Shown: one piece after another, positions 1-64,000 of the stretch | Layout: each line of letters opens with the position of its first letter | How positions within the stretch are numbered: position 1 is the first letter of the stretch | Source of the DNA: Nothopassalora personata | Lineage: Eukaryota; Ascomycota; Dothideomycetes; Mycosphaerellales; Mycosphaerellaceae | Length of the DNA stretch: 64,000 nucleotides | NCBI GenBank assembly: GCA_033816765.1 | Contig: CM066292.1 | Location: forward strand, 372,001 to 436,000 | Direction of reading: 5' to 3' | Notes under the pieces: model-generated | Seen by the model: only the letters and a program-made list of their open reading frames with translations | Told to the model about the DNA's origin: nothing | Database searches by the model: none | Position numbers and translations under genes: made by a program

Positions 1-732
1 GTAGCTCCTCTATAAAAGTCTCTATTATTAGTAAGATTAATTTTCTTCTAAAGAAATAGCTAATCTACTTATAACCTTATATTACAATACGTAAATGTTA
101 CTATTACGTTATGTTTCTACGACTAATTATATATATATCGAAGAAAAGATTATATAACCGTAAGGCGTATCTATCTATTAGTCCTTCGAATACTACCCTT
201 TAGCTTTAATAACTACTTCTATACGCCTAGGCATAGCCTATACTCTAACCCCATATATACTCTTTAAGTAGGTATTACTTACTAGGTAAGCGTTAAGATA
301 CGCTCTAGCTTAGCTCTTTATATATCCTTCGATTTAATAGAATCGAAGAGTAGTACTATTATACTTAACCTTTAGCTATTTCGTAAACTAATAGCGCCTA
401 GCTCTAACTTCCCGGGGAAGAAACATGTACTCTTCTAACGTATATTCTATCTCGTACTACCTATATCGCTAGCGTCGTCTATAGTTTAAGACCTAATAGC
501 TACTCTATAAGCCTTTATCTACTCTATCCTATCCTCTATGCCTTCTATAACGTAGTCGCCCTTATACTAAGAGGATCCGGTATTAATAACTTAATACTAA
601 AGGTACTTAAGGATCTAATATAAGGAGATACTTAACGATACTATAGTTACTTAGGGTAGTCGACCTATCCGTAAACATAGTACGGTATATTACTTTAGTA
701 AGTAGGAGGTTATAGAAAGCTTAAGGTTATAG
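1..732. other. RIP-degraded DNA, unassigned
   Basis: This stretch is almost free of CpA/TpG and rich in TpA, the usual outcome of RIP in ascomycete repeats. I see no reading frame, LTR or recognisable domain on either strand. It is probably old transposon sequence, but no family can be named from what is visible. Confidence 0.6.
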
Positions 733-737
733 TAGGG

Positions 738-1237
738 TGTTACGGTTTAACATCCCTCGGGACGATAAAGACTAATTACGAGGAAGAGAGACTCTTCTAG
801 TAAAAGCGGGCCTTAGTACCTAAGGTACTCGCAAATGTTCCCCTTAAGGTACGGGATTGCACGTAACAACATCTAGGGTCTACGCTAAGCGTAAATAGAT
901 CTAAGGCTAAGATCTATTGCTCCCTCGATAGACACTATAGAGCGACGGGTCTATTACTCTAAGAGTAGACACTACGGAGTAGAGGCTCCTAGAGGAAATC
1001 TCCTTTATATTTAGGAACGTATCTTACCCTTATAGTTAGAGGCGTTTAACTCACTATTTAAAATTACTATTTAGAATACACTATAACCTAACCTCTACCT
1101 TACTACTACTTAGTCTCTACGAGACAAGACAGCTAGTACTTTATTACTCTCCCTTAACTTCCTATCGGCCCGAGAATAAACCCGATTAAGCTTATCTTCT
1201 TAACTTATAATATCATTAGGTTATACTAAACCTAATA
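738..1237 (+). mobile_element. Solo LTR of the gypsy-A family
   Basis: A 500-bp LTR begins TGTTACGG and ends CCTAATA; the terminal TG...CA appears mutated to TG...TA by RIP. It is flanked by the 5-bp direct repeat taggg (733-737 and 1238-1242), as expected for a Ty3/gypsy integrase target-site duplication. Its 3' two thirds match the LTRs at 6011-6414, 27081-27460 and about 59989-60360. No leader or gag follows it, so it is best read as the product of recombination between the two LTRs of a former full element. Confidence 0.75.
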
Positions 1238-1242
1238 TAGGG

Positions 1243-2924
1243 TCGTAGTAGTAATACATTAGTAAGGTATAACTTAAGGGTTCCGAGTAAATAGTCTAAT
1301 AAGGCCCGTAATCTTCCTAAATAGACGGCGCTTACTAATACTTAGTATATTACTAGCTCTAAATATCTATCTACTAAGTACCTCTTCTACCTTATTATAT
1401 ATCTCCTTTAATATCCCTCTAATACTACCTACGTTAGATATTACGAGTCTACTAAAGACTAGTATAAGTAACTAGGTCTAGATCTAAAATACTAGTTAGT
1501 AGCTTAGTAGGTTAATACGCTCGATATAGGCGCTCTACTAGCTAGATTAGTATAGATCCTAAGGTACTTAATATACTTTATTCTCCTTTAAGCTTTAGGT
1601 ACAAGAGTAGTATACATAAGCTATAATAGGGCATCTAAGACTATAGCTAGAGTTACGATCTACTTTAGCCTAATAGATACATTTAGCTTATGATAACATT
1701 TCTTACTAAGGCTTATATATATACTATTTACTAGTGTCTACTAGACCGTACTACTCCGGTATAATAACTAACTTATCCGACGGTTACTGCTTATACACCT
1801 AATAATGAACATAAACTAGTAAGCTATTACGTGGAGGACGTATTCTCATTTAGTACTAAGTCCTAGATCTAAGATACCAGTTATATAGTACGAGTATACC
1901 GGTACTATAGTACGTTATACCTATCGGTATACGTATAAGCTCGTACCGCTAAGCTAGTAGTAGTACTATTAATTTAGAAGAGTTAAGCCGAAGCTAGTTA
2001 GTATATTAGCTTTCTAATCCCTAGCTTGTTTAGCGTAGCGAGGTTAATACTAGTTTAAAAACGGATAGTTAAGCATTTAGTAAGTACTACTATTATAGAT
2101 ATCGAGAAGGATTAGTAGTTCCTAAGTATAAGAGTAGTACGTAGTCTTCTACTAATAGCTAATATTTAACTCTAGAGGATATCTCGTAATTATATAGATC
2201 TTATGTATATAACTAAAGCTGTACTAGATATTAACATAGGTCGCGCCTTCTCTTCCTTTATAGTACACTTCTATTTTTAACTAGGGCTACTCTTAATAAG
2301 GTAGTACTAATCTCGATTAGGTATCTAGTACCGGAAGGGAGACGTTTAGTAATTGACTCGATTATAAATACTATCTTACTACCTACGATATACTTTATCC
2401 TACCTTAAGAGACCGGTACCTCTACCTTATTCGTCTTCCTATCTACTATTCCTTAACTACGGTTATACTTACGACCTATAGGTTAGTATATATACTACGT
2501 ATTTAGCTATCTTTACAATAAAGTTTTCGAAGATACTAATATAATTACTACCTCTCTAGCCGTATCTAAGCCTATTATAGATACTTATAAGTTCCGCTAG
2601 AAGAGGCGGTAAGCTATAAGATTATACTACTATTAAGAGTATCTCTTAAGATTATCGAGTAGTAGCTTTAAGACGTCTATAGCGCGTACTAAGAGGTAAA
2701 ATTTCTACTTATAGTAGGTTCTCGGAGATTAAAGACTACTCTAGACCCCTTCGATACTACCTTTAAACCGTATCTACCTCCTTACTATAGTATCGATCTA
2801 CTATAAGGAAGTTAGAATTAATACCGGGTTATTACTACTATAATTAAGTACTTCTCTCGGGATGTTCGACATTCTAATGTAGCTCTAGAAGATCTACTTT
2901 AGGGAATAGCCTTCTACTTGTAAT
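1243..2924. other. RIP-degraded DNA, unassigned
   Basis: About 1.7 kb with strong RIP composition. No protein domain could be read in six frames. It ends exactly where a copia LTR begins, so it may be the target into which that copia element inserted. Nothing else can be supported. Confidence 0.5.
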
Positions 2925-3150
2925 TGTTAAATTTAGCCGTCGCTACCTAAAGGTAGTAGCCTAGTATATAAGATTCCCCTATGTAATAAGGTTTAATAGT
3001 AGGTTCTATAGCATTTACTTACGCTCTATATAATTCGATACTTACGCGTACATTTTAGCGTAGCCGGGTATATAAGAGTATCCTTATTTACTTATAGATA
3101 GTAATAATAATTAAGTTAAATAAGTTATTTACTAATACCTTTATATAATA
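2925..3150 (+). mobile_element. Copia-family LTR (5' LTR of a truncated element)
   Basis: This 226-bp LTR begins TGTTAAATTTAGCCG and ends ...TATAATA. It is the RIPed homologue of the 238-bp copia LTRs at 48284-48521 and 52946-53183. Shared landmarks include tttagccgtcgct near the start, tctatagcatttactta in the middle and cttacgcgtac. It is followed directly by the same gttata-type leader (primer-binding region) and gag sequence as the copia element at 48.3 kb, so it is a 5' LTR, not a solo LTR. Confidence 0.75.
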
Positions 3151-3512
3151 GTTATAAGCCTTAATTAGCGCTACTAGCTTACAATAGCCTAGTATTAAAG
3201 TTTAAGTATAGCTAAGAGCTTTCCCTAGATTTAAAAAGCCTATCTTACCTAATATAGCTTAGTAAGAAGCCTTATTCCGGATTTTAGAAACTCTTTCTAT
3301 TATTACCTCTTAAGTCGGCCTTAGTTTTAGCTTACAATTACCGAGCCCGGTATTTTAGAATAGTAAATACTATAGGTATTCCGATATATAAGACGGTAAT
3401 ATATTTACTATTAGGTAATTTAACCCCGAGGTTTCCGAATCTATAGTTAGATTTATAATATAACTACCGGTTACCGAGAAAAAAGCCGATAAAGTATATA
3501 CCGCTACTACTA
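3151..3512 (+). pseudogene. Copia leader and gag N-terminus, truncated
   Basis: The sequence parallels 48522-48890 of the copia element downstream in the window, including the stretch around gggtaatttaacccc and ataggactaccggttaccgag. It is heavily RIPed. Homology stops at 3512, where a gypsy-A LTR begins inside a tactacta tract, so the copia element was interrupted by that insertion. I see no continuation on the far side within the window. Confidence 0.65.
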
Positions 3513-3871
3513 TGTTACGGAATGATTCCTATAGACCCTAGAATTATAATAACAAGACAAGTACGTAACTTATCCTACCTAAGCGCTTAGACTTAGGGCG
3601 ATTAGACTGCTTATGCTTAGACTAATTAGAATACTTATGCTTAGAATAATTAGACTGATACCGAGATCTATAAATCTCCTTTATATTTAGGAACGCTAAG
3701 AATCCCTTATAGTTTCGATGCGTTTAACTCATGTTACTATCTTACTAATTGGACTATACTCTTATCCTAATTATTTATCTTCGCTTAGCTCGCTTTAGCC
3801 TCTCTAAAGAATACCGCTACGTAACTTAACTTATCTCTCTTTTAAGACTAGCCCTAGAACGAGATATAACA
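3513..3871 (+). mobile_element. Gypsy-A 5' LTR, plus orientation
   Basis: The LTR starts TGTTACGGAATGATTCC and runs to ...GATATAACA (about 359 bp), followed by a leader with ttttaaacgcccttagg. Its U3 half is an inverted copy of the LTR at 6011-6414, including the tandem gcttagac/gcttagac-like repeats and the block ctcctttatatttaggaacg. The R-U5 half is more diverged. The 3' boundary is inferred by comparing leaders at 3872 and 27461. Confidence 0.6.
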
Positions 3872-3949
3872 TTTTAAACGCCCTTAGGTTAAGCGCTACT
3901 TAAGTAGCTAGTAGGGGAATACCCGCCCCTCGTAAAGTAGGAAGCATCC

Positions 3950-6010
3950 GCCGTGCACTACTACGATAGACTACTACGAAGGAAGATAAGTCTAATAACG
4001 ATAACGAGCCTACTCTAAGGAAGAACGACGTTAAGGCTGCTAAGCTAGACCTCTTCTATAGAGATAGGGCTAAGTTTAACGACTAGGTTAATTAGATAGA
4101 TATGTATCTTATATTTAACCTAGTCGATACTAATAAAAGAACTATCTTCGCTATTACGTTCCTTTACGGAAGCGCGTAGAACTAGATTAAACCTTACCTT
4201 AAGGAATACCTTAAAGGTATAGGACGATAAGACCGGACGGAGGATCGACAAGAGTAAGGGCTACGGAAAACCCTTTAGAGGAAAAGGAAAACTTATATAC
4301 TATGCCTATAGTAGAGAAGGCTACATAGCGCGGGATTACCGCGGTATAAATATAGTACGCCATAAGCAGTTCAATATAATGTAACTAAAGGTAGGTAAAT
4401 CTAGGAGCAGTATTGGACCCCGACAATTTAACTATACCTAGAGAGTAGAGGAGAAGGATAGTAACCGGGTTACGACGCCTCTCCTAGACCCCTTATAAGG
4501 ACGAGGAGGATACTATGTTTAATAACATACACTACTACCGAATAACTAACAATTAAAGACTATTGGATTGTTTAGTATAATAGCACGAGGAGTTAACTAT
4601 AAAGTTAAGAAGGAATCTCGACACGGTTACGGAAGCCTTTACTAGCGATTCTATTACTAGGACTCGTATTAAACCTACTACGACGCTAAGTTAGGCGTAG
4701 GGTACTAGCTACGATAGCTAGTAGGAACCCTAGGAGGTTAACACGGACGAAATAAGCTCTAAGAAGTAGATATAGACGAATCTTACTTCGATAACGATAA
4801 TAAAGAAAACTAAGATCTAGAATAGAACGGACGTTAGTTACTAGTACCGGAATAACAAATAAACGAACTAGATACTATCGAAGAAGATTACGTACCGGAG
4901 GAGTTGAGCGAGGACTTATCCGAAGAAGAAGAGAGCGACACTAACGACGAAAACGAAGTGTACACATTTACGGTAGACGCGCTAAGAAAACTCTATAAGT
5001 CAATTATCTACCTCTAACGAAGGCACGAAGAATTCCTACTAAAGTTCTTAGGAAAACGATACCTAAACCCTAACGAGTTCGATAAAACACTCGACACGAT
5101 AAGGGGCATAGTATAGGGTTACCTAACTATAAGTAATACGGAGAACTTAGCTAAAGTGGTTATCGAACGACTACCTATAGGAGCCGAATAATAGACACCG
5201 GATACCTAACACCGGTGGGAACTTTCGTCTTAAATAAACTACGAATAGTAGTATAGTATATACGGGCTCTCTACTTAGAATCGTAGAAGATCTAGGAACG
5301 TAATAGACTATAAGTATAGACATAGGGTAACGGGCTATAGGTTCTAGCTAAAGCCTCTAGGCACGAAGTATAGCGAACTATATACTATTTAGGAAAAGGA
5401 TTAGCTCCCTAGGAATAAGCGACTAAAGGGAGTTATATAATACTTAGGCTTACGTATCGACATTAAACATAGTTTTCTAGACATAAGTAATCGTTAACGG
5501 ACATAGGACTAGTATTATAATCGACTTAGGAGCAGCGGGAAATTTTATCTCCGAGTCTTTCGTAAGAAGAAACGGGTTAGCTACCGTAAAGAAGAAATAG
5601 GGTTACGAGTTAATTGCGGTAGACGGATTATAGTTACCTAGCGTAGAATAGGAGACGATACTATTACTACTAGCTATCTAATAGTACTACGAGAATATTA
5701 CCTTAGATGTTACTAATATAGCTAGTTATAACATAGTATTAGGTATGCCTTAGTTAAGAAAGCATAATCTAGTAATCGACTAGAGAAGAGGAGTACTTAC
5801 ATTTAGGGAATACGATTACGTTATCGACATTTAGCCTACGTATCGATAGCGGACGATAGTAGATAAGGCAAGGAAACAGCTAAACGTATTCGAGCTTACG
5901 CTAAATAGAAGGAATCGAGAACTACCTTCGACCGGGATAGACACTAGCGTAGGGCCGCCGGGTTACGAAGTTACGAGTAGTAATAGAAGTAACGTACTAT
6001 CGAAGGGTAC
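3950..6010 (+). pseudogene. Gypsy-A gag and protease, RIP-degraded and truncated
   Basis: Frame fragments read as a retrotransposon Gag around 4030-4230 (motifs like AKLDLFYRDRAKFND and MYLIFNLVD). A mutated CCHC zinc knuckle lies near 4286-4345, where Cys and His codons became Tyr (pattern Y-x2-Y-x4-Y). An aspartic protease with IDLGAAGNFISESF lies around 5515-5565. The order gag-knuckle-spacer-protease matches the copy at 15100-16780. Stops are mostly TAG/TAA at expected Trp/Gln positions. The frame ends abruptly at 6010 against an oppositely oriented gypsy-A LTR, so RT, RNase H and integrase are absent from this copy. Confidence 0.7.
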
Positions 6011-6414
6011 TATTAGGTTTAGTATAACCTAATAATATCACAAGTTAAGAAGACAAGCTTAATCGGGTTTGTTCTCGGGCCGATAGGAAGTTAAGGGAGA
6101 GTAATAAAGCAGTAGCTGTCTTGTCTTATAAAGACTAAGCAGTAGTAAGGTAGAGGTTAGGTTATAGTATATTCTAAACAGTAATATTAAACAGTGAGTT
6201 AAACGCTTCGAAACTATAAGGGGTTCTTAGCGTTCCTAAATATAAAGGAGATTCGTAGATCTCGGTGATTAGTCTAATTAGTCTAAGCATAAGCAGTCTA
6301 ATCAGTCTAAGCATAAGCAGTCTAATCGCTCTAAGTCTAAGCGCTTAGGTAGGATGAGTCACGTGTTCGTCTTATCGTTATAATTCTAGGGTCTATAGGA
6401 ACTATTCCGTAACA
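6011..6414 (-). mobile_element. Gypsy-A LTR, minus orientation (3' LTR of the 6.0-9.0 kb copy)
   Basis: Read on the minus strand the LTR starts TGTTACGGAATAG at 6414 and ends CCTAATA at 6011 (404 bp). It contains short tandem repeats of a cttagact-like unit. The flanks (ggtac left, ctatc right) are not duplicates, so this is not an intact insertion; a truncated or rearranged element is likely. It lies downstream, in element orientation, of the pol remnant at 7200-8990. Confidence 0.7.
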
Positions 6415-6487
6415 CTATCCCCTTCTCAGCCTAGCTTCGTCCCGAAGCTTCTTAAGCCGTCATTATTTCTTGTAGTAATATTTAACT

Positions 6488-7027
6488 ATGTCTTCTTCCT
6501 CCTATAAACGCCGTTAACGACTTACTTAGGATACTAAAATTTCTAGTATTAAAATAGCTCTATGCACGAATTGTTAGAAGTCTCGATCCTCGGGCGTAGT
6601 AGTAAAGTGTATCGTAGGTTCTCGGTCTAGAAAGTGTTCGGCCTATATTCGAAAAGGCTATAAGGATTGCGATATACGTCTTTCTCGTCCGGAGTAGGAA
6701 CGTCTTCGCGATTCGCGCGATAATCTTAAGCTAGAGCTTAAGAGGATTAAAGAGGAGGAGGTACGGCTAAAGATACGCAAGATCCGTCTTCGGAAATAGC
6801 TACGATTAGCTAAGCGTCGTACCGACGATGCCGTCGCTAAGGAGTTAGAGGAGCTCGAGGAGGAAGAGGCGCGCGAGGAGCTAGCGTCTCTTAAGCGGGC
6901 GTTGGGGGTAGAGGTGTCGCCTTCGCTAGTTTCTTTCTCGGATATCCTAGAGATGCCCGTAAATAACTAGGCGGCGCTTTCTAGAGCGGAGCCTTAGGGC
7001 GAGTCCCTAGGGGTAGAGCCTTATTAG
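6488..7027 (+). pseudogene. Antisense accessory ORF of gypsy-A, copy 1
   Basis: From an ATG at 6488 a frame of about 180 codons is readable with only a few stops, all at codons explicable by RIP. It starts MSSSSYKRR, has a Cys-rich part (SRKCSAYIRKGYKDCD, probably once C-x2-C-x6-C-like) and then a charged, coiled-coil-like segment rich in Glu, Arg and Lys (KIRLRK, ELEELEEEEAREE). It runs opposite to pol, between the 3' end of pol and the 3' LTR. Equivalent frames occur at complement(26500-27001) and 60515-61129. I know similar small ORFs next to fungal gypsy elements, but their function is unknown. DNA or RNA binding through the Cys cluster is only a guess. Confidence 0.6.
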
Positions 7028-7067
7028 GGTATTTACTTATAAGTCATGTCCCTATTCTTTATTAATC

Positions 7068-7141
7068 GGCTAGGTAGCTTAGTAGTAGAGCGTAAGCTAT
7101 CTATACTCTTAAGGTCGTAGGTTCGATTCCTACCCTAGTCG
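7068..7141 (+). tRNA. tRNA-like sequence, probable pseudogene
   Basis: A 74-nt cloverleaf-like sequence. The acceptor stem GGCTAGG/CCTAGTC has 7 bp with one G-U. The D stem is GCTT/GAGC. The T arm is perfect (GTAGG-TTCGATT-CCTAC) and its B box GGTTCGATTCC fits the consensus; an A-box-like TAGCTTAGTAGTAG sits at about 7075. The anticodon arm is irregular: TAAGC/TCTTA leaves a 9-nt loop with one mismatched pair, so no anticodon can be assigned. It lies between the accessory ORF and pol of a RIPed gypsy-A copy and may be a captured tRNA or an old SINE head. Confidence 0.4.
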
Positions 7142-7199
7142 CTCGTTAGCCGAGAGATCGATTGTCGTTAGTTATATCGGCGGACCTATTTTTAGTATT

Positions 7200-8990
7200 G
7201 TCGGATCTTTTACTAACTGTCTTATAGGTTTTATTTTAGTTCCTAGGTATTTTCTAATTCGTCGTATTCTTTCCACTTAATAAGGTATCGCTAACCTTTC
7301 TTATCTAGGATTTTTTCGACTTTAAATTCGTTTTCTACTTCTAGCTCGAAATAGAAGCTTTCCTAGTAGGGTGTTTCGGCGTCTACGGGCTCCAACTTAG
7401 AGATATAGAAGACTAGGTGGATTTTTACGTCTAGTAGTAGTCGTAGGCGGTAGTTAACTAGTCCTATGACTTTATCGATGAAAAATGGTCCGACCTTAAC
7501 GTAATCTAGTTTCTTAGTCTATCTTCTTGTTCTTAAGTTTTTTATAAGGAGATAGACCTTATCCCCCTCTTTTAGTAGAGGTGCTATTTTTCTTATGTCC
7601 TACCGTTATTAAGACAGTTTTTGTTGTGCATCTTCGATCGCCTTACGTGTTTCTTTATGCACTTCCTTAAAAGTATCCGTCGTTACGATTGCTCTTTCGG
7701 CTTATAGGTAAGATCTAGGTGTTCTAAATAGGTTAGGATCTTTACTAAAGTTCGTATAGAATAGTATCGTTAAAGTTGTCTCCGATTTGTGGTTGTTTAG
7801 TGTAATCTACGCTATTAGCAGTAATGAAACCTAGTTGTCTTGTACGTAGTTAATGTAGTATCGTAGGTATTGTTCTAGCGTTTAATTCATCCTTTCGGTT
7901 TGTCCGTCTATCTCCGGATAATATGCTATTAATAGCTTATGTTTAATTCCGATCGTTCCTATAAGCGTCTTCTAGTAGTTCGATGTAAATAGCTTGTCTC
8001 TGTCCGTTATGAACGTTTAAGGGAATCCGTAGTATTAGATAAGTCTATCTAGTACGAGGTATCCGAGCTACTCTACATTATATGCTTCTAATGTAGGAAT
8101 AAAGTGTACGTATTTCGTAAGTCTATTAACTATAACTAGTATTATGTCGTATAGTTATTTCGTAACTTAATCCCTTAACGGCGGGAGTTTCGTAATAAAG
8201 TCAATTGTAACTTCGTCCTATGATTTCGTCGGTAGTGTCCTAAACTGTAGGTAACCGTATTTCGTATGTCTCGTAGCCTTGATTCGTTAGTAGTGTACGC
8301 ATTATTTAATATAGCGTTACACCTTAAGTCTTATCTATAGGAATAAGAGACTGCGTTATATTAGGTCTATTGTCTTTAAAGTTCTAGGGTGTCTATAAGT
8401 TAGTCCGTCGTAATGTTATAGTATGCATTCTTCTTCTCAATCCTTTAGTACTTGGTATTTTCCTTACGATATAGGGAATTGTTCGTCTTTATCGCCTAAT
8501 ATCCGTACGATGTTGTTAAATTCTCTAGTGTTAGTACTAAGACTTCCGTCGGGGTTCGTCTTTAGTATTTTGTGTTGTACTAGTTCTTTTCCTTCTATAT
8601 AGTCGCTTCTTCGGCTTAGCGCGTCGGCGCGGCTATTCTCTCGTCCTAGAGTATATTTAATTTTAAACTTATACTGTCCTAATAGCTCTAACTAGCGGGC
8701 TTACCTTTAGGTAAGTTCTTTCGTTATCGTAAAATACGTAAGATTCTTATAGTTAGAAAGAATCGTTAACTTTAGTAGGCCCTCGATATATACCCTCTAA
8801 TGTTATATAGTAGCAACAATAGCTAGAAGCTCTTTATTATGGATGTCGTAGTTCTATTCCGCTATAGTCATTTTCCGGGAGTAATAGGCTACCGGGTGTC
8901 TCTACCTATCGTATGTCTATGTTAGATACGCGCCTATTACTATATTAGACGTATCGGTCTTGATATAGATTTCCTTACTACTATCGAATA
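7200..8990 (-). pseudogene. Gypsy-A pol (RNase H, integrase, chromodomain), RIP-degraded
   Basis: On the minus strand the C-terminus reads as a chromodomain around 7240-7370 (pattern ENEFKVEKILDK...RYLIKWKEYDELENT). It is preceded by integrase and RNase H sequence running leftward from about 8990. The same sequence is present in the copies at 23903-26480 and 61150-64000. The copy is cut at about 8990, upstream of which no RT is found. It belongs with the LTR at 6011-6414 and is non-functional. Confidence 0.7.
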
Positions 8991-8999
8991 CCGTCTTAC

Positions 9000-10360
9000 T
9001 ACTTGAAGCGTACTATAGAGGATAGTACTATACTCTAGAGTATAGAGGCGCTAGCTACTAGTAACGTATACGTATATCCGTAGAATTTTAGGCTTAATAA
9101 CCCGAGAAAGTTAACGAATAGTAGAAGCCTATAGTAGGATGTAGCGCTAGCCTCGGTTAATAAAGGCATAAATTTAAAATTTATAGTCTATTAAGACTTA
9201 CGACGGTAGTCGTAGCGATAATAGCCGGAGGCTACTAGTAAGTCTAATTGTCGTCGGGTAATGAGAGTAATATTAGTACGTAGTACACTACTAATACTCG
9301 TGTTACTATTAGTAATAATCTACTTCGTTACGTTACCGCTAAAGGGGAGGCCGTAAAAGGGCAATAGTAGATTAGTATTAAAGACACTACGAGTACCGCT
9401 ACGAAGCTACCGTTACAATAGGAATTTATAAAGTCTAATCTATTTCTAGTACTTATATACTATTAATAGTATATATATCTCGAAGCGTATTAGCGGTAAC
9501 GAGCTAGCTTATACTAATAGGAGAGTAACAGTCGAGATACTATATATAATGCTCTTAGATATTTAGGCCTTATTAATCTTATTAATCTAGATCTTATATC
9601 TATGCTTATACTACCGAGGTTAGTCTCCCTAGACGGTCTCCCTAGTACGTCTTTAACGACGTAACATCCCTATTCCCCCTAACTAGTATAGTAATACCGA
9701 TAGGGCCTAGAGAGTTAGTACTTAACGAGCTGTTTATATTACTTAAGACGCTCGATAGTACTAGAGAGTACATGTATTAGACGATGTAAACAATTAAGCA
9801 TCGTACGGAAAATTAATAGGGAAGAGTATAAGTAATATAGCGTCGGCGGCGAGGGTAACGGACAAGACCGGGTAGTATAGCGCGTAGCTTATACCGCGAA
9901 GGTAAAGTAGCGTATATTTAATTAATTGATCCATTTACGTACTATGTAAGTCTAAGACTATATAACACGGGTAGGGTACCCTACTATTTTCTAGTTAGTA
10001 GAGGAAAAGCTTTTCGGTAATAAAAACCTCTAAAAGTAAGTATAGTTCCTTTCTCGCGATATTATAGAGGCCTTCTCGCCTTACGGGACCCGGTGGTTTT
10101 CCCGTACTCCTTTTACGCCGTAAAACCTAAAATACACTAAGAAAAATAGCCGTAGAGGCTAAGGGCTAGGCCCTATATGTTAAAAGAGCGATAAAATTCA
10201 CTCGTTCTACTTCAGACGTCCCGCGTTACGTAATTTAGAGCTAAGCCCTTATTCCTATTATATTGTTCGGTAGTAGAGTTTTAAAATAAGCTACTAAACG
10301 TCTAAGTTAGGTAACTACCCGTCTCGTAATCTAGCGCTAAGTCTTATTTATCGCTAGTAA
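9000..10360. other. RIP-degraded DNA, unassigned
   Basis: Strong RIP composition throughout. No reading frame or conserved motif could be identified. It lies between the broken end of a gypsy-A pol copy and a hexamer repeat next to the LINE, so part of it may be the 3' untranslated region of that LINE. Confidence 0.5.
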
Positions 10361-10393
10361 TAGCGTTAGCGTTAGCGTTAGCGTTAGCGTTAG
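10361..10393. repeat. (TAGCGT)n microsatellite
   Basis: About five and a half perfect units of TAGCGT. On the minus strand it reads (ACGCTA)n and lies on the 3' side of the minus-strand LINE. It could be the simple-repeat tail that many non-LTR retrotransposons carry, or a chance microsatellite. It resembles but is not the TTAGGG telomere repeat. Confidence 0.7.
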
Positions 10394-10399
10394 GCTTAC

Positions 10400-13300
10400 G
10401 TAATTACTACCGTTAGGCGGTAATAACTTATTCTCTAGACGTCCTATAGGAAATAGTAGACTAGATCTAGAATTCTCGCGTAAAGGCGTATAAAATGAGC
10501 CTAGGAACTTGCTAATTAGGCCTAGTTTAAAATTTTGTTAGGGTTGCCCCTAGATCTAGGGACTTAGGATACTTTCGAAGGTCTAAGCTAGTATAGCTAT
10601 TCGACCTCTTCAAGTTTACTCCTTCCTACTCGGTACTACCTTCGTGTAGTAATACCTATAGTACGGATATAGTCTATTACCTCTTATTATCCTTTAATAG
10701 ATAGGAAAAGAATATAGAAGGTCGCTACCCTTATTTTTCTAGTCCTAACCTCGGTATATAGGTAACATCCTTAAAGGAGGTAGATTAGAGTCTCTTTCTA
10801 GCCGTAGTGGCATCTATCGTCGTCTATTTTATAAAACCGGTATAGGTAGTTACGAAAGAAACCGTATCCTAGACGTAGAGAGTAGTAGGCGCTCGAGATA
10901 GTCCTCTTATATTATATTTGTAGCGGGAGGTACTCTTTATATTAAAAACGAGAGAAGTAGCTATTCGAGCCGTGTTCCTTTTTAGCCTTTACCTTATTAA
11001 AACGGTCTCTATGGCCTTAACTACTAGGTCGGTAAGGTATTCTTTATTAGTTATACGAAGTAACTTAAAGGTCTCTAGTCTTCTTTAGATTCCTTAGAGC
11101 TTTAAGCCTCCTTTAGGCGGTAAGAGCTTATAACCTGTCTCTATTACCCTTTTTATAACTATGGGGATCGTACTACTTAGGACCTTAGCGATCGGGTTAT
11201 CTTCGGGAAGCTTCTTTAGCCTTAGGCTATACTTTAGGACCTAGCGTTCTAGATAAATTTAAGGGGTAAGGAGGTCTACTTCTCTCTCGGTAGGCTCGGT
11301 AGGGGTAGTACGGAAGATCCCTAGGACTTTTTAAATACCTTTCCTATATATAGCCTCTAAGGGGGTAATAGTTCTCCTATATTTCTACTAAATTGGCGCT
11401 CCGTAGTTAGCTACGGTAGTAACGTACAATAGGTATAGTATACGTAGGGAACAAATACTTAACCTTTTCCCTATATTTACTAGGCGGTTTATTCTATAGA
11501 GGGAGGTAAGTACCTTAGTTACTCGGATTTCAATATATTCTTTAAAGGTAAGATAAGTATTAAACTAGATCCCTAGCTATTATACGGCTTTTATTGCGGC
11601 TTTAATAAAATCTCCGCTTAGTAGGGTTATAGAACTATTGTATCCTTTACCTTTTATAAAGTATAGGAGCTCGGTTTTAGCGAGATCAAATTCTATCGCT
11701 TACTTAGTACCTTTCTTCGTTAAGAGATTAACCTCTTTCTCGAGGATCTTTACGTTCTTCTTAAGGCTAGCTAAGGCTACTAGTAGCCTAATATCGTCGA
11801 TATAGGATAATGGAGTTACGGCCTTAATGTCCGTAAATAGGTCCCTTATATATATAAGAAATGAAATTAGCGAGATTAGACTACCTTACGGTACGTAGGT
11901 CTTTACGTTCGTAGTATCTTCTTCTTATCCGTTAAAGGATAGTTAAATCCTCCGTTCTTCTAGGAAGGACTTAGTCTACCTTATAACTAAGTAGGAGAGT
12001 CGTAGCTTAATTAGTGTTCTTAGGAGACGCTTCTTTACTACGTAGTTAGAGGCTCCTTTAACTTCTAGAAAGGCTATACTAATTTTCTTCCCTTTAGCTC
12101 GGTTCCTTTCGACAAAAATTAGTAAGGAGGAGGGCTATAGCTACGGCTAAACGTTTTGTTCTACCGCCTATTTACGAGTCGTAAAGTAGCGAGCCGGTAT
12201 TAGCTAGAATACCTAGTCTTTTAACTAGTATTCTCTCGCTTACTTTCCCTAGGTAGTTAAGAAGCGCTATTATCCTATATACCTTAGGAATCGAGTAGTT
12301 AGGTTTCCCCGGCTTTACTATAGTAAATCTAGTCGCTACTTGCTAGTACTTAGGATAGTACCCTTTGTTTAATAGCGAGCCGGAAATCTTAAGAAAGGCG
12401 TCCGGGATAGCTTAAAATATGCGTTAAATTATAGCTTATATTATACCGTCCGGGCCTAGGGTTTTACCTTTTACTTTCGAGGAACTATAAGCCGATTAAA
12501 GTTCTTCTAGTTAGATTAGGTCCTAATTCTAGTTCCCTATAGGATACTTATCCTACGAGGGGTCTAGGGGAGTATCCGGAGGTAGTAAAGGGAATAGCGC
12601 GCCCCGAAGGGCCTTGCATTTTCCCTTACATGTGTCCTATCTATTTATAGTCGGGATTAGACTATTCCCTCCTACTTTTATATAGGAGAAGGCCTTATAG
12701 ACCGACGTAAGATCGGTCTTTTTAAGAAACTTATTCTAATAGTCTCGTTTAGCGGGTTTAATACTAAGGAAGTATTTATTCCTTACGACTAAGTACGCTA
12801 CTTTATCTATACGTATAGTAGATACTATAGTACTAGTAATCTTTCTACGTACGCGAGACTGTTATTTTCTAAGTTCTTTTAGTTCCGGCGTCTACTACGG
12901 TTTAGACTTAGCTACTACCCTAAGTTGAGGGATGTATAGTTTAGCCGTAGTAGATATAATGTCGGAAAAGGTACTTACTAGTAGGTCTAGGTCTTCTATA
13001 CCTTCGAGATCTACTTTACGATCCTTTAGTACTCGTGAGAAACCTTTCTAATCTACTTTAGACGTATTAAAACGTAGTCTATTACTAGGAGGGGATAGGG
13101 GTAGAGAGGAGGTCTTACTCCCTCTAATATCTAGAGAGATCGCTAAGTAGTTAGATCCGGTCTCTAGCGTACGCTAGTTCATTTCCGAGCTTAAAGACCT
13201 TCCTTTTATAAAGGTAAGGTCTAATACGCTCGGGTTATTTAGGTATACTTAGTAAAAGGTTCCTATATTTAGAGTATTATATAGAGAGAAGTTATTTACT

Positions 13301-15095
13301 TTAATCTAGTTAATAAAGGCTTTAGTTCTAGAGCTATTATCCTTCCCGTAAGGATCCTAAGACGGGTGTCTTATATTAAAGTCGCCGAGTAGTACTATAT
13401 TTGTCGCTAGTGTAAAATAGTATAGGGCTCTTTCGTTTATCTAGGTATTCTTACTATCTTTTTTATTATAGATATTAAGAATTTAGATCGAATTACCCTT
13501 CTTATCTTTCGTAAATATTACCTTAAAATCCAAGTCCCTATTTTAAACCGGAGTTATTTCGACTTGAATTTATCTACTAATATAGAAGAGGGTACGATTC
13601 CTTACTATACTAGTCGGTAGTATAGTCGTAAAGGCTAGGTAAGCTATAGATGTTCTTAGATTATTTTCTTTATCTATTAAAAACTATAGCTCTTAGATTA
13701 CTAGTATATTAGCCTTTTCGCGGATTGCTAATTCGAGTATAGACTTAGTAGCTACTACGCTCTAGTTTAGGTTTACTTAGAAGATACGTAAAGGTGTAAC
13801 TAGTATCCGGAAAAGCCTAGTTTCTCCTTTTGTTTTTTCTCTCTCTCTTCTCTCGATAGTACTTTTTATATCCTTAGGTACTTTACGCTAATCTAAAGGC
13901 TATATTTCTTTACTCTAGTAGCTTCTTTACTTATTTTAAATGTAAGTAGTATCGATCCCTACGTTTAGGAGAGTCCGTACTCCTCGCTAGTTATCTAAAG
14001 GGGGGTATTTATAAGTTTAAAGCCTTTATTAAAGGCTATAAGTTTAGTAGCGACCTTTTATAAACCGTCCTCCTTAAAGGTAATAGAGTCAATACCGTAT
14101 ACGACTACTTTATACTAAGACTTGTTCTCGAGGACTTAGAGGACGGAGATAATTGTCTTAAGGATAGTGAAGTTCTTCTTAAGTATTTCCTTTACTTTCT
14201 CGTCCCGTAGCGTAAGGATAAGATTCCCCTTTTCCGAGAGGCAAGTTCTGAGAAGGATTAGGTATTTCGAGTATAGGTTAGCTTCTTTAAAAGTACGGTT
14301 AACCGCGTTACGGGTAGCGATTATGTCGAGAGTAGTACTACTATTATTTTCTATCCCGAGGATAATTTAGCTATACCTACCTTTAGTAGAGGCTTTACGG
14401 TTCTTAGATTTAGTTCTTTCGGTTGTATTCTAGCCCTTCTTAGGCTAGCAGGGGGTTAGCGTCGATCGGGGGAAAGTTTAGTACGGTACCGTAGTTTAGG
14501 TCTAGATAGTAGGGTTATCCCCGGAGAGGATACTTACGAAAGTTAGTTTTTACCCCTTTTAAGTACTTATAACTATAGGATCGTCCCTACTATTAACTAG
14601 CTTAGTAAGCTTAGTAACGGACTCCTCTAGGGCGTAAACCTACTTTTCGATCTTTACTATCGCTATCGGGAGTGCCTTATCTTAATAGAAGGCCCTAAAT
14701 AGGCCTAGAGGTTTAAGGATCTTATCCTACCTCTTTTAGTCTCCTCTCGCTAGAGGAGCGGCGTTAATAACTAGTTCGTAGGCTATAGTAGGCTTTACTA
14801 AGCTTAGATTTTTCCTCTAGGGCGTCGGATTAGGACGTTCGTACTACTTTATAGCGCTTTAGCGGCGACGTATCTAATACGGTCTCGATAAAGGGGTTAG
14901 GCCTTTTTACGCTAATAAAGGGGATGAATTTCCTTTATATAATCTTATTCGCTTCGTTCGTATTAATAAAGATGCTCGAAGGTTACTAAGTTAGCGTAGA
15001 AGGGCCGGAGAGTTAGTCTTTATCCCCTAAGAGATTAAAGATAGACTCTTCGTCTATTCCGTCTATTTTTAGTAGCAATTTAGTATAGAAAAGAG
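10400..15095 (-). pseudogene. LINE (Tad-like non-LTR retrotransposon), RIP-degraded
   Basis: On the minus strand an ORF1-like segment comes first (about 15090-13960). An apurinic-type endonuclease follows, with GDFN at complement(13375-13386) in the context LLGDFNIRHPSW. Then comes a reverse transcriptase with GKTLGPDGI near 12470, KPGKPNYS near 12310 and YIDD at complement(11793-11804), preceded by SLISLISFLIYIRDL. Sequence that could be an RNase H and 3' UTR continues to about 10400. Stops at Trp/Gln codons show RIP. Architecture and motifs fit the Tad1 clade of ascomycete LINEs. Both outer borders are approximate; I could not find a target-site duplication. Confidence 0.75.
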
Positions 15096-15099
15096 AGAT

Positions 15100-16780
15100 T
15101 TAGAACGTTTAGAAAAATAACTAGAAGAGTCAATTACGAGATTAATTGCAATACTTGAAATAGTTACGGAGCCCTTTATTAGCGTTTCTATTACTAAGAC
15201 TCGTGTTAGGTTTACTACTTCGTAAAAATAGGAGTAGGGTATTAGCCTTAGTAACCGCGAGGAACCCTAGGAGCAACATATAGGTAAGACGCTACGCTCC
15301 GAGAAGTAGATATAGATAAGCCCTACTTCGATAACGATAGAAGCGATAAGGAAAATTAGGACCTAGGATAGAATAGATCGTAGTTATCGGAACTACAGGA
15401 ATAAAGTTAAGAAACTACCGGACTAGATACTATCGAAGAAGGTTAGGATCCGGACAAATTAAGCGAAGAGGATTCCTTCGAAGGAGAAGAGAGCGATACT
15501 AACGACAATAATAAACAACTAACCTTTATAATCGACGCACCTAAAGAACTATACGACATAATCGTTTATCTATAGAGAAGGTACGAAGAATTCCTACTAA
15601 AAATATTAGGGCGAAAAATACTATACCTAAATGAGTTTAATAAGACCCTTAATACACTAAGAGTAATAGCTTAGACATACCTAATTATAAGTGTTATAGA
15701 GAATCTCGTGATAGTAGTTACTAAGCGACCGCCTCTAGAAAGTAGAGTAATAGGTACTAGATACCTTATACTATTAGGAACATTTATATCGAACGAATTA
15801 CGTAATATAGTATAGTACGTACGCGCGCTCTACTTAGAAACGTAAAAGATCTAGGAACGTAATTAAGAAAATGTATAGAAACTAAGCGCTTCGCTATAGG
15901 TATAAGCCGAAGCCTTACGTTATAAAATATAATGCTCTACCTAATAGTCGGGAAAAGGATTAACTCCTTAGGAATAAGTAACTAAAGGGAGTTATGTAAC
16001 ATATAATAAGCTCGAGCATTAATAATAGTCTTCCGAATATAAGTAATCGTTAATAGTTATAGGACTAGGGTTATAATTAATTCCGGAGCGAGCGGGAATT
16101 TTACCTCCGAAACATTTATAAGGACTAAAGGGATCGTAACCCGAAAGAAAGAAGAAGGGTATAAACTAATCGCGGTAGACGGATTACCCTTACCTAGCGT
16201 AGAACGAGAGACGATACCGTTACTACTAGTAGTCTAACGGCACTACGAGGAAATTGTCTTAGATATTACTAACATAGCTAGTTATAAAATCGTACTGGGT
16301 ATACCTTAGTTAAGAAAGCATAATCTAGTTATTAACTAGAGAAGAGGAGTACTTACATTTAGGTAATATAACTACGTTATTAGCATTAAACCTACGTATT
16401 AATAGTAGACGATAGTAGATAAGGTAAGGAAATAGCTTAACATATTTAAGCGTACGCTAAATAGAAGGAATTAAGAACTACCTTTAACCGGGATAGATAC
16501 TAGTATAGGGCCGCCGGGTTACGAAGTTACTAGAAGTAATAGAAGTAACGTACTATAAAAGAATACTAATATCTTATAGTTAAGTATTCCTAAGGAGTAT
16601 CGTAAGTAGTCGCGACTCTTTAAAGAGGAAAGAGGCAAGGATGCCTTACCTAAGCACTAACTATAGGATTATAAGATAAATATTTCGCTAGGGAAAGAGC
16701 CTCTATAGGGACCCCTATATGAAATGTCTAAGAAAGAGCTATAGACCCTACGAGAATAGCTAAAGGAGAAGCTAGCTAAA
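15100..16780 (+). pseudogene. Gypsy-A gag C-terminus and protease (upstream half of a split element)
   Basis: The frame parallels 4590-6000 of the first gypsy-A copy. The protease is around 16070-16340 (SGASGNFTSETFIRTKG, later LVINxRRGVLTF), then the start of the RT region (EYRKxSRLFKEERGKDALPKH). The catalytic D-x-G now reads N-x-G, consistent with GAT to AAT by RIP. The frame is interrupted at 16780 by gypsy-B and resumes at 23908. The 5' part is missing where the LINE begins. Confidence 0.75.
16776..16780. repeat. Gypsy-B target-site duplication, left (ctaaa)
   Basis: The 5-bp ctaaa immediately precedes the left LTR and is repeated at 23903-23907 after the right LTR. Removing one copy plus the element restores the gypsy-A coding line, which proves the nesting order. 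Confidence 0.85.
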
Positions 16781-16943
16781 TGTAAGGGGCGGGCCCCTGT
16801 TTCTTAGCATAGGCTACGCCTATACGTTAGGATTGCTTTCCGGCACCTTTTTCTTCGGACAGCGTGTAACTTCCCCTTTCTTCCATATCGAACTTATTAC
16901 AAACTTTACAGAACTTTAGTGTATACGTCGTTCACCCGTAACA
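16781..16943 (+). mobile_element. Gypsy-B 5' LTR
   Basis: A 163-bp LTR, TGTAAGGGGCGGG...CCCGTAACA. It differs from the 3' LTR at 23740-23902 at only a handful of positions, mostly C/T or G/A. The start contains a GC-rich palindrome-like block (ggggcgggcccc). Base composition is ordinary, with many CA/TG, unlike the element's interior. The 10-mer atcgaactta at 16887-16896 is complementary to the primer-binding region just outside the LTR and may mark the RNA start (R region). Confidence 0.85.
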
Positions 16944-17290
16944 TTAAGTTCGATCCTGTTAGGAACCGCTGTACGTTATCCCAACTGGGCTTGGATCTTT
17001 GCAGTGATGTCTCTGACTCGTTGAGAAGGTAGTGGTTCCAAACAGTATATGGTGTATACTTGAAATGAGTTGAGCACGAGGCTCCTATCTACTTGCAAAA
17101 GAGCGTCGTCTATATAGTGCCGTGTCTTGGCGTGATCTTTCCTGCTCTCTCTGCTCTCTCTGCTCTCTCGAGAGAGCACCCGAGAGCACTGAGAGCACTC
17201 TGCATATCGGGTGCATCCGCTGGTCTGCTGGCATCGATTGGTTGGCTACGGGCTTCCCCAGACCGATCCGTAACAGATCCATTCGAATTA
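16944..17290 (+). other. Un-RIPed gypsy-B leader with nested hairpin repeats
   Basis: About 350 bp of normal composition between the 5' LTR and the RIPed gag. It contains three tandem tgctctctc units (17143-17169) followed by three gagagca units. Together these form a long potential hairpin centred on the perfect 18-bp palindrome at 17161-17178. In retroelements this is where packaging or dimerisation signals lie, but no function can be shown here. Short ORFs in it look spurious. Confidence 0.6.
16945..16954 (+). promoter_or_regulatory. Gypsy-B primer-binding site, self-priming type
   Basis: The sequence taagttcgat starts one base after the 5' LTR and is the exact reverse complement of atcgaactta inside that LTR (16887-16896, 57 nt from its end). 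No TGG-type tRNA 3'-end complement is present. This matches the Tf1/sushi scheme, in which the 5' end of the mRNA folds back to prime reverse transcription. Confidence 0.6.
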
Positions 17291-17299
17291 GCTAGGTAC

Positions 17300-20200
17300 C
17301 TACTATTAAAGAGACGGGATACGTAATAACGTCGCCGGGTAGCGAGAACCCCGGGACTAGTGCCCCGAATAAAAACTTCTAACTTATGCTTTAGTAACTA
17401 TACTAGCGATAGGAAGAGATACAAGCCGAGTTAATTGCAACGCGCGCCGCTTTAAAAGAATCGGAAGACGCTCGACGTTAGTTAACACCTATAGTCTCGC
17501 CACTAGTTTATAATAAGACGACTACTAGTAACCTAATAAGACAGCTACTATAGACGCTAAACGCCGCCGCGCCCTCGCCGCGTACCGGAGAAGAACCGTC
17601 GGGTCCTAGAGGTTAGAACCCCCCTTCCTAGGACGGCAAGGTAGAGACATTCCGTAATTACTTCTTAAGTTAAAGAGCTCTTTTAGGGTGCGATCCGCCC
17701 TAAAACCGACGCTCTCTAAGGAGTATTACTAGGACGCGATTAACGACACCTTACTAGCGAGAGAGCGTACTAGGATGCGGCACTTCTAGGACAAGGGAGA
17801 CGGCGAACTAGGGAAGGACCCTATTGCTTTCTTTACGCAACTCGAGAAAGTCTTCGGTAATAGTAACGAGCGCGCCAAGGCCCTAGAGTAGCTTACTAAG
17901 ATTAAATATACGAATGGTTAACCTTAGTACGATTACTAGATAAAATTCGACGGACTCCTACTAAGCGCCGGCGGAGAGAACTAGAGCGACGACGCGAAGA
18001 TTAGGTACTTACGTAACACCTTCTCGAACCCCGTTCGGATGTACACGGCGGCTATGCCGAAGAAGGAGGACTACTACGAGTTTACGGGGGAGGTCGAACG
18101 GATTATAACTAACCTCGAGGACACGGACCAGTTTAAAATAGCCTATAAGAGGTAGAAGGACAACAATAAGGACTCTAGTACGACCGCTATAGTTACTACC
18201 CGTTCTTTTACGAGGACGGCTAGTAGCTAGGTTAATGCCGATAGTAACACTATTATAGCACCAACCCGGATAAGCGGAGGCCGCTCTAGAAGTCGTAGAG
18301 ATCGGAAGGAGGACAAAGGGAGGTAGAAAGCGAAATAGGTAGATACCGCGGAGAGGGATCGTAGGCGCTAGGAATAGCTCTACTTCCGCTATAGAGCGAG
18401 CGGACATCGAGTAAAGGAACGCCCGTACGCCGTAGTAGTCAATCCCACTAGGATTAATACGGCCTCGGTCGCGCCGATCCTAGAGGACGACGGGTTTAAG
18501 TCGGATCCCGAAGAGATAGGAAAAGACTATCTCCTAGTCGAAAGCTAGAACTAGGAGATAAAGAAGCACTAGTAAAGGGGTAGAACGCAGTTAAGAGTTC
18601 TATAAATAGGAATCTTATATATACCGACGTACTCCTAAACGAAAGTTACGGAACGTTTACCCTTATCGATAAAGGATGCATATGCTACGCTATAATTAAC
18701 GGAGACCTAGCGAAAGGCCTCGGTCTTACGTATGTTAGTAACGAGAGCCGCAAGGCTACAGGGTTTACGAAGGCGATACGGAACTCGATCGAAGGAGTAG
18801 TCGCCTTCCGTATAGAAACTACCGGGATCTACTAGGTAGTTTATGCTTACGTCGTGCCTAATCTAGACTTCCCTATAATCCTAGGGAACCCGTAGAAGGC
18901 GTATAACTAGATCCGGACTACGCCTAAAAAGCGCCGGTACTACTATAGCTTAGTAAAGAAATAGGTACCCGAAGGATACAACTACGAAGAACACGAATCG
19001 GGTGAGCGTTTCGCTACGATTGCCGCGGTAACCGTAGAAGATATTAAGAAAGCCCTTAGTAAGAAGGAGCCGCCCCCGCGAGAGGAACTTAAGAAGGGCT
19101 TGCCTCTAGAACTTTAGGATATATTACCGCTGTTTTCTACTAGGGAAGCTAATAAGCTAGCTCCGCACCGCGGCGACCTTAACTATAAGATCGAGATACG
19201 GACGAAAGCCGACGGAAGCCCGGAACCATTGCCCTAGGGACCGCTCTATAGCATGTCTAAAGACGAGCTACTTGTCCTCCGGAAGTCACTAACGGAACTA
19301 TAGCGTAAGGGTTACATTCGCCCTTCTACCTTAGAAGCGGCGGCTCCCGTCTTATTCGTAAGGACGCCCGGGGGAGGCCTTAGGTTCTACTATAATTATA
19401 GAGCATTAAACTCGATTACTAAGTAGGACCGTTATCCGCTACTATTAATCCCGGAAACTATTCGGAACCTAACGGGCGCTAGATAGATTACGAAGGTTAA
19501 CGTTATTACCGCATTCCACTACCTTCGGATAGCTCGAGGCGAAGAGTATAAGACGGCTTTTCGAACTAGATTCGGTCTATAGGAGTAGCTAGTATGTCCG
19601 TTCGGTTTATCCGGGGCCCCTATAACATTCTAGCGGTACATTAACAGTTTATTACGGGACTACCTAGACGACTTTACCTCGGCCTACGCTAACGACGTCG
19701 TTATTTACTCCGACGGAATAAAAGAGGACCATTTCTAGAAGGTTCGTTTCGTGCTCTAGAAGCTTTAGGACGGAGGCCTTTTTCTAGATCTAGGGAAGTA
19801 TAAGTTCGTATACAAGAAGGTTAAGTACCTCGGGTTTATTGTACATGCCGACGGGATAGGAGTAGGACCCGACCCCGAGAAGGTAGTAGTAGTAAAGGAC
19901 TAGAATGCACCGGTTACCTAGAAGGAAGTACGGCGTTTCTTAGGCTTCGCGAACTACTACCGGATGTTTATTCTAAACTATTCGAAGCTTGCCGAGCCCT
20001 TAACGTCGCTAACCGGCAAGAACAAGGTGTTTTCCTAGGGAGATCGTTAGGCTAATGCGTTTAAGTCCCTAAAGGATAAGTACTACAAAGCACTAGTTTT
20101 AGCCTACTAGAACCCGGAGCTCCCTACCTTTTTAGAGACGGACTATAGCGGTTTTGCGCTTAGAGGCGCCCTCCTATAAGAAAAGGACGGAGTCGTAAAA

Positions 20201-22260
20201 CTAGTAGGATTCTACTCGAAGAAGCTTAATAAGGCTAAGATTAACTACGACATTCACGATAAGGAGATGCTCGCGGTAGTATCCTATCTTAAAGAATAGG
20301 CTCCCGAGTTAAAAACATATAGGCCCTTTGCAATCTAGACGGACTACAAGAACCTAGAATACTTTATAACGAAGAGACAGTTTTCCGAACGGTAGATCCG
20401 GTAGGTTAAGGAAGTTACAAAATTCTAGTTTTTACTAGTGTATAGGCCGGGCACCGAGGCGATTGTGCCGGACGCCCTTTCTCGAAGGGAGCAGGATATA
20501 CTTAGGTAGGACGATAAGTTATTACGGTATCGTAGGTTTCTTAAACCGGACATCGTAAAGAATTAGCCGGGCTCGAAGGTAGTAGACGTTAGCTCGAATA
20601 TAAAGGTTTCGTTAGTACGAATCTTAGCTACGTAGTTCGAAGGACTATCCGCTATAGAAGAGGCGGATTTACCGGGCGCACTATAGGGACCCTTCTAAGA
20701 CTAAGAGCTAAACGACCTCTAGGAAAGAACTATCGAGAAGGACAGCACGTTCCAAGCGGTACACCGCGCGATTAAGGTAGGAGCGCGATCACTTCCTAGC
20801 GAGGTGAAACTTAAGGTACAAGTAGGTAACTATAGCATCGACTATAACGGGTATCTTTACTACCGCGGTAGGATTTAGGTGCCTAGAGCTCCTAGTTCTA
20901 CGGAGTCCGACTACAAGGAGGCGGACATAGCGATTCTATAGAACGACACCCTTCGAACTAAGCTAATCCAATCCGTGTACGATTTACCGGTATACGGCTA
21001 CCCTAGCCGGGACTCTATAGCATCGATACTAAGTCGCAACTTCTACTAGCCCCTATAGTCTAAGCACGTAAGGCAGTTCTTAAGGAACTGTGACTACTAC
21101 GGTAGGAATAAGGTGTAGAGAGAATAAAAACACGGCCTCCTACAACCCTTACCGGTCCCCGATCGATTCTTCTAGGAGATCTCGATAGATTTTATAACGG
21201 ACATACCCTAGTCGTAAGGGAACACTTACCTCTAGGTAATTAAGGATCGACTAAGCAAGACCGTTATTTTAGAAGCGATGCCTACTATAAAAGCCGAGGA
21301 CTACGCTAAAAGGTTCTTAGACTACTAGGTAAGATACTACGGCCTCCCTTAAGCTATTACGAGTGACCGGGGTACTAACTAGACGAGTACCTTCTAGAGG
21401 ACCTTCTGTCGTTTAACCGGTGTAAAATAGAGGCTTAGCTCCGCCTACTACCCATAAACCGACGGAGGCCCGGAATGGTTAAACTAGGAAGTCTAGGCTT
21501 ACCTTCGTAACTACATTAACTATAAGTAGTCCGACTAGAAACGCTAGCTCCCTACGGCGCAACTTGCTCTAAACGCGCGGTATTACGCTAGGCTAGGAAT
21601 AAGCCCCTTCTTCGCGGTACACGGATACGAGGCACCATTACCCGTTTAGTTATAACCGGATCTAGAGACCTCTTAGTTAGACGCCGCGTAACGGGCAACG
21701 CTATTCGTAGAAAGGATGCAAAAGATCACGGACCTATGTTAGGCGAGTATAGCGGAAGCCGCCTAAAAACAGGAGGACTACGCTAACCGGGATAGGAAGC
21801 CCGTACTAATCTATCGTGTAGGCGATAAAGTTTAGCTAGATCTACGCAACTATGTCACTATACGACTAAAGAAGAGCCTCGACTATAGACACGCGAAGTA
21901 TACGGTAGTAGAAGTAATCTTACCGTTATCTATACGCTTATCTAGGATCCCCGACGGGATCTACCTAGTCTTCTATCCTAACTTACTACGACCTGTAGGC
22001 TAAGACCCCTTACCTAGATAGGAGATCGATAATAAATAGCCGGACCCTATTATAATTCAGTCTTACGAAGAGTAGTAGGTAGAAGAGATCCTTTACGCTA
22101 GAGCCAAGGTTAGAGGTAGAGGCCAAGTACGCGAAGTCCTAGTAAAATGGACCGGATACTATAAGCCTACATAGGAACTATTAGGGTACCTCGCGGACAC
22201 AGCAGCCGCGGATAACTTCGAGAGGAGGTATAGTAACCCGATAACGTATAACGGACCGAA
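17300..22260 (+). pseudogene. Gypsy-B gag-pol, chromovirus, RIP-degraded
   Basis: In order on the plus strand: Gag (about 17640-18360); a mutated CCHC knuckle near 18381-18425 (YFRYRASGHRVKERP); aspartic protease near 18660 (LIDKGCICYAIING); RT from about 19130 ([22 protein letters not shown]). The catalytic box at 19685-19696 now reads YAND, for YADD. RNase H covers about 20100-20400. The integrase core is near 21180-21480 (DFIT...SDRGTN...YYPxTDGGPE), and a chromodomain-like C-terminus lies at 22060-22230 (VEEILYARAKVRGRGQ...). Dozens of TAG/TAA replace Trp/Gln. The element is clearly Ty3/gypsy and dead. Confidence 0.85.
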
Positions 22261-23713
22261 GGAGGCATAGGATACGAACGGAAGGGGGAGAAGGCGAAAA
22301 GGTAAGGATTCCTAGGGATTTAGCGTAGATATAGGCGTTTAGGAAAGGGTAGGCGTTCTTTTAGGTTAGGGAGTCTTTTTAGGAGATAGAGAGAAGTAAG
22401 AAGGCATAGGTAAGTTTAAGAGCGTTTCATTTTAGCGGCGTCCGCCGTAAAAGTAGTAGAGCCCGACCCCTTTCGAGATAGCTACATACTATAATAGCTC
22501 GGTCGCGGCCCGTGCGAAAGACGAGGGTGCCCGAGGGCTAGTTAGTAGAGGCCGAGGCCTAACGTACGCGGCGCTAGCCTAGCTAGAGGTCGCGTAGGGC
22601 GCCCCCGGGACTAAGAGGTCGGTTAGCGATAGTTTTATAACGGGGCCCGTAGTGCATACGTCTACCTAAAGGTAAGCTAAGCATTAGCTATAGTGCCTAT
22701 AACCTTAGCGGCGACCGTACTAAAAGAATCGGTAAGCGCGTATATAGAGGCGGGGGCCGTAGAAACTTACCGGGAGAGTATACTAGTACGCTAGAGGGGC
22801 TTTAAAGCCTTCTAGGCTTTAAGGACGGCGCGGAGCTTAGTACGAGCGTCGTCGCTAAAAGACCGTAAGCCGGTAGAAAAGTCGCGGAGGACGCTAGGGA
22901 GGATGCTTACGCGCGGTTCTAGTTAGTAGCGCGGGTCCACTTAGCATAGGCGGCGTAGGCGAGCTCCGGCCTAAAACGCGCGGTTAGCGATAATTCTACT
23001 TCGGGGTCCGCGCGGTATATACATGTCCTCGTAATGCTTACGATTAGTGTTATAGGCCTAGTAGGCGCGCGCGGTTACGCCCTAACGATAATTAGCGGAC
23101 CCCAACAAGAATAGGACGAGGACCGGTACTTATATACTAGGAGACGCAGTCTACGCTAGTAGAGGCGTAGGGGACGTAGTAGATGCGGCGTTAGGACATT
23201 TTATGCTAGGCTCCGGTAAGAATGTTTTAGTCTCCGTAAGAATTTATTCGGACTCACTTAATAGTCTTAATGGGAGATGTAGTAGTAGTAGTATCTGTTC
23301 ACGGCATGCTATTAGTCTCTATCGGAACCCGTAGGGAAAATGTCGTCTCCCTAAGCGATAGGCATAAGATGCGCAAATATGCCCCTAAGGATAGAGACGC
23401 TTAGCTTAGGGGGAGGGGGAGGGGCAACTTACGCGTGCGGTGGGTAATAAGAAAAAGAAAGAAAAGAAAAAAGAAAAAAAAAGAGAACGAGAACCTAAAG
23501 ATATGTTCTATGCTCCTATTGTTCACATGTAACAATAGCCATTGTCACTAGGTGGACAATAGTAAACCTTACACTCACCTAGGTAGTAGCACTTCGTCTC
23601 GGCGTCGGCGGGGCTAGACAATAGGGAAGAGAGGCTCGGGCACTTCCTATTACGAGCCTAGTAAAAACACCTAGGACAATGGGCTCTAGGGCGGAGCTAT
23701 AACTAGGGGCGGC
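22260..23713 (+). other. Gypsy-B 3' non-coding region
   Basis: About 1.4 kb between pol and the polypurine tract. RIP decreases toward the right: the last ~500 bp has many CA/TG, and a purine-rich A/G tract lies at 23450-23490. I could not read a protein in it. The 88-codon minus frame near 23579-23845 crosses the LTR border and looks spurious. Confidence 0.6.
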
Positions 23714-23739
23714 GGAGGAGGAAGGGGGGGGGGGGGTAG
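23714..23739 (+). promoter_or_regulatory. Gypsy-B polypurine tract
   Basis: A purine run with 13 consecutive G (23724-23736), then TAG, immediately before the 3' LTR. This is the plus-strand primer site. The intact chromovirus at 40.3 kb has the same design: A/G, a G-run, TAG, then LTR. Confidence 0.8.
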
Positions 23740-23902
23740 TATAAGGGGCGGGCCCCTGTTTCTTAGCATAGGCTACGCCTATGCGTTCGGATTGCTTTCC
23801 GGCACCTTTTTCTTCGGACAGCGTATAACTTCCCCTTTCTTCCATATCGAACTTATTACAAACTTCATAGAACTTTAGTATATACGTCGTTCACCCGTGA
23901 CA
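23740..23902 (+). mobile_element. Gypsy-B 3' LTR
   Basis: 163 bp, TATAAGGGGCGGG...CCCGTGACA; the initial TG is mutated to TA. It pairs with the LTR at 16781-16943 and is followed by the duplicate ctaaa (23903-23907). The full element therefore spans 16781-23902 (7122 bp) in the plus orientation. Confidence 0.85.
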
Positions 23903-26480
23903 CTAAAAGATAGATAAGAAGATCTACCTTAAGTATAGAAACTCTATATATGTTCGTTTTAAAAGCAAACGGGAAGTTACGACTCGTATAGGACTATAGG
24001 AAGTTAAATAAGATTACGATTAAGAACCGATACCTACTACCTAACATTGAAGAAGCATAAGATAGATTAACCGGATTAGACTAGTACACGAAGATTAACC
24101 TACGAGATGCCTTCTACGCTATACGGATAGCGGAAGGAGAAGAATAGAAAACCGCTTTTAGAATAAGATACGGACTTTACGAATTCTTAGTTATGCTAAT
24201 AGGATTAACTAACGCACCCGTATCCTATTAGGACCTTATTAACGAGACACTTAGAGACCTGCTCGATGTATACGTTATCGCTTATATAGACGACATATTA
24301 GTCTATACGAAAGGATCCCTATAGGAACATATAAAACAAGTCTAGGACGTCTTTAAACGACTTACGCAATTAGGATTTAAGACGGCACCCGAAAAATGCG
24401 AATTCTATAAGAAAGAAGTTAAATTCTTAAGCTTTATTATTAGTATAACGGGGATAATAATCGACCGTACGAAGACATAGTTAATTAGAGAATAGCTAGA
24501 ACCAAAAATAGTTAAGGACGTACAATTATTCCTTAGACTAGTCAACTATAGCCGGAAATTTATTAAGGACTATTTAAAGATAGTAGCGCTAATAACGATA
24601 CTTACGAGAAAAGACGTTAACTAGAAATAGAGAAAGGAATAGATTACAGCATTTAAGAAACTTAAAGAATAATGCGCTTTAGCACTAACGCTTCGACTAT
24701 TTAATAGTAGTAAGGAAGTCTATATTAAGACCGATACGTCTAATATAGCAATAGACGCGTATCTAACATAGATATACGAGGGGTAGAGACACCTAGTAGT
24801 CTATTACTCCCGGAAAATAACTATAGCGGAACAGAACTACGACATCTATAATAAAGAGCTTCTAGCTATTGTTACCGCGATATAATATTAGAGAGTATAC
24901 GTCGAGGGCCTACCGAAGTTAACGATTCTTTCTAACTATACGAATCTTACGTATTTTACGATAACGAAAGAACTTACCTAAAGGTAAGCCCGCTAGTTAG
25001 AGCTATTAGGGTAGTATAAGTTTGAAATTAAATATACTCTAGGAAGAGAGAATAGCCGTGCTAACGCGCTAAGCCGAAGAAGAAGTAACTATATAGAAGG
25101 AAAGGAACTAGTACAATATAAGATACTAAAGACAAACCCTAACGGAAGTCTTAGTATAAACACGAGAGAATTTAATAATATCGTACGAATACTAGGCAAG
25201 AAGAACGAATAGTTCCCTATATCGTAAGGAAAATATTAAGTACCGAAGGATTGAGAAGAAGAGTATATATAATAACATTACAATAGACTAACATATAGAC
25301 ACCCTAGAACTTTAAAGACTATAGACCTAATATAGCGTAGCTTCTTATTCCTATAGAAAAGACTTAAGGTGTTACGCTATATTAAACGATACGTACACTA
25401 CTAATAAAACAAGGCTATAAGACATACGAAATACGGGTACCTATAGTTTAGGGCACTACCGATAAAACTATAGGACGAAGTTACAATAGACTTTATTACG
25501 AAGCTCCTACCGTCGAAAGACTAAGTCACGAAATAGCTATACGACATAATACTAGTTATAGTTAATAGACTTATAAAATACGTATACTTTATTCCTACAT
25601 TAGAAACATATAATATAGAGTAGCTCGGATACCTTATACTAGATAGACTTATTTAATACTACGGATTCCCCTAACCGTTTATAATAGATAGGGATAAGCT
25701 ATTTATATTAAACTACTAGAAGAGGCTTATAGGGACGATCGGAATTAAACATAAGCTTTTAATAGTATACTATCTAGAGATAGACGCATAAACTAAGAGG
25801 ATGAACTAAACGCTAGAACAATATCTACGATACTACATTAACTACGTGTAAGACAACTAGGTTTTATTATTACTAATAGTATAGATCGTACTAAATAACG
25901 ATAAATTAGAGATAAATTTAACGATACTATTCTATACGAACTTTAGTAAAGATCCTAACCTATTCGGAACACCTAGATCCTACCTATAAGCCGAAAGAGC
26001 AATTATAACGATGGATACTCTTAAGGAAGTATATAAAGAAACACGTAAGACGATCGAAGATATATAATAAAAACTGTCTTAATAACGGTAAGACACGAGA
26101 AAAATAGCACCTCTACTAAGAAGGAGGATAAGGTCTATCTCCTTATAAAAGCTTCTTAATAAGTGTATAGACTAAGAAACTAGATTATATTAAAGTCGGA
26201 CTATTTTTTATTGATAAAATCATAGGACTAATTAACTACCGCCTACGACTACTACCCGACGCTAAAATCTACCTAGTCTTCTACATCTTTAAGTTAGAAC
26301 CCGCGGACGCTAAAACACCTTACTAAGAAAGCTTCTATTTCGAGCCGGAAGTAGAAAACGAATTCGAAGTTAAAAAGATCCTAGATAAGAGAGGTTAGCA
26401 ATACCTTATTAAATAGAGAGGATACAATAAGTTAGAAATTACCTAAGAACTAGAAAGAAACCTACGAAACTGTTAGTAGA
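23903..26480 (+). pseudogene. Gypsy-A pol: RT, RNase H, integrase, chromodomain (downstream half)
   Basis: This continues the frame broken at 16780. RT has VLKANGKLRLVQDYRKLN, then FLVMLIGLTNAPVSY and the catalytic box YIDD intact at 24283-24294. RNase H has TDTSN and YDIYNKELLAIV near 24730-24880. The integrase core (DFITKLLPSKD, later IIDRDK) covers about 25490-25800. The chromodomain lies near 26340-26460 (ENEFEVKKILDKRG...YLIKxRGYNKLE). RIP stops occur throughout. It is the best-preserved gypsy-A pol in the window. Confidence 0.8.
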
Positions 26481-26499
26481 GAATCTAGTAATTTCTAAG

Positions 26500-27001
26500 A
26501 AATAGGGCTTACGTAACTACCTAGTAGAACTAGAGGAAATAGAAAAGTTAATTACATTATTAATAAAGTCGATCGAGGACTATACTATAGGAGATAGACT
26601 AAGCGTTATATCCGCGGTAGGATAGTCGACATCCTTAATCTTACTAGAAGGGTCTATTTTAGCCTCTAAGTAGAGCGCCTTCTTACGCGCGCGCTCCCCT
26701 ACTTAGTAAAGTATAGCCTTGTCCCGTATTAGCCGCGCTAGGACTTCCGTAAGATCCTCCTCGTCCTTTTTAACATTCTTCCTATACTCCTCGCGAGTCT
26801 TAGTAAGAGACTCCTAGGATAAATTTATATACTTCCGCCCGCGACGAACGTACTCCGAGTACCGAAGACGAAAATTTCCTTCTATAGCGACGTAGGAAAG
26901 GCCGTTAAAGAAATAATAATTATAAGTAAGATCTACTAGACGGCTATATTCGTTAATTTCCTTTACTAGCTAAAGACGATCTTTAGAAGAAGAAGAAGAC
27001 A
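26500..27001 (-). pseudogene. Antisense accessory ORF of gypsy-A, copy 2
   Basis: It starts at an ATG on the minus strand (complement of 26999-27001) with MSSSSSKDRL. A readable frame of about 165 codons follows, broken by a few RIP-type stops. It contains RLRYSEYVRRGRKYIN, which fits a former C-x2-C-x5-C cluster (RCSECVRRGRPC-like). A Glu/Lys/Arg-rich helical segment follows (REEYRKNVKKDEEDLTEVLARL). Its position, convergent with pol and just before the LTR at 27081, is the same as in copies 1 and 3. Function unknown. Confidence 0.6.
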
Positions 27002-27080
27002 TTGTTACTAGCCTATAATAAGGGGCTATTATATTATCTTATATAAGCTTCGGGATAAAGCTAGGCCGGAAGGGAGATAG

Positions 27081-27460
27081 TATTACGGATTAGATAGAAG
27101 CTACGACGGTAGATATAGTCGTTAGGTAAAACGGATTACGTGCGCCGTACGAGATTACTCGCTTACTAGTAACTTAGTAATTTAAGATTACTCGTTACTA
27201 GTAACTTAGTAATTTAGAAGTTATAGACTAAGAATCTCCTTTATATTTAGGAACGCTAAAAACCCTTATAGCTTAGAAGCGTTTAACTTACTGTTTAATC
27301 TTACTATTTAGAATATAGCCTTACCTAAACCGCTACCTCGCTACTACTTTATACTACTCTCCCTCCTATTCCTACTTAACGAGAACAAATCTCGATCGAA
27401 CGAAGGTTATCTAACTCGTTAGTTAACTTAGTAAGATTATAGGTTATACTAAACCTAATA
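27081..27460 (+). mobile_element. Gypsy-A LTR, plus orientation
   Basis: 380 bp from TATTACGG (RIPed TGTTACGG) to AAACCTAATA, containing the shared block ctcctttatatttaggaacg. It sits where the 3' LTR of the 15.1-27.0 kb copy is expected. It is followed by a leader-like sequence (gctttaaacgccc, 27461 on) resembling that after the 5' LTR at 3871. It may therefore be shared by two head-to-tail elements. Flanking 5-mers (gatag, gcttt) are not duplicates. Confidence 0.7.
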
Positions 27461-28480
27461 GCTTTAAACGCCCTCTAGAATAGGAGATCGATAGAGCGCT
27501 AGGGCAATACCCGTTTAGCTAGGCGAGAATCTTAGATAGAGATTAAGAGCGTATATCATTATACTACTCCCGTTAGTTCCGTTATACCCTAAGGTAATAG
27601 TCTATATTAATGTTTATTAATAGTAATATTAATACGTATATATCTATTAGAGATCTTACCTATCGTGTTACGAATAGTTATAATCCCTCGTATAGTAAGT
27701 AGCTAGTAATCCGGCTATATCTATTCTCTACCGGCTATATACTCGTAGTAGGATCGTAAGAAGCTATTAAGATAAGATAGCGGTAGTCGTATAGACTAAT
27801 AGACGGAAAGTATAGAGCTCTAGTAATCTACGCTCTAGCGGGTTACGGTTAAATATTCGAAGTTAAGTAGGTAGGGAGTTCTAGTATTAGTCCGTTAAAA
27901 GCTCTATATAGAGTAATAAGGCCGGTAGATAAAATGTTATATTTATTAATATCTAAGTAAGTAATAGGTTTTAATAAATAATTAAGTTCCGCTCTCGCGC
28001 GCTACGCGCCTATCTTCTATCTACGTAGCGCCTCTATATTGCGCCCCTATAAAAGTTTACTTTTGTTTTTATTTTTATAAAGAAATACTCTTCTATCCTG
28101 TCTCCTATATAGATACTATCGGATAAGGCCTCTCCTCTATATTATTAATATAGGAGAAAGCTATATCTATATTATTACTAAAGGGTAAGGCCCTTCTATT
28201 TTACTACTAAAGGGTTAGAGGGCTAGATATATAGCCTCTCTAATCCCTTCTACGCCTCATATTGCCTTCGCTATTACCTTATATTTAGCTACTATACGCG
28301 TAGTATTCGCGAGTCCTTATACTAGCTCCTAGCTATTATATTCCTCTAGCTAGCCTTTCTATCGTCCTAGGTACTATACTTTACCCCTATACCTACGCTT
28401 TCCTAGTCCTACCTCTACTTTATATTCCCTATCCTTATTAGCGAGGGGTATAGTACCTCTATCCTTCTCGCTACCCGCGT
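27461..28480. other. Gypsy-A leader remnant, then unassigned RIPed DNA
   Basis: The first ~100 bp parallels the leader after the gypsy-A LTR at 3872 (tttaaacgccct, ggcaatacccg). The remainder is RIPed, with no domain recognised up to the integrase C-terminus of gypsy-C. It could include the 3' LTR of gypsy-C, but I could not find its partner. Confidence 0.45.
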
Positions 28481-31388
28481 ACGGCTCGAGGAGGGATATA
28501 CAAAATATATTATAGATTCTTAATTCTACTAGTAATACTAGGCGGTACGCCTACGAACCGATAGCGTTAATAATATAATACGGTCCGATAAACTTCGGAC
28601 CTATCTTCTTCTTTAGTAATACTAACCTTAGGATCTTTATAGATATTAAGACTATATCGCCTAAAGAATAGCTCTTAGCCTTATAAGTCTTATTATAGTA
28701 GCGAGCCCAGTTATCTACTACGGTCTACTACCGTTTTATAAGCGTAGCGCGCATTTCTCGTATATAGTTAACTAAGTCTACTACTACTAGTACCTTCCCT
28801 TCCCAGATCTTGCCTTAAGATCCTATAGGTCTTAGGGCAATCTTAGGTCTCTAACTATATACTATCTTAAATAGGGTTATACGTAGCGTAGGGTAGACGC
28901 TATTATTATATACGAATACAGTAATAGCTAGCTACTTAGCCTACTCTATCTAGTTCTTGCTATAGTAATAATAAAGGTACTATTCTAAGGTTTAGTTTAC
29001 CCTCTTAGTCTAACTATTAGTCTAAGGATAAAAGGCTATAGATAGCTTACGCTTTACCTACGCCTTAAAGTAGAAGCTACTCTAGAACTTACTCGTAAAT
29101 GCTATCCGCGGTTACTTACTATACCCGCTAGGATACTATAATACCGTACAACTTTATCTTATAAGAGCCTTGTAAGCTCTACGGCTATATATGTCTTAGT
29201 CGTAGGAATATATACGTTTATTTTAAAGTAGCGGTCGACGATTACTAGGATCGCATTATATACGCATTCTCCTCGCTTACTTAGTAGTAGGTCCGTAATA
29301 AAATCTATAGTAATTTCTTACTATAGACCGTCTAGCCTCGGTAGTAGTTATAGCTTACCGTAGGGTTAATAGCGCCTCGCCTTCGAGATTTAATACGCTC
29401 TATAGTTTCCTATATATTCCCTTATATCCTTACTAAGTAATTCCTACTAGTAGTAACGTTATAGTAGCTCTTTAGTCTTTACCTTACTAAAGTGCCCTAC
29501 TAGTAGGTTATTATAATATATATAAAGTAACTATACCTTTACTACGTAATCTTTAGGTACGATAATCGCGTTTCCGTAATAGACTAGCCCGTCTTTTATA
29601 TACTAATCCTTAGCTACCCCTTTACTAGGCGCCTACGATAAGTATATAATGTACCTATCGTCTCTCTCTTATACGACTTTTATTAGTAGTATAAGTAGCT
29701 TGCCTAGGCTGCCTTATATTATTATAGCGTATAATATTACTAGTAGTAGTTAGGTCCCTTACGGCTTATAGACTCCTACGACCGTCGTCGCCGCCTTATC
29801 CTATATCTTATCGTAGGTAGCGGTTACGCGCCTTACTATAGGCTCGTTCTCTCTTAATAGGGATTTCTTCTAGAAAGATAGCTTACTTTATAGCGTAGGA
29901 AGTAAGTTCGACGTCTACTACGCTACGTATACGTAGTTACTACGTCGCGATAGCGTATCGGCTAGGTTACTCTTCCTTAACCTATACTCTACTACGAAGT
30001 TAAAAGATTATAGGAACGTCGCCTATCGAGCTTACCTCCTATTTAGCTACTTTACTATTATAAAACCCTATAGGTTTATATAGTCGACTAGTACCTAAAC
30101 CGTATACGATACGCCTTCTAGGTACGGTCGCTAATGCTTCAATGCCTCTACTACTGCTAGTAGCTCCTAGTTATAGGTCTTATAATTGTACTCGGTAGGT
30201 ATTATCTTACGAGAATAGAAGGCAATTAGATGCTACTTAGTCCTAAATAGCTAAGAGATAATGCCTATAATTGCAAAACCTAAGGCATCCGTTTAAACCC
30301 TCGTACGTAACGAAGGATCGAAGTGCCTTAGGATAGGTGCTCCGAGGAACCTAGCTTTTAGCCGTTAGAACACTTACTCCTCGTAAGCGAACTATATAAG
30401 AGGTCCTTACTTCTTACTATTCTTATATTCCTTTAGTAGGTCTATTAGTAGCTTCGCGATCCTCGAGTACCCTTTTAACGGCCTATAGAAGTTATAAAAT
30501 CCTAGGAAGGATTAAACCTTATAGAAACTCGTAGGCGTAGGCTACTCCTTAATTACGGCTATCCTACTCCTATCTATCGATACGCCTACAACGCTTATAA
30601 TAAACCCTAGGAACTTAGTACTCTCCTAGAAGAAGCTATACGTATTTAGGTTTATAAATAGGGCGAACTTTTATAGCCTCTCTAGTACCCCGCGTACGGC
30701 TCGTACGTACTCCTTACGCGTTATACTATAGGTAAGAATATTATCTAGGTAGACTACGTAGATATTATCTACTAACCTAGTAAGGGCCTTATTAAAATAC
30801 CCCTAAAAGGTAGCTAGTACGTTAGTTAACCTAAAAGGTATTACTAAGTACTTATAGTAACCGTATCGCGTACGAAACGTAGTCTTCTACTCGTCTCCTC
30901 GCTTAATAGGAATACGGTAGGAGGTATCCTATAGGTCGATTATAGTAAAGAGCTTCGTACTCTATAGCCTATCTAATATCTTACTAATTAGGGGTAGTAG
31001 GTATCGGTTTTTTACTATAATCTTATTTAGGCCTCTATAATCTATATAGAGCCTAAGAGTGCCGTTCTTCTTTAGTATAAATAGGATAGGCGTATCCGCC
31101 TCGCTTACGGATCGCCTAATCTAACCCTTCTCTATTACTTACGTAAGGTATTCCTTTAAGGTCTCTAGTTTAGTTAAGGACTAGTAGTATAGCGGCTTAA
31201 AGGGGTTTCTTTCCCTCTACGAGATTAATCGTATACTTAAACCCTTTGGGTATCTTACGCTTTACCTACTTATTAGGTACGTATATATCTTAGAAGTCTA
31301 TAAACTCTTTAGGCTATAAAGGATTCTCTACTTTAGATACTACTATAGTAATAACCCGAACACTTATTATATATACCTACTTTAAGCT
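28480..31388 (-). pseudogene. Gypsy-C pol (RT, RNase H, integrase), RIP-degraded
   Basis: On the minus strand the RT reads [25 protein letters not shown] near 31100-31030. The catalytic box is YLDN at complement(30740-30751), i.e. YLDD with one Asp lost. RNase H and integrase follow leftward, ending in the typical C-terminal KKIGPKFIGPYYIINAIG near 28610-28540. The family differs from gypsy-A and gypsy-B. The frame is interrupted at 31403 by the short retroelement and continues at 32187. Confidence 0.75.
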
Positions 31389-31402
31389 CTCGAGATCCTT
31401 AA
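31389..31402. repeat. Target-site duplication, short retroelement copy A (left)
   Basis: ctcgagatccttaa, repeated exactly at 32173-32186. Fourteen bp is typical of LINE-type target-primed reverse transcription, not of an LTR-element or cut-and-paste integrase. Confidence 0.85.
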
Positions 31403-32172
31403 TTGATTGATTGATTGATTATTCCATTAACGTGCTATTTGAGTCAAAGACTATGCAACACGGGTCTCGAGAACGAGACCAAAATTTGAGAGAAGGAGAA
31501 AAGCCCCGTCGTACCCCGGACGTAAAAACTCCTTAAAAGATGCGAGCAACGCTCGCTATTCGAACCGTAAATCGAATATATTGCGGCGTAGTACGCGCGT
31601 ACCCGGTAGTCGTGTCTTGTCGAGAATTGCGGTTTGTCGCCTTGCCCCGGGCGAGACAAGTTTTGCGCCCGTGTCTCGTTCTTGTTTTAAAAAGCCAAGC
31701 CGGCCGTACCCGTACGCACCGAGCAAAATCCCAAGAAACACCCGTTGCCTCTGTTTCAAATCCAGTCGCGTTCTCCGGTCTCGAGTGTAGCTCCTCGGTC
31801 GCAGTGGCCTCGCTGTCGTCCCCCCCTCGGCCTCTCTTGGTTCCAGCCGTGCAGTATACGTGGTTTGCGCCCCTAAACGCCTCTCTTGGTTCCAGCCGGC
31901 AGTTTACGTGGTTTGCCGGGACGACAGGTAGACAGCGCCTTCGTTGTTCGAGCGACGTGTACGCTATGTACGTCGCTTTCCCTTCTCGCAGTTCCGGAGT
32001 TCTTGTTTGTAGATTTTGAGCGTATCTCGTTCGTTCGGTTCGTCCGACCTGTCTTTTCTTGTTTCGAGTCGAGTAGGCTTGTATTTTTCGAGAGAGAGAG
32101 TCTTAGTTTCTCTTCGTCGTAACGAAGATACTTACGTCGTCCGCCGCGTGAAGGCGCTCTCTATAGGACGAC
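31403..32172 (-). mobile_element. Short non-autonomous retroelement, copy A
   Basis: 770 bp, minus orientation. The 5' end gtcgtcctatag is at 32172 and the (ATCA)n tail at 31403. Base composition is ordinary and un-RIPed. It differs from copies B and C only by homopolymer indels and one extra tail unit. Internal landmarks are a 5' ribozyme-like fold, a ~48-bp internal tandem duplication around the aaaccacgta motif, and a 7-bp stem-loop (GGTCTCG/CGAGACC) about 60-75 nt from the tail. Overlapping frames of up to 159 codons shift between copies because of indels, so coding is unlikely. It is inserted in gypsy-C between 14-bp duplications and is presumably mobilised in trans by a LINE that is not identified here. 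Confidence 0.85.
32095..32172 (-). ncRNA. HDV-like self-cleaving ribozyme, copy A (predicted)
   Basis: Element nucleotides 1-78, identical to copies B and C. P1 is 1-7/31-37, P3 is 18-20/28-30, P4 is 45-51/56-62 with a TACG loop, and P2 is 11-16/73-78. The candidate catalytic C is 67 in CTAA. Cleavage would fall exactly before element nucleotide 1 (window position 32172, minus strand). Confidence 0.65.
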
Positions 32173-32186
32173 CTCGAGATCCTTAA
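32173..32186. repeat. Target-site duplication, short retroelement copy A (right)
   Basis: A second copy of ctcgagatccttaa. Deleting the element and one copy rejoins the gypsy-C coding sequence. Confidence 0.85.
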
Positions 32187-33880
32187 GGAACTTACGTATA
32201 TTACGCTACTAAAACGTAGGCGTCTCGGTACTATAGAACTACTACTTATCCTTATAGGCCTATATAATCTAATTATAATACCGCTAGGGTCTTTATAAAA
32301 TTACTAACGGCCTACCTATAGGTACTATATAGTAGATAGCGTCGCTTACGCGCTCTACTTCTATATTATTAGCGAGGCGTACGTAAACCGTATAGACGCC
32401 GTAGTAATACCCTTAGTCCTACGCGTACGACTCTAAATTTAAGAGCTTTATACTACTAATAGGCTATATCTACTATTAGAGCATATACTTATATAATACT
32501 AAGCTTAAATCCGCGCTATCGTCTAGGAGAAACGTAGCCTCGCAAAAGACTTTACGCGTCTTAACTACGCCTCGTAAGTAACGCGCTAGACTCGTATTAA
32601 CTTACCTTAAGGGGTCTATATAGGAACCCGGGACTTAGGAGCGACCCTTACCTAGTCCTCTACCTTTTCCCTATTTGCCCTTCTTAGTTAAAGCCTCTAT
32701 AGTTTCTAGCCTAAAAACCGCTTACGTATTACGGTCCTTCTATAGGTGTCTATTCCGGTACTTAGTCTTATAGTAACCCTTCTTACCGTAGCCGTAGTAC
32801 TCTACCCTCGACTTCTAGCTAGTTATAGACGAGCTACTAGCGTCTCGCTAATAACTCGTACTCGAGGCGCCTAGTATATAACTTAACTTCTATTACTTTA
32901 GGTAATCGACCTACTTATATACGCCTTTAGCTTTACGCTTATAACGCCTATACTACCCGCCGTCGTACCCTCTACTACTACCTTAGCGCTCGGTACTTTT
33001 AACACGTAAGGCTAGGACTACTAGCTCTTCTCTAGTCGTAGGAATATTATAGTAGCTAACGATAGCGGACTATAAGCGAGGCGTAAGCTTTACTAGTAGG
33101 TACCATACGCGTTACGCTTCCGAGTAGTTACCTAACTAGTCCTCTATAATATCTAGCTTAGTCGTAAACTATCGTACTATCTAGTTATCCTTCTATTTTG
33201 TAACCTCGTACTCTAATATTACGTTAAGTACGCGATTTATAGGATCGCCGTATATATTTTAATAGAACTCCTTAAAGTCCTAGTATATATATCCTACGAG
33301 ATTAAAGACGCTATAGTTAGTATACTATTACTTACTTACCTCTCCGCTAAGGTATATAACCCTATATAGGACCTTTAATTTATCCGTCGTATATATAGTA
33401 CCTAAGAGGGCGAAGATAAGTAAGAGCTTCCTAAGGAATACCCTTACCTTCCTTATCGAGTCCCCTCTAAAAGGCGTTAGCTCTTTTAGGCGCGGTCGAG
33501 TTATATATACTGTAGCCGCGCCTCGTACTATATTATTATTATTAGTAGCTATAGAGATAGAGGTAGGGGTTATAGTAGGGAAGTAATCTTCTCTCCTCCC
33601 TCCTATCTACTCTAGAGGTAGTACGCTTATAGCGCGTAAGATCTCTAGCTACTTAATCTCCCGCTATATCTCCTACTCTTTAATCTTAGCCCTTAAGGCC
33701 TCTCTTCTCGTAACTAAGGCTATACGACGCGCCTACTACTATACTCTAGGGCTTAGGGAGGGCGTAGGTAACTCGCCGTTACGCGCGTCGCGCATCGGGC
33801 TCTATAGCGTATATAGATTATAACGAGGGGAAGCTTTAGAACTATAAGAACTATAAGGGGATATCGTAATATATAGTACG
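32187..33880 (-). pseudogene. Gypsy-C gag, zinc knuckle and protease region, RIP-degraded
   Basis: On the minus strand a Gag core reads RPRLKELTPFRGDSIRKVRV...LLLIFALLGTIYTTDKLKV around 33500-33350. A mutated CCHC knuckle (YYGYGKKGYYKTKYRN, Cys/His to Tyr) lies near 32820-32760. Protease and the RT start follow toward the insertion at 32186. Together with 28480-31388 this is one minus-strand Ty3/gypsy element of about 5.4 kb before the short-retroelement insertion. Confidence 0.7.
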
Positions 33881-35076
33881 CCTACGATCTTCTAATCGTA
33901 GATAAAGTAAAGCTTACTTTCTTCTATAGACGCTATACGCGTTACTTAATGTACGTATACGCGTTATATACGGCTTACTAAGCCGGGCATAGCCGTAGAT
34001 TATATATAAGGGTTAGCTATAGGCTACCCCTTTAATCGTGTAATACTTTATATAAAATCTACTTTAATATTAATAGTATTAACGTACGGAACAGTTTTAG
34101 AAATATTATAACTACTAACGGCGATCTTCTACTACTAGATAAAGATATACTAGTTATAACGGAGATCTATAGGGATAGTTATAGATGCTTGAATTCTTCT
34201 TAGATTACTATTAGCGGGAGTAATATAGTCTAATTTTAAAATACAGCTATATTCTAGTTAATAGAATACTTTATTGCTTATATCTATTAAGACTCTACTA
34301 AGGAGATTGCTTCCTTTTACTCTAACTCTTACCTTTAAGTTAGACTTAGATATTCCTATTCCCTATATATAATCCGGTAGGGATAATTCTATAATCTTTC
34401 TTCTTTCTCCCTCCTATTAGTACTAATATCTTCTTAAGGTTATTATAGTAGGAGAACTTAGTAATAGTATACCTCTTATAAATCTTATAGCTTTCTAATA
34501 GTATTAAGTTAAGCCCGTTAGTCCGGTCCGGTAGGCTATAGATACGGTATCGGACCCTCCTAGCGGCGTAGGGGCTACGGATATATAGTCGATACTAGAG
34601 TACTAGCGGTTAGGCGTAAAGCCTATAGTATTAGATAGGATAGTATCTAGTAGTAGTGTATATATACCTTACTAATGTTCTTATAGCGAGTAGCTATAGT
34701 CTAGTTAGCGCTACCTAAGCGATGCTTACGGATGTATTATTAGCCGGGGCTAGTAACATTTACTAGAATAGGACGAAGCTAAAGAGCGTCCGAGTTACTA
34801 CGATACTTAAGCTATTCTCCCTAACAAAGCTTATAAACGAGAGGTTTAATAATCTTCTCGTTAGTAAGTATAAATAGCTTTAGAGTCTAAGGAGTAGCGG
34901 TGAAAGTTTTTATATAGCGTACTTATATATCTACTAAAGCACCTAACGTGTAGCTCTCCTCTATAGTACTATTATCGTCGTGTTTATTTAGGAGCTTATT
35001 AAAATCATTTATAACTAAGAGCGAGACTATTATAATTTATCTGTAGTAGCTCCGCTCGTAAGGGTAGTTATACTTT
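33881..35076. other. RIP-degraded DNA, unassigned
   Basis: About 1.2 kb, RIPed, with no readable domain. Near 34500-34600 composition is briefly more GC-rich. Part may be the LTR or leader of gypsy-C, but no matching partner is visible. Confidence 0.45.
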
Positions 35077-35106
35077 CTATTATAAAAGGTAACGCCGCCC
35101 TAAGCT
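35077..35106. repeat. 30-bp direct repeat flanking the copia gag fragment (left)
   Basis: This begins ctattataaaagg and ends ccgccctaagct. It is repeated at 35972-36001 with three transition differences consistent with RIP. See the paired entry. Confidence 0.6.
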
Positions 35107-35971
35107 TAGAGACTAAGTCTTCGAAGGATATATTAGAAAGCCCTATAGCCTTAATAGCCGTCCGGAAATTACCGTATTTTTCGGGTAGGCATCCTAGTAG
35201 GATACTCTTTTATATACTTTTAGTAGGTAATTCTTCTTTCTTTATAACGCGTATCTCGTTTACGAGTTACGTTAACTACGAGGCCGTAATATCGATCGAA
35301 GAACCCGCGGTATAGTTATAGAACCTCGTAAGTAAGTCTTAGGCTCTCTACGTACTCGTTATTAAGTATATTACCTTAAGGTTATCGAGGGCTTCTTTTA
35401 GGTCCCGTAAGCCTATAAGGTATACTCTCTTAGTACCCGTAAGTACTTTAATTATAGTAATAGTACTAGCTTTCTTTTTAACTATTCCCCTTTCCGTAGT
35501 ATCTTCCTTCCCTTCGTAGACCTCCTAAAGTCTCTTTCCTCTTAGATAGTCCTCTAATAGGTTTATCTACATCGAGTAATTAGTATCTAATAGAATAGGG
35601 AAGCCTTACGTACTATAGTAGTATATGTTTTATTAGCTATTTTCTCGGTAACCGGTAGTTATATTGTAAATCTAATTGTAGATTCGATGTTCCCGGGGTC
35701 GAAATATCCTATAAAGAATATATTGCCGTCCTATATAGCAAAATACCTATAGTATTCGCTATTCTAACGTACGGGGCTCGGCAATTATAAGCTAAAACTA
35801 AGGCCGACTCGGGAGGTAACGTTAGATAGAGTTTCTAAAATCCGGGATAAGGTTTCTTACTAAGCCGTTTCGGGTAAAATGGGCTTTTCGGATCCAGGGA
35901 AAGTTCTTAGCTATGCTTCAAGCTTCGGTACTAGGCTGTTTTAAGCTAGTAGCGCTAATTTGGGCCTATAA
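35107..35971 (-). pseudogene. Copia leader and gag fragment, minus orientation
   Basis: The reverse complement aligns with the copia leader and gag at 48522-49375. It includes ttataggcccaaatta at the 5' end, the block around accggttaccgagaaaatag, the peptide ATIKVLTGTKRVYLIGLRD-like region and GYLPEKYGNFRTAIKAIGLSNISFEDLVSKLR at its end. It is RIPed and ends abruptly in gag. There is no LTR on either side; instead a 30-bp direct repeat brackets it. Confidence 0.65.
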
Positions 35972-36001
35972 CTATTATAAAAGGCGACACCGCCCTAAGC
36001 T
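35972..36001. repeat. 30-bp direct repeat flanking the copia gag fragment (right)
   Basis: Partner of 35077-35106. One repeat abuts the former LTR/leader junction and the other abuts the gag break, which suggests a tandem duplication or template switch inside a copia copy, not a normal integration. Confidence 0.55.
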
Positions 36002-38620
36002 AAGTTAGAGTAGTAATATAGGCTCCTAATACGGATAAATGGTAGTAAAGAGCGTAAGATAAAGACGCCCATTTAGTAGATCGTGCCGTAGGTCGGGTAG
36101 AATGTATACTATTAATACTGTCGCTTTAGGTATAGACGGTCTAACGAGGTCGAGGGCGGCGGTAAGGATAATAACGTAGAAGACGTTATTAATAAGGCCG
36201 AAGAGCTAGAAAGTAAGATAGACTCGAAGCGATACGATCGCTAAGTTAGACCTAAGGCGGCCGACGAAGAGACGCTATAACGATAAAGGTGTACTAGGCA
36301 TCGGGAGCATATCCTACTATAACGCGCGTATGTCCCGGGAAGGGGAGCACGACGTTAGCAATATATACCTCTAATACTTCTACTCTTAGCTACGAATAAT
36401 TAGGCTATTAAAGTATCGTGCGACGTGCCCTACGCTATGTCTACTTACACGAATGATAATAGTAGTATTAGTAGAATACGAACGTGCCGATAGTTTAATA
36501 CAGGAGCCTATAACATAAGCGAAATAGATAGAAGGGCCGAGAGATTCTATTATCATTATCGGTTTCGCTCGCTAGTTACTTATAACCTCGGGCGGTACGT
36601 CCGGCTATACGTAGTAGCTATTATAGAACGGGTAGTATGTACGCTCTCTTTATATTAATAGAGTAATCCTAAACTCTAGTAACATCCCTTCGGCGTAATT
36701 ATAGACGGCTAGAGCGCTACGGAGCTTGTAAAGCCTTTAGAGAGACTAGCTTTACTAAGTTATTTATCTAAGAGAGACGTAGCTATAATATTCTTAGCGC
36801 TATATTATGTAAGGACTCTTAATTCTAGAAGCTACATTCTTATATGACATTTCGCGAGTAAGAGCTTTCCTTTAGACGCTCTCGGTAGTAGTAACTATTT
36901 ACCGATCTACTTGCCTTTATAGACGACTCTACTTATATAGCGAGGGACTGTAAGTAGATAAGGTTAACTCTACGGTTTTTAGCACGGAGCCGATAACTAT
37001 AGAGCTAATAGCTATAGAGCCGCTAGCAATTAGGTAAGTAGAGTTAAATACCTCGGAGTAGATCCTAGCGTAGGTTTCTATAGGCTAGACGTACTACGAG
37101 CCTAATTTAAGAGCTTAGAGCTAATAGCATCGGGCTACGATACTAATTATACCGTATAGTTATTAACGTATACGATATATACGTTTACTAAGTAGAGCCT
37201 AAAGCCTTAAATCGCATAAGCTCGACATTAGAAAAAGCCGCTAGTCCTTAACTTACTATTAGTTACCCTAGAATATCTTAAGCTTAGTAGTAGCTAGAGT
37301 GTAGTAGTTCCGTCGTTACCGGGATGCTATAGACGAAGAAAATGTCGCTTAATTGTCTAAAAAGGCTATAGCTACATCTTAATTACCTAGCTAGAGTCGT
37401 GACGTATAGTATTATACATCGTTATCGTACTGTCTATATCGTTAGTTTTCGCGAAGATCGTATATGTAGCACTACTTTAATCGCTAGAGATATAGACGCG
37501 GAAAGGCCCTTAATCTCGTCGAAGATATATCAAGTTACGCTATCTACTCTACGGAAGTAGAAAGACATGCTACCTATATAGCTAGGATAGCTATTAGAAA
37601 TAACGTTCCTCTAAACAATAATAGCTTAGCTACTAAGTAAAGCTCTTTCCTAGTTAACTTAAGCTTATAGTTATAATAGCCTAGGCGCTCGACTCGATAG
37701 GATAACTCGCATATAGGTCGTACTTACTCGTAGAAGATAGGTAGCTATCGTAATCTTGTTTTTAGTAGGATCGTTTAATGTTAAAGTACGGAACCGTACT
37801 CGACGCAGTTTACTAAATAAGTAGATAGCATTACGTAGATTATCTCTTCCTATACTAGGATTAGCTACTAATAAACCGTTATTTTAGAGACACTTCTAAC
37901 TCGAGTTCGTTCCTATTATGCATTAAGAGCGAGGTACGATATACTTTAGGTTCTAGTAGTTTATCCCTCTCCGTACGAGAACGATAATCGTTATATTATT
38001 CTCGATAGACCGTACCTTATAGTCGAACGACGGAGGCTATAGCTAACATAATTTTAAGGATAATCTTCTAGTTATTCCTTAAGCTAACTTCTACTAGCTT
38101 ATTAGAATATGAGATAATAAGCGGTCCGAGCCGTAGGTTAATTTACTGCCCTAGAAGCTTAACGAACTACTTAAAGTAAATAGGTTATAGGTCCGTACCC
38201 GTACATAAGCTAGATATATATATCTACCTTACTTCCTCTATAGACATAACAATTAAGACACATACCTCACCTATTAAGTAAAGTTTAGTATGTAATAACG
38301 AGGTTATAACCTAATGTTAATCGGTAGCCTAGGTGCCTTATAGACGTACTAACATATAGTACTCTAGTCCTAGATCTTAGGCCTCGAGCGTTAAAAGACA
38401 TCTAGGCATATTATATTATATCGCAATAAGTTAGGACTCGGGTAGGAGGTTATATACGTGTTATACGAGACAATTCTTATTAGGACGACTATCGTACCGT
38501 TAGCCTTCGCGAGAGTATTAGAGACATACCACCGGCGAGACTCTTATTCCGGTGTTTATAAAGCTATAGGTTCTACGTTAGATAGCGTATCGAGGCATTC
38601 TCGTTCTACCGCTACTAATA
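36002..38620. other. RIP-degraded DNA, unassigned
   Basis: About 2.6 kb with intense RIP composition and no open frame. I could not match it to the other elements in the window by eye. It is the target of short retroelement copy B. Confidence 0.5.
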
Positions 38621-38630
38621 CTACTACGTA
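38621..38630. repeat. Target-site duplication, short retroelement copy B (left)
   Basis: ctactacgta, repeated at 39396-39405 directly after the tail. Confidence 0.8.
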
Positions 38631-38708
38631 GTCGTCCTATAGAGAGCGCCTTCACGCGGCGGACGACGTAAGTATCTTCGTTACGACGAAGAGAAACTAA
38701 GACTCTCT
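38631..38708 (+). ncRNA. HDV-like self-cleaving ribozyme, copy B (predicted)
   Basis: The first 78 nt of the element, identical in sequence to copies A and C, with the fold described for copy C. The 5' G at 38631 is the predicted first nucleotide after cleavage. Confidence 0.65.
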
Positions 38709-39395
38709 CTCTCGAAAAATACAAGCCTACTCGACTCGAAACAAGAAAAGACAGGTCGGACGAACCGAACGAACGAGATACGCTCAAAATCTACAAACAA
38801 GAACTCCGGAACTGCGAGAAGGGAAAGCGACGTACATAGCGTACACGTCGCTCGAACAACGAAGGCGCTGTCTACCTGTCGTCCCGGCAAACCACGTAAA
38901 CTGCCGGCTGGAACCAAGAGAGGCGTTTAGGGGCGCAAACCACGTATACTGCACGGCTGGAACCAAGAGAGGCCGAGGGGGGGACGACAGCGAGGCCACT
39001 GCGACCGAGGAGCTACACTCGAGACCGGAGAACGCGACTGGATTGAAACAGAGGCAACGGGTGTTTCTTGGGATTTTGCTCGGTGCGTACGGGTACGGCC
39101 GGCTTGGCTTTTTAAAACAAGAACGAGACACGGGCGCAAAACTTGTCTCGCCCGGGGCAAGGCGACAAACCGCAATTCTCGACAAGACACGACTACCGGG
39201 TACGCGCGTACTACGCCGCAATATATTCGATTTACGGTTCGAATAGCGAGCGTTGCTCGCATCTTTTAAGGAGTTTTTACGTCCGGGGTACGACGGGGCT
39301 TTTCTCCTTCTCTCAAATTTTGGTCTCGTTCTCGAGACCCGTGTTGCATAGTCTTTGACTCAAATAGCACGTTAATGGAATAATCAATCAATCAA
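38631..39395 (+). mobile_element. Short non-autonomous retroelement, copy B
   Basis: 765 bp, plus orientation, from gtcgtcctatag to the tail aatcaatcaatcaa. It is near-identical to copies A and C and un-RIPed within heavily RIPed DNA, so the insertion is young relative to the mutation of its surroundings. It has the same 5' fold, internal ~48-bp duplication and 3' stem-loop. Copies A and B lie in opposite orientation about 6.5 kb apart. Their different target duplications show two independent insertions, not the ends of one large element. Confidence 0.85.
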
Positions 39396-39405
39396 CTACT
39401 ACGTA
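39396..39405. repeat. Target-site duplication, short retroelement copy B (right)
   Basis: A second copy of ctactacgta. One extra A at the tail junction makes the true length 10 or 11 bp. Confidence 0.8.
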
Positions 39406-40071
39406 GACTAGAATGTCTATCGTTACTATATATTATTAACTTTACTTAGAGCCCGGTTTAAGTAATAATTAGTTACGAAAAGTAAAGATAGGTAAGTTTC
39501 CTAATAAGTACTTAGGTATACGCGTAGATAGGTGCTTAGTCTATAGACTTTAATAGTCGTGCGACTTCATAAGCTTATAATCGACGGTTATACACCTACT
39601 ATAGCTAGTAATATCGTACCCTCGACGGGCATTAGCGTAAGCGCTAGGTACGATAACTAGGAGAGAAGCGGAGTTAGTATTAAAGCTAAATGCTATCTAT
39701 ACATCGTAATAGCAAGCCGCACGTACGTTTATTGTAATAAGAATAGTAGGTTTAAGGATAAGTAGGTTTTAGGATACGCCGCTATCGAGCTACGACCTAT
39801 AACTTAGCTCGGGGCTTACTATGTAGTGAATAGGATGCGAAGAGCAATTAGTATTAAAGATAATACGTAGGTTAGCTATCTTAAGGAATTATTTACGATA
39901 AGAGCTATGTAGGTACTCTATTAGAGTTTTAAGAAGTACCGATACTTGTAACGGATACTACGTATACTAATATAAACGTTAAATTTTATGTCTACTTATA
40001 TATATCTATAGGCTACTAGCGTAAGTAAATCTCGACGGTTACGTACGGCGACGCTAAAGACATAACGGATA
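39406..40071. other. RIP-degraded DNA, unassigned
   Basis: About 670 bp between short retroelement B and a copia LTR. No frame or polypurine tract precedes the LTR, so this is unlikely to be the end of that copia's pol. Nothing more can be said. Confidence 0.45.
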
Positions 40072-40292
40072 TGTTAGGATTAGCCGTCGCCTCCCGAATG
40101 TAGTAAGACAATACGTAGGATTAATCTACGTAATAAGGTTTACTAGTACGTTCTATAGCATCTACTTATAGTCTATGTAATTCGATGCTTACGCGTACAT
40201 CTTAGCGTAAAGAATACATAAGGGCACGCTTATTAACTTGTAGAGAGTAATAATAATAATAAGGACAAGTATATAAGCAATTATAAGTAAGC
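40072..40292 (+). mobile_element. Copia-family LTR split by the chromovirus (left part)
   Basis: It starts TGTTAGGATTAGCCGTCGCC and carries the copia LTR landmarks tctatagcatctactta and cttacgcgtac. The chromovirus inserted after taagc at 40288-40292. The LTR resumes at 47837 and ends ...tatttacttaca at 47852, giving about 237 bp in total, the family's usual length. RIP is milder than in the copies at 2925 and 48284. Confidence 0.7.
40288..40292. repeat. Chromovirus target-site duplication, left (taagc)
   Basis: taagc, repeated at 47832-47836. Five bp, as usual for Ty3/gypsy integrases. Confidence 0.9.
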
Positions 40293-40485
40293 TGTCACAA
40301 GCAGGTGCAAGCACGTGGTCGGATAAGGTACAAGTCGAATAGATAGCTATCTAAGAGAGGCGCGGAGAGCGCGAGATACTTAAGGGAGCGCCAAGCCGAT
40401 TAGTCAGCGGCTTAGTCAGCGGCGCGCTTGTGGTGCCCACGCACGTGCGCGCGGATCGAGGTGAATGGGCGCCGGTACGGTGACA
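40293..40485 (-). mobile_element. Chromovirus 3' LTR
   Basis: 193 bp with ends TGTCA...TGACA on either strand, identical to 47639-47831. It contains the duplicated motif ttagtcagcggc. The last ~70 nt of the pol reading frame extend into this LTR (stop at 40416). Confidence 0.92.
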
Positions 40486-43400
40486 CTACCCCCCCCTCTG
40501 AGAGTGCGCTCCGGAGCACTCTGTCCTCTCCTATCCATCGTATCCATCATTGCCTTCGCGAACTTCTCGTCGTCTATCAACTCATCATCCGTCACAGTGT
40601 CGACTTCCTCGTCCTCCGCGTAACCATCTATGACGCTACGTAACGCAGGCAGACTTTCGCGGCGACACGGCGCAGCAGCCTCAGCTACTGTCCGGACGGT
40701 GTCTTTCTCGGTGTGTGTACCCAGCTCTTCACACAGGTACCCTGTGCCGTAGTGACTCGCGCCATCCAGGCGGCTACACACTGCGATCTGATGCGCATCA
40801 GCTTCACTGTCGTCATGACTCGCGCCAATCAGCAGATCCACTCCTGTTACTTGGTCTGTTTGTCGAGAAAGATCGTCATCGCGACGCGTATCGCTCTCTT
40901 TCTCACAAGTCCTGAGTCCAGGTCCCACCGGCATCAGAGCCATCGCTGCTGCATTGAGTGCTGAGTCACGCGCCAGTCGCATGCCCGTGGCATCCTCATT
41001 GGCAACCCAGTCTGCAGGAGGTTGAAAACCAGGTGGTCTGGTTGCTCGAGGATGGTTATGGTGAAAGTCGGCGACAGAGGCGGCGGCTGTCTCAATGACC
41101 TGGCCCGCAGCTTCATAGGATGGTTCTAGGTATCCAACGTACTTCACCAAGTACTCATAATATGGCTCTTTCACACCACCTCTAGGTGTTCTTCCTCTCG
41201 GCCATCTCTTCTTGCAATCCAACACCTCCTCCACTTCCCAAAAGTCGGGCTCGGCTGGGTTGGTTTCGTGTTGTTCGTCGTCCACGATTCGTATCGGTGG
41301 AGGCGCAGGTTGTACTTGCCCTTCGACTGGAGGATGAACCGGTGCTAGAAGGTGTGAGTGGAAGCGGTTGTCAATATTCATAGTGGGCGGCAGCTCCACT
41401 TTATAGGTGTTCCCCGGCAGCACCTCCGTGATCACGTGCGGACCTGACCACTTCACGTCCAACTTCCTAGACGGTCTCTCCATCTCCCAGTTCTCGGTGC
41501 TCACCCATACCTCGTTACCTTCGACGTATCGTGGTGCTGGTGTACGGTTTTGGTTTGCGTATTCGGCTTGGACGGCTTGGGCGAGGGCCATTTGCTGTCG
41601 TAGGAACTCCTGCATGTCATGCATCTTTCTTGCGAACCTGTCTGCTGACTCCGCGTCGAGTCGTTGCCTGTGTGGCATAAGTGGCATTGGGAGCTCGAGG
41701 TGGAGCTCGGAAAAGCGTGGGTTACGTCCTGTGTTGGCGTAGAACGGTGATACCCCTGTTGTAGCTGATACGGCGTTGTTAGCAGTAAACTCGGCCAACG
41801 GGGCCCAATCCGGCCAGTCATCCTGAGCGTAATTGACGAACATGCGGAGGTACTGTTCCATCACCTTGTTCGTGTTCTCCGACTGGCCGTCCGTCTCCGG
41901 GTGATATGAAGATGAGAGCTTCTGGTTGATGCCTAGGAGGGCACAGATCCTTCGCCAAAAGGCCGATACCCATTGCGTGCCGCGATCTGAGACGATGGAC
42001 TTGGGAAGCCCATGTCTGCTGAACACGTACTTCAAGAACACCAAGGCACAATGTTCGGCGGTCATCGAGAGGACAGGAATGATGTGTCTTTCCTTGGTAA
42101 GGCGGCATGTGACCGTCATGATGTTCTCGTATGTTCGTCCATCCACCGCACTCTTCCCCTCCGGCAGTTTGACGACGAAGTCGACAGCAATGTCTTCCCA
42201 TGCGCCGAATGGTACAGGCAACGGCTTCAACAGTCCAGGGTACTGGATGTTGGTGCTCTTGTTCGTGTGGCAAGTGCGACAAGCTCGGACGTATTTCTTG
42301 ACAAAACGAGCCATGCCTGGCCAAGTATAATTGCGAGCAACGAGTTCGTAAGTCTTTTCATCTCCCATGTGGCCCGCTGCGGCATGGTCATGGAAAGCTT
42401 GCACGATGCGAGTGCGCACCGGCACTTCTCCTTCATCAAGGGCATCTTCTGACTCTGGTGGAACGAACAGGCTGTATCCGCCATAGATGTTCTTGATGTA
42501 TATCATTCCCCCAACTGGCACTGCATGACGGTCGTCGATACGATGTTTTCGTAGCAGCGTGCATGGCTCATCGCGTTCCAGTTGTTGGACGGCCTCCTCT
42601 GCCTCTGGCTGCGCATACAATTCTCGGATGGCGGTGGTGAGCGGAGTCACGACGTCGTTGGCGGAGGCGCTAAGGACTCTCGTGGAGGACAGATTCAGAA
42701 CCCGGTCTGGCCCAAGCAATATCTGATGTTGTTGCTGATTGCGCGGATCAGTAAGATCGCCAGGCACAGGAAGGTCCTGTGAGCGCCGTGTGAGACTGTC
42801 CGGCTTCGTGCCTTGTACGCCTGGTCGGTACACTATCTTGAAGAAGAATTGGGACAGGAACTCGGCCCACCTAGCTTGCCTTCGGTTAAGCTGTTTCGTA
42901 CTCATGAACCATTCAAGGTTCTTGTGATCAGAATACACGAGAGTAGGCTTGTCCTCTGCAGAGTCGGGGTCTGGCAGATTCTCGTAGTCGTCAGTGCCGT
43001 ACTCGTTAACGGTTAGCTCCGGGCGCCATTCTTCGAAAGCTTGTACGATCGCCAAAAGCTCCTTGTCATAGATGTCGTAATTGCACTGTTGCGGATCCAT
43101 CTTCTTGGACATGTATGCGATCGGATGAAGTACGCCATTCTCATCTCGTTGAGAAAGGACTGCTGCGGTCACGTAATCCGAGGCATCTGTTTCGAGAATC
43201 GTTTCTCTTCCTGGATAGAAGTGCTTCAGTGTAGGGGCGTCGATGAATGCCTGTTTCAGCGCGTCGAATGCTCGTTGGCACGACTCTGACCATTCCCATG
43301 GTACGTTCTTGCGCGTGAGTTTGGTCATGGGCAAACAGATCTTGCTAAAGTCTTTGATGAACCGCCGATAGAAGTTGGCAAACCCCGTGAACGACAAAAT

Positions 43401-45530
43401 ATCGGTAACGTTGGCGGGAGTAGGCCAGTTCTTCACGCATTCGATCTTGGCTGGATCCATTTTGATGCCTTCGTTCGTAATAATCACGCCAAGATATGTG
43501 GTCTCATGTCTGAAGAACTCGCACTTGTCGATGTCGAGCTGCAGTCCAGCAGCGTCGAGCTTTCTCAGAACCTTTAGCACATGTTGGACGTGCTCTTCCC
43601 TGGTTTTGCTGAATACAAGTGCATCATCCAGGTAGCATGATACGAAGTCATCCAAGAACTCCCTCAGAGTGTCGTTAATGAAGGATTGGAATGTTCCTGG
43701 CGCATTGCATAATCCAAAGGGCATAACCACGCATTCGAACTGCCCATACCTAGTAGTGAATGCCGTTTTCCATTCATCCCCTGCTGCAATGCGGATACGG
43801 TTGAATGCTGCAATGACATCCAGCTTAGTGAACCATTGCGCGCCTGCAATGCGGTCTAGCGTTTCCTGAAAGAGAGGGATTGGGTACCTGCTCTTTGTGG
43901 TCAGCGCGTTCAGTGCACGATAGTCGACACAAACGCGGAGTCCTCCGCCTGGTTTCTTTACTATCAGAACAGGTGCTGCTGCTGGTGACACACTGCGCTG
44001 GATGAAGCCTTTTTCGAGCTGGTCATCGACCCATTTTTTAATGACCTCGTTTTCCCGAGCGGAGAAGGAGTATGGTCTTCGAAACGGAGGGGTTTGACCG
44101 TTCTTCAGTTTGATCTCGTGGTCCACACCTGGTCTCCTTGGTGGCACCTTGTCTGCCTCCTTGCGGCTGAACAGTCTGGCCATTTCTCGGAATTCAACCG
44201 GCAGCAAAGGGGTAGGATCTTGGTCTTTGTCTTTGCCGTTCATGAATCGCTGATAGTCGTCGGCTGACACGGCAGATGCATTGAGTTGTCGCTGGGTGTA
44301 ATCACCCGGGGACTTCTCCAATCTGTCCATGTTCTCCTGAGTGTTGGAGTCCACCAACATCGCAGCCGTGCCTCCTCTTACGGGCTTAGCTCGCATGCCG
44401 AATGCCTTCAGCGCACAAGCTGAGAGGGGATCGCGAGCGACTTGTTTGTCAAGGTCTTCTTTCGGATCAAACATCCACATCATATGAATTTCACAGCCTT
44501 GCCTGCGACTCATTCGCCTAAGCGCCTCTGCCGTGATGGGTTTGATATCGATCTCGGGTTCTTCTGGCATAGGCTTCGGCGCCTTCTTGGTGTGTCGAGC
44601 CGGACGCTTCAGAGTGTCAGGACCATCAGCAGGTAATGGCTTACGGGCGTGGTGTGATGCTTCCAGTTCTTCTTCAAGGTCTACTGCATGCCGCATGGCT
44701 GCCTTCGTGTTGTGTGTCTCCTGAACCACAGCTGGGACGGGTTCATCTTCATCCTCTACGTAAGGTCGTACGTAGTTAGCGAAGTTGGATCTGGAGGGTT
44801 CGAGCACTGGCATTTCGGTCTGCAGGATGCACACCGGCGTGGTTCCTTTGTCGTTGATAGACTGCACGCATACGGGTTCAGTGCTCCTCAAGCAGTTGGC
44901 GCGGCAATAGGCTGAGAACAGAGTCATGGTTCCTGACGCATAGTGGAACACAGGCTGATGCTCGTCGTGCCAGGGTCGGCCGAGGACTACATCATATTCC
45001 AGTGATGCGCAGTAACCAGACCTTGTCTCCACGTGGTCGCCGATCTGGATCTGTGCCGTTGTTCTGTGAGTGATTAGGTCACTAGCAGGTTGGCCGTCTG
45101 CTAACATCAGCCCCATGGGGTTGGGCAGTTGTATCATATCAAGGTTATTTCTGCGCGCAAAGTCGATGTCGAAGTACGTAGAGTTAGCACCATCATCATG
45201 AAAGGTTTGAGCAGGGATCTTTCCATTCACTGTGCATGGCATAACCAAATGAGAAGCTATCACTGGATTGTGTTCATCTACAGAGTGGTTTGCAGCCAGC
45301 AGGGAGTGTGCCGATATGCTCAAAACCTTGCCTCTCTCAGGAGGTCCTTGCTCATGTTCATGCTCTTGTACTCGTGACTCGTGCGGTCCACTGTGTGTTG
45401 CGCTCACAGAGTGGACTAGGCGTTTCCCGCGCCGCCGTTGTTGTTGGCATTGCCACCACCATTGCGACGGTTGTTGCTTGGGTTGTAACCTGGTGCGAAA
45501 GGACGGCGGGCAACATCGCGCAGTGGACAC
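40416..45530 (-). CDS. pol: Pol polyprotein (protease, RT, RNase H, integrase, chromodomain)
   Basis: Open frame of 1704 codons. The ATG at 45530 lies inside gag and is probably not used; translation should enter at G35-K36 by -1 frameshifting. Domains: aspartic protease D113-G114 (DDGANS 112-117); RT about 480-700 with YLDD 633-636; RNase H with D782 and E824. The integrase zinc finger has H1049, H1054, C1084 and C1087; its DDE core is D1117, D1182 and E1218 with 35-residue spacing. The chromodomain is about 1430-1500, with likely cage residues W1431, Y1464 and Y1467. A ~200-residue C-terminal tail of unknown function reads through the polypurine tract into the 3' LTR. All catalytic residues are intact. 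It makes and integrates cDNA; the chromodomain probably targets methylated histone H3. Confidence 0.93.
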   Translation of the reverse strand: MSTARCCPPSFRTRLQPKQQPSQWWWQCQQQRRRGKRLVHSVSATHSGPHESRVQEHEHEQGPPERGKVLSISAHSLLAANHSVDEHNPVIASHLVMPCTVNGKIPAQTFHDDGANSTYFDIDFARRNNLDMIQLPNPMGLMLADGQPASDLITHRTTAQIQIGDHVETRSGYCASLEYDVVLGRPWHDEHQPVFHYASGTMTLFSAYCRANCLRSTEPVCVQSINDKGTTPVCILQTEMPVLEPSRSNFANYVRPYVEDEDEPVPAVVQETHNTKAAMRHAVDLEEELEASHHARKPLPADGPDTLKRPARHTKKAPKPMPEEPEIDIKPITAEALRRMSRRQGCEIHMMWMFDPKEDLDKQVARDPLSACALKAFGMRAKPVRGGTAAMLVDSNTQENMDRLEKSPGDYTQRQLNASAVSADDYQRFMNGKDKDQDPTPLLPVEFREMARLFSRKEADKVPPRRPGVDHEIKLKNGQTPPFRRPYSFSARENEVIKKWVDDQLEKGFIQRSVSPAAAPVLIVKKPGGGLRVCVDYRALNALTTKSRYPIPLFQETLDRIAGAQWFTKLDVIAAFNRIRIAAGDEWKTAFTTRYGQFECVVMPFGLCNAPGTFQSFINDTLREFLDDFVSCYLDDALVFSKTREEHVQHVLKVLRKLDAAGLQLDIDKCEFFRHETTYLGVIITNEGIKMDPAKIECVKNWPTPANVTDILSFTGFANFYRRFIKDFSKICLPMTKLTRKNVPWEWSESCQRAFDALKQAFIDAPTLKHFYPGRETILETDASDYVTAAVLSQRDENGVLHPIAYMSKKMDPQQCNYDIYDKELLAIVQAFEEWRPELTVNEYGTDDYENLPDPDSAEDKPTLVYSDHKNLEWFMSTKQLNRRQARWAEFLSQFFFKIVYRPGVQGTKPDSLTRRSQDLPVPGDLTDPRNQQQHQILLGPDRVLNLSSTRVLSASANDVVTPLTTAIRELYAQPEAEEAVQQLERDEPCTLLRKHRIDDRHAVPVGGMIYIKNIYGGYSLFVPPESEDALDEGEVPVRTRIVQAFHDHAAAGHMGDEKTYELVARNYTWPGMARFVKKYVRACRTCHTNKSTNIQYPGLLKPLPVPFGAWEDIAVDFVVKLPEGKSAVDGRTYENIMTVTCRLTKERHIIPVLSMTAEHCALVFLKYVFSRHGLPKSIVSDRGTQWVSAFWRRICALLGINQKLSSSYHPETDGQSENTNKVMEQYLRMFVNYAQDDWPDWAPLAEFTANNAVSATTGVSPFYANTGRNPRFSELHLELPMPLMPHRQRLDAESADRFARKMHDMQEFLRQQMALAQAVQAEYANQNRTPAPRYVEGNEVWVSTENWEMERPSRKLDVKWSGPHVITEVLPGNTYKVELPPTMNIDNRFHSHLLAPVHPPVEGQVQPAPPPIRIVDDEQHETNPAEPDFWEVEEVLDCKKRWPRGRTPRGGVKEPYYEYLVKYVGYLEPSYEAAGQVIETAAASVADFHHNHPRATRPPGFQPPADWVANEDATGMRLARDSALNAAAMALMPVGPGLRTCEKESDTRRDDDLSRQTDQVTGVDLLIGASHDDSEADAHQIAVCSRLDGASHYGTGYLCEELGTHTEKDTVRTVAEAAAPCRRESLPALRSVIDGYAEDEEVDTVTDDELIDDEKFAKAMMDTMDRRGQSAPERTLRGGGSVTVPAPIHLDPRARAWAPQARR
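40486..40499 (-). promoter_or_regulatory. Chromovirus polypurine tract
   Basis: On the minus strand AGAGGGGGGGGTAG abuts the 3' LTR: eight G, then TAG. It serves as plus-strand primer and is at the same time coding sequence of the Pol C-terminus. Confidence 0.85.
45386..45416 (-). promoter_or_regulatory. Frameshift-stimulating hairpin
   Basis: On the minus strand GTCCACTCTGTG pairs with CACACAGTGGAC (11 of 12 positions, one C-C mismatch) around a 7-nt loop AGCGCAA. It begins 5 nt after the slippery site and includes the last base of the gag stop codon, the usual distance for a -1 frameshift stimulator. Confidence 0.75.
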
Positions 45531-47488
45531 TGGTCTGTGTCAACGCGGCGGTGTCCCTCTTCTTCGCACTTCAGACACCGATTCTGGTCGATGCATTCTT
45601 GGGCTCGAGTCGCATCCAGAGGCTGGATGTGCTGATACTGCTGAGGACGGTCAGCCCACTTGGTCTTAGCATTCGGGTTGGTAGTGGTGTTCGTGTTGCC
45701 TCCACCGCTCGAAGTGCTATCCTTCTTGTCATCGCCACCCTTGGTGTTCTTCTTGTCACCTTGGGTCTTGTTGCTGGTCTTGCCGTGCTTAAGGTCGTAG
45801 GCTTCAAACTTGTCCTCGTAATCGTACAGTGCTGAGACAACTTGTTCGAGAGTCATCTTGGCCGTATCCTCGTTCATAATGCGGTTGTCGTAGCGCGCAT
45901 TCAGCTTGCGGAGTAAGAAGTCCTTCTCGAGCTTCTTCTCCTCGGCGCCGTTGTCCAGATTGACGATGTCGGCGTTCTCGCGGAAGGATGGGTAGAAGTC
46001 GCTGAACTTCTCCTTGTCGCCTTGCTGAAGAGTGTTGAGCTTGGTCATGGCGTTGGCGTGGGCGTTGCGGGTGCCGTAGCGCTTAGCCAGATCCTCCATC
46101 ATCTCATCAACGGAGGCATACTGGGTAGTTGTGCCATCCGTGGACTTGGTGAGACTAGGAATCTTTGAGTCGACATATGTCCAAGCGCCGTTCTTCAGCC
46201 AGCTCTGGACGTTTTGAAGGGAGTCCTTTACTGTACGGTACTTGGATGCTTGCAGCTTAGCTTCAGCAGCACGCTGCCATTCTTGAAACTTGATGTCGTC
46301 GCTCTTCGGGTCGAACTTGGTAGGGGCCTTCGGTTCGGTAGAAGACTTGATGCCGGTAGTCATGTTGGCATCATATGTGGTGTATGCCGAGATGGGGTTG
46401 CCATCTGAGTCCGTCTTCTTACTAGCCCTCTCGCGACTACCGCTCTTGCGACTGTTCTTGCGGTTCTTGTCCTTGTCACCATCCTCGTCGTCCGAAGAGT
46501 CAGACGAATCAGGATCTCCGTTGTTCTTCGTGGGCTTGCCGGACTTCTGAGGCTTGTTTGGCTTGCCGCCATTCTGGCGACGCTCCAGCGACTCTTCGGA
46601 CTCCGTTCTCTGCGGAGGTGGGTCCTGTTTCTCCTTGGACCGCCCTCGTTCCTTCTTTTGCTTCTCGAGCTCAGCAATGCGTTCCTCGGCAGCTACAAGC
46701 TTGGCCTCAGCTGCCTTGCACTGGGTGCGGTACAGCTTCTTAGCTTCCGTGGCCTTGGCCGTATCAGCCTTGGCTTGGATAAGTTCATCGGGGTCGACGT
46801 TGATGGTGTTATCGTGCTTTGCGATCTCCTCCTTCAACTTGGTGATTTCCTCCTTGAGAGTGGTGTTCTCCGCTTGTTCCTCACCAATCGCATCCTCGAG
46901 TCGGTCCATCTGGTCCTTTGCATCTTGCGCCTTACGGAGGTTGATGCGGTTGGCCATCTCGAGTGTCGCATTTAGTTTGTGTGTGCGGCGATGGTCTGAC
47001 TCGATGTCGCACAGGATCTTGTGGATCGCTTGAGGGTGGTCGTTGACCGTCTTCTTGAACTTATCGGCGTTCAGCCCATTCAGTGAGTCAAAAGCTTCCT
47101 GGAAGTTGTCGATAGTAACCCTCCTCTCAGGTGCGCTTGCACTCGTGCCCGCTCCTTCGTCTTCTGTCTCATCCTCGATGAACTCGTGCCCGCACAGATC
47201 AGCCAAGTTCAGTTCTGTTTCGGCTTCCTCCTCTTCAATCTCTTGGAGTTGGTCGAACACTTTCTTATGCTGCTTGCGGTACTGGTTGTTCTCGTCGAGG
47301 AGCTTGTTCACAATATCCTCTTCTCGTCCTTGGGTCTGAGTCGCCTGGGCTGGGTTCGCGCTGTTGGGATCCGGCGGATCAGGTGGGAGGGTGAAGAAGG
47401 ATGATCTACTAAGGGACGCGCGATGGACGCGTCGGTCAGTGTTCTCTGCGCCTGCGCCTGGCGCGCCGGTGCCGGTGGGTCTTGCCAT
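45416..47488 (-). CDS. gag: Gag polyprotein
   Basis: 690 codons. A Pro-rich N-terminus is followed by a long acidic/charged coiled-coil-like segment (about 60-290). Next comes a Ser/Lys/Glu/Arg-rich linker (about 290-380), a retrotransposon capsid-like region (about 400-570: KFQEWQRAAEAKLQ...FSDFYPSFRENADIV) and a single zinc knuckle at 638-654. The knuckle CLKCEEEGHRRVDTDQC is C-x2-C-x4-H-x7-C, longer than the usual x4 before the last Cys. A basic, Asn/Gly-rich tail ends the protein. It should form the virus-like particle and bind RNA. The leader is about 150 nt. The stop TAG (45416-45418) lies just after the frameshift site. Confidence 0.92.
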   Translation of the reverse strand: MARPTGTGAPGAGAENTDRRVHRASLSRSSFFTLPPDPPDPNSANPAQATQTQGREEDIVNKLLDENNQYRKQHKKVFDQLQEIEEEEAETELNLADLCGHEFIEDETEDEGAGTSASAPERRVTIDNFQEAFDSLNGLNADKFKKTVNDHPQAIHKILCDIESDHRRTHKLNATLEMANRINLRKAQDAKDQMDRLEDAIGEEQAENTTLKEEITKLKEEIAKHDNTINVDPDELIQAKADTAKATEAKKLYRTQCKAAEAKLVAAEERIAELEKQKKERGRSKEKQDPPPQRTESEESLERRQNGGKPNKPQKSGKPTKNNGDPDSSDSSDDEDGDKDKNRKNSRKSGSRERASKKTDSDGNPISAYTTYDANMTTGIKSSTEPKAPTKFDPKSDDIKFQEWQRAAEAKLQASKYRTVKDSLQNVQSWLKNGAWTYVDSKIPSLTKSTDGTTTQYASVDEMMEDLAKRYGTRNAHANAMTKLNTLQQGDKEKFSDFYPSFRENADIVNLDNGAEEKKLEKDFLLRKLNARYDNRIMNEDTAKMTLEQVVSALYDYEDKFEAYDLKHGKTSNKTQGDKKNTKGGDDKKDSTSSGGGNTNTTTNPNAKTKWADRPQQYQHIQPLDATRAQECIDQNRCLKCEEEGHRRVDTDQCPLRDVARRPFAPGYNPSNNRRNGGGNANNNGGAGNA
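45422..45428 (-). promoter_or_regulatory. -1 ribosomal frameshift slippery site GGGAAAC
   Basis: In the gag frame the heptamer reads G GGA AAC (X XXY YYZ). After a -1 slip it reads GGG AAA and continues CGC CTA GTC into pol, giving G-K-R-L-V exactly as in the pol frame. The gag stop follows two codons later. Gag-Pol would be about 2350 residues. Confidence 0.82.
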
Positions 47489-47626
47489 TGCTGCTGTGTT
47501 AGCTATGACCTACTTCAAGGTGCGACTCAGTCGAGTCCAACACCTGATCTCAGCACCTTGTGCTGTCGCGGTTTCTCTGCAATCTCCCGAATGCAGCTTC
47601 TCGTGTCTCTCTACACGTTGGTGATG

Positions 47627-47636
47627 ATCTATTCGA
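47627..47636 (-). promoter_or_regulatory. Chromovirus primer-binding site, self-priming type
   Basis: On the minus strand tcgaatagat begins two bases after the 5' LTR. It is exactly complementary to atctattcga inside the LTR, complement(47681-47690), 52 nt from the LTR end. No TGG-type tRNA complement is present. It fits priming by the mRNA's own 5' end (Tf1/sushi group). An internal tRNA T-arm fragment (TTCGAA) is a weaker alternative. Confidence 0.65.
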
Positions 47637-47638
47637 AG

Positions 47639-47831
47639 TGTCACAAGCAGGTGCAAGCACGTGGTCGGATAAGGTACAAGTCGAATAGATAGCTATCTAA
47701 GAGAGGCGCGGAGAGCGCGAGATACTTAAGGGAGCGCCAAGCCGATTAGTCAGCGGCTTAGTCAGCGGCGCGCTTGTGGTGCCCACGCACGTGCGCGCGG
47801 ATCGAGGTGAATGGGCGCCGGTACGGTGACA
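47639..47831 (-). mobile_element. Chromovirus 5' LTR
   Basis: 193 bp, identical to the 3' LTR. As promoter it holds a TATA-like TTAAGTAT at complement(47722-47729), 32-39 nt upstream of the inferred RNA start at 47690, and the repeated ttagtcagcggc motif in U3. Confidence 0.92.
47722..47729 (-). promoter_or_regulatory. TATA-like box of the chromovirus
   Basis: TTAAGTAT on the minus strand, 32-39 nt before the position where the self-priming model puts the RNA 5' end. Spacing is right for a TATA element; the call depends on that model. Confidence 0.45.
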
Positions 47832-47836
47832 TAAGC
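47832..47836. repeat. Chromovirus target-site duplication, right (taagc)
   Basis: Partner of 40288-40292. Confidence 0.9.
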
Positions 47837-47852
47837 TCGTTATTTACTTACA
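47837..47852 (+). mobile_element. Copia-family LTR split by the chromovirus (right part)
   Basis: The last 16 bp of the LTR begun at 40072, ending tatttacttaca, the RIPed equivalent of the tatttatttaaca end of the copia LTR at 53183. Confidence 0.6.
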
Positions 47853-48283
47853 TCCGCTATATAATCGAATAGCCGATATAACATAAGTGCGTTACGTCTA
47901 CTCTTTATTACATCTTTAGAGCTCTAATCTATCGGATCCTTCGTCTAATGCCTACTCTTCGAGTCTTAACTAATATAAAATTAAGTACTATAGTACTGCA
48001 TAACTAATGCACTAAGCTAATACTTTATCAGTATTCTATTAGTACGGGAGGATGTCCTAACGGAAGCTTAAACACAAACTAGCGGTATAAAGTTATTTAT
48101 AAATCCTATATCTTATCCCTATCGTACCGTATAGATAAACATTCTTATGTACGTAAAGTATATATACTCTCCTTATATAGAAAGTCCTCCCTTATCATAA
48201 TAACTCGTATCTCTACCTAGAAGTAGATTCGGACCTAATAGTACGATATTACATCTATCTCTCTACGATCGCTCTACTCTATA
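47853..48283. other. RIP-degraded DNA, unassigned
   Basis: 430 bp between the copia LTR remnant and the next copia element. No coding potential. The expected copia leader after the LTR is not recognisable. The last five bases (ctata) are the target duplication of the next element. Confidence 0.45.
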
Positions 48284-48521
48284 TATTAGATTTAGCCGTC
48301 GCTAACCCGATATATCGGCGTCGGTATATAGGATTTATCTACGTAATAGGATTTACTAGTGCGCTCTATAGCATTTACTTACGTACCATGTAAGTTAATA
48401 CTTACGCGTACTCCTTAGTATAGAAGGCTATATAAGGACACCCTTATTCACCTATAGATAGCATTAATAACAATATAAATAGGTTATTCAATTACTTCAC
48501 TTCTTATTTATTTATTTAATA
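48284..48521 (+). mobile_element. Copia 5' LTR
   Basis: 238 bp, TATTAGATTTAGCCGTCGC...TTATTTAATA, the RIPed version of TGTTAG...TTTAACA seen in the 3' LTR. The leader gttatacgcccaaa follows; a TGG-type primer site may have been mutated. Confidence 0.85.
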
Positions 48522-49361
48522 GTTATACGCCCAAATAAGCGCTACTAGTCTAAAAACAGCCTAGTACTAAAGCTTTTAGCTAATCCGATAACTTTCCCCG
48601 CATTTTAAAAACTCTATCTAACGTTACCTCCCGAATTTAGTAAAGCCGAGAACTTTCCCCGGATTTTAGAAACTCTATCTAACGTTACCTCTCGAATTCT
48701 AGCTTATAATCGCCGAGCCTAGTACGGTAGAATAGCGAATACTATAGGTATTTCGGTATATAAAACGGCAATACATTCGCTATAGGGTAATTTAACCCCT
48801 ACGATTCCGAATCTACAATTGGATTTACGATAGGACTACCGGTTACCGAGAAAATAGCCGATAAAACATACGAGGCTACTACTATTACGCCTAAAGGCTT
48901 CCCTATCCTATCGGATACTAATTATCCAATGCGGATTAACTTACTAGAGGACTTCCTAGGATAGAAGAAACTTCAGGACGTCTATAAAGGGAAGGGAGAT
49001 TCTAGAGAAAGGGGAATAGACGAAAAGAAAGCTAGTGCTATTTCTACTATTAAAGCACTTACGGGTACTAAGAGAGTACACCTAATAGGTCTACGCGACC
49101 CGAAAGAAGCCCTCGATAAACTCGAGGTAATATATTTGACGATAAGTATAGAAAGAATTTCGAACCTACTTACGAAATTCTATAACTATACCGCGGGTTC
49201 TACTATCGATATTACGGCCTCGCAGTTAACGCAACTCGTAAACGAAATACGCGTTATAAATAGCGAAGAAGCGCCTACCGATACTGTAAAAAAGAGTATC
49301 CTATTAGGATACCTACCCGACGAATACGACAATTTTCGAACGGCTATTAAGGCTATAGGCC

Positions 49362-49375
49362 TTTCGAAGATTTCC
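49362..49375. repeat. Target-site duplication, short retroelement copy C (left)
   Basis: tttcgaagatttcc, repeated exactly at 50143-50156. Confidence 0.88.
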
Positions 49376-49453
49376 GTCGTCCTATAGAGAGCGCCTTCAC
49401 GCGGCGGACGACGTAAGTATCTTCGTTACGACGAAGAGAAACTAAGACTCTCT
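49376..49453 (+). ncRNA. HDV-like self-cleaving ribozyme, copy C (predicted)
   Basis: Numbering from the element's first base: P1 GTCGTCC (1-7) pairs with GGACGAC (31-37); P3 GCC (18-20) pairs with GGC (28-30), closing the 7-nt loop UUCACGC. That loop keeps the U-n-C-n-C-G-C pattern of the delta ribozyme L3, and C23 can pair with G38 (P1.1). A 7-nt linker (38-44) precedes P4 UCUUCGU/ACGAAGA (45-51/56-62) with loop UACG. J4/2 holds CUAA with candidate catalytic C67. P2 AGAGAG (11-16) pairs with CUCUCU (73-78). The lengths of P1, its position 31-37 and the linker equal those of the genomic delta ribozyme. Self-cleavage would leave exactly the observed 5' end. Confidence 0.7.
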
Positions 49454-50142
49454 CTCTCGAAAAATACAAGCCTACTCGACTCGAAACAAGAAAAGACAGG
49501 TCGGACGAACCGAACGAACGAGATACGCTCAAAATCTACAAACAAGAACTCCGGAACTGCGAGAAGGGAAAGCGACGTACATAGCGTACACGTCGCTCGA
49601 ACAACGAAGGCGCTGTCTACCTGTCGTCCCGGCAAACCACGTAAACTGCCGGCTGGAACCAAGAGAGGCGTTTAGGGGCGCAAACCACGTATACTGCACG
49701 GCTGGAACCAAGAGAGGCCGAGGGGGGGGACGACAGCGAGGCCACTGCGACCGAGGAGCTACACTCGAGACCGGAGAACGCGACTGGATTGAAACAGAGG
49801 CAACGGGTGTTTCTTGGGATTTTGCTCGGTGCGTACGGGTACGGCCGGCTTGGCTTTTTAAAAACAAGAACGAGACACGGGCGCAAAACTTGTCTCGCCC
49901 GGGGCAAGGCGACAAACCGCAATTCTCGACAAGACACGACTACCGGGTACGCGCGTACTACGCCGCAATATATTCGATTTACGGTTCGAATAGCGAGCGT
50001 TGCTCGCATCTTTTAAGGAGTTTTTACGTCCGGGGTACGACGGGGCTTTTCTCCTTCTCTCAAATTTTGGTCTCGTTCTCGAGACCCGTGTTGCATAGTC
50101 TTTGACTCAAATAGCACGTTAATGGAATAATCAATCAATCAA
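49376..50142 (+). mobile_element. Short non-autonomous retroelement, copy C
   Basis: 767 bp, plus orientation, gtcgtcctatag...aatcaatcaatcaa, between 14-bp duplications in copia gag. The internal tandem duplication has a period of 48 bp, with gcaaaccacgta at 49632 and 49680. A 3' stem-loop GGTCTCG-TTCT-CGAGACC lies at 50069-50086. No conserved ORF: the frames seen in copies A, B and C differ at their ends because of 1-bp homopolymer indels. Sequence identity with A and B is near complete. It is longer than most SINEs and has no clear A/B-box pair at its head. Confidence 0.87.
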
Positions 50143-50156
50143 TTTCGAAGATTTCC
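50143..50156. repeat. Target-site duplication, short retroelement copy C (right)
   Basis: A second copy of tttcgaagatttcc; the copia gag frame resumes here. Confidence 0.88.
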
Positions 50157-50399
50157 TTCGAAGACTTAGTCTCTAAACTTAGGGACGTCAAACTAGGGCT
50201 TAAGAAGCCGTCTAGGGAAGACGACTTAGCCCGATATACGGGGAGTACTAAGCTAAAGGCGAAGTATAGCCCTAAGAAGGATAATCGCCCTAATAGATAT
50301 AAGGGCGAATGTACCTATTATAAGAAGTCCGGACATAAAAGGAAGTATTGCTATAAGCGTAACGGAAAACCTAGATCCGCCTTACTACCTATAAGAGTG

Positions 50400-52900
50400 A
50401 GGTCTACAAGGAATTTAGCTCCTGGAAACAAGACGTCGAGAGAAAGATAGGCGAAAAAGTAAGGGCAATTTAACGTAATAATGCCGTAGAACTTATTAAG
50501 TTAGGCGAAGGGTATAAAGACATAACTATTAAGCCTACTATACCTTATACCCCGGAGTAGAACGGGACCGCCGAACGACTTAATAGGACCCTAATTACTA
50601 TTGCTAGGGCAATGCTTTCCGAAAGCGGTTTACCTAAGCAACTGTAGGGCGAGGCTATATATATAGCCTATTACCTTCGAAACCGGTTACCTACGAAGGG
50701 CCTAGAGGTTACCCCCGAAGAGCTTTATAGCGGTCGTCGATCTACGGTAGTACACCTAAGAGCTTTCGGGTGTATTTATTACCCTAATATCCCTAAGGTA
50801 AAAAGGAGGGATAAGCTATCTAATACCGCATTTACCGGCATATTCGTAGGCTACGCTCCGACTCCTAAGCAATATCGAGTATATAACCCTCGAACCGGAG
50901 CCGTAGGCCTATACTTCTCTCTCGAATTCGACGAAAAGTCGTTATATAACGATCTAAAACTAGACGATGTCTATACGGAGACATATACTTTACGGGACTA
51001 TAAGGACAAGGAGGCCTTAGATTTTAACCTACTAGATATCCCTATAGAGTCCTATAGGGATAGCAAGCAAGACCGCAAAAAAATAGGCGACGAGGGGCGA
51101 GGATAGGGCCCCCTATAAGGCGAAAGTCGAGGACAGGCCCCCTTATAAAATACTATAGTCGACAATCCTATTATAGACGAAGAACAAGACTACCCCCGAA
51201 GGTCTATACGAGTCGTACGACGCCCGGAACGCCTAATAGAACAATTACGGCTAGTTAATAATAAGAAGGCCTATAAAATACCTACCCCTAGGACCTATAA
51301 CGAGGCTATAAAAGGCGACTACGCTAGGGAATAGTAAGACGCTATTAAGGACCACTTTAAGTCCTTAGATTCGACCGGAACTTAGACCGAATAAGATATA
51401 CCTAGCGATATAAACCTCGTAGTTCTAAAATGGGTTTTTAAGGTTAAGACCTTACCTAACGGACAACTAGACAAATTTAAAGCACGTCTAGTAGTAAAGG
51501 GATTTACGAAACAATACGGGATCGATTACTTCGAGACCTTTAGCCCCGTAGTCCGTTTAGAAAGCCTACGACTTCTTCTAGCTATTGCGGCCTTACGAGG
51601 CTACATAGCGCATTAAATGGACGTTATTAGCGCCTATCTACTAGGAGAGCTTACCGAGGACGTTTATCTATCTATCCCCGAAGGGTACGAGAGTTCCGGA
51701 GAGCCGGTAAAGAGGGAGAGATACCTAAAACTAAATAAAGGTGTCCTAGGCCTAAAATAAAGCGGCCGAGTTTAGAATAAGACTATTACGGATTTCTTCG
51801 CCGACTACGGACTCTACGCTATCCCCGCCGACCATTCTATCTTCGTTAATAAAGGGTATACTATTATAGTTGCCCTATACGTAGACGATTTACTTATTTT
51901 AGCAAAAGACAAAAAAATACTACTACCGCTTAAGAAGGCACTTACCGAGCGCTTCGAGATAAAGGACGGAGGCCTAGTAACGCTACTTCTAGGTTACCAA
52001 ATATCCTATAGTAAGGACGGGTCTATACGCCTCGATTAAAAGCATTATATCAAAAATACACTTAGGGATCTTAGCCTCGATATAGATACTACCTTTAGTA
52101 TACCTATACCGGCAAACGGATACTCGAATCTTACGCCTAAAGAGCCTAACAAAGGCTTATCCGAAGCCTCTAAATACTAAACCCTCGTTAGGAAATTAAA
52201 TTAGCTAGTAAGAGCGTCTAGAATAGACGTATCTTTTACGACATAAAGACTAAGCTAATACGCGCATAACCCGGTAAATCGACACTTCGAGGGAGGTATC
52301 TATTGCCTTAAAGTACTTAGCCGATACGCGGGATAGTGCTATCGTCTTTAAACCGAACAGTAATACCCTACTAAACCTATATTCGGATTCGGACTACGGG
52401 GCGGACATTTCTAGACGGTCTATAATAGGATATACGTCTATACTAGTAGGAGCACCTATATCTTAGTTCTCTAAGCTATAAAGATTGTTATCTACGTCAC
52501 TACCAAAGCGGAATACCTAGCTCTAGCCTACGCTACGAAAGAGGTAATTTAGATTCGTTCTTTTCTAGAATAAATAGGCTATATGTCTCCCGAGGATCTT
52601 AGGACCCCTACGACAATGTACGGAGATAATAAAGTAAGTATAGCCTTAGTAAAGAACCCGGAATTCCACGCTAGGACGAAGTATATCGATATTATAGCAC
52701 ATTTTGTCCGAGAGTAATACGAAGCTAAATAAGTCGAGATTACCTATTTCCCGACTATCAAGTAGCTTGCCCACTTCCTAACAAAGTCCCTTAGTAAGTA
52801 AAAGTACATTACTAATGCTACTAAGCTTCTAGTATTACCTAGGAGGGCAAAATAGCTAGTACTTACTAGTAACAGCGATATAGGGACGGCGACGACAATA
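50400..52900 (+). pseudogene. Copia integrase C-terminal part, RT and RNase H
   Basis: It begins within the integrase core (VYKEFSSWKQDVERK, then YTPExNGTAERLNRTL at about 50550-50600). The RT is near 51470-52100 (FKARLVVKGFTKQYGIDYFETFSPV, catalytic YVDDLLI at about 51878-51900, intact). RNase H follows to about 52800. Protease, the integrase HHCC finger and the first core Asp are missing between the gag knuckle and 50400, without an insertion at the junction. Scattered TAG/TAA stops. Non-functional. Confidence 0.8.
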
Positions 52901-52945
52901 TAGTACTTCGTACTACCTTTAGGGGCTAGTCTAAAGCAGGGGGAG

Positions 52946-53183
52946 TGTTAGATTTAGCCGTCGCTAGCCCAATATATCGGCGTCGGCATATAGGATTTAT
53001 CTACATAATAGGGTTTACTAGTACGCTCTATAGCATTTACTTACGTACTATGTAAGTTAATGCTTACGCGTACTCCTTAGTATAGAAGGGTATATAAGGA
53101 CACCCTTATTTACCTATAGATAGTATTAATAACAATATAAATAGGTTATTTGATTACTTTACTTCTTATTTATTTATTTAACA
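52946..53183 (+). mobile_element. Copia 3' LTR
   Basis: 238 bp, TGTTAGATTTAGCCGTCGC...TTATTTAACA, the least mutated copy of this LTR family here, preceded by a G-rich polypurine tract and followed by ctata. Confidence 0.88.
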
Positions 53184-53188
53184 CTATA

Positions 53189-54400
53189 TAACTACTACTA
53201 GATCGGACGACTATAGTACGCTTCTCGAGATGTCTACCGCTAATCCGTAAGTCTACGATACTAAAGGAATAACTAGGATCTAGTCGTTCTAAGCTATAGG
53301 ATTCGTAGCTAGCGAGACTAAACTCTATCTCGGGCGAAGCCGCTATAATACGTCGTCTTAGGTAGTACCGTAATCTACGAACGAGGATGCTTACTATACG
53401 GAGACGCTAGCCGTAATAGAGATACTATAAACTAACGTTATATAGCTTACGCTTAGCTTATAGCCTATAAGTCCGGAGGTCTCTCGAGAAAGTGCTTCCA
53501 ACCTACTACTATCCCTCTATCCCTTCTCGGAGGATACGATAATCTTAGGGTTATTAAATAACGCATAATAAGAATAGTAAAGTAGGTAGTATTTAGCGAT
53601 AAGCTAGATGCTGTCGCTCGAGCTCCTTTACTAGCGACTATTTAACTTAGTTTTATTTACGCTACTCTCTACGTTATAGCATAAGCTGTTATTTATCTTA
53701 GAGACTAGTTTACAATTCTTTAAGGTATATACGACATTGCTTTACTTATACAACGTTTATAGTGCTTACTAAAGCTACTAACTTACTAAACATGCTTACG
53801 AACAAAGGTAAGAAATAAGGTCGGAAGGGCTTTTAAGCAAGTAAAGTAAGTATAATCTATCGACATGTAGGATTCTATTGATAAAGCATAAGAATATAAC
53901 TTACTTACATCGATCGCCGTCCTTATAAACGCTCTCTACTATATATAGGAAGACGGGCCTTAAGAAGCGAGAGAATTGAGAGTTAACTAGAACTTCCGTA
54001 GCTAGGAAGCTTCCTATACTAGTAATAACTACCCCTACGTTTTTAATACTCGCCTAAACGTAGGTAGAGCGGTGTAGATGCTAGCGGTGTCTATAGTCTC
54101 GATTATACCGTGCCGCTTTTGTAGGCCCCCTAATAGTATATAGTATATTCGTAAATCAAGTACATAGTAGTAGCGTCACTTAATCGAAGGAGAGGTAGTA
54201 GTAAGTGTACTCGTTACCGGCATACGTTAGGAACATGTTCGAGATGTCGACCTTATCTTATATATCTTAATAAAATAGAAACATGTCGTAGGCGCTCTTT
54301 TATCGCAATGCCACTGTCGCCGTGGCCGCTTGTCGTAAACGAATCTACGGGTAGAATGTTCGATGCTTAGTGTCAATGTAAATGTGGTGTACCGAAAGAA
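53189..54400. other. RIP-degraded DNA, unassigned
   Basis: About 1.2 kb of RIPed DNA continuing from the copia target site. No domain is seen. Composition changes within about 100 bp near 54400 to ordinary sequence, marking the edge of the RIPed block. Confidence 0.5.
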
Positions 54401-55540
54401 GAGTCGTCTTCCCTGGATTTAGCCGTGCGTTTAGCGGGTGTACAGTATGGGGACCGACACGGCTACGTAAGCTTCATTAGCGTCCGCGGGCCGACCATCA
54501 CTTCGTCATCGTTTCTACCATGCGGAAGCGACATAAAACAAACTGGACACTGTAAGGTGCTATGGCCATTCGGTGTAAGAACATTTCAACCCTCGATCGA
54601 GGCTTGCGATCTTACCTGACGACGGGCAACCCCTGCGAGGGCGATGCAGAGCTTAGGACAGCTACAATGATGACGGCAGCTAGCTGGACGGATCCAGATC
54701 TTGATAGAACCGTGCATCGCGTGGAGCCGCTACCCCGGACTTTTACCCCGGACTTCTACCCCAGACTCCAGTCTCGGCCCGACCCCGTCATGAGGCGCGG
54801 CGTCATTCATCTCGAGGGGCAATGGTTGGAGGATTTGAGGGCATGGCGATCGACGAGCGGCGACGCTTGATCGGGTGGTGATCGGTAGACGTGATGACCC
54901 AGCGCTTAGAGAGCGGTGGTGGTTAATCAGGTGGTTCTCTCAAAAGCCGTCGAGGGAAAGTAGCGGTTGGTGGAGGGAAAAGAATCGCGGGCTCCAAGGC
55001 CGGGCTTGCGAAGCCCTGAGCTTGATGCCCTCGACTATTCACATGCGTACCGAACGGCCCCAGCCCCAGGCAGCTCCATCATAGCGCCTCTGTGTATGTG
55101 AGACTCGGTGCTTTCTAGACAGGTCGGGTGCATGGTCGAGGGGCCAAACCATGGCGGGTGTTTAACGTCCTGTGACGGTGATTTAACGTCCCCGGGACGA
55201 GTTTAATGTCCATGGGACAGCGTCTTGCCTGACGAAGGGGTAGTCAACCGCGATGTCGTGACTCCAGCGACCCAAGTAAAGTGTTCAAATTGTTAACGTC
55301 GCTAAAGACGTGCTCGCCCTCTCTGAAATGATGGCTTTGCGCAAACTTGGCTACCCACCGGGCAGTTGCAGTCTGAAGACAGTCAGAACGGCAGTACGTG
55401 CAGCAAGCTGAACACGGATGTGTTGAACATGGGGAGAGAAAAGAAGAAGGGACGAACAATTGTGAAGCTTCTTAAGCTGCACAGTCGAGCACGGTTCGCA
55501 GCTTCGCCCCACTTCACCCCCACCTGCATCTGCACCGAGT
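54401..55540. other. Ordinary-composition DNA without a convincing gene
   Basis: CA/TG are normal here, so this is probably single-copy DNA. Frames of 60-100 codons exist on both strands (for example 54562-54870 plus), but none shows a domain, signal peptide or fungal intron pattern I can defend. Near 55158-55215 a motif of the type ttaacgtcc/ttaatgtcc recurs three times at roughly 20-bp intervals. Confidence 0.5.
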
Positions 55541-55543
55541 CGC

Positions 55544-55693
55544 ATGGTGCCTTCCTACATGTACTTGCATATGGCCGCCGATCTCGACCTCATCATTAGC
55601 ATCATCGCCCTCATCATCTTTACAGTCACGGTGCTTTGCTTGGTGACGATGCTGCCGGCAGCAGGAGCACCAGATCTGTCCCATTCGTGCTAG
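55544..55693 (+). CDS. Possible small membrane protein ORF, 49 codons
   Basis: From ATG at 55544 to TAG at 55691 a short frame contains a continuous hydrophobic stretch (LIISIIALIIFTVTVLCLVTML) of about 22 residues, long enough for one membrane span. It could be a chance ORF, a gene remnant or a first exon. There is no homology I recognise, and overlapping frames (minus 55514-56023) compete with it. Confidence 0.2.
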   Translation: MVPSYMYLHMAADLDLIISIIALIIFTVTVLCLVTMLPAAGAPDLSHSC

Positions 55694-55699
55694 TCGTCG

Positions 55700-56400
55700 T
55701 GGGAGTCGTGCTCTCAGTGGACTCGGCAGAGCTCTCCCATCACCACCATCTCTGGGATCGACGGCTGCAGCATGACCTAGCACATGACGCGACGACATGA
55801 CGGCACGGCGACACAACGACACGCCGACGACGACACGCCGACGACGACCAGAAGCGACGAGGTTGGACTCAGCGGAGAAGGCGAGAGAGGAACAGGAGCA
55901 TTGCATGGTCTGTGTGGATATGGCGATGCGCGGCCTGACAACATGTACGTAGCAACGATGAGGAAAGAGAAGATTCCGCAGCTGCGCTTGGAAACCTACC
56001 GTCCGCTGCCACACGTACATCACAGTCCAGGCCGCTGCGCCTTAAACATTTCTACGCCGCAGCCGGCTCCTGGGCGACCGCCATGCGCGCCCGCTGCCTC
56101 CAGAGCCTGTTCCCTCGCACCGCCGCCGTCATACGCGCCCCGGCACGCTCTTCGACCTATGTTACCTTGCTTTATATCCGTTTCCGCCGCTCGCTCGCTG
56201 CTAGAACTGCAAGCTGTTCGCCAAATTTCTTTCCAGCCGGCGTGACTTCGTCCATCCATAACTACTGTTGCTGCTGTTTGTCGCACACGCTGCCACATGG
56301 GGTGCAACGTTCCTTCGTACTTTATCGAGCGCTCGAACTTGTCCACAATGGGCCGTGGGACCTTATCCGCCTTGCCTTGCTGAATTAGCGACGTCGTTGC
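55700..56400. other. Ordinary-composition DNA, overlapping weak ORFs
   Basis: Overlapping frames of 100-170 codons on both strands (minus 55514-56023, plus 55784-56245, minus 56020-56418) are of low complexity (Arg/His/Pro/Ala-rich). They look like products of GC-rich sequence, not genes. A cgacgacgacacgccgacg-type repeat lies near 55810-55850. Confidence 0.45.
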
Positions 56401-56408
56401 AATCTGCG

Positions 56409-56531
56409 CACAATGCACTGGCTAAAACGAGAAAGAGGACGTTCAAAAGAGATGGGCTGTGACACAATGCGCTAGCTGAACCGACGAACAGAAGATTAAC
56501 AAGAGATGGGCTATAACACAATGCACTGGCT
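56409..56531. repeat. 54-bp tandem repeat, 2.3 copies
   Basis: cacaatgcactggct-like starts at 56409, 56463 and 56517, exactly 54 bp apart. Each unit also contains agagatgggct. The units have diverged by point changes and are not in a recognisable gene. Confidence 0.75.
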
Positions 56532-58500
56532 TTGAAGCTTTCGTCCGTCTGCTTGCGGAGCGGGCATCGAAGCTAAGCCATGCTCTCCGCGATCCCACCT
56601 TCAGCGCCTCGTTGCACGACACGGCCATTACGGGAAAGCTCCCTCAGACTCCAGTTACCGACCTTCTCCGCATTCCATCCGTCGATTGCCATTTGTTGAT
56701 GCTGTCTTGGTGCATACTTACTGTGGTCAAAAGGTGTAGGACAGCACTACGTGAGCAGACGTGTTAGAGATAACAATGGTGAGCCAAGCGGAGTTGGCCT
56801 AGTTTTCCGCAGAAGGTCGACGTTCGATGGACTGTCTGCTAAAGTGGTGGAAGTCTGCATGTCTGCCATAAACCCATAATGACGTTCGACCGATGCGTGA
56901 TGTAGACGGTTGCCGGGGGATAAACATCTCAGTAACAGCAGCGGTAGCAGCGGGACTGCCCGCTCGGGGTGGTGGAGTAACGAAAGGACTGCCTTAAGTA
57001 TAGATCTGAAAGCTGGCACTAGAGCTAGGTTCCGGCTTCGGTTGACGAGCATTGCCGTCAGTATCGGTACAATCAACGGTAATACCCAGCTTATGCACGG
57101 GCACGGAGCCATGACCTATTCACTTCAAGTCGATGGTCATGTCGTCGCTAACAGCGACGCGCATCTTCTTAAACCCCTCTTCTGGCTTCAGCTCTAGGAA
57201 TCAAAATAGATGTTATCGTATACCACATACATTGTAGACAGCGACACCTTATTGTAGCCAGACACCGGAAGAGAGTTGTGCTCCCTACGCTGCTCTTAAG
57301 CCACTTCTCGCGTAGCCACTTTAGCCGCACCTCGGCAGCTATCGAGTCTTCGAAGACGCTCTTGGTCTCAGCGCCGAAGATGTAATTAACGGCCTGTTCA
57401 ACGTACTATAAGTTGATCTCCTCTACGAGTCTGTTCCGGGAGATGTCCATGAAGATTCCTATCTTGCTGGCGGATTTCTAATCTCTCCTACTCTTGCCGC
57501 GACGGCGAGTCGTGTGTTTGCAAGGACATTGGGATGCAGGGATCAACACCAACCTGCTACCCCTAGAAGAAAGCTGGATTAGAGATGCGAGTAAGAGGCG
57601 AGAGTTTCGATCTTGGAGATCCTAACAGCTTAATAGGCACATAAAGTCGCAGAGTAAGACAGAAGAACGGATGTGGCAACTGCTGCATCTCCCCAATCTA
57701 ACTATACGTATATAGAGATGTGGAAATCTATAGAAGGAAGAGGATGGGTCTCGCGTCGCATTACGAGTACTGGTCGTAATGGACTACCTACCAGGCTCAA
57801 ATGGAAATGTTGGCCAACAATCGCCATGTGATGTTGGATTGCGCTACCAGTGACTTGACGTTGCCGGCAGGCTGGATCAACGCCTGTACAGCGCCGAGCA
57901 GGGATCTGTCAGCAGTGCAGTGGCGTCTTTAAGAAACGCAAGTGCAGATACTCCACTACTACCGTACTGCCACATCTTTCATACTCTCTTCCCTGTCACC
58001 ATCATCGCTAACGCATAGGTGCAAACAACAGCAGCCATCATCACCTCTACGCGCATGTATGGGCCATGACTTCACTGTCGCCACATTACGCTTATGTACG
58101 ACACGGCATGCACGAGCTCGTGTCTCAAAGCCTACACCTTTCAAGTCGCTGCTCGCGACGTTCTGCCTCCTAGGATAAGCTGCGGTAAGGAGCATAAAGA
58201 CGGCTCGCGACTCGCCACGTCGGTGTGGAGGGAAAGAAGATGACTACCCACCGGCAATTCCTTAATTAGAGAGCAGGGAGGCGACTCTCGACTCTCGTCT
58301 TACGGGGCAGAAGGCAACTTCCTCGCACCGGCCGTACACGCTCACATCGACAGATAGGTTCGAATCCATCGAAGTTAACCTATTAACCATCCTTACATCT
58401 CACTAGCAGCGTTGGTACGTTAGACAGTGACTCCTATCGAGGACACTTTTAAGGAGGATGGAAGCAGCGAGGCTACGACCGAGGTTATAACTAATGTTAT
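56532..58500. other. Ordinary-composition DNA without a convincing gene
   Basis: Several frames of 60-120 codons (minus 56747-57112, plus 56910-57197, both strands at 57950-58190) but no domain or intron structure I can support. The minus 56747-57112 frame has a hydrophobic N-terminus, which alone is not evidence. This may be decayed host DNA. Confidence 0.45.
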
Positions 58501-58535
58501 GAATGAATCTAAGGAGATCGAATATCGAGCTTAGT

Positions 58536-58572
58536 CTCAAGCTTCAAGCACAAGCTTAGGCTCAAGCTCAAC
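58536..58572. repeat. Short aagct(t/c)-type direct repeats
   Basis: Several imperfect repeats of a caagcttaggct-like unit, about 11-13 bp each. Minor feature. Confidence 0.5.
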
Positions 58573-58626
58573 TGCGGAAGCAGGGCGTCGGCTGGCTAAC
58601 GAGCGCCTTGAGCTCACCAGTCTTGG

Positions 58627-58830
58627 AATAAGCGTATAGAGCTTGTAAGCCTAAAGAAGGAGCGCTTCGGGTCGGCTCGCGTGGCGAACGAGCGCCTAAA
58701 GGTAGAGCATGTTGCCATGTGCCGCCTGTAGAACGAACGCCGCTTGGAGAAAGAGCGTCTCGAAGCACGCCGCGTCGCTAGGTCACAGCAGACCGTAGCT
58801 AAGCAAGCCAAGAGTCTAGTTACTACTTAA
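58627..58830 (+). pseudogene. Coiled-coil protein fragment with an internal stop
   Basis: A 68-codon frame reads NKRIELVSLKKERFGSARV, then ANERLKVEHVAMCRL, one TAG (a likely CAG to TAG change), then NERRLEKERLEARRVARSQ and ends at TAA. The repeated NERL/NERR with Glu/Arg/Lys bias suggests a helical or coiled-coil segment. It resembles the charged tails of the gypsy-A accessory ORFs in style only, and I cannot assign a family. Upstream sequence has more stops. Confidence 0.4.
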
Positions 58831-58947
58831 GAGGGCACTGAGGTCGAACGCTATGAAGTCACACCGACAGTTCTTGCGAGAGATCGAGGCTGCTAGAGGG
58901 CAGCAAGGGCTTATCGTGTTGTATAGAGGGTCGGTGAACAACTACAT

Positions 58948-59147
58948 TGTTGTTACTTGTTTCTTTTTAACTATCTACAAGTGAATAAGCATGCCCTTAT
59001 ATACCTCTCTGCGCTAAGATGTACGCGTAAGCATCGAATTACATGGAGTTTAAGTAAATGCTATAGAACTCACTAGTAAACCTTATTACGTAGAGCAATC
59101 CTATATACTACGCTACTGCCTTCGGTTAGCGACGGCAAAACTTAACA
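58948..59147 (-). mobile_element. Copia-family LTR, minus orientation
   Basis: On the minus strand TGTTAAGTTTTGCCGTCGC begins at 59147, and the family landmarks tctatagcatttactta and cttacgcgtac follow; it ends near 58948 (...GTAACAACA). About 200 bp and little RIPed. No gag or pol accompanies it on either side, so it may be a solo LTR. A clear 5-bp duplication is not visible unless the terminal bases are shared (acatt on both sides). Confidence 0.65.
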
Positions 59148-59149
59148 CA

Positions 59150-59980
59150 TTACCCTATAGGAGACCGCTACTTTCTAGTAGCCGTAAGTAGCGATAATTA
59201 TTCGATTAGGTAGTATATTAAGAAAGTTACTACTAGGAAGGACATAACCGTTACGTTAAGTAATATAGTACTTAACAACATTCTAGCGTATACCGAAGGT
59301 TTTACTTACTAAGCCTTTCTAGCCTATACCTTAAATAACCTAGCTACTCTATCGAAGGCTAAGAAGCTTATTAATACCCTAGGATTTACTACTCCTAGAG
59401 AAGGTTATATTACTTCTTCTATTTACAATTCTATTATAGATAACTATACTTTATATAATGCTATCGATAGTAGAGGTAAGAGGGCTCTAACTAATAGTAT
59501 AAAGCCTACCGTTAATATCCCTTTCTCTACTAGTAACGATTACTCCCCCTATAACTAACGAGTATATCGCTAGTATACCCCGCTCTATAGTAACTAATAG
59601 CACTACTTTTAGTAAGAGTACTATCTTAGACTAGAGCCTTAAGAAAGTAGCTACTAATAAGATTAATTTCGGTAGCGCCGCTACTCTATATCGCTATAAG
59701 CGTACTAAGTATATACTTAGACCCGGAGCCTAGTATCTCTCCTACCGCGAGGCTAAAAACGTATAAATATAGAGGTAGACCTACCGTTAAGCGCGCGTAA
59801 TTAAAAAGTACTTGCCGTCTTAAGGGAATTAGTAGCGAAGACTAATCGCGATTATAGGTCTACACCCTTTATAGTATTAACTGTACGAAGCTATGGTAGT
59901 ATCTTAGTTCCCCTATTTAGATAGCTCTTAATAGTTCTATATCTAAATAACGTTATATAAAATAATTGCTATATAGTATT
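59150..59980. other. RIP-degraded DNA, unassigned
   Basis: Strong RIP composition. Around 59590-59900 one plus frame has long stretches between TAG/TAA codons (for example ATNKINFGSAATLYRYKRTKY), so a degraded gene is likely. I do not recognise the protein. Confidence 0.4.
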
Positions 59981-59988
59981 CTACTATC

Positions 59989-60363
59989 TATTAGGTTTAG
60001 TATAATATAATAATATAATAAGTTAAGAAGATAAGCTTAATCGGGTTTATTCTCGGGCGAATAAGAAGTCGAGGGAGAGTAATAAAGTAGTAGTTATCTT
60101 AGTCTTATAAAGACTTAAGAAATAGTATAGTAGAGGTTAGGTCTCGGTATATTCTAAATAGTAATATTAAATAGTAAGTTAAATGTATCGAAACTATAAG
60201 GGTTCTTAGCGTTCCTAAATATAAAGGAGATCCTTATACTAGCTTATAGTATCTAACTAAACGTCCGTACGTCTAGTCGTCTAGTCGTGTAGTTATAGTT
60301 AACTATACGCTACTACTATAGTCGTCTACGACTATATACGATACCTATAGTCGTGCACGTAAC
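59989..60363 (-). mobile_element. Gypsy-A LTR, minus orientation (3' LTR of the 60-64 kb copy)
   Basis: The left end tattaggtttag at 59989 equals the 3' end of the minus-oriented LTR at 6011. The R-U5 part (ttaagaagataagcttaatcg..., aaatataaaggagat) is shared. The right (U3) part diverges and the boundary near 60363 is uncertain. Confidence 0.6.
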
Positions 60364-60514
60364 TAGGCCTATAGACCCTCTCTATGTTTTTAGTAATTAG
60401 TCCTTATCTTTTAGAGCCTCTTCTCTAGCCCTAGCCCGTATAGTCCTTTAAGTTAAACTATAATACTACCTCCTTTTCCTACTAAAACTCGTCCCGAGTT
60501 CTCTTAGTTCTTAT

Positions 60515-61129
60515 ATATTTCTTCCTCTTTATAACTATAAGCGGCAAATAGCTAACCCGTTAGGAGCGCTACGAGCGTTAGGCGCTAGGTATCGAGTCCG
60601 AAGGTTACGAAATGCCGTCCCTATACTCTAGTTATCGAAAGGCCCGTATATAAAGAAGAGTTTGCGTTATATAGTAGATATACGATTTAGGTGTTACTCC
60701 GAGTACGTCCGGAAAGGTATTAAGTATAATATAACTATTACTTAGACCGAGTAGGAGAGGCTCCGTAATTAACGTTAAAAACTAAAGTATAAGCTTAATG
60801 AAGCTAAAGAGAAGGTAACTAAGGTAATTTTAAAAGTATATTATCTTCGAAAATAACTCCGCGTTACTAAAGATCGGGAGGAAAAGGCAATAGCGAAGGA
60901 TTTTAAAGATCTTTAAAGTCTTCCTAAGGTAGGTATCGAGGCTTTATCCGCGCCTTCATCGTACCCTCTTATTCTAGAAGGGAGCTCTAAGAAATTAGCG
61001 AATGTCTTTTAGATATTAATTCCCTCGTAGGAAGAGCTTTCTCTAATTTGGGATAACGCTCTTTAGTTATACCTAACTTTAGAAGAGGCCGCGACGACTT
61101 CTTTAGATCCCGGTTCTTCTAACGAATAA
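60515..61129 (+). pseudogene. Antisense accessory ORF of gypsy-A, copy 3
   Basis: A 204-codon frame with RIP-type stops. The former start ATG is now probably ATA at 60515. It contains RFRCYSEYVRKGIKYNI (a Cys cluster partly changed to Tyr), the charged segment KLKYKLNEAKEKVTKV and KDREEKAIAKDF, and a C-terminus ending TSLDPGSSNE before TAA. It lies between the 3' LTR and the convergent pol end, as in the other two copies. Confidence 0.6.
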
Positions 61130-61149
61130 GTACGTTTATTTCTTATATT

Positions 61150-64000
61150 CCTAGATCTTTTATTAATAGTGCCGTAGGTTTCCTTCTAGTTCCTAGGTAT
61201 TCTCTAATTTGTCGTATTCTTTCTATCTAATAAGGTATTGCTAGCCTTTCTTATCTAGGATTTTTTTAAACTCGAATTTGTTTTCTAATTCCGGCTTAAA
61301 ATAGAAGCTCTCTTAGTAAGGTGTTTTAGCCTCTATAGGTTCTCACTTAGAGATATAGAAGACTAGGTAGATTTTTACGTTAGGTAGTAGTTATAGGCGG
61401 TAGTTAACTAGTCCTATAACTTTATTAATAAGAAATAGTCCGACCTTAACGTAATCTAGCTTCTTAGTCTTTCTCCTTATTTTAAAGTTTTTTATAAGGA
61501 GATAGACCTTATCCTCCTCCTCTAGTAGAGGTGCTATTTCTCTTATGTCTTACCGTTATTAAGATAGTTTTTATTATATATCTTCGATCACCTTACGTGT
61601 TTCTTTATATACTTCCTTAAGAGTATCTATCGTTACGACTACTCTTTCGGCCTATAGGTAGGATCTAGGAGTTCTAAATAGGTTAGGATCTTTACTAAAG
61701 TTAATATAAAATAGTATCGTTAAAGTTATCTCCGATTTAAAGTTATTTAGTGTAATCTACGCTATCGGTAGTAATAAAACCTAGTTATCTTACGTTTTTA
61801 TTATAATGTTATAGGTATTATTCTAGCGTCTAATTTATTTCCTTAGTTTATCCGTCTATCTCTAGATAGTATACTATTAATAGCTTATGTTTAATTTCGA
61901 TCGTCCCTATTCGTCTTCTCTAGTAATTTAATATAAATAGCCTATCTCTATCCGTTATAAACGCGTAAGGAAATCCGTAGTATTAGATTAGTCTATCTAG
62001 TACGAGGTATCTAAGCTACTCTATATTTTATATCTCTAATATAGGAATAAGGTATACGTATTTCGTAAGTCTATTAACTATAACTAATATTATATTGTAT
62101 AGTTGTTTCGTAACTTAATCGTCTAATAGTAGGAGTTTTGTAATATAGTCTATCATAACTTCGTCCTATAGTTTTATTAGTCGCGCCCTAAACTATAGGT
62201 AACTATGTTTTATATGTCTCGTAGCCTTATTTTATTAGTAGTGTACGTATCGCTTAATATAGTATAGTACCTTAAGCCTTATCTATAGGAATAAGAAGCT
62301 ACGTTATATTAGGTCTATTGTCTTTAGAGTCCTAGGGTATCTATATATTAGTTCGTCGTAGTATTATCGTATATACTCTTCTTCTTATTCCTTTAGTACT
62401 TAGTATTTTCCTTACGATAAAGGGAATTCTTCGTCCTTATCGCCTAACATCCGTACGATGTTGTTAAACTATCGTATGTTAGTACTAAGACTTTTGTTAG
62501 GGTTTGTCTTTACTATCTTATAGTAATACTAGTTCTTCTCCTTCTATATAGTTACTTCTTTAGCTTAGCGCGTCGGTACGGCTACTCTCTCTTCCCGGAG
62601 TATATTTAATCTCGACTTTATACTATCCTAGTAGCTTAGACTAGCGGGCTTACCTTCTAGTAAGTTCTTTTATCGTCGTAAAGTATATAAGATTCTTATA
62701 GTTAGAAGGAATCGTTAACTTTAGTAGACCCTCGATATATACTATCTAATATTATATAGCGATAATAATAGCTAGAAGCTCTTTGTTATAGATGTTGTAG
62801 TTCTATTCCGCTATAGTTATCTTCCGGGAGTAATAGGCTACCGGGGGTCTCTACTTATCGTATATTTATATTAAAACACGCGCCTATTACTATATTAGAC
62901 GTATCGGTCTCGATGTAGACTTCCTTACTACTATTTAAATAGTTAAAGCGTAGGGGCTAATATATATTATTCCTTAAGTTATTTAAACGTACCGATAATT
63001 CTGTTCCCTATTTCTAGTTAATGTCTTTTCTTATAAGTATCGTTATTAATACTACTATCTTTATATAGTCTTTAATAAATTTCTACTTATAGTTTACTAC
63101 TCTAAGGAATGATTATACCTCCTTAACTTATTTTAGTTCTAGCTATTCTCTAATAATTTGTATCTTTATAGGGTCAATTTTTATCCCTATTATACTAATA
63201 ACAAAGCCTAAGAATTTAACTTCTTTCTTATAGAATTTATATTTCTTGGGTACTATCCTAAATTCTAAACGCGTAGGCTGTTTAAATACGTCCTAGATCT
63301 ACTGTATATAATTCTAAAGGAATCCTTTCGTATAGACTAGTATATTGTCTATATAGGTAATAACGTATCTATTAAGTAGGTTCTAAAGTGTTTTATTAAT
63401 AAGGTCCTAGTAGGATACGGGTATATTAGTTAATCCTATTAGTATAACTAAGAATTTATAGAGTCCGTATCTTATCCTAAAAGCGGTTTTCTATTCTTCT
63501 CCATCTACTATTCGTATAGCGTAGAAGGTATCTTATAGGTTAATCTTTGTATACTAGTCCAATCCGGTTAATCTATCTTACGCTTCTTTAATATTAGGTA
63601 GCGGGTATTAGTTCTTAATCGTAATCTCTTTTAGCTTCCTATAGTCCTATACGAGTCGCAACTTCCCGTTTACTTTTAGAACAAACATATATAGAGTTCC
63701 TACACTTAAGGTAGATCTTCTTATCTATCCTTTAGCTAGCTTCTCCTTTAGCTATTCTCGTAGGGTCTATAGCTCTTTCTTAGATATTTAATATAGGGGT
63801 CTCTATAGAGGCTCTTTACCTAGCTTAATGTTAATCTAATAATCCTATAGGCGGTACTTATGAAGGGCGTCCTTATCTCTCTCCTCTTTAAAGAGTCGCG
63901 ACTACTTACGATACTCCTTAGGAATACTTAACTCTAAGATATTAGTATTCTTCGATAGTACGTTACTTCTATTACTACTAGTAACTTTATAACCCGGTAG
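61150..64000 (-). pseudogene. Gypsy-A pol, minus orientation, running off the window
   Basis: Read right to left: start of RT near 63950-63700; RT catalytic box YIDN at complement(63344-63355), i.e. YIDD with one Asp lost; then RNase H and integrase. The chromodomain lies near 61330-61180 (same sequence as in the 7.2 kb and 26.4 kb copies). It is heavily RIPed. The 5' half (gag, 5' LTR) lies beyond the window. Confidence 0.75.

Follow-up and report, generated by a model that had tools for sequence, protein, structure and literature searches.

A predicted HDV-like ribozyme at the 5′ end of a dispersed, probably non-coding fungal retroelement with a LINE-shared 3′ end

The window, by which we mean the whole 64-kb stretch of fungal DNA analysed here, carries three copies of a short retroelement that is apparently non-coding and present in hundreds of copies in its genome. 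We propose, with a probability of roughly 0.86, that this element combines a predicted HDV-like head with a 3′ end shared with a LINE, likely excises itself from transcripts and is probably inserted by the LINE machinery. Its nature as a retroelement, suggested in an earlier note on this DNA, is borne out by target site duplications (TSDs), 5′ truncations and a LINE-type 3′ tail in the copies examined genome-wide and in a second family. The fold and the match between the predicted cut and the first base of the element hold in the same two sets.

Element copies in the window

The genome from which the window derives spans 54.5 Mb in 40 contigs. Three near-identical copies of the element lie in the window (Table 1), each ~765 nt long and with pairwise identities of 99.6–100%. 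GTCGTCC opens every copy and a (CAAT)n-type tail closes it; the 3′ ends are placed to within ~1 base, the letters of tail and TSD overlapping. The TSD of 11–14 bp stops one base ahead of the first G, which is the base of the predicted cut, in agreement with the earlier note, where the cut had been put at the element boundary in all three copies. RIP-type decay is strong around the element, with a (CpA+TpG)/(ApC+GpT) ratio of 0.11–0.33 in 12 of 16 4-kb blocks; the same ratio within the element is 0.58. Since the only ATG open reading frame of at least 30 aa that overlaps copy 3 is an antisense frame of 130 aa, the element is probably non-coding. Its body contains two near-repeats of ~40 nt, GCAAACCACGTA...CTGGAACCAAGAGAGGC, at window positions 49634–49720.

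Table 1. Features of the element, its predicted ribozyme and related sequences (positions in the window unless genomic loci are named)
Feature	Position	Strand	Remarks
Element copy 1	31403–32172	−	first base 32172, with the predicted ribozyme there; TSD TTAAGGATCTCGAG, 14 nt
Element copy 2	38631–39394	+	predicted ribozyme at first base; TSD ACTACTACGTA, 11 nt
Element copy 3, full-length, non-autonomous	49376–50142	+	from predicted ribozyme head to (CAAT)n tail
TSD of copy 3	49362–49375 (5′), again 50143–50156	+	TTTCGAAGATTTCC, 14 nt
Predicted HDV-like ribozyme	49376–49453	+	from sequence, descriptor and pair counts; predicted cleavage 5′ of G49376
P1 5′ strand GTCGTCC	49376–49382	+	7 bp with 49406–49412
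P2 5′ strand AGAGAG	49386–49391	+	pairs with 49448–49453
P3 GCC/GGC	49393–49395 / 49403–49405	+	3 bp; L3 is TTCACGC, 7 nt, 49396–49402
P1 3′ strand GGACGAC	49406–49412	+	pairs with 49376–49382
P1.1, one possible pair	C49398–G49413	+	C–G, U–G or U–A in 33 of 33 rows
P4 hairpin, loop UACG	49420–49437	+	up to 7 bp, 49420–49426 / 49431–49437
J4/2 CUAA	49442–49445	+	C49442 is the predicted catalytic cytosine (C67); C in 32 of 33 rows
P2 3′ strand CTCTCT	49448–49453	+	pairs with 49386–49391
3′ hairpin GGTCTCG/CGAGACC	50069–50086	+	self-complementary
LINE-shared 3′ end and (CAAT)n tail, with hairpin	50069–50142	+	over the last 59 nt, 95% identity to the likely helper LINE
RIP-damaged relative of the likely helper LINE	9918–15058	−	79% identity to the LINE
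LINE 5′ loci with TSD and copy-specific leader	L079, L083, L085, L089, L091, L129
Family B heads	one in L076; L103/L125; L116/L123; L118/L124

Fold of the predicted ribozyme

All helices and loops that the earlier note had listed for the first 78 nt are present in the sequence. The features of the HDV-like class are found here, namely P1, P2, P3 and P4 in canonical order as a nested double pseudoknot, a P1 of ~7 bp opening at the predicted cleavage base, where G1 is the TSD boundary, a 3-bp P3, a short L3 with a U...CG core, and the predicted catalytic C in J4/2. A U...CG core in L3 is the pattern of delta-like ribozymes. The single P1.1 pair, which is C–G in rows of the young family and U–G or U–A in older rows, fits the one or two base pairs given for P1.1 of HDV-like ribozymes in a passage of PMC4908430. 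Directly 3′ of the P1 3′ strand, the main family carries GTAAGTAT, a strong-looking 5′ splice site (window 49413–49420), and the GTAAGT of this putative site is kept by most older copies.

A strict descriptor of the fold (7-bp P1 from a G, 3-bp P3, L3 of 7–8 nt with U.Y.CG, C-N-R-A in J4/2, and minimum lengths of 5 bp for P2 and 4 bp for P4), run over both strands of the 64-kb window, matched solely where the three copies begin. Sixty simulated 64-kb windows (second-order Markov) gave one match in total, a chance rate that is indicative since the descriptor was composed with the motif already known. Changing the catalytic C of the descriptor to G or T left no match in the window, and changing it to A retained the same three places because J4/2 is A-rich, which makes this control not clean. 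Pseudoknot-free minimum-free-energy (MFE) folding yielded P1, P3 and P4 at an ordinary energy (z −0.33) and RNAalifold over the relatives yielded P2, P3 and the inner P4 pairs, so that the two sets of helices together give the double pseudoknot.

Among Rfam families, HDV-F-prausnitzii (RF02682) was the only HDV family listed for the window copy, starting exactly at 49376. The match is weak (19.9 bits vs a gathering score of 44, E 0.41) and no better in E-value than that to an unrelated CRISPR-repeat model; the Rfam HDV scores overall (19.8–20.6 bits vs 44, E 0.3–0.46) are by themselves at chance level. Three of six older heads also matched from their first base, all of them from family A (see below), and none of three family B heads did. 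Of the descriptor or covariance search put forward in the earlier note, the descriptor part singled out the three copies, and the Rfam part stayed under the HDV gathering score. We did not take the Rfam cut-off as a defining feature of the class, since the class has just five conserved bases according to a passage of PMC4870747. Neither IMG/VR, queried with the 3′ tail and the LINE protein as well as the ribozyme, nor prokaryote genome contigs, queried with the ribozyme, gave a match, and records near the window's genome may be excluded from both. A weak match to the ribozyme model at window 27175–27242, in an AT-rich stretch (16.2 bits, E 0.03), is probably due to chance.

That an ordinary element end merely resembles a ribozyme by chance might be argued from the way in which the 78-nt motif was spotted, namely by eye, from the chance-level covariance-model scores and from the ordinary MFE. 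We consider such a coincidence extremely improbable, given one descriptor match per 60 simulated windows, the exact placement at TSD boundaries and the in-step helix changes in a second family.

A fixed 5′ boundary across the genome

An exact 29-nt head pattern occurs 271 times in the genome and an exact 32-nt tail pattern 301 times. A search with the 5′ end returned 377 candidates, of which 40 were scored and 30 cut out as copies, and these start, together with the three window copies, at the same G in 33 of 33 cases. Since searching with the 5′ end selects for copies that are intact there, the search was repeated with the 3′ end (365 candidates, 40 scored, 30 copies cut out): 23 of these copies begin at base 1, and the remaining seven are 5′-truncated, at bases 5, 353, 456, 470, 512, 519 and 576. 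Upstream of base 1 the sequence is unlike between the 3′-query copies, save for L051 and L052, which have flank and TSD in common and look like one duplicated insertion. Homologous copies extending upstream, which the earlier note had raised as possible counter-evidence, were in this set confined to that pair.

The two sets overlap and, merged by their 30-nt flanks, comprise 50 full-length copies. A TSD of 10–15 nt lies within one base of G1 in 43 of these copies distinct by flank, and seven have no clear TSD. The 30-nt 5′ flanks are all different (50 of 50), and the base preceding G1 is A in 25 copies, T in 14, C in 9 and G in 2.

A fixed transcription start would likewise give uniform 5′ ends, and it could be supposed that G1 is set by initiation from an internal promoter, with the pseudoknot serving, for example, in protection of the RNA 5′ end or in binding of the LINE protein. 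An HDV or HDV-like 5′ fold raises the efficiency of R2 template insertion according to a passage of PMC11331408, and trypanosomatid Pr77 is reported, in the part of PMC4035085 that concerns it, to be both promoter and ribozyme. This supposition leaves unexplained the catalytic layout (L3, the J4/2 C and P1 at the boundary base) across two families, and promoter, protection and binding roles fit alongside cleavage and not instead of it; we judge it unlikely as a substitute for self-cleavage at G1.

Three other element types were considered and rejected. A Pol III SINE would be expected to carry another head, and Rfam and ARAGORN scans found no tRNA-, 5S- or 7SL-derived head in the element, which also contains TTTTT runs. 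Such runs terminate Pol III. A retrozyme was set aside in view of the single HDV-like, not hammerhead, head of each window copy, and an rDNA-specific SIDE since the 50 full copies each have a different 5′ flank.

Older copies and a second family

A pattern for older copies, unlike the young family in J1/2/P2 and allowing C or T in L3, matched 30 places in the same genome, two of them within L076. The copies split in two, an older form of the main family (family A) and a second family (family B; Table 1). As the pattern fixes J1/2, the P2 5′ strand, P3 and L3, conservation in these parts holds by construction. Nine of the 30 copies (L097, L100, L109, L111, L112, L113, L115, L119 and L120) have a near-identical 25-nt 5′ flank and are probably one insertion multiplied inside a larger repeat; L101 and L121 likewise have a 5′ flank in common. 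In L076 a LINE fragment has a ribozyme head on either side, the family A head and the family B head pointing in opposite directions.

Six longer older copies were read, and a TSD was found in three (L125, L127 and L128), two of the three TSDs having one mismatch; for L123, L124 and L126 no clear TSD was found. The family A copies L127 and L128 start with GTCGTCC adjoining the TSD, and the family B copy L125 starts with GCCGTC, its TSD ending at the first G. The main family and two B copies align solely over the head (7–78 or 7–111) and over ~95–100 nt at the 3′ end. The 3′ end of family B is LINE-like over ~210 nt.

To the paired positions we applied an alignment, A1, of 33 distinct heads out of 35 distinct rows, leaving out L043 (5′-truncated) and L103 (six extra bases in J1/2). 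In A1 91.5% of 789 cells are paired, vs 37.5–59.9% when slid by 1–3 columns and 89.5% when shuffled (0 of 500 shuffles as high). The covariation score is 0.188 vs 0.047–0.103 slid and 0.147 shuffled (0/500), and 25 cells are changed on both sides vs 12.1 in the shuffles (0/500); two further measures did not exceed the shuffles (pairs changed on both sides, 82/500; pair types, 186/500).

Individual pairs change in step in three B rows: P1 pair 2/36 goes from U–A to C–G, and in P4 pair 47/62 goes from C–G to U–A and pair 48/61 from U–A to A–U. The changes in these rows are the telling ones, and the last swap cannot be produced by RIP (C to T). These in-step changes among relatives, all of them copies in the same genome, provide the kind of covariance support whose absence the earlier note had said would count against the fold. 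The outer P4 pair 46/63 is more variable over the 33 rows, being C–G in two B rows, U–A in 10 rows, U–G in 2 and unpaired in 19. P2 is paired in 100% of cells in the 33 distinct relatives, with its 5′ strand partly set by the search pattern, and P3 is paired in 100% of cells in A1, with columns mostly set by that pattern. The outer P2 pair is G–C in 23 rows, A–U in 5 and G–U in 5, the young-family rows having A–U.

L3 reads TTTACGC in 30 of 30 older copies, which weakens P1.1 to U–G or U–A. The step from TTCACGC to TTTACGC is a C-to-T change at CpA and hence one expected from RIP. At their start, the strict descriptor accepts 8 of 29 older rows and the loose one 15 of the 29, many older copies having broken P1 or P4 pairs; broken pairs are what RIP decay would be expected to cause in older copies, and degraded copies alone weigh little. 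Three of the four family B heads (L103, L116 and L118) match the strict descriptor from their first base.

The fold might also be a leftover, active as a ribozyme in an ancestor and kept by descent alone in a young family that is catalytically dead. The degraded older copies could be read in this way, and a single P1.1 pair and a low Rfam score would suit a weak enzyme. In the young family, however, all helices are intact, with a C–G P1.1 and CUAA in J4/2, the exact head pattern recurs at 271 places, and the outer P2 pair is A–U in its rows where 23 older rows have G–C; we therefore regard mere descent as very unlikely.

A likely helper LINE

The LINE endonuclease family PF14529 matched 18 places in the genome, and 11 of these (L062–L072) are near-identical copies of one LINE, 99.6–99.9% identical to L062 (L069 over 3166 of 3351 nt). 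A copy read from its contig measures 5438 nt between TSDs and has open frames of 431 and 1110 aa, the second of which (1110 aa) contains the EN and RT domains. This LINE may be Tad-like. The few named matches to LINE-related proteins are mostly fungal (Monilinia, Verticillium, Xylaria, Fusarium), with one labelled Thalictrum, a plant.

Because it encodes EN and RT domains and has its last 59 nt (95% identical) and its tail in common with the element, this LINE is, on sequence grounds, the likely helper. The tail pattern is found in six of eight LINE 3′ loci compared (L080, L084, L086, L090, L092 and L094) and also in L131, and is absent from the other two, L082 and L088. Upstream of the shared 3′ end lies a hairpin whose sequence varies and which is, judged by eye, self-complementary in the LINE, the main family, A128 and family B. 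The RIP-damaged relative of the LINE in the window has a degenerate version of the shared 3′ end at 9918–9972 (80% over 55 nt to the element), and no usable 5′ end or TSD was found for it. In the LINE copy at C5:5455000-5462600 (L082) the usual 3′ end is lost at a junction to other sequence, part of which is found again, inverted, in L132.

The 5′ ends of the LINE are ragged, with ~11–96 nt of copy-specific sequence between the TSD and the shared AGCGGCGG in six TSD-bearing loci (Table 1). Such leaders could stem from template jumps to other RNAs or from varied upstream starts; template jumps are reported for R2 5′ ends in a passage of PMC3414825. Immediately ahead of AGCGGCGG, CACCCTTATT occurs in five of eight loci (the six leader loci together with L081 and L130). 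A loose descriptor found no ribozyme match in six LINE 5′ loci, and model R1, which is family-tuned and hence a weak test for a distant ribozyme, found none in the same six loci or in L129 and L130. The idea that the element inherited its ribozyme from its LINE, as in L1Tc/NARTc, was dropped for the copies seen, there being no match to a ribozyme at the LINE 5′ ends examined.

Proposed life cycle

Based on these observations, we propose a cycle in which a copy would be transcribed within a longer RNA from an upstream promoter. The first 78 nt are predicted, from the fold, the pair changes and the boundary, to fold during synthesis and to cut before G1, which would leave a 5′-OH RNA beginning at base 1 regardless of the sequence upstream. 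The 59-nt 3′ end, the hairpin and the (CAAT)n tail shared with the LINE suggest that the EN–RT protein of the LINE would then grip the 3′ end of this RNA and carry out target-primed reverse transcription, giving either a complete copy to G1 or a 5′-truncated one. What is seen in the genome are full-length insertions from G1, mostly beside a 10–15 bp TSD, and shorter copies that are 5′-truncated.

Cutting would be cost-free to such an element, a cap being unnecessary for a non-coding RNA, and the ribozyme would cut the transcripts of a new copy again at any landing site. An internal promoter in the head, as reported for Pr77, would be compatible with this cleavage model. Beyond the single element, and at somewhat less than even odds, we would tentatively see here a fungal class of promoter-free short retroelements, in which a portable delta-like ribozyme, joined at least twice to different bodies, takes over from the promoter in fixing the 5′ end of a parasite of a ribozyme-less LINE with ragged 5′ ends. 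If promoter-free, such an element could obtain a full-length, uncapped template from any read-through transcript.

Relation to known ribozyme-bearing elements

Both the ribozyme class and the layout of a 5′ ribozyme joined to a 3′ end are known from the published passages cited here. The closest parallels are NARTc, RIME and SIDER of trypanosomatids, which are described in part of PMC4035085 as short non-autonomous non-LTR elements whose extreme 5′ end is formed by the ~77-nt Pr77 HDV-like ribozyme and which have a LINE as partner. NARTc and RIME are, according to the same source passages, truncated versions of LINEs (L1Tc/ingi) that have the same 5′ ribozyme, whereas the likely helper of the fungal element shares with it the 3′ end only and has no ribozyme in the ends examined, and the host is not a kinetoplastid. 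The R2 SIDEs and R2/R1 hybrid SIDEs of Drosophila have the same minimal layout, a 5′ HDV-like ribozyme with the 3′ end of an autonomous element, R2 or R1, the ribozyme and 3′ end of the hybrids being of different origin (passages of PMC3414825). These SIDEs are described as having a fixed 28S rDNA site and as using 28S co-transcripts; the fungal element, by contrast, is scattered over many different target sites.

Ribozymes of the LINEs R2, RTE, R4 and L1Tc likewise have their cleavage site at the 5′ terminus of a non-LTR element or close to it; these elements are autonomous and coding, unlike the fungal one (passages of PMC3774820). A delta-like ribozyme in a fungus also has a precedent, one of HDV-like type in a cold-tolerant species (Webb and Luptak 2011), which we compare through its citation in PMC3774820 only. 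The SINEs of Aspergillus fumigatus resemble the element as short TSD-bearing elements of an ascomycete; according to a passage of PMC5063351 they are tRNA-/5S-related, whereas the head of our element is a predicted ribozyme. Retrozymes, too, are non-autonomous retroelements with a self-cleaving ribozyme, but a passage of PMC4918200 describes them as having hammerhead ribozymes and circular RNAs.

In a passage of PMC8256844 animals, an insect virus and a bacterium are given as holders of HDV-like ribozymes and fungi are not mentioned there, and a literature search by titles, abstract starts and passages found no fungal ribozyme-headed retroelement. The view of the earlier note that this is not a described system needs narrowing, since both trypanosomatids and Drosophila have non-autonomous elements headed by a ribozyme (passages of PMC4035085, PMC3414825); it stands to the extent that no fungal one was found. 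Within the passages searched we did not find described a dispersed, high-copy life in a fungus, two families with a common head, or a likely helper without a detected ribozyme.

If true, the proposal would add a filamentous fungus, with non-coding elements that are dispersed and high in copy number, to the known range of ribozyme-processed retroelements. It would allow a comparison within one genome of ribozyme-headed elements with uniform 5′ ends and a likely helper LINE with variable 5′ ends, in which no ribozyme was found, and would bear on the way in which complete templates are obtained by non-autonomous elements that lack a Pol III promoter.

Other features of the window

Two identical direct repeats of 193 nt lie ~7.3 kb apart at window 40293–40485 and 47639–47831, in a region with a GC content of 0.53 and without the RIP signature, and probably delimit a young LTR retrotransposon. 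A tRNA-like gene with anticodon CTA at window 7068–7142, assigned to Pyl by ARAGORN and scored at 54.6 bits by Rfam, is possibly a RIP-altered tRNA.
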